Source of the DNA: an uncultured Faecalibacterium sp.
Lineage (GTDB): Bacteria > Bacillota > Clostridia > Oscillospirales > Ruminococcaceae
Assembly (NCBI GenBank): GCA_934518555.1
Contig: CAKSXW010000039.1
Span: 1 to 18,720, forward strand
Length of the DNA stretch: 18,720 nt
Reading direction: 5' to 3'
This document shows positions 1 to 18,720 of this stretch, in pieces (position 1 is the first letter of the stretch; every line of letters begins with the position of its first letter). The notes beneath the pieces were generated by a model. It was not told the DNA's origin, ran no database searches, and saw only the letters and a list, made by a program, of their open reading frames with translations. Position numbers and translations under genes: made by a program.

Positions 1-1034
1 TCCTTGAAGTTGTCGTGGTAGCAGTTCCAGCCGGGCTTTGCCAGGTTGCCGCTGAGCTGGCTGTTGGGCAGGGGGGCTGCTGCCAGGCAGGCGTCGGCAC
101 AGGCCTGGTCCAGGGCCACCGGGTCAAAGGAGGCAAACATCCCGATATCCGGCAGGATGGGGGCGTCGTTCTCCCCGTGGCAGTCACAGTTGGGGCTGAT
201 GTCCTGCACCAGTGCCACATGGAAGCAGGGGCGGCCATGGCAGACGGCAGCGGCGTACTCAGCCATCTTCCGGTCCAGCTCCTCGTTGGCGCAGTCGTTG
301 GGGGAATACACGGCGTCAAAGCTGCAGGCACCGATGCAGCGGCCGCAGCCCTTGCACTTGTCGTAGTCGATGACAGCCTTGTTCTCCTGATTATAAGTAA
401 TGGCGTCGGAGCCGCACTCCTTGGCGCAGCGGTGGCAGCCCCGGCACAGGCTCTCCTGCACTGCAGGCTTGCCGGCGGCGTGCTGCTCCATCTTGCCGGC
501 CCGGGAGCCGCAGCCCATGCCGATGTTCTTGATGGCACCCCCAAAGCCGGTGGACTCGTGGCCCTTAAAGTGGGTCAGGCTGATGAACACGTCGGCGTCC
601 ATAATGGCCCGGCCGATCTTGGCGGTCTTGCAGTATTCGCCGCCGGGCACCGGAACCTCCACCTCGTCGGTGCCCCGGAGGCCGTCACCGATGATCACCT
701 GGCAGCCGGTGGTCATGGGCCAGAAGCCGTTGAGCTGGGCGCAGGTCAGGTGCTCCAGGGCATTTTTGCGGCTGCCGGGGTACAGGGTGTTGCAGTCGGT
801 CAAAAAGGGCATCCCTCCCTGCTCCTTGCACAGGTCGGCCACCACCTTGGCGTAGTTGGGCCGCAGAAAGGCCAGGTTGCCCAGCTCTCCAAAATGCATT
901 TTGATGGCCACGAACTTGCCATCCATGTCCAGCTGCCGGATGCCTGCCGCCAGGCACAGGCGGCGGAGCTTTTCCAGCAGGCTGGTGCCCACGGGACAGC
1001 GGAAATCGGTATAATAAACGTTGGATGCTTCCAT
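1..1034 (-). CDS. DUF362 domain protein with two 4Fe-4S ferredoxin clusters (C-terminus cut by window edge)
   Basis: This frame opens with ATG at 1034-1032 and runs off the left edge, so 344 residues are visible and the C-terminus is missing. A GGGAGG ribosome binding site lies just upstream of the ATG. Residues 1-180 resemble the DUF362 fold, with a Gly-rich stretch (GGAIKNIGMGCGSRAGK) near 166-181. Two ferredoxin motifs follow: C197-x2-C200-x2-C203-x3-C207 and C227-x2-C230-x2-C233-x3-C237. A second DUF362-like part follows (FASFDPVALDQACADAC, about 300-316). The family is widespread in anaerobes and usually annotated as a 4Fe-4S binding protein. An electron-transfer or metal-centre role is inferred and the substrate is unknown. 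There is no signal peptide, so it should be cytoplasmic. It appears monocistronic, with an extended -10 promoter upstream and the cyclase terminator before it. Confidence 0.85.
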   Translation of the reverse strand, partial: MEASNVYYTDFRCPVGTSLLEKLRRLCLAAGIRQLDMDGKFVAIKMHFGELGNLAFLRPNYAKVVADLCKEQGGMPFLTDCNTLYPGSRKNALEHLTCAQLNGFWPMTTGCQVIIGDGLRGTDEVEVPVPGGEYCKTAKIGRAIMDADVFISLTHFKGHESTGFGGAIKNIGMGCGSRAGKMEQHAAGKPAVQESLCRGCHRCAKECGSDAITYNQENKAVIDYDKCKGCGRCIGACSFDAVYSPNDCANEELDRKMAEYAAAVCHGRPCFHVALVQDISPNCDCHGENDAPILPDIGMFASFDPVALDQACADACLAAAPLPNSQLSGNLAKPGWNCYHDNFK

Positions 1035-1095
1035 GTGGTTTTCCTCCCTTAGTGACCCCCCCGGCAGCGGCCGGGCATGGTGATCTGTTTGTTCC

Positions 1096-1101
1096 AGTAT
1101 A
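1096..1101 (-). promoter_or_regulatory. Extended -10 promoter for the DUF362/ferredoxin gene
   Basis: Read on the minus strand this is TGTGCTATACTG, a TGN-extended -10 box (TATACT), about 60 bases upstream of the ATG at 1034. No good -35 hexamer lies 17 bases upstream. The same TGTGCTATACT string occurs upstream of the trkA-like operon and of parA, which supports it as a real promoter element. Inferred, not shown experimentally. Confidence 0.55.
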
Positions 1102-1120
1102 GCACAACCCGGCGGCAGAG

Positions 1121-1148
1121 AAAAGGGACGGCAGCCGCCGTCCCTTTT
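1121..1148 (-). terminator. Intrinsic terminator of the diguanylate cyclase gene
   Basis: A perfect 12-bp stem, AAAAGGGACGGC (1121-1132) with GCCGTCCCTTTT (1137-1148), closes a 4-base loop and overlaps the stop codon at 1147-1149. The A- and T-rich stem ends would allow termination in either direction, but only the minus-strand gene ends here. Confidence 0.75.
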
Positions 1149-2094
1149 AAAAGTTTACCTGATCTTTGCCCCGGGCCTTGGCCTGGTACAGCCGGGCGTC
1201 TGCCGCCTTTACCAAGGCGTAATACTCGGTGCCGTCCCGGGGGGCCAGGGCCATGCCGATGCTGCCGGAGAGCCGGAGCCCCTGGGCCTGGGGCACTGCC
1301 AGCCCATGGAGGGCCTGCCAGATCCGGTCTGCCAGGGCCCGGGCTTCTTCTTCCTGCCGGACGGCGGCCCCTACCACGAACTCATCGCCGCCCACACGGC
1401 CCAGGATATCCCCGGGGCTGGTGGTGGACCGCAACGCCTGGGCCACCTGGCGCAGAGCCTGGTCCCCTGCCAGGTGCCCATGGCTGTCGTTGACCTGCTT
1501 GAAGTCGTCCAGGTCCAGGAACAGCACTGCATACAAAGGCTGCTGGGCCAGGGCGTCGTTGATCCGCTGCCGGGCCGCCTCCAGGTTCCACAGCTTTGTC
1601 AGGGGGTCGGTGCTGGCCTGGAGCCAGGCCGCCTCCAGGGCCTGCTGCTGGGCCTGCTGGGCCTGGTATTCCTGGGTGATGTCCCGGCGGCACACCAGGA
1701 TCAGCTGCCGCTGCCGGTCATAATAGCGGTAGTCGATCTGCTTGCGGCGGTACTGGCCCTGGGCATCCTTCATGCCGTAGGTAAAGGTGAGCCGGGGGGC
1801 CTTTTCCAGATATTCCTGCACATAGGCCAGCCTCATTTTGGCCCAGGCTTCGGCCTGGTCCTCCGGCTGGATATGCCGCTTTATATAGCCTTCCAGTTCC
1901 TTCTCGTAGTCCGGGCAGTTCCGGGGCGGCATAATGGTGCCTGCCTTGCCGCTGAACATCTGGTAGCTGCCATGCCGGGCGTCCAGGCACATAAAAAAGT
2001 CGCAGTCCTCGTACACATACATCTCTACGATGGACCGCAGCAGCCGGTCTTCTTTCTCCCGGGCGTCGTCCATGCCCTTTTTGTCCTCCTGCAT
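1147..2094 (-). CDS. GGDEF-domain diguanylate cyclase with N-terminal sensory-like region
   Basis: A 315-residue protein. Residues about 160-315 form a GGDEF domain: the DPLTKLWN entry motif (163-170), the metal-binding LFLDLDDFKQVND stretch (about 191-203) and an intact GGDEF signature (235-239). It should make cyclic di-GMP from two GTP. The N-terminal 140 residues have no membrane segment and end in VCRRDIT, which is typical of the end of a PAS-type domain, followed by a Gln-rich coiled linker (about 141-158). It is therefore probably a cytoplasmic, signal-responsive cyclase whose signal is unknown. The product-inhibition I-site (RxxD just before GGDEF) reads SPGD, so that Arg is missing. 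A promoter lies at 2196-2225 and a terminator at the stop codon, so it is transcribed alone. Confidence 0.88.
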   Translation of the reverse strand: MQEDKKGMDDAREKEDRLLRSIVEMYVYEDCDFFMCLDARHGSYQMFSGKAGTIMPPRNCPDYEKELEGYIKRHIQPEDQAEAWAKMRLAYVQEYLEKAPRLTFTYGMKDAQGQYRRKQIDYRYYDRQRQLILVCRRDITQEYQAQQAQQQALEAAWLQASTDPLTKLWNLEAARQRINDALAQQPLYAVLFLDLDDFKQVNDSHGHLAGDQALRQVAQALRSTTSPGDILGRVGGDEFVVGAAVRQEEEARALADRIWQALHGLAVPQAQGLRLSGSIGMALAPRDGTEYYALVKAADARLYQAKARGKDQVNF

Positions 2095-2147
2095 CCTGGA
2101 CCCCCTTTCTGCCCCTGATCCGGGACGGCTATGGGACCGCTGCCGCC

Positions 2148-2166
2148 GGGCATTTTTTTCATGCCC
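2148..2166 (-). other. Leader hairpin upstream of the diguanylate cyclase
   Basis: GGGCAT and ATGCCC pair around a seven-base A-rich loop (minus strand), and an outer GCTGCC/GGCAGC stem extends the arms with a short internal loop. It lies in the 5' leader between promoter and start. It does not match the cyclic di-GMP riboswitch consensus as I know it. Its function is unknown. Confidence 0.35.
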
Positions 2167-2195
2167 TGGGCAGCAGGCCCCGGTTTTCTACGATA

Positions 2196-2225
2196 ATTAT
2201 ACCACAAAGCCTGCCGATGCTTCAA
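2196..2225 (-). promoter_or_regulatory. Sigma-70-type promoter of the diguanylate cyclase gene
   Basis: On the minus strand the -35 box TTGAAG (2225-2220) and -10 box TATAAT (2201-2196) are 18 bases apart, and TGG precedes the -10. It lies about 100 bases upstream of the start codon. Confidence 0.6.
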
Positions 2226-2292
2226 TTCTTTGGCCCTGGGATATTCCACAGGATTTTTGAAAAATATTTTCGCACTTGTTCCAATTTCCGGC

Positions 2293-2322
2293 AAAAACCG
2301 CCCCGGTCCAGGACCGGAGCGG
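2293..2322 (-). terminator. Intrinsic terminator of uppP
   Basis: On the minus strand an 11-bp stem, CCGCTCCGGTC with GACCGGGGCGG (one G-T pair, 3-base loop), is followed directly by five T residues. It lies about 27 bases after the uppP stop codon. Confidence 0.8.
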
Positions 2323-2348
2323 CAAAGAAGTTTTCAGGGTCTGCCCCC

Positions 2349-3173
2349 TCAGGCCAGGGCGGTCACGGCAGCCACTGCCAGCACCACCAGGCCCAGGACG
2401 ATGCGGTACACGCCAAAGAACTTGAAGTTATGCCGCTTTACGTAATCCATCAGGAAGCGGATGGCAGCCAGGCTCACCACAAAGGCCACCAGGCACCCCA
2501 CCACCAGCACAGCCACCTCGGTGCCGGACATGGCAGCGCCGGAAACTGCAAACTTTACCACCTTCAGCAGGGAGGCTCCGGCCATGACCGGGATGGCCAG
2601 GTAGAAGGTGAACTCTGCCACGCAGGCCCGGGACAGCCCCAGCAGCAGGCCGCCTACGATGGTGGCACCGGAACGGGAGGTGCCGGGGATAATGGCCAGG
2701 CACTGCCACAGGCCGATGAGCACCGCCTCCTTGTAGGAGATCTGGTCCAGCCGGGTCACCCGGGGAGAAGTGCGGCGGCTCTCCACCACCAAAAACAGCA
2801 CGCCGTACAAAATCAGCATAGCGGCTACGGTGATGTAGTTGTAAAAGTGGTCCTCCATCCAGTCGTCCAGGGGGCTGATGAGCAGCACCGGCAGGGTGGC
2901 AGCCACCACCTTGAACCACAGGCTCCACACACTGGGCTTGGAGATCACACGGCCCTGCCGCAGCCCAAAGGGCCACAGCTTATTCCAGAACAGCACCACC
3001 ACGGCCAGGATGGCACCCAGCTGGATCACCACCCGGAACATGGACATAAAGGCATCGCTGGCGTTGAACCGCACCACCTGCTCCAGCAGGATCATGTGGC
3101 CCGTAGACGAAATGGGCAGCCACTCGGTGATGCCTTCCACCAGGCCCATTAAGATCGCTTTGATAATTTCCAA
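2349..3173 (-). CDS. uppP: Undecaprenyl-diphosphatase (BacA/UppP)
   Basis: A 274-residue, multi-span membrane protein of normal family length. It dephosphorylates undecaprenyl pyrophosphate to recycle the lipid carrier for peptidoglycan and other wall polymers, and extra copies confer bacitracin tolerance. The diagnostic motifs are present: EGITEWLPISSTGH (13-26) and PGTSRSG (163-169), which hold the catalytic residues of the family. The start is a TTG at 3173-3171. An AGGAGGG ribosome site lies upstream with a rather long gap of about 13 bases, and an in-frame stop sits just above it, so no earlier start is possible. The leader carries an extended -10 promoter (3234-3239) and a perfect 16-bp palindrome (3199-3214). 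Confidence 0.95.
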   Translation of the reverse strand: MEIIKAILMGLVEGITEWLPISSTGHMILLEQVVRFNASDAFMSMFRVVIQLGAILAVVVLFWNKLWPFGLRQGRVISKPSVWSLWFKVVAATLPVLLISPLDDWMEDHFYNYITVAAMLILYGVLFLVVESRRTSPRVTRLDQISYKEAVLIGLWQCLAIIPGTSRSGATIVGGLLLGLSRACVAEFTFYLAIPVMAGASLLKVVKFAVSGAAMSGTEVAVLVVGCLVAFVVSLAAIRFLMDYVKRHNFKFFGVYRIVLGLVVLAVAAVTALA

Positions 3174-3198
3174 AAACGTAAGAGATCCCTCCTAGGAT

Positions 3199-3214
3199 CG
3201 TGCCTGCAGGCACG
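3199..3214. repeat. 16-bp perfect palindrome in the uppP leader
   Basis: CGTGCCTGCAGGCACG is its own reverse complement. It lies between the uppP -10 box and start codon, so it could be an operator or, in RNA, a stem with a tight loop. No regulator is identified. Confidence 0.4.
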
Positions 3215-3233
3215 GATATTTCGATTCCCCTCC

Positions 3234-3239
3234 AGTATA
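3234..3239 (-). promoter_or_regulatory. Extended -10 promoter of uppP
   Basis: On the minus strand TATGGTATACTGG contains TGG-TATACT, an extended -10 about 60 bases upstream of the TTG start. No convincing -35 box is visible. Confidence 0.45.
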
Positions 3240-3319
3240 CCATACTATGACCCGGGACGCACGGGGAATGCAAAAAATTTTGCGGCAGAGGCTGTCTTTC
3301 TCTGCCTGGGGAAATGTGC

Positions 3320-3325
3320 TATACT
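3320..3325 (+). promoter_or_regulatory. Extended -10 promoter of the trkA-like operon
   Basis: TGTGCTATACTG holds a TGC-extended TATACT -10 box about 60 bases before the first operon start. The same string is found before the DUF362 gene and parA. A -35 hexamer is not clear. Confidence 0.55.
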
Positions 3326-3387
3326 GTAGGTATTCCAACCCCCTGCTCCGGTGGGCCGGGGCTTATTAAAAAACGAGGTGAGCCTTT

Positions 3388-3801
3388 ATGAATATTTTGG
3401 TGATCGGCTGCGACCAGGTGGGTGCTTCTCTCATCCGGGACCTGGAGCACATCGGCCACGACATCTCCCTCATTGAGCGGGACCCGGAACAGCTGAAGCG
3501 GCTGGAGGCCTTTGACGATTATACCTTTGGGGGCACTGCCCTGGTGGGAGACCCTACGGACCCTGACGTGCTGCGCCGGGGCGGCGTGGAGAACTGCGAC
3601 GCCGTGGCGGCTGTCAGCGAGGACGACTCCATGAACCTGATGGCGGCCCAGCTGGCCAAGAGCCTGTTCCGCCGGGAAAAGGTCATCTGCCGGGTATCGG
3701 ACCCCCACCTGCAGGTGCTGTACCACAAGGCCTATGAGCTGGAGACCATCTGCCCCACGGTGCTGACGGAGCAATCGGTGTTCCGGGCCCTGGCCAAGTG
3801 A
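3388..3801 (+). CDS. TrkA-N (RCK) domain protein, single domain, degenerate nucleotide-binding loop
   Basis: A 137-residue protein covering only one Rossmann-like TrkA-N/RCK domain. It starts MNILVIGCDQVGASL and ends soon after the fold. Such proteins bind NAD(H) or ATP and gate K+ channels or transporters from the cytoplasmic side. The acidic residue expected at the end of strand 2 is present (LIERD, about 29-33). The dinucleotide loop GxGxxG reads GCDQVG, with Asp in place of the middle Gly, so ligand binding may be altered. It lacks the C-terminal RCK_C domain of the next gene, which suggests the two form a hetero-assembly. A GAGGTGAG ribosome site precedes ATG 3388. No TrkH/KtrB channel gene is in the window. 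Confidence 0.8.
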   Translation: MNILVIGCDQVGASLIRDLEHIGHDISLIERDPEQLKRLEAFDDYTFGGTALVGDPTDPDVLRRGGVENCDAVAAVSEDDSMNLMAAQLAKSLFRREKVICRVSDPHLQVLYHKAYELETICPTVLTEQSVFRALAK

Positions 3802-3845
3802 TCCTGCCCCTTTTGATATTCCGCTTTGTAGAATGAGGTAATGAT

Positions 3846-4511
3846 ATGAAAGTTTGTATTGCAGGCGGCGGCAAAGTGGGCCTGTATCTGGCCCAGAGCC
3901 TGCTGGCCCACCGCCACAAGGTGACCATCATTGAGCCCCAGGAGGCCTTGTGCCGCTCCCTGGCCGACAGCCTGGACATCCCGGTGATCTGCGGCGACGC
4001 CATCAATTTTGACACCTTGCGGACCGCCGACGTGGCCAGCTGCGACGCCTTTGTGGCGGTTACCGGCACCGACGAGGACAACCTGGTGGCCTGCCAGATC
4101 GCCAAACGGGAGTTTGGGGTGGACCGCACCGTGGCCCGGGCCTCCAACCCCAAAAACCGGGAGCTGCTCCACACCCTGGGGGTGGACACGGTGGTCTGCG
4201 GCACCGACAACCTGAGCCATATCCTGGAACGGGAGATCGAGACCGACACCATCCGGCAGCTGCTGTCCCTGGGGGGCGGCACCGCCAGCCTCAACGAGAT
4301 CCTGCTGCCGGAGAACTTTGCCTTTGCCGGCCAGGCCATCAAGGATATCCCCATCCCCGGCAACGCCATTCTGGTAAGCATCACCCGGGATACGGAGTTC
4401 ATCATCCCCCACGGCAACACCCCCCTGCTGCCCTGGGACCGGCTGCTGTGCCTGACCCAGGACGACACCCTCCACCTGCTGACGGAGGCCTGGGGCCTCA
4501 CAGGCAAATGA
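3846..4511 (+). CDS. TrkA family potassium-uptake regulatory protein (TrkA-N plus RCK_C)
   Basis: A 221-residue protein with an N-terminal Rossmann domain (about 1-125) and a C-terminal RCK_C-like domain (about 140-215). The nucleotide loop is intact (GGGKVG, 7-12), with the acidic ligand residue in IIEPQ (about 28-32). This length and order fit KtrA/TrkA-type cytoplasmic regulators of K+ uptake. It lies 44 bases after the single-domain paralogue with its own GAGGT ribosome site. Its stop codon overlaps the next start (ATGA), so translation is probably coupled. The partner channel must lie elsewhere in the genome. Family assignment is secure; the exact transporter is unknown. Confidence 0.88.
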   Translation: MKVCIAGGGKVGLYLAQSLLAHRHKVTIIEPQEALCRSLADSLDIPVICGDAINFDTLRTADVASCDAFVAVTGTDEDNLVACQIAKREFGVDRTVARASNPKNRELLHTLGVDTVVCGTDNLSHILEREIETDTIRQLLSLGGGTASLNEILLPENFAFAGQAIKDIPIPGNAILVSITRDTEFIIPHGNTPLLPWDRLLCLTQDDTLHLLTEAWGLTGK

Positions 4512-4939
4512 CCGAACAGGAGCTGCTGCACACGGCCCTGGTGATCCCACCTAAGGCCCGGAAGGTGCTGTGCCTGTGGGCCGCTGTGCCGGGGGCCTTG
4601 TTTGCCCCTTTCTGGTTCTGGCAGGGGTGGGCCCAGGGGCTGGGGTTCTGCCTGCTGTGGGCCGGGCTGGTATTTGCCCTGTGGGCCCGGAGCTGCAGCT
4701 TTACCGCTGCCCTGACCCCCGGCCACCTGCGGGTACAGCTGGGAGTGGCCTTTCCGGTACTGCGGCAGGTGCCCCGACGGGCCGTTACCGGGGTGCTGCT
4801 GCTGCGGACCCCTCTGCTGTGGCTGGCCGGGGCCAGCATCCTGGTGGTCCGGAGCCCCGGAGGCGTTTTGGTGCTGCCGGGGGTGCCCTCGGTGCAGGCG
4901 GACGCCCTGGCGGTGATCCTGTCGGAGGGTGCAGTATGA
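4508..4939 (+). CDS. Small membrane protein, bacterial PH domain (YdbS-like)
   Basis: A 143-residue protein starting MTEQELLHTALVIP. The chosen ATG overlaps the previous stop by four bases; an upstream in-frame ATG at 4448 would lie inside the RCK gene and lacks a ribosome site. Two hydrophobic segments (about 18-40 and 42-62, Trp-rich) are followed by a soluble part with beta-type sequence (FTAALTPGHLRVQLGVAFP and ILVVRSPGGVLVLPGV). This layout resembles the bPH2/DUF304 family (YdbS type) known in Firmicutes, which usually sits beside a longer YdbT-like gene, as here. The molecular function is not established; a cell-envelope role is inferred from the family. The call is by architecture rather than strong motifs. 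Confidence 0.6.
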   Translation: MTEQELLHTALVIPPKARKVLCLWAAVPGALFAPFWFWQGWAQGLGFCLLWAGLVFALWARSCSFTAALTPGHLRVQLGVAFPVLRQVPRRAVTGVLLLRTPLLWLAGASILVVRSPGGVLVLPGVPSVQADALAVILSEGAV

Positions 4940-6285
4940 CGGAAAAGCGGTTCCACCCCTTTGCGGCCCTGCACCTGCTGCGTAAGACCATACTGGTGTA
5001 CCTGCTGCCCTTGGTGCAGGTGCTGTTTGCCCGGAACTGGCAGGCCCTGCGTGCCGCCTTGTGGCAGGGCACGGTGCTGTTTGGCCTGCTTACGGCCCTG
5101 AGCTGGGCGGTGCTCCACAGCAGCGGCTGGCAGATGGACCCCCGGGGAGACCTGCTGGTGCGGTGGCGGCTGGGCATCCGGCTGGACCGCACCCTCCGGG
5201 CCGAGACCCTGGCGGCCTTGACCATTGACCGCCCCCTGCTGTACCGGATGGCCGGGGCCAGCCGCATTGCCCTGTACCCTGCCGGGCAAAAAAGGCCCCT
5301 GACCCTGATCCTGGGCCGGGAGGACGCCCAGGAGCTGGCAGACCGCCTGATGCCCCTGGAACATCCGGTGATCCATCGGCCCCGGGGCGGCGAAAAGCTG
5401 GTGTTTGCGGTGCTGGGGGCCAACGGCCTATCTACCCTGGCCCTGCTGGCCCTGGCCCTGCGCCAGAGCCGCCCCTACGCCCCGGACGCCCAGACCCTGG
5501 CCTTTGCCCAGCTGAGCCAGCTGGCTGCCCTGGCGGCCCGATGGCTGCCGGTGGGCACCGCCTGGTTCCTGGTATTGGTGGGGGTGCTGCTGTGCATCAG
5601 CCTGGCCCGCAGTGCCGCCCAGGTGGCCTGCTACCGGGTCTGGCGCACCGACACCCAGCTGGGCAGCCGGGGCGGCCTGGTGCATCAATACGAGACCCGG
5701 CTGTGCCGCAGCCAGCTGAACAGCGTGGACCTGCGGCGGTCCCCGGCCACCTGGGCCCTGAAGGCCTGCCCGGTGTTCGTTACTGCCGGGGCCTGCGCCC
5801 CGGAGCTGCCCTTTTTTGTGTGGAAGGAGGGCACCCCTCTGCTGCAGGAGCTGCTGCCAGAGGCGGTGCTGCCCCCGGCAGCCATCCCGGACCGGACCCA
5901 CCGGAGCAAGATATTCTTTTTGTCTGCAGGCCTGCCCTTTGGGCTGTGCCTGCTGCTGACAGCGGTGTCCTGCACCACCCTGCCGGCTCTGACCCTGCCT
6001 TTGCTGGTGCCCACCGGCTTTTTTGGGGCCTTGCTGGCAGCGGCAGGGGTGGGCTACTGCCGGGAGGGGGTGTGGCTGCACCAGGGCCGTCTGACCCTCT
6101 GCCGCCAGCACGGCTTCCACCTGCACCAGCTCTGCGCCCTGCACCCGGACCTGTGCCTGACGGTGCGGCAATCTCCCTGGGCGGCAGCAGCCTGCCGGGC
6201 CAACCTGACCCTGACCTTTCCCGGAGGGCTGCGGCACACTGTCCGCAGCGTGGCGGTGGAGGAGCTGGATTTTTTGCCATTCTGA
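4936..6285 (+). CDS. Multi-span membrane protein, tandem bacterial PH domains (YdbT-like)
   Basis: A 449-residue protein starting MTEKRFHPFAALHLLRKT. The ATG overlaps the preceding stop (ATGA), with GGAGGG six bases upstream. Opening frames further upstream lie inside the previous gene and are rejected. Hydrophobic pairs near the N-terminus (about 15-60), in the middle (about 155-225) and towards the end (about 330-375) alternate with soluble segments. Each soluble segment carries a WRL/GIRLDRTLRAETLAALTIDRPL-type pattern of bPH2 repeats, arranged like B. subtilis YdbT. Together with the preceding gene it probably forms a membrane complex. No enzymatic motif was found. The coding sequence is very GC- and Leu-rich, but so are its neighbours. 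Confidence 0.65.
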   Translation: MTEKRFHPFAALHLLRKTILVYLLPLVQVLFARNWQALRAALWQGTVLFGLLTALSWAVLHSSGWQMDPRGDLLVRWRLGIRLDRTLRAETLAALTIDRPLLYRMAGASRIALYPAGQKRPLTLILGREDAQELADRLMPLEHPVIHRPRGGEKLVFAVLGANGLSTLALLALALRQSRPYAPDAQTLAFAQLSQLAALAARWLPVGTAWFLVLVGVLLCISLARSAAQVACYRVWRTDTQLGSRGGLVHQYETRLCRSQLNSVDLRRSPATWALKACPVFVTAGACAPELPFFVWKEGTPLLQELLPEAVLPPAAIPDRTHRSKIFFLSAGLPFGLCLLLTAVSCTTLPALTLPLLVPTGFFGALLAAAGVGYCREGVWLHQGRLTLCRQHGFHLHQLCALHPDLCLTVRQSPWAAAACRANLTLTFPGGLRHTVRSVAVEELDFLPF

Positions 6286-6306
6286 ACTGCAAAGGAGTCT
6301 TTTATT

Positions 6307-6969
6307 TTGATCAAAACGGTTTTATTTGACCTGGACGGCACCCTGCTGAACACCATCGACGACCTGGCCGACGCCGGGAACTGGGTATGCCGCCAAAAGG
6401 GCTGGCCCACCTTCTCGGTGGAACAGTTCAAGCGGATGGTGGGCAACGGCATCCCCAAGCTGGTGGAGCGGTTCTCCCCGGAGAACTGCCGGAGCCCGGA
6501 GGAGCTGGCCGACACCCTGGCCCAGTTCTCGGCCCGGTACGCCGCCCACAAGGAGGACAAGACCGCCCCCTACCCCGGCATCCCGGAGCTGCTGGACACC
6601 CTCCGGGCCAACGGCATCCAGTGCGCCGTGTTCTCCAACAAGGCCGACACCTTTTGTGGAGACATCATCTGCCACTACTTTGGCACCGGGCGGTTCGACG
6701 CTGTGCGAGGCAGCCGCCCCAGGGTGCCGGTAAAGCCGGACCCTGCCGGGCTTTACGCTCTCATGGACCAGCTGGGGGCCGACCCTGCCGCCACCCTTTT
6801 TGTGGGAGACAGCGACGTGGATATCCTGACGGGCCACAACGCCGGGCTGCCGGCCATGGGGGCCCTGTGGGGCTTCCGGGGCCGGGCCGAGCTGACGGCA
6901 GCCGGGGCCGACGCCCTGGCGGCGGTGCCGGAGGATATCTGGACTTATATTCAGGAGCGGAATAAGTAA
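6307..6969 (+). CDS. HAD-superfamily hydrolase, phosphoglycolate phosphatase-like
   Basis: A 220-residue protein with all HAD motifs: the nucleophile loop DLDGT (Asp8 and Asp10), the motif II serine in SNK (110-112), motif III Lys in KPDP (143-146) and motif IV GDSDVD (167-172). The helical cap after motif I is of the Gph/PGPase type, so the likely activity is dephosphorylation of phosphoglycolate or a similar small phosphoester in the cytoplasm; the substrate is not provable. The start is a TTG at 6307 with AAAGGAG nine bases upstream and no better ATG nearby. It is the last gene of the trkA-like operon, 21 bases after the PH protein, and is followed by a strong hairpin at 6981-7018. Confidence 0.88.
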   Translation: MIKTVLFDLDGTLLNTIDDLADAGNWVCRQKGWPTFSVEQFKRMVGNGIPKLVERFSPENCRSPEELADTLAQFSARYAAHKEDKTAPYPGIPELLDTLRANGIQCAVFSNKADTFCGDIICHYFGTGRFDAVRGSRPRVPVKPDPAGLYALMDQLGADPAATLFVGDSDVDILTGHNAGLPAMGALWGFRGRAELTAAGADALAAVPEDIWTYIQERNK

Positions 6970-6980
6970 AAACGTAAAGC

Positions 6981-7018
6981 AAGAGGCCGTTGCACAGCAT
7001 TTTGTGCAGCGGCCTCTT
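6981..7018 (+). terminator. Strong hairpin after the HAD gene (terminator-like, no T-tract)
   Basis: Sixteen pairs (one G-T) form between 6981-6996 and 7003-7018 around a 6-base loop. Its core GCACA...TGTGCAGCGGCC is nearly the same as the hairpin at 7809-7839. No T-run follows, so it may act as a transcript-stabilising 3' end rather than a classic terminator. Confidence 0.55.
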
Positions 7019-7029
7019 ATGCATGGGAC

Positions 7030-7343
7030 GATTTGGAATGGTCTCCGCTTCGCTCTGACCATTTTTAGCGGAAACTATTTTATATTCAGTTGCGTTTGTC
7101 GCAGCCTGCGGGCCGCTCCAAACGCATTTTCACCGGGAGGAGTCGTAACGGAAAGCGGCAGCAACCACGGTAGACATTCCTAGCCGTTGGGACCTGCAAC
7201 AACGACGACCGCTGCCTGCGGCAGAAACAGGGAGGAGTTGTTGGGGCAGCGGCCAGCAGGATGCACGGCCCCTCCAAGGGCCGTTGCAGACGCTGGGTGC
7301 CGCAACCCGTGACACTAAAAAAGAGCCCACCGGGCTCTTTTTT
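7030..7343 (+). repeat. Structured repeat element, copy 1 (candidate non-coding RNA)
   Basis: The copy opens with GATTTGGAAT. AATGGTC (7037-7043) pairs with GACCATT (7057-7063) around a 13-base loop, and the first six loop bases, TCCGCT (7044-7049), can pair with AGCGGA (7067-7072), forming a pseudoknot. After an A/T-rich linker comes a hairpin of about 15-16 positions per arm (7091-7106 with 7111-7126) capped by C(TGCG)G, with an A-C mismatch and a small internal loop. The conserved TTTTCAC box and a GG-rich tail follow, ending in GGCAGC near 7160. The remaining sequence is unlike copies 2 and 3 but has its own hairpins (for example CCGCTGCC 7209-7216 with GGCAGCGG 7245-7252) and ends in the terminator at 7317-7343. 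Transcription is inferred. Confidence 0.6.
7317..7343. terminator. Bidirectional intrinsic terminator
   Basis: Twelve perfect pairs, AAAAAAGAGCCC (7317-7328) with GGGCTCTTTTTT (7332-7343), close a 3-base loop. On the plus strand it would end repeat copy 1, or readthrough from the operon ending at 6969. Confidence 0.8.
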
Positions 7344-7367
7344 GCCGCCTGCGGGTGGCCGTGTTCC

Positions 7368-7386
7368 TTCGATTCCTCGTACGGGT
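7368..7386 (+). repeat. Inverted partial copy of the tRNA-Glu 3' end
   Basis: TTCGATTCCTCGTACGGGT on the plus strand matches the T-arm and acceptor 3' strand of the minus-strand tRNA-Glu, apart from one inserted T. It lies on the other side of the tRNA terminator, so the two form a long inverted repeat around it. Confidence 0.7.
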
Positions 7387-7392
7387 TGCATG

Positions 7393-7424
7393 AAAAAATC
7401 CCTGATCCTAAGATCAGGGATTTT
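7393..7424 (-). terminator. Intrinsic terminator of the tRNA-Met/tRNA-Glu unit
   Basis: A 13-bp stem, AAAATCCCTGATC (7395-7407) with GATCAGGGATTTT (7412-7424), has a 4-base loop. Read on the minus strand it is followed by a run of six T. It begins only six bases after the tRNA-Glu 3' end. Confidence 0.85.
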
Positions 7425-7429
7425 ATTCA

Positions 7430-7501
7430 TGACCCGTACGGGAATCGAACCCATGTTACAGCCGTGAAAGGGCCGTGTCTTAACCGCTTGACCAACGGGC
7501 C
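7430..7501 (-). tRNA. tRNA-Glu (anticodon TTC)
   Basis: On the minus strand the acceptor GGCCCGT pairs with ACGGGTC (one G-T). The anticodon stem CGGCC/GGCTG closes the loop CTTTCAC, giving anticodon TTC, which reads Glu codons. The T-arm is GGGTTCGATTCCC, and the discriminator base is A. The CCA tail is not encoded. It is the second tRNA of a two-tRNA transcript and ends just before its terminator. Confidence 0.95.
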
Positions 7502-7508
7502 TGACAAA

Positions 7509-7589
7509 TACAGAGCTTCGCTAAAACCTCCGACTTTCATCGTCCACTACTGCGAACGACCGTCCCCCTTATCTTAGCGAAACTCTGTA
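7509..7589 (-). repeat. Inverted-repeat spacer between the two tRNAs
   Basis: TACAGAGCTTCGCTAA (7509-7524) and TTAGCGAAACTCTGTA (7574-7589) are complementary at 15 of 16 positions and enclose 49 bases. In the pre-tRNA transcript this would form a long hairpin filling nearly all of the space between tRNA-Met and tRNA-Glu. It may help processing or be a small inserted element. Confidence 0.7.
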
Positions 7590-7592
7590 ACG

Positions 7593-7669
7593 TGGTAGCG
7601 GTAACTGGATTTGAACCGGTGACACTTCGGGTATGAACCGAATGCTCTAGCCAACTGAGCTATACCGCC
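7593..7669 (-). tRNA. tRNA-Met (anticodon CAT, elongator type)
   Basis: On the minus strand the acceptor GGCGGTA pairs with TACCGCT (a G-T pair at the end), the anticodon loop TTCATAC gives CAT, and a CCA tail is encoded. The GGCGG acceptor and the CGGTTCATACCCG arm match elongator tRNA-Met rather than initiator tRNA. A lysidine-modified tRNA-Ile(CAT) is less likely but cannot be excluded by anticodon alone. Confidence 0.93.
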
Positions 7670-7703
7670 ACATATTTAGTTTGCACTTGAACGGTGCTTT
7701 ATT

Positions 7704-7732
7704 ATTATATCCAGAGATGCCCCTTTTGTCAA
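7704..7732 (-). promoter_or_regulatory. Consensus sigma-70 promoter of the tRNA unit
   Basis: On the minus strand TTGACA (7732-7727) and TATAAT (7709-7704) are both perfect and separated by 17 bases. It lies 35 bases upstream of mature tRNA-Met, as expected for a strong stable-RNA promoter. Confidence 0.9.
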
Positions 7733-7804
7733 CACATATTTTCAAAAAATTTTGCAGTTTTTTGTTTTTCCCGGGGCGGCGGTGTCCAGTGCCCCCTGCC
7801 CGGC

Positions 7805-7839
7805 AAAAGGGCCGCTGCACACATCCTGTGCAGCGGCCC
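7805..7839 (-). terminator. Intrinsic terminator of the lipoprotein gene
   Basis: Thirteen perfect pairs, GGGCCGCTGCACA (7809-7821) with TGTGCAGCGGCCC (7827-7839), have a 5-base loop and are followed on the minus strand by four T. It lies about 50 bases after the stop codon and shares its core with the hairpin at 6981-7018. Confidence 0.7.
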
Positions 7840-7891
7840 GGTGTCTGGGTCTTTTTATCCTTTGGGGGGTCCAGGGGTCAGTGGCTTGCCC

Positions 7892-8440
7892 TTACTGTCC
7901 GGGGTAGGGGCAGTAGGTGCAGTACACTGCATACAGCTTGCCGTCAATAAAGGCTGCATCCAGGCCGATATGGGTATCCTCTTCCGCACCCAGCACTCCC
8001 ATGCCGTATTCGCTGCATTCGTAGAGCCGCTGCTTCATCTTCAGGGTCGAGGGCGGCAGCTCCGTATCCAGGTACAAGCGTGTTCCGCTTGTGCCGTGGC
8101 CCACGCTTCTGCTCAAATGATAGCCCCGAAGCCCACTGGCCCCCTTGAACCAGGTTATAAAGTTGTTCCACATGGGTGAATCTTTTTCCATCACAAGCTC
8201 CGGGGTACCTGCCTCCAGGAAGAGGCCCATAAAATACTGTTCCCATTCCGTGGACTCCTGCAGCTTTTCCAGCGGTGCCCAGCCTTTTTCTTTCCGCAGC
8301 TGGTTGACCACCTGGAATACTGCCTCCCGGGCCTGGGCGTCGGAGGTGATGGGAACATCGGTCTCGTCGTTACAGGCGGTCAGTATCAGCAGCAGCAGAC
8401 CTGCCAGCAGCACCAGAGCCCAGCGTAACCGTTTTTTCAT
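7892..8440 (-). CDS. Small secreted lipoprotein of unknown function (possibly CAP-like)
   Basis: A 182-residue protein. The start MKKRLRW at 8440 was chosen because GAGAGG lies nine bases upstream; an in-frame ATG nine bases earlier would add only MIP. The N-terminus is a lipoprotein signal: basic residues, a Leu-rich core and the lipobox LTAC, with the lipidated Cys near residue 22. The mature part has no motif I recognise with certainty. The stretch AVFQVVNQLRKEKGWAPLEKL, followed later by YGMGVLGAEEDTHIGLDAAFIDGKLYAVYCTY, loosely recalls the start and end of CAP/SCP-fold proteins, but the catalytic-type His residues are not clear. It should be anchored to the outer face of the membrane. 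It is transcribed alone, with its own terminator. Confidence 0.75.
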   Translation of the reverse strand: MKKRLRWALVLLAGLLLLILTACNDETDVPITSDAQAREAVFQVVNQLRKEKGWAPLEKLQESTEWEQYFMGLFLEAGTPELVMEKDSPMWNNFITWFKGASGLRGYHLSRSVGHGTSGTRLYLDTELPPSTLKMKQRLYECSEYGMGVLGAEEDTHIGLDAAFIDGKLYAVYCTYCPYPGQ

Positions 8441-8491
8441 AGGGATCATCCTCTCTTTCCTAAAGTTCCAGGGGGAGTTCTTACCACTTCC

Positions 8492-8521
8492 AGCATACCA
8501 GATGCGCCCCCTTGGCCGCAA
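8492..8521 (-). promoter_or_regulatory. Possible promoter of the lipoprotein gene
   Basis: On the minus strand TTGCGG (8521-8516) and TGG-TATGCT (-10 at 8497-8492) are 18 bases apart, about 50 bases upstream of the start. The -35 match is weak. The rest of 8522-8619 shows nothing recognisable. Confidence 0.35.
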
Positions 8522-8619
8522 GGGCTTTGGAGGGTCCGGGGCACTTCAGGGCAGAAAAGTTTTTCTCCCCTTTTCATGCCCTTTGCACAAATTGGGCGGA
8601 AACTGCCGGGCCCAGACGC

Positions 8620-8656
8620 AAAAAGCACCGTTTCCTTGCGAAAACGGTGCTTTTTT
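8620..8656. terminator. Bidirectional terminator downstream of serS
   Basis: AAAAAGCACCGTTT (8620-8633) pairs perfectly with AAACGGTGCTTTTT (8642-8655) around an 8-base loop. On the minus strand it lies about 45 bases after the serS stop codon. Confidence 0.85.
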
Positions 8657-8701
8657 CAACCTTTTTCTGCCCCGGTGTGGAAAAGCCGGTGCAAAGAGGC
8701 C

Positions 8702-10033
8702 TTAGTTCTTTTTGTTGGTGGGCACCATGACCTTCAGGCCGCCCATGTAGGGCTGCAGCACTTCGGGGATGGTGACGCTGCCGTCAGCCTGCAGGTGGTT
8801 CTCCAGGAAGGCAATGAGCATCCGGGGAGGAGCCACGCAGGTGTTGTTCAGGGTGTGGGCCAGGTAGGTCTTGCCGTCCTTGCCCTTGATGCGGATGTGC
8901 AGGCGGCGAGCCTGAGCATCCCCCAGGTTGGAGCAGGAGCAGACCTCAAAGTACTTCTGCTGACGGGGGCTCCAGGCCTCGATGTCACAGCTCTTGACCT
9001 TCAGGTCAGCCAGGTCACCGGAGCAGCAGTTCAGCTGACGCACCGGGATCTCCATGCTGCGGAACAGCTCCACAGACATCTGCCACAGCTTCTCGTACCA
9101 GTCTGCGCTCTCCTCGGGGCGGCAGACCACGATCATCTCCTGCTTCTCGAACTGGTGGATGCGGTAGATGCCGCGCTCCTCGATGCCGTGAGCGCCCTTC
9201 TCCTTGCGGAAGCAGGGGCTGTAAGAGGTCAGGGTCAGGGGCAGGGTGTCCTCGTCCAGCGTCTGGTCGATGAAGCGGCCGATCATGGTGTGCTCGCTGG
9301 TGCCGATCAGGTACAGGTCCTCGCCCTCGATCTTGTACATCATGGCGTCCATCTCCGGGAAGGACATGACGCCCTGCACCACGTTGCCGTGCATCATAAA
9401 GGGAGGGATCACATAGGTAAAGCCCTTGTTGATCATAAAGTCGCGGGCGTAGGCCAGCACAGCCTCGTGCAGGCGAGCAATGTTGCCCAGCAGGTAGTAG
9501 AAGCCGTTGCCGGCCACACGGCCTGCAGCGTCCATGTCGATGCCGTCAAAGCTCTCCATGATCTCGGTGTGGTACGGGATGGGGAAATCCGGCACCACGG
9601 GCTCGCCAAAACGCTGAGCCTCCACGTTGCAGCTGTCATCGGGGCCGATGGGCACGCTGGGGTCGATCATCTGGGGGATGGAGTACATGATCTCCTGGAT
9701 CCGGGCAGACAGTGCCTCCTCCTCCTTCTCCAGCTCAGCCATCTTGTCGGCGTCGGCCTTCACGGCGGCGTTGTTGGCGTCGATCTGAGCCTGCAGCTGG
9801 GCCTTCTGGGCCTCGTCGGTGCACTTCTTCAGCTGGCCGAACAGAGGGCCGTTGGCCTTGCTGAGCTTGTTACGGGCAGCCTTCAGGTTCTCCACTTCCT
9901 TCAGGGCGGCACGGTACTGGGCATCCTTTTCGATGACCTCGTCCACCAGGGGGAGCTTGGCGTCCTGGAACTTTTTCTTGATGTTTTCCTTGACAGCGTC
10001 CGGGTTCTCACGGACAAATTTGATATCAAGCAT
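8702..10033 (-). CDS. serS: Seryl-tRNA synthetase
   Basis: A 443-residue class II synthetase that charges tRNA-Ser (and tRNA-Sec) with serine. The start MLDIKFVREN at 10033 has AAGGAG upstream and is the usual SerRS N-terminus. Residues about 1-110 form the coiled-coil arm that grips the tRNA long variable arm (Lys/Glu/Ala-rich). The core has the serine-binding TSEH stretch, motif 2 (FRKEKGAHGIEERGIYRIHQFEK) and motif 3 (APPRMLIAFLENH), then PEVLQPYMGG. It is the variant known from many Clostridia, with TSE and NNTCVAPPR where B. subtilis has TAE and a Gly-rich AVGRT. A 101-base gap separates it from parB, with a small hairpin (GGCGGT/ACCGCC) that may end parB. No T-box is visible. Confidence 0.95.
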   Translation of the reverse strand: MLDIKFVRENPDAVKENIKKKFQDAKLPLVDEVIEKDAQYRAALKEVENLKAARNKLSKANGPLFGQLKKCTDEAQKAQLQAQIDANNAAVKADADKMAELEKEEEALSARIQEIMYSIPQMIDPSVPIGPDDSCNVEAQRFGEPVVPDFPIPYHTEIMESFDGIDMDAAGRVAGNGFYYLLGNIARLHEAVLAYARDFMINKGFTYVIPPFMMHGNVVQGVMSFPEMDAMMYKIEGEDLYLIGTSEHTMIGRFIDQTLDEDTLPLTLTSYSPCFRKEKGAHGIEERGIYRIHQFEKQEMIVVCRPEESADWYEKLWQMSVELFRSMEIPVRQLNCCSGDLADLKVKSCDIEAWSPRQQKYFEVCSCSNLGDAQARRLHIRIKGKDGKTYLAHTLNNTCVAPPRMLIAFLENHLQADGSVTIPEVLQPYMGGLKVMVPTNKKN

Positions 10034-10097
10034 GATTGACACTCCTTGCTCTATTTGCTCTATATGGTTCTCAGCAGGGCCACAGGGCCTACCGCTG

Positions 10098-10116
10098 CCG
10101 CTCAAAGGCGGTGTTA
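10098..10116 (-). terminator. Possible weak terminator between parB and serS
   Basis: On the minus strand AAGGCGGT-AAC-ACCGCCTT forms an 8-bp stem with a 3-base loop, about 20 bases after the parB stop. Only a short T-run follows, so readthrough into serS is plausible. Confidence 0.4.
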
Positions 10117-10134
10117 CCGCCTTGGATCGCTTGG

Positions 10135-11004
10135 TTAATCTTCCAGCTGGTACTGCCCCAGCAGGTTGGCAAAGCTCCGCAGCTGCTCGTCGGAGTAAAA
10201 ATGCACCGTCAGCTTGCCTTTGCCCCCGTGGTAGGCCACATGGACCTCGCTGCCCAGCACCTGCTTGAGGCTTTCTTCCACCTCCACCGGCAGGGTGCCC
10301 CGGCTCTGGGGCTCCTGGGGTGCCCGGTCCGGCTTTGCCAGCTTTTTGCACAAGGCCTCGGTCTGGCGCACGTTCAGCTGGTTGTCGGCCACCAGCCGGG
10401 CGGCCTGCTCCTGCAGCTCCGGGGTGGGCAGGCCCAGGATCACCTTGGCGTGGCCCATCTCCAAAAATCCGCTTTTCAGCAGCTCCAGCACCGATTCCGG
10501 CAGGTTCAGCAGCCGCAGGCTGTTGGCCAGGGCACTGCGGCTTTTGCCCAGCTTCCGGGCGGCCTGCTCCTGGGTCAGCTCACAGCGGTCCATCAGCTCC
10601 CGGATGCCGGCGGCTTCTTCCACCGGGTCCAGGTCCTCACGCTGAAGATTTTCCACCAACGCCAGCTCCATGGCCTGCTCGTCGGTAACGTCCTTGACCA
10701 CCACCGGCACCTCGGTGAGGCCTGCCATGCGGCAGGCACGCCAGCGGCGTTCTCCGGCTACGATGCTGTAGCCGCCCAGTCCCTGGGGCCGCACCGCAAT
10801 GGGCTGCAGCAAGCCGTGCTCCGCAATGCTGGCAGCCAGCTCCCCTAAGGCCTCCTCGTCAAAGGTCTTACGGGGCTGGTCCGGGTCCGGCTCGATCTCC
10901 CGCAGGGGCAAAGTCTGCACCCCGGTATCGGCCCCCAGGCTGGGTGCGGCGTCCTCAAACAGACTTTCCAGCCCCCGGCCCAGTCCTCCTTTTCCTTTTG
11001 CCAT
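10135..11004 (-). CDS. parB: Chromosome-partitioning protein ParB (Spo0J)
   Basis: A 289-residue ParB. The N-terminus MAKGKGGLGRGLESLF is the ParA-interaction segment typical of chromosomal ParB. The CTP-binding/ParB-N region carries GERRWRA (84-90) and ENLQREDL (about 118-125), and a helix-turn-helix follows (LTQEQAARKLGKSRSALANSLRLL, about 143-166). A C-terminal dimerisation domain (about 235-289) ends the protein. ParB loads on parS near the origin, slides as a CTP clamp, recruits SMC and stimulates ParA ATPase. It lies 24 bases downstream of parA in the same direction, the universal parAB order. Noc, encoded upstream, is its paralogue. Confidence 0.96.
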   Translation of the reverse strand: MAKGKGGLGRGLESLFEDAAPSLGADTGVQTLPLREIEPDPDQPRKTFDEEALGELAASIAEHGLLQPIAVRPQGLGGYSIVAGERRWRACRMAGLTEVPVVVKDVTDEQAMELALVENLQREDLDPVEEAAGIRELMDRCELTQEQAARKLGKSRSALANSLRLLNLPESVLELLKSGFLEMGHAKVILGLPTPELQEQAARLVADNQLNVRQTEALCKKLAKPDRAPQEPQSRGTLPVEVEESLKQVLGSEVHVAYHGGKGKLTVHFYSDEQLRSFANLLGQYQLED

Positions 11005-11028
11005 TCTTCTCTCTGTTCCCCCCGTATG

Positions 11029-11868
11029 TTAGTCTTCCAGTGCGCTCTTGGCCGGAACCGACTCCGGCACACTTTTGCCCCGGCTCCGGGCCTTTTTAGG
11101 CGGATGGGGGCGGTTGTTTTTTACAAATTCGATGGCCAGATCCATGTAGGCTTCGCTGCCCTTGCCCTTGGGCTCGTAAAAATTGATGGGCTGCCCGTAG
11201 CTGGGGGCCTCCGAAATGCGAATCGAACGGGGGATCGTGGTTTTATACACCTTGGAGCCAAAGTACTTCTGCACCTGCTCCACCACCTGCACCGTCAGAT
11301 TGTACCGCAGGGAGAACATGGTGAACACCACGCCCTCGATATCCAGGTAGGGGTTGTACTTTTTGCGGATGGTCTTGAGGGTGCTGATAAGCTCCGACAA
11401 GCCCTCCAGGGCGTAATACTCGCACTGCACCGGGATCAGCACGCTGTCACAGGCACTGAGGCCGTTGAGGGTCAGCAGGTCCAGGCTGGGCGGACAGTCG
11501 ATAAAGATATAGTCGTAGTCCTGCTGCACCGTGGCCAGGGCCTTCCGCAGGCGGCTTTCCCGGCCCGGCAGGTCGATCATCTCCAGGCTGGCTCCTGCCA
11601 GACGGGTGTTGGAGCCGATGACATCGGTGCGGAACTCGGTCTTGCGGATGGCCTGGGCGGCAGTGGCCCGGCCAATGAGCACCTCATAGGTGCCGCACTC
11701 CACGCTGCGCTTGGGGATGCCGTAGCCGGTGGTGGTGTTGCCCTGGGGGTCCAGGTCCACGATGAGCACTTTTTTGCCCAAAGCCGACACGCAGGAGGAC
11801 AGGTTGACGGCGGTGGTAGTCTTGCCTACGCCGCCCTTCTGGTTTGCGATTGCTACAATTTTTGCCAC
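11029..11868 (-). CDS. parA: Chromosome-partitioning ATPase ParA (Soj)
   Basis: A 279-residue ParA-type ATPase. The deviant Walker A motif KGGVGKTT (11-18) carries the signature Lys, Walker A' DLDPQGN lies at about 38-44, and FIDCPPSLD is the Walker B region. Chromosomal ParA/Soj binds DNA non-specifically as an ATP dimer and, through ParB, separates origins and controls DnaA. The C-terminus is extended with a basic stretch (KNNRPHPPKKARSRGKS) compared with the usual length of about 255, and may add DNA contacts. The 246-base upstream gap holds a promoter (11964-11969) and two parS-like sites, one only 31 bases before the start codon, so feedback by ParB or Noc on its own operon is plausible. 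Confidence 0.96.
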   Translation of the reverse strand: MAKIVAIANQKGGVGKTTTAVNLSSCVSALGKKVLIVDLDPQGNTTTGYGIPKRSVECGTYEVLIGRATAAQAIRKTEFRTDVIGSNTRLAGASLEMIDLPGRESRLRKALATVQQDYDYIFIDCPPSLDLLTLNGLSACDSVLIPVQCEYYALEGLSELISTLKTIRKKYNPYLDIEGVVFTMFSLRYNLTVQVVEQVQKYFGSKVYKTTIPRSIRISEAPSYGQPINFYEPKGKGSEAYMDLAIEFVKNNRPHPPKKARSRGKSVPESVPAKSALED

Positions 11869-11898
11869 AGGTGTTTCTTCCTTCCGGGAAAAATGGGG

Positions 11899-11914
11899 TG
11901 TTCCACATGGAACA
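11899..11914. promoter_or_regulatory. parS-like site in the parA leader
   Basis: TGTTCCACATGGAACA differs from the perfect palindrome at 13733-13748 by one base in the centre (A for G). It sits between the parA promoter and its start codon. Confidence 0.75.
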
Positions 11915-11963
11915 TTCGCAGTTGTGCCTGCTCGTTTCCCGTCGCACAGACATCTCAGCCCCT

Positions 11964-11969
11964 AGTATA
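11964..11969 (-). promoter_or_regulatory. Extended -10 promoter of parA-parB
   Basis: On the minus strand TGTGCTATACTAG holds a TGC-extended TATACT. TTCAAA 17 bases upstream matches four of six -35 consensus positions. The string is shared with the promoters at 1096-1101 and 3320-3325. Confidence 0.6.
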
Positions 11970-12098
11970 GCACACTCCGGTGGGTTTTTGAACCGTTTAC
12001 CGGCTTTTTCGGCGGTTTTTTGACATTTTGCGGTGCAAAAGTTCCGGTTTTGCCAGGCTGATGGGCAGTTTTGAAGCAAATTTGCCCTCCCCGGCCCC

Positions 12099-12114
12099 TG
12101 TTCCACATGGAACA
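12099..12114. promoter_or_regulatory. parS-like site at the noc stop codon
   Basis: TGTTCCACATGGAACA is identical to the site at 11899-11914 and directly abuts the noc stop codon (12115-12117). Confidence 0.75.
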
Positions 12115-12912
12115 TCAGCCCTTTTCGGCGGCAGCAGTGGGGATCCGGACGGTGTACTCAATGTAGCCGTCCTTCTCCTCCCGGTGGGCGGTGGCAGGCA
12201 CCCCATTGTCGGTCATGAGCCGGATGGCGTGGTCGATGGTGTTCACAAAGATCCGCACGTCCTTTACCATGGACACCCGGCGGCGGCCCTTGCCGCTTTG
12301 GTTCAGCAGCTGCTGGATGTACAGGTCCGTCTGCCGGGCGTTGAGCCGCCCCTTGGCAATGTGGATCAGGGCCTCGCTGCGGCGGTTTTCCGGCAGACGC
12401 AGCACCGCCCGGGCGTGACGCTCCGTCAGGCCGTTGTCCCGGACGAACTGCCGCTGGTCCCCTGTCAGCTGCAGCAGCCGCAGCTTGTTGGCCAGGGTGG
12501 GCTGGGCCATGCCCAGCCGCTGGGCAGCCTGGGCCTGGGTGCAGTCCCACAGCACCAGCAGGTCCCGCAGGCCCTGGGCCTGCTCAAAGGGGTCCAGGTC
12601 CTGCCGCTGCAAATTTTCCAGCAGACCCAGGGCCGCAGTTTCCGCATCTGCATAGCTGTACACGATGGCCGGGATGGTGGTCATCTTGGCCAGCTTGCAG
12701 GCCCGGAGCCGCCGCTCCCCTGCCACCAGCTGGTAGCCCTCCGAGGTCCTGCGGACCGTCACCGGCTGCAGCAGCCCGTTTTGCCGGATGCTCTGGGCCA
12801 GCCCTGCCAGCTCCTGCTCCTCAAAGGTCTTGCGGGCCTGAAAGGGCGAGGGCTGGATCTGGTCGATGGGCAATACACAGAGCTTTCCGCCGGGCTTTTT
12901 CCGTTCAAACAT
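12115..12912 (-). CDS. noc: ParB-family nucleoid occlusion protein Noc
   Basis: A 265-residue ParB paralogue. It has the ParB-N signature GERRLRA (65-71), ENLQRQDL (about 99-106) and a helix-turn-helix (CTQAQAAQRLGMAQPTLANKLRLL, about 124-147). Its place between rsmG and parA is the B. subtilis noc position, so Noc is preferred over a second ParB. Noc binds its own DNA sites and keeps the division septum away from the nucleoid. The start MFERKKPGGKL at 12912 was chosen because of AGGAGG 11 bases upstream; an ATG at 13014 would add 34 residues running through an inverted repeat. With this start the N-terminal membrane-binding amphipathic helix of B. subtilis Noc is not obvious. The rsmG terminator upstream and a TTTTCCAC inverted repeat suggest its own regulated promoter. 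Confidence 0.88.
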   Translation of the reverse strand: MFERKKPGGKLCVLPIDQIQPSPFQARKTFEEQELAGLAQSIRQNGLLQPVTVRRTSEGYQLVAGERRLRACKLAKMTTIPAIVYSYADAETAALGLLENLQRQDLDPFEQAQGLRDLLVLWDCTQAQAAQRLGMAQPTLANKLRLLQLTGDQRQFVRDNGLTERHARAVLRLPENRRSEALIHIAKGRLNARQTDLYIQQLLNQSGKGRRRVSMVKDVRIFVNTIDHAIRLMTDNGVPATAHREEKDGYIEYTVRIPTAAAEKG

Positions 12913-12950
12913 TACAAAGGACGCCTCCTCTTTCCAGATTTCCGGTGGAT

Positions 12951-12982
12951 TTTTCCACTCTTTTCCGGGGAAATGTGGAAAA
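12951..12982. promoter_or_regulatory. Inverted repeat TTTTCCAC-N16-GTGGAAAA upstream of noc
   Basis: Two perfect 8-base half-sites (12951-12958 and 12975-12982) are separated by 16 bases. The second arm with its next base reads TTTTCCACA on the minus strand, which fits a relaxed DnaA box. The spacer contains TTTTCCGGGGAAAT (12961-12974), close to the known Noc binding site ATTTCCCGGGAAAT with two mismatches. An identical arm-and-spacer layout lies upstream of mnmE. Confidence 0.55.
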
Positions 12983-13013
12983 CTCACCCCAAAGCCAGTG
13001 TACCACACAAACA

Positions 13014-13048
13014 AAGACCCTGCCAGAAGTTTCGTTCGGCAGGGTCTT
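13014..13048 (-). terminator. Intrinsic terminator of rsmG
   Basis: An 11-bp perfect stem, AAGACCCTGCC (13014-13024) with GGCAGGGTCTT (13038-13048), has a 13-base loop, and T-rich sequence follows on the minus strand. It lies 22 bases after the rsmG stop codon. Confidence 0.8.
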
Positions 13049-13070
13049 GCATCTTCTTATGAAAATGGGA

Positions 13071-13778
13071 TCATTTCAGGGGGCTTTTTGCGATCTTACC
13101 GCCATTTCTGGGGTAGGCTGTCGGGGTTTGCGAAATCTTTTTGCAGAGGATCAGGGTCCGGGTGTCGCCGCCGGGCAGGTGCAGCTGCCGGGTCTCCCGG
13201 TACTCGCCGCCCAGCTTTTTGATGGCACCCCGGGCGGCCGCCAGCTCCTCCTCCCCGGATGCTCCCTTCATGGCCAAAAAGTTGCCCCCCACCTTTACCA
13301 GGGGCAGGCAGTATTCTGCCAGCATGGGCAGGGCCGCCACCGCCCGGGCAGAGGCCAGGTCGAACTGCTCACGCCAGGCCTTGCGAGCGGCTTCCTCTGC
13401 ACGCTCCTTGGCAAACTCCACCCCGGTAAGGCCCAGCTCCCCACAGGCGTACTTCAAAAACTCCACACGCTTGCCGGTGGGCTCCATGAGGGTCAGCTCC
13501 AGCTCCGGCTTGAAGATCTTGGTGACGATGCCCGGGAAGCCTGCCCCGGCCCCCACGTCCACCATGCGGCCTGCCACTTCCGGCTGGCTGGCAAAAAGCA
13601 GGCTGTCCAAAAAGTGCTTGTCCTCAATGCCCTCCGGGTCGGTAATGGCTGTCAGGTTCACCTTTTGGTTGTAGTCCACCAAAATCTGTGCAAAGGCATC
13701 CAGCTGGTCCAGCTGGGTGCCGGTAAGGGAGATGTTCCACGTGGAACACTTGGCCTCCAGCCGCTGTTTGTCGATCAT
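13071..13778 (-). CDS. rsmG: 16S rRNA (guanine-N7) methyltransferase RsmG (GidB)
   Basis: A 235-residue methyltransferase of normal length. It methylates N7 of G527 (E. coli numbering) in 16S rRNA using S-adenosylmethionine, and its loss gives low-level streptomycin resistance. The SAM-binding motif is VDVGAGAGFPGI (73-84). NLTAITDPEGIEDKHFLDSL (41-60) is the family signature, and ASARAVAALPMLAEY follows in the core. The start codon at 13778 has AAAGGA upstream, 28 bases after mnmG, so the two are probably co-transcribed. Codons about 11-16 contain a perfect parS palindrome, so the local protein sequence (CSTWN) is shaped by the ParB site. Its own terminator follows. Confidence 0.96.
   Translation of the reverse strand: MIDKQRLEAKCSTWNISLTGTQLDQLDAFAQILVDYNQKVNLTAITDPEGIEDKHFLDSLLFASQPEVAGRMVDVGAGAGFPGIVTKIFKPELELTLMEPTGKRVEFLKYACGELGLTGVEFAKERAEEAARKAWREQFDLASARAVAALPMLAEYCLPLVKVGGNFLAMKGASGEEELAAARGAIKKLGGEYRETRQLHLPGGDTRTLILCKKISQTPTAYPRNGGKIAKSPLK
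13733..13748. promoter_or_regulatory. parS site (perfect palindrome) within rsmG
   Basis: TGTTCCACGTGGAACA is a perfect 16-base palindrome matching the well-known bacterial parS consensus (TGTTNCACGTGNAACA). It is inside the rsmG coding region and within 4 kb of parAB. Confidence 0.93.
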
Positions 13779-13806
13779 AGCAATGGTTCCTTTCTGTTGT
13801 TCTGGG

Positions 13807-15675
13807 TCAGGCGTGGGCTGCCAGGGCGATGCTCAGCTGGGCCACGTCCGAGGGAGACACCCCGGGAATGCGGCTGGCCTGGCCCAGGTTCTTGGGCCGG
13901 ATACGGGCCAGCTTTTCCCGGGCTTCCAGGGTCAGGCCCGTCAGGGCAGCGTATTCAAAATCTTCCGGGATCAGGGTCTTTTCGTGCCGGGCCACCTCCC
14001 GGATCATCCGGTCCTGCCGGGCAATGTACCCGGCGTACTTGATCTCGGTCTCCAGCCGCTCTGCCAGCATGGGGGTGATGCCCTGGCCCCAGCCAATAAG
14101 CCCGGCCACCAGGTCATAGTGGATCTCCGGCCGCCGCAGCAGCTCCTGGGCAATGCCCCCCTCTGCGGCAGGGGCCAGCCCTGCGGCCTCCATGGCAGCC
14201 TGGAGCTCGGCGGTCCGCAGGTGGCTCTGCTGCAAACGGCGGCGTTCCGCCTCCAGCAGGCTCTGGGTGTGCTGGTACTTGGCCCACCGATCCTCCTGCA
14301 CCAGGCCGTATTCCCGGCCAATGGGGGTCAGCCGGGTGTCGGCGTTGTCCTGCCGCAGGGTCAGGCGGTACTCGCTGCGGCTGGTCATCATGCGGTAGGG
14401 GTCCATGACCCCCTTGGTCACCAGGTCATCCACCAGGGTGCCCAGATAGCTGGTGTGCCGGGGCAGCACCAGCTGTTCCCTGCCCAGGGCGTTGCAGGCG
14501 GCGTTGAGGCCTGCCAACAGGCCCTGAGCGGCGGCCTCCTCGTAGCCGGAGGTGCCGTTGAACTGCCCGGCGCCGTAGAGGCCCCGGACCACCTTGCTTT
14601 CCAGGGTGGCCTCCAGGCTGGTGGGGTCTACGCAGTCGTACTCGATGGCGTAGGCAGGCCGCAGGATCTCAATGTTTTCAAAACCCCGGATGCTGCGGTA
14701 GAAAGCGTTCTGCACATCCTCCGGCAGGCTGCTGGAGGCTCCCTGAAGGTACATCTCCTCGGTGTTCTCTCCGCAGGGCTCCACAAAAATGGGGTGCCGG
14801 TCCTTTCCGGCAAAGCGCACCACCTTGTCCTCAATGGAGGGGCAATACCGGGGGCCCACTCCCTCGATCATGCCGCCGTACAAGGGGCTGCGGTGGATGT
14901 TGTCCAGGATGATCTTGTGGGTGGTGGGGTTGGTGTAGGCGATCCAGCAATCCACCCGGTTGTGCATAGGGGTATCGGTGAGAAAGCTGAAGGGCTGCAG
15001 CTGGTCCTCCGGGTCTCCGGGCTGGCACTCCAGCTGAGAAAAATCAATGCTGCGGCGGTGCACCCGGGCCGGGGTCCCGGTCTTGAACCGGCGCAGGGGC
15101 AGCCCGGCCTCTTTCAGGCTCTGGGTCAAAGCGTTGGAGGCATGCATCCCGTCGGGGCCGGAGGCGTACCAGGCGTCTCCCACAAAAATTTTGCCTCCCA
15201 GGTTGGTGCCGGTGGCCAGCACCACGCACTTGGCAGTGTATTCCCCGTTCAGCTGGGTGATGACCCCCTTTACATGGCCATCCTCCACCTCCAGGGCCAC
15301 CACCTCTGCCTGGTGGATGGCCAGGCCCGGGGTCAGCTCCAAAGCGTGCTTCATGTATTCGTGGTACCGCTTGCGGTCCGTCTGGACCCGAAGGGCGTGG
15401 ACTGCCGGGCCCTTGCCCTTGTTCAGCATCCGGCTTTGCAGATAGGTGGCATCGGCTGCCAGGCCCATGAGGCCCCCAAGAGCGTCAATTTCTCGTACCA
15501 ACGTGCCTTTTGCCGTTCCGCCAATGCTGGGGTTACAGGGCATATTGCCAATGGAATCCAGGCTCATGGTAAACACGGCGGTGCGTGCCCCCAGGGCAGC
15601 GGCGGCGTGGGCTGCCTCGATGCCGGCGTGCCCGGCACCAATGACGATCACATCATAATCTCCTAAGTGGTTCAT
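13807..15675 (-). CDS. mnmG: tRNA uridine 5-carboxymethylaminomethyl modification enzyme MnmG (GidA)
   Basis: A 622-residue FAD enzyme of normal length. With MnmE it builds the (carboxymethyl)aminomethyl group on the wobble uridine (U34) of several tRNAs. The FAD-binding motif is VIGAGHAGIEAAHAAA (11-26), followed by the conserved CNPSIGGTAKGTLVREIDALGG (about 48-69) with its catalytic-region Cys. DGMHASNALTQSLKEAGLPLRRFKTGTPAR (about 174-203) and the second Cys-containing RYCPSIEDK motif (about 277-285) are intact. The C-terminal helical MnmE-contact domain (about 550-622) is present. The start codon is 15675 with AGAGGA somewhat far upstream. The 495-base gap before it holds repeat copy 2. 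It probably forms a unit with rsmG. Confidence 0.97.
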   Translation of the reverse strand: MNHLGDYDVIVIGAGHAGIEAAHAAAALGARTAVFTMSLDSIGNMPCNPSIGGTAKGTLVREIDALGGLMGLAADATYLQSRMLNKGKGPAVHALRVQTDRKRYHEYMKHALELTPGLAIHQAEVVALEVEDGHVKGVITQLNGEYTAKCVVLATGTNLGGKIFVGDAWYASGPDGMHASNALTQSLKEAGLPLRRFKTGTPARVHRRSIDFSQLECQPGDPEDQLQPFSFLTDTPMHNRVDCWIAYTNPTTHKIILDNIHRSPLYGGMIEGVGPRYCPSIEDKVVRFAGKDRHPIFVEPCGENTEEMYLQGASSSLPEDVQNAFYRSIRGFENIEILRPAYAIEYDCVDPTSLEATLESKVVRGLYGAGQFNGTSGYEEAAAQGLLAGLNAACNALGREQLVLPRHTSYLGTLVDDLVTKGVMDPYRMMTSRSEYRLTLRQDNADTRLTPIGREYGLVQEDRWAKYQHTQSLLEAERRRLQQSHLRTAELQAAMEAAGLAPAAEGGIAQELLRRPEIHYDLVAGLIGWGQGITPMLAERLETEIKYAGYIARQDRMIREVARHEKTLIPEDFEYAALTGLTLEAREKLARIRPKNLGQASRIPGVSPSDVAQLSIALAAHA

Positions 15676-15701
15676 ATACTTTCGGGTTTCCTCTAATAAT
15701 T

Positions 15702-16005
15702 GATTTGAAATGCCCTCCGTTTTACTCTGGGCATTTTCAGCGGAAGAATTATTTTAAATTTCGGGTTACAGGAAAGTCTGCGGACTTTCCTGTAACCCAT
15801 TTTCACGGGTGGGATCGTAACGGGAAACGGCAGCAGCAGCGCTCGCTCCCCCGGGGGGAGCTGTCGCGCAGCGACTGAGGGGCTATCAATCGGCGGAGCC
15901 GGAAAAAACGGTTAAAAGATCTTCACGCCGAACAGGCGTGAATCTTCAGTTTTTTCCGGTGTAGCCCACTGCTTTGAGGTTAAAAGGGGCGTGCAGCCCC
16001 TTTTT
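15702..16005 (+). repeat. Structured repeat element, copy 2 (candidate non-coding RNA)
   Basis: The copy begins GATTTGAAAT. AATGCCC (15709-15715) pairs with GGGCATT (15729-15735) around a 13-base loop whose first six bases, TCCGTT, can pair with AGCGGA (15739-15744). After AATTATTTTAAAT comes a perfect 16-bp hairpin (15763-15778 with 15783-15798) capped by C(TGCG)G, then TTTTCAC and a GG-rich tail to GGCAGC. A second module follows: a CTCCCC hairpin, a GTCGC/GCGAC hairpin, and a long stem (15899-15909 with 15949-15959) enclosing an inner stem with loop GAACA. The copy ends at a terminator-like hairpin (15982-16005). It is on the strand opposite to mnmG and mnmE and fills most of their intergenic gap. 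Confidence 0.65.
15982..16005. terminator. Terminator hairpin at the end of repeat copy 2
   Basis: AAAAGGGGC (15982-15990) pairs perfectly with GCCCCTTTT (15996-16004) around GTGCA, and one further T follows on the plus strand. It can act in both directions. Confidence 0.7.
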
Positions 16006-16086
16006 CGTGGCTCCAGCGCATCGAAATCGCTGTGACCTTGCTGTGCTGAACGCACATCATTTGCTGCACAAACCGGTCTGCGACTT

Positions 16087-16107
16087 GAAAGCCCCACTGG
16101 GGCTTTC
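16087..16107. terminator. Hairpin downstream of mnmE
   Basis: GAAAGCCCC (16087-16095) and GGGGCTTTC (16099-16107) pair perfectly around a 3-base loop, 64 bases after the mnmE stop on the minus strand. A second stem, TCTCTTTTG/CAAAAGAGA (16137-16158), lies closer to the stop. Neither has a long T-run. Confidence 0.5.
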
Positions 16108-16170
16108 ATGCCTTGCAGGCACCGCCGCACTTTTCTTCTCTTTTGGTGTCAAAAGAGAACATTCCCGCCC

Positions 16171-17541
16171 TTATTTCCCCACGCAGAACCGCTCAAACAC
16201 CTGCTCGATGACGGCCTCGGAGGCGTTTTCCCCCGTCAGGTCCCACAGAGCAGCCAGAGCATCGTCTACGCAGACGGAAACAGCGTCCAGGCCAAAACCT
16301 CCGGCGGCGGCCTCCAGGGCCCCCTTTACGGCGTCCCGGGCCCGGAGGGCGGCGGAAAGCTGCCGCTGGCCCGAAAGGCTGGCGGCGTGGGGGTCCACCT
16401 GGTTGGTGCCCAGCAGCCGGGCCACCGCAGCGGCGATGACCTTGCGGCTCCCCTCCTCCCGGCAGCACACCGGCAGCACCAGGGCAAAGTCCTGGGCGAT
16501 GAGCTCCGGGTCGAACCGGGCAGGCTTGTCCTCCTTGTTGATGAGGGCAATGGCCGGCCGGCCTCCGCAGCGCTGGGCCAGCTCCAGGTCCTCCCGGGTG
16601 GGAGGCTCTGAGCCGTCGAACACTGCCAGCACCAGGCCAGCTTCCTCCAGCTTTTTCCAGCTGCGGCGGATGCCCTCGGCCTCAATGGCGTCCTGGGTCT
16701 CCCGGAGACCGGCGGTGTCAAAAAGGTTCAGCCGGATATCTCCCAGCTGCACCGCCTGCTCCACCACGTCCCGGGTGGTGCCGGCCACCGGGGTGACGAT
16801 GGCCCGGTCAAAGCCTGCCAGCAGGTTCAGCAGGGTGGATTTTCCAGCGTTGGGGCGGCCCAGGATCACGCAGTCCACCCCTTCTCGCAGCACGGTGTCG
16901 GCGTTGTAGCTGCGGATCAGCCCCTCCAGGGCCTCCTGAACGGAGCCCAGCACCTGGCCCAGGTGGGCGGCATCCAGCTCCGGCACATCCTCCTCAGGAA
17001 AGTCCACCCAGGCCGTCAGGTGGGCCTGCAGGGCAGTGAGGGCCTCCCTTTGCTGGCCGATCTTCCGGGCCAGGGCACCCCCCAGGGCGGCGTTGGCCAG
17101 GGCAGCTCCCTGGCGGCCGTCGGCAGAGATCAGGTCCATGACCGCCTCTGCCTGGGTCAACCCCAGCTTGCCGTTGAGGAAGGCCCGACGGGTGTACTCC
17201 CCTGCCCCGGCAGGTTCTGCCCCGGCAGCCAGACAGGCCTCCACCAGCCGCCGGGCCACCGCATTGCCCCCGTGGCAGGAAAGCTCCACCACGTCCTCCC
17301 CGGTGTAGCTGTGGGGTGCCCGGAAAAACAGGGCCACCCCCTGGTCAAAGGCCTCGTCCCCCTCCACAAAGCTGCCAAACAGGGCAGTGTAGCCCTTGGC
17401 CTGGGCCACAGACTTGGCGGCGTTGGCAGGGCGGAACACCTGTTCTGCCACCTGATAGCTCCGGGGGCCCGACAGGCGCACCACGGCAATGCCTCCGGCC
17501 CCGGGGGCAGTGGCGATGGCGGCAATGGTCGATCCCTGCAT
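16171..17541 (-). CDS. mnmE: tRNA modification GTPase MnmE (TrmE)
   Basis: A 456-residue protein of normal length, partner of MnmG in U34 modification and also a K+-stimulated GTPase. The N-terminal formyl-folate-binding domain starts MQGSTIAAIATAPGAGGIAVVRLSG, with SYTGEDVVELSCHGG at about 78-92. The G domain has GRPNAGKST (228-236), TTRD (255-258), DTAG (275-278) and NKED (335-338). The C-terminus ends RFCVGK, the conserved CxGK that holds the catalytic Cys (453). The start at 17541 has AAAGGA six bases upstream; extending to an ATG at 17679 would add a non-homologous tail. It is flanked on both sides by direct copies of the structured repeat, so it is physically separated from mnmG and jag, which are usually adjacent. 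Confidence 0.97.
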   Translation of the reverse strand: MQGSTIAAIATAPGAGGIAVVRLSGPRSYQVAEQVFRPANAAKSVAQAKGYTALFGSFVEGDEAFDQGVALFFRAPHSYTGEDVVELSCHGGNAVARRLVEACLAAGAEPAGAGEYTRRAFLNGKLGLTQAEAVMDLISADGRQGAALANAALGGALARKIGQQREALTALQAHLTAWVDFPEEDVPELDAAHLGQVLGSVQEALEGLIRSYNADTVLREGVDCVILGRPNAGKSTLLNLLAGFDRAIVTPVAGTTRDVVEQAVQLGDIRLNLFDTAGLRETQDAIEAEGIRRSWKKLEEAGLVLAVFDGSEPPTREDLELAQRCGGRPAIALINKEDKPARFDPELIAQDFALVLPVCCREEGSRKVIAAAVARLLGTNQVDPHAASLSGQRQLSAALRARDAVKGALEAAAGGFGLDAVSVCVDDALAALWDLTGENASEAVIEQVFERFCVGK

Positions 17542-17600
17542 AGTTGTTCCTTTCCGCCCGGGGCCTTTGGCAGCCGGGGCAATGGGGTGTGGGGGCCTCC

Positions 17601-17618
17601 CGGCAGCCAGAGCTGCCG
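17601..17618 (-). other. Leader hairpin of mnmE
   Basis: CGGCAGC and GCTGCCG (7 bp, 4-base loop) form a stem in the mnmE leader. A second GGCTGCC lies about 30 bases downstream on the minus strand and could compete for pairing. Whether it regulates anything is unknown. Confidence 0.35.
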
Positions 17619-17647
17619 AGAGAACGCACTTTCGGATTTTACAGCTT

Positions 17648-17653
17648 ATTTTA
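17648..17653 (-). promoter_or_regulatory. Possible extended -10 promoter of mnmE
   Basis: On the minus strand CGTGGTAAAATAAG holds TGG-TAAAAT about 110 bases before the start codon. No clear -35 box is seen. The TTTTCCAC inverted repeat lies about 40-70 bases upstream of it. Confidence 0.4.
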
Positions 17654-17691
17654 CCACGTTTTTTCGCAAAAAGATACACCCACCGATGGGT

Positions 17692-17723
17692 TTTTCCACA
17701 TCTTCTGAAATCTTGGTGGAAAA
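17692..17723. promoter_or_regulatory. Inverted repeat TTTTCCAC-N16-GTGGAAAA upstream of mnmE
   Basis: The half-sites (17692-17699 and 17716-17723) and the 16-base spacing are identical to those upstream of noc (12951-12982), although the spacer sequences differ. TTTTCCACA here also fits a relaxed DnaA box. Confidence 0.55.
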
Positions 17724-17763
17724 GCTAAGGGTTTTGCATTGTTCTGCCTGCCGGGCAAAGGAG

Positions 17764-18060
17764 GATTTGGAATGTGCTCCGCTGTGCTTTGCACATCTTT
17801 AGCGGAAGAATTATTTTAAATAGAGCCACACCGGGCGGTCTGCGGACCGCCCGGTGTGGCGTTTTCACAGGAGGGGCCGCAAAGGGGAACGGCAGCTGCC
17901 AACCGCTCTCCTGGGGGGAGCTGTCGCACAGCGACTGAGGGGCCGCCAATCGGCGGAGCCGGAAAAAACGGTTAAGAGATCTTCACGCCGAACAGGCGTG
18001 AATCTCCAGTTTTTTCCGGTGGAGCCCACTGCTTTGGGTTTGTCAAGGGCGAGGAGCCCT
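17764..18060 (+). repeat. Structured repeat element, copy 3 (candidate non-coding RNA)
   Basis: The copy begins GATTTGGAAT. ATGTGC (17772-17777) pairs with GCACAT (17791-17796) around a 13-base loop whose first six bases, TCCGCT, can pair with AGCGGA (17801-17806). The linker AATTATTTTAAAT is the same as in copy 2. A perfect 16-bp hairpin (17825-17840 with 17845-17860) again has the C(TGCG)G cap but unrelated stem sequence. The TTTTCAC box and tail follow, then the second module, nearly identical to copy 2, including the long stem at 17959-17969 with 18009-18019. A short hairpin AGGGC-GAGGA-GCCCT follows at the same relative place as the copy 2 terminator, but without a T-run. It lies between jag and mnmE, antisense to both. 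Confidence 0.65.
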
Positions 18061-18085
18061 GGACCCGTTGTGGGGTGGGTGGAGT

Positions 18086-18131
18086 CCAGAGGAAGGGAGG
18101 GGGGAGTCGGAACACCCCTCCCTACCTCTGG
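18086..18131. repeat. 17-bp G-rich hairpin between repeat copy 3 and jag
   Basis: The arms at 18086-18102 and 18115-18131 are complementary at 16 of 17 positions around a 12-base loop. It may be a further structured part of copy 3, but copies 1 and 2 have no counterpart. The sequence from 18132 to 18208 shows nothing else recognisable. Confidence 0.6.
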
Positions 18132-18208
18132 CCCAGCGGAGCGTCCCTGCCCGGTGGAAGGCAGCAGAGGCCTCACATTGCCAGGGGCAGCTGCTCCCCC
18201 CACAAACA

Positions 18209-18247
18209 ACAAAGCCGGGCGGCCCATTACGGACTGCCCGGCTTTGT
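18209..18247. terminator. Terminator downstream of jag/khpB
   Basis: ACAAAGCCGGGC (18209-18220) pairs perfectly with GCCCGGCTTTGT (18236-18247) around a 15-base loop. On the minus strand it follows the jag stop by about 20 bases and leads into T-rich sequence. It may also end a plus-strand transcript of repeat copy 3. Confidence 0.75.
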
Positions 18248-18268
18248 GTTAAAAGTTAAAAGATCCTG

Positions 18269-18720
18269 TTACAGCTCGATCTTGCCAAAGCTGAAATCGG
18301 CAAAATCATCCACACGCTCGGTGCGCTTGGGTGCCACCGGTGCGGCACTCTCGGCGTCCCGGGGTGCGTAGGTGCGCTCGGGGACACTGGAGGGACGGGG
18401 GCCACGGCCCCCGGCAGGGCGGGAGCCGCCACGGTAGCCGCCGCTGCGGCCGCCTTCCTTGCGGTCCCCATGGTCATTGCGGCCCCGATAACCGCCGTTG
18501 CGGTTGCCGCCGGGCCGACGGCCATTGCGGTTGCCGCCCCGGGGGCGGCGCTCGCCGTAGGTGTTCTCGGTCTGGGCGTCAGGGGCGGTGGAGTAGATCA
18601 CCACACGGCGGTCCCGGCCTTCGCCCTTGCTCTCGCTGCGGACCCCCTCCATCTTGCTGATGGCAGAGTGGATGATGCGGCGCTCGTAGGGGTTCATGGG
18701 CTCCATGGCAAAGCTGCGGC
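18269..18720 (-). CDS. khpB: RNA-binding protein Jag/KhpB, C-terminal part (R3H domain with Arg/Gly-rich tail)
   Basis: The frame enters from the right edge; about 150 C-terminal residues are visible. They start inside the R3H domain (RSFAMEPMNPYERRIIHSAI), the single-strand nucleic-acid-binding motif that normally ends Jag/SpoIIIJ-associated proteins. The expected R3H end follows (SESKGEGRDRRVVIYS). After it, about 100 extra residues form a low-complexity tail rich in Arg, Gly, Asn and Pro (RRPRGGNRNGRRPGGNRNG and similar), ending in an acidic/aromatic DDFADFSFGKIEL. Jag binds RNA with its partner KhpA and affects cell elongation and division in other Firmicutes. The position next to mnmE fits the rnpA-yidC-jag-mnmE order. 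The Jag-N and KH domains would lie beyond the window. Confidence 0.9.
   Translation of the reverse strand, partial: RSFAMEPMNPYERRIIHSAISKMEGVRSESKGEGRDRRVVIYSTAPDAQTENTYGERRPRGGNRNGRRPGGNRNGGYRGRNDHGDRKEGGRSGGYRGGSRPAGGRGPRPSSVPERTYAPRDAESAAPVAPKRTERVDDFADFSFGKIEL

What the first reader, a model, noticed from the sequence alone, without database searches (positions are those of the whole stretch)
7030..18060. Three-copy structured element with covarying stems: candidate unrecognised RNA of about 300 nt
Copies at 7030, 15702 and 17764 (all plus strand) share one architecture: GATTTGRAAT; a 6-7 bp stem around a 13-base loop; a 3-base gap; AGCGGA, which can pair with the first six loop bases (TCCGCT or TCCGTT); an A/T-rich linker; a hairpin of about 16 bp; then TTTTCAC and a GG-rich tail. 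Stem 1 is AATGGTC/GACCATT, AATGCCC/GGGCATT and ATGTGC/GCACAT. The large hairpin stems are unrelated in sequence but keep their length. Changed sequence with kept pairing is the mark of selection on structure. I could not match it to a riboswitch, ribozyme or other RNA class I know.
Basis: partly seen in the sequence, partly recalled or inferred. Interest (0 to 1): 0.88.

Follow-up and report, generated by a model that had tools for sequence, protein, structure and literature searches.

The report
Hairpin-swapping repeat element in Faecalibacterium
The three look-alike pieces are copies of a non-coding repeat that sits about a hundred times between the genes of one group of Faecalibacterium gut bacteria; at the same spot in related species its long hairpin is often a wholly different but still perfectly paired one, which is likely the work of DNA copying and recombination rather than of selection on an RNA, so such matching changes alone would be poor proof of a new RNA.

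Summary
The three copies are real, but the shared unit is about 120-145 nt, not 300. It is a dispersed intergenic repeat with at least 80-117 scored arms in each of 8 of 31 Faecalibacterium genomes. Those 8 and the window form one supported clade of an MnmE tree. Of 122 arms, neighbours under 700 bp apart face inward 14 times and never otherwise, so the full unit is two-armed. Rfam has no match. Covariation is very strong, but the long hairpin shows no excess of G-U steps: 10 G.T against 13 A.C in 1,888 pairs, versus 17 against 4 in host terminator-like hairpins. Stem 1 leans the other way (11 against 4). At several orthologous sites the whole hairpin is replaced between conserved flanks. The loop-AGCGGA pseudoknot gets no covariation support. 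Best reading: a MITE/REPIN-like DNA repeat that spread in one clade, is reshuffled by recombination and kept palindromic by template switching; its arms may act as inward-pointing terminators. No mobilising enzyme was identified; REP-type Y1 transposases are absent from two of the 8 rich genomes.

The parts
7028..7147 (+). Arm copy A (single arm): end ACGATTTGGAAT, stem 1 7038-7043/7057-7062, AGCGGA 7067-7072, hairpin 7091-7106/7111-7126 (imperfect) with TGCG loop, TTTTCAC 7127-7133
   Evidence: model R1 109.4 bits; this copy was in the training set
15700..15819 (+). Arm copy B (single arm), about 25 nt upstream of the mnmG start codon and antisense to mnmE-mnmG; stem 1 15710-15715/15729-15734, AGCGGA 15739-15744, hairpin 15763-15778/15783-15798, TTTTCAC 15800-15806
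   Evidence: 129.8 bits; in the training set; orthologous site compared; this hairpin exact once in 31 genomes, at another locus
17762..17881 (+). Arm copy C (single arm) between mnmE and the jag-like gene; stem 1 17772-17777/17791-17796, AGCGGA 17801-17806, perfect 16-bp hairpin 17825-17840/17845-17860, TTTTCAC 17862-17868
   Evidence: (127.5 bits; in the training set)
15841..16043 (.).
   Evidence: (this stretch at many other loci of several genus genomes, up to 95% identity)
17905..18173 (.). Related repeat stretch following copy C
   Evidence: (this stretch at other loci, up to 91% identity over its length)
7165..7316 (.). Another repeat following copy A; a relative of it is inserted inside the stem-1 loop of the orthologous copy-B arm in genome G042
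   Evidence: sequence comparison by eye; limits approximate

Best explanation
It is a dispersed non-coding repeat, two-armed and inverted in its full form, that likely spread as DNA through one Faecalibacterium clade, and whose long hairpin is probably swapped between copies by recombination and kept perfectly paired by template switching during DNA replication. Each arm is an end motif (RRACGATTTRRAAT), a variable 6-bp stem, AGCGGA, an A/T linker, a variable 16-bp hairpin with a nearly fixed C(TGCG)G tip, and TTTTCAC. Shown: copy number, two-arm geometry, clade restriction, intergenic position, different hairpins between conserved flanks at the same site, identical hairpins in otherwise different arms, no G-U excess in the long hairpin. 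Inferred: past transposition, short-tract recombination as the swapping mechanism, template switching as the upkeep. Predicted and untested: read from outside inward, each arm ends transcription, so a two-arm copy between convergent genes would act as a two-way terminator; the window's single arms would be decayed or recombined halves.
For: Copy number: 80-117 scored arms (117 was the scoring cap) in each of 8 of 31 genus genomes, 1-3 in 5, none in 18; 400 kb from two rich genomes, most of it not chosen for arms, gave 14, about the same density. Of 197 genomes drawn from the family 3 match, two of them in the genus. One clade: the 8 rich genomes plus the window are a 100/99-supported group in an MnmE tree of 25 of the 31 genomes and the window; the other lineages there have 0-3 copies. 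Two-arm unit: 14 inward, 0 outward, 0 tandem neighbours under 700 bp among 122 arms. Intergenic: 0 of 122 arms in a called gene; convergent against divergent neighbours 42:10 versus 59:72 for intergenic gaps over 100 bp, p=1.3e-5 (paired and orthologous arms are not independent). Replacement: at one site G004 and G007 are 388/400 identical to the left, 42/43 through stem 1 and AGCGGA, 59/60 just to the right, but 36/57 across linker and hairpin. Six of the 8 orthologous groups hold at least two hairpins. One identical hairpin (26 copies in 7 genomes) sits behind many different first stems. DNA-level upkeep: both-side changes outnumber one-side changes 626 to 7 in the hairpin; G.T 10 against A.C 13 of 1,888 pairs in 118 arms, versus 17 against 4 in 62 host terminator-like hairpins; p=0.015 for the ratio, 5e-8 for the fraction. 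Among 21 GCGTTTG-type hairpins 17 carry a TC/TC mismatch and one each is perfect in the two alternative ways. Terminator: the hairpin is followed by at least four T in 117 of 118 arms; behind a co-directional gene the arm starts within 25 nt of the stop codon in 49 of 68 cases, median 12 nt.
Against: Stem 1 does show more G.T than A.C (11 against 4 of 714 pairs), the direction expected of an RNA. No mobilising enzyme was identified, and no target-site duplication was seen by eye in the 14 of 28 listed candidates that have both ends and both TTTTCAC blocks. The T tract is short (mostly 4-5), and the strict scan does not call the plus-strand hairpins of the window terminators; it calls copy C's hairpin on the minus strand. 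In tandem contexts single arms are not biased to the sense strand (21 sense, 35 antisense, p=0.08). The C(TGCG)G loop (TGCG in 113 of 118) is a UNCG-type RNA tetraloop (recalled class), and its strand-specific constancy would also fit an RNA role. In the pair identity to the right falls to 104/120 and 252/464 further out. Some orthologous sites keep the same hairpin (2 of 8 groups, and two more pairs). The direction of the TC/TC repairs is inferred from one example each.
Confidence: 0.6

Rival explanations
1. A new class of structured non-coding RNA: each arm is transcribed and its fold is under selection.
For: Strong covariation; arm and two-arm sequences fold better than shuffles (z -5.3 and -11.7); nearly fixed UNCG-type loop; G.T above A.C in stem 1; no Rfam family.
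Against: No G-U excess in the long hairpin; whole-hairpin replacement at the same site and identical hairpins in different arms; no conserved upstream promoter block; arms in both orientations to neighbouring genes; about 100 copies per genome. The lone-arm fold drops stem 1 for a different pairing.
Confidence: 0.13
2. REPIN/BIME in the strict sense: inverted REP doublets spread by a REP-associated Y1 transposase (RAYT).
For: High copy, extragenic, inverted doublets, singlets alongside, as described for REPINs (PMC3116915, abstract). Y1 transposase matches are commoner in rich genomes (6 of 8) than in the other genus genomes (5 of 23).
Against: No Y1 match in G007 and G046, which have at least 117 and 95 arms; several of the matches are fragments, and none was shown to be a RAYT; ends are RRACGATTT, not the GTAG or CGTC tags of REPs (PMC3733652, passages); the arm is about 120 nt with two hairpins.
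Confidence: 0.1
3. Domesticated transcription terminators: the arms are kept mainly because they end transcription, and similarity reflects shared use rather than mobility.
For: Hairpin plus T tract; convergent enrichment; tight spacing behind stop codons.
Against: Many arms are antisense to the neighbouring genes, including copies B and C; the T tract is short; stem 1 and AGCGGA are not needed for a terminator; one clade only.
Confidence: 0.12

Closest known systems
REP / BIME / REPIN repeats
   Same: High-copy, extragenic, palindromic, singlets and inverted doublets, mosaic with other repeats
   Different: About 120-nt two-hairpin arm, hypervariable hairpin, no GTAG/CGTC tag, no Y1 transposase in two of 8 rich genomes
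MITEs (non-autonomous inverted-repeat transposons)
   Same: Short, non-coding, long terminal inverted repeats, abundant in one clade
   Different: No target-site duplication seen, no parent transposon found, arms keep structure rather than sequence
Template-switch-maintained hairpins (PMC8794818)
   Same: Perfect stems with instantaneous double changes and repair of mismatches
   Different: There argued for RNA genes; here in a dispersed repeat whose hairpins are also replaced whole
Intrinsic transcription terminators
   Same: Hairpin followed by T's, often near gene 3' ends
   Different: Short T tract, extra conserved 5' module, many copies antisense to genes

Membership tests
REP/BIME/REPIN | High-copy extragenic palindromes, doublets in inverted orientation | tested here: met
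REP/BIME/REPIN | GTAG or CGTC tag at the foot of a 20-40 bp palindrome | tested here: not met
   ends are RRACGATTT; unit about 120 nt
REP/BIME/REPIN | REP-associated Y1 transposase in the genome | tested here: inconclusive
   PF01797 matches in 6 of 8 rich genomes (some fragments, none shown to be a RAYT), none in G007 and G046; 5 of 23 other genus genomes
MITE | Terminal inverted repeats, no coding capacity | tested here: met
   (no called gene inside the 14 inward pairs under 700 bp)
MITE | Target-site duplication | tested here: not met
   by eye on 14 clear two-arm copies; insertions may be too old
MITE | Related autonomous transposon with the same ends | tested here: inconclusive
   inward pairs up to 7 kb in the fetched stretches listed but the genes inside were not identified; whole genomes not scanned for it
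Known structured RNA (Rfam) | Match to a family model | tested here: not met
   nothing relevant up to E=1
Structured RNA under selection | Covariation beyond chance | tested here: met
   (alignment fitted to the model)
Structured RNA under selection | G-U pairs tolerated as intermediates | tested here: not met
   long hairpin; stem 1 leans toward G-U (11 against 4)
H-type pseudoknot (loop with AGCGGA) | Compensated changes in the second helix | tested here: not met
   positions 2, 3 and 5 hardly vary and so say little
Intrinsic terminator | Hairpin followed by T tract | tested here: inconclusive
   mostly 4-5 T's, below the scan's threshold on the plus strand in the window
Intrinsic terminator | Ends transcription | not testable with these tools
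   needs term-seq or a reporter

The most novel reading that the evidence does not exclude
The arm is a new kind of hairpin-exchange element: a folded single-stranded 16-bp hairpin with a fixed TGCG tip is itself the unit that moves, being recombined by shape rather than sequence between fixed AGCGGA and TTTTCAC borders (loosely as integrons recognise folded attC sites, recalled), so that a genome keeps a circulating library of interchangeable hairpins.
Probability: 0.12. Interest if true: 0.85.

Novelty: new variant of a known kind. Interest (0 to 1): 0.52.

Why it matters
Strong covariation is widely taken as proof of a functional RNA. Here about 120 arms show near-textbook covariation, yet the long hairpin lacks the expected G-U steps and is replaced whole at the same site, which points to a DNA process. 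It is a natural test case for separating the two, in a major human gut commensal. No description of the family turned up in our searches of the held library (listings only) or in Rfam, and such copies could inflate automated ncRNA discovery in the genus.

Tried and rejected
Rfam: two tRNAs and chance matches. Own assembly not held. Plasmids: no match. Phage records: five matches to 'Bacteriophage sp.' records; three of the five were fetched (described there as unverified, no annotation). Five of ten ORFs tested have Pfam matches (ABC permease, AcrB, exonuclease, trigger-factor domains twice), which look chromosomal, so these were not taken as phage-borne copies; the other two records were not examined. 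Viral contigs: one pattern match, 12.6 bits with the model. The 17 non-Faecalibacterium pattern hits scored 17 bits or less or were not listed at E<=1. A REP-type helper is not supported but not excluded: 6 of 8 rich genomes have Y1 matches. The first gene caller put genes on the wrong strand and was discarded, which reproduces the window's evident genes. The regex arm list (58 entries) contains about ten reverse-strand linker artefacts by eye; only its flank frequencies are used. One search's list of 28 two-arm candidates holds false or partial ones; 14 were judged clear by eye. One search dropped copies with identical context (143 to 88), so conserved orthologous sites are undercounted; two further conserved pairs are seen (L124/L134, L128/L137). 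The stretches were chosen round known hits, so they are dense in arms. From, 122 of 123 hits were analysed (one on L151 with a long insertion was left out by me), and 118 of those 122 entered the pair counts. Of the 10 G.T and 13 A.C cells, 6 and 6 lie at the outermost pair, where the register is unsure. The terminator-like controls had to have three Watson-Crick pairs at the loop and at most two non-Watson-Crick pairs; the Fisher test on the fraction leaves other mismatches out of their denominator.
Full report
WHAT IS THERE. All three align over about 145 nt. The rest of the claimed 300 nt is other repeat sequence: copies B and C share one second repeat, copy A has a different one. Rfam has no family for it at E up to 1. 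The window holds a jag-like gene, mnmE, mnmG, rsmG and ParA/ParB-like genes, all on the minus strand (names recalled from the protein sequences, not searched). Copies B and C lie in the gaps of this run, antisense to it, copy B starting about 25 nt upstream of the mnmG start codon.

HOW FAR IT GOES. A pattern search hit 25 places in 5 of 41 genomes, with no hit for the reversed control. Named records show the genus is Faecalibacterium. A covariance model finds 80-117 scored arms in each of 8 of 31 genus genomes; at most 117 candidates per genome were scored, so these are lower bounds. Five genomes have 1-3 and eighteen none. Among 197 genomes drawn from the family, the only match outside the genus is one of 41.6 bits (stricter filters there). 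An MnmE tree of 25 of the 31 genomes and the window puts the 8 rich genomes and the window in one clade with 100/99 support; the other lineages have 0-3. Six poor genomes are not in the tree.

ANATOMY. In 41 sources (814 kb, mostly chosen round known hits) the model finds 123 arms at E<=1e-8; 122 were analysed. Arms under 700 bp apart face inward 14 times, outward 0, tandem 0. The two-arm form runs RRACGATTT...TTTTCAC...GTGAAAA...AAATCGTYY; 12 of 14 clear copies are 254-355 bp. Outside conservation begins 2-4 nt before GATTT (A 83%, C 76% at -2 and -1, which includes some artefacts), so no shared promoter precedes the arms. None of 122 arms lies in a called gene. Convergent gaps are favoured over divergent ones (42:10 against 59:72). 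When the gene on the outer side runs toward the arm, the arm starts a median 12 nt after its stop codon (n=68).

COVARIATION, AND WHY IT IS NOT THE USUAL KIND. Over 123 arms, 97.9% of cells are paired, and no shuffle or slid structure comes near (the alignment was fitted to the model and related copies count many times). In the long hairpin 626 cells differ on both sides and 7 on one side. Of 1,888 hairpin pairs in 118 arms (73 distinct hairpins), 10 are G.T or T.G and 13 are A.C or C.A; about half of each sit at the outermost pair. In 62 host terminator-like hairpins from the same DNA the figures are 17 and 4 beside 344 Watson-Crick pairs. RNA selection with stepwise change should leave G-U steps; these palindromes look as if one arm templates the other. 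Against this, stem 1 has 11 G.T and 4 A.C of 714 pairs, so it may be under a different regime. Template switching can both make and repair perfect stems (PMC8794818; passages read). Among 21 GCGTTTG-type hairpins, 17 carry a TC/TC mismatch, one is perfect with the left arm matching the right, and one the other way round; the direction of change is inferred.

REPLACEMENT. Comparing species site by site shows whole hairpins exchanged for others. At one site G004 and G007 match 388/400 to the left, 42/43 through stem 1 and AGCGGA, and 59/60 just to the right, with 36/57 across linker and hairpin between; further right the identity falls (104/120, 252/464). At another site five genomes share the left part and hold four hairpins: two genomes the same one, two that differ by a single T-A to C-G double change, and one unrelated. 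At the mnmG-mnmE site of copy B, five lineages carry an arm with four different hairpins, G047 has only the arm's first bases, and three have a short GATTTGAAT remnant or pre-site. Six of the 8 orthologous groups hold more than one hairpin; two keep one, as do two further pairs, and conserved sites are undercounted. The hairpin GCAATTCTGG... occurs 26 times in 7 genomes (11 in G007, 7 in G024), behind many different first stems and in front of many different tails. The hairpin of copy B occurs exactly once in 31 genomes, at another locus. Short-tract recombination between dispersed copies explains this most simply; shape-driven exchange is not excluded.

OTHER STRUCTURE CLAIMS. The loop-AGCGGA pairing is complementary in the window, but in 106 readable arms position 1 fails in 17, position 4 in 12 and position 6 in 37, with no compensating change. 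Folded alone, copy C prefers a different arrangement in which GATTTGGAAT pairs with the A/T linker; that pairing is also uneven across 83 arms. A two-arm copy folds with its arms paired to each other (z -11.7).

HOW IT LIKELY WORKS. The element spread within one clade, probably by transposition with a helper not identified here. Y1 transposase matches occur in 6 of 8 rich and 5 of 23 other genus genomes, but not in G007 or G046, and no target duplications were seen. Since then copies have decayed to single arms, exchanged hairpins, and been kept palindromic, probably by replication errors that copy one arm from the other. Read inward, each arm has a hairpin followed mostly by 4-5 T's, so it would be expected to end transcription. 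Enrichment between convergent genes and the hint that sense arms are rarer in tandem settings (21:35, p=0.08) fit this, but it is untested, and the strict terminator scan does not call the plus-strand hairpins.

WHAT IS KNOWN. Closest are REP/BIME/REPIN repeats and MITEs; it fails one defining test of each (the GTAG/CGTC tag; a target duplication). Literature searches pairing Faecalibacterium with MITE, REP, palindromic, noncoding RNA motif, terminator, repeat-element and REPIN terms listed no title that describes it (listings only, cut at ten rows).

Noticed in passing
window 15841-16043 and 17905-18173: A second high-copy repeat (GGGGGAGCTGTCGC..., CGGAGCCGGAAAAAACGG...) follows copies B and C and occurs at many other loci in the genus.
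   Followed up: partly
window 7165-7316; G042 copy in L096: A third repeat follows copy A, and a relative is inserted inside the stem-1 loop of the orthologous copy-B arm in G042, leaving the stem halves intact.
   Followed up: no
window 16135-16160: TTCTCTTTTGGTGTCAAAAGAGAA inverted repeat, present beside repeats in several relatives.
   Followed up: no
L234-L236 (MT836242, MT838672, MT838344): Records labelled 'Bacteriophage sp.' contain the repeat near genes with trigger-factor, AcrB-like, exonuclease and ABC permease domains, so they look like bacterial chromosome pieces.
   Followed up: partly
L071 (G008): A poor genome has one two-arm copy whose second arm replaces stem 1 by a CCGCTGACGG/CCGTCAGCGG palindrome, a direct TCCGCT-AGCGGA type hairpin.
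   Followed up: no
L124 5750-9566 versus L134: A 3.8-kb segment is inverted between G024 and G007, with a weak arm match (28.6 bits, L124 5734-5833) beside one breakpoint.
   Followed up: no
window 18189-18309, minus strand: A weak model match (23.4 bits, E 0.0014) at the hairpin behind the jag-like gene; probably an ordinary terminator.
   Followed up: no
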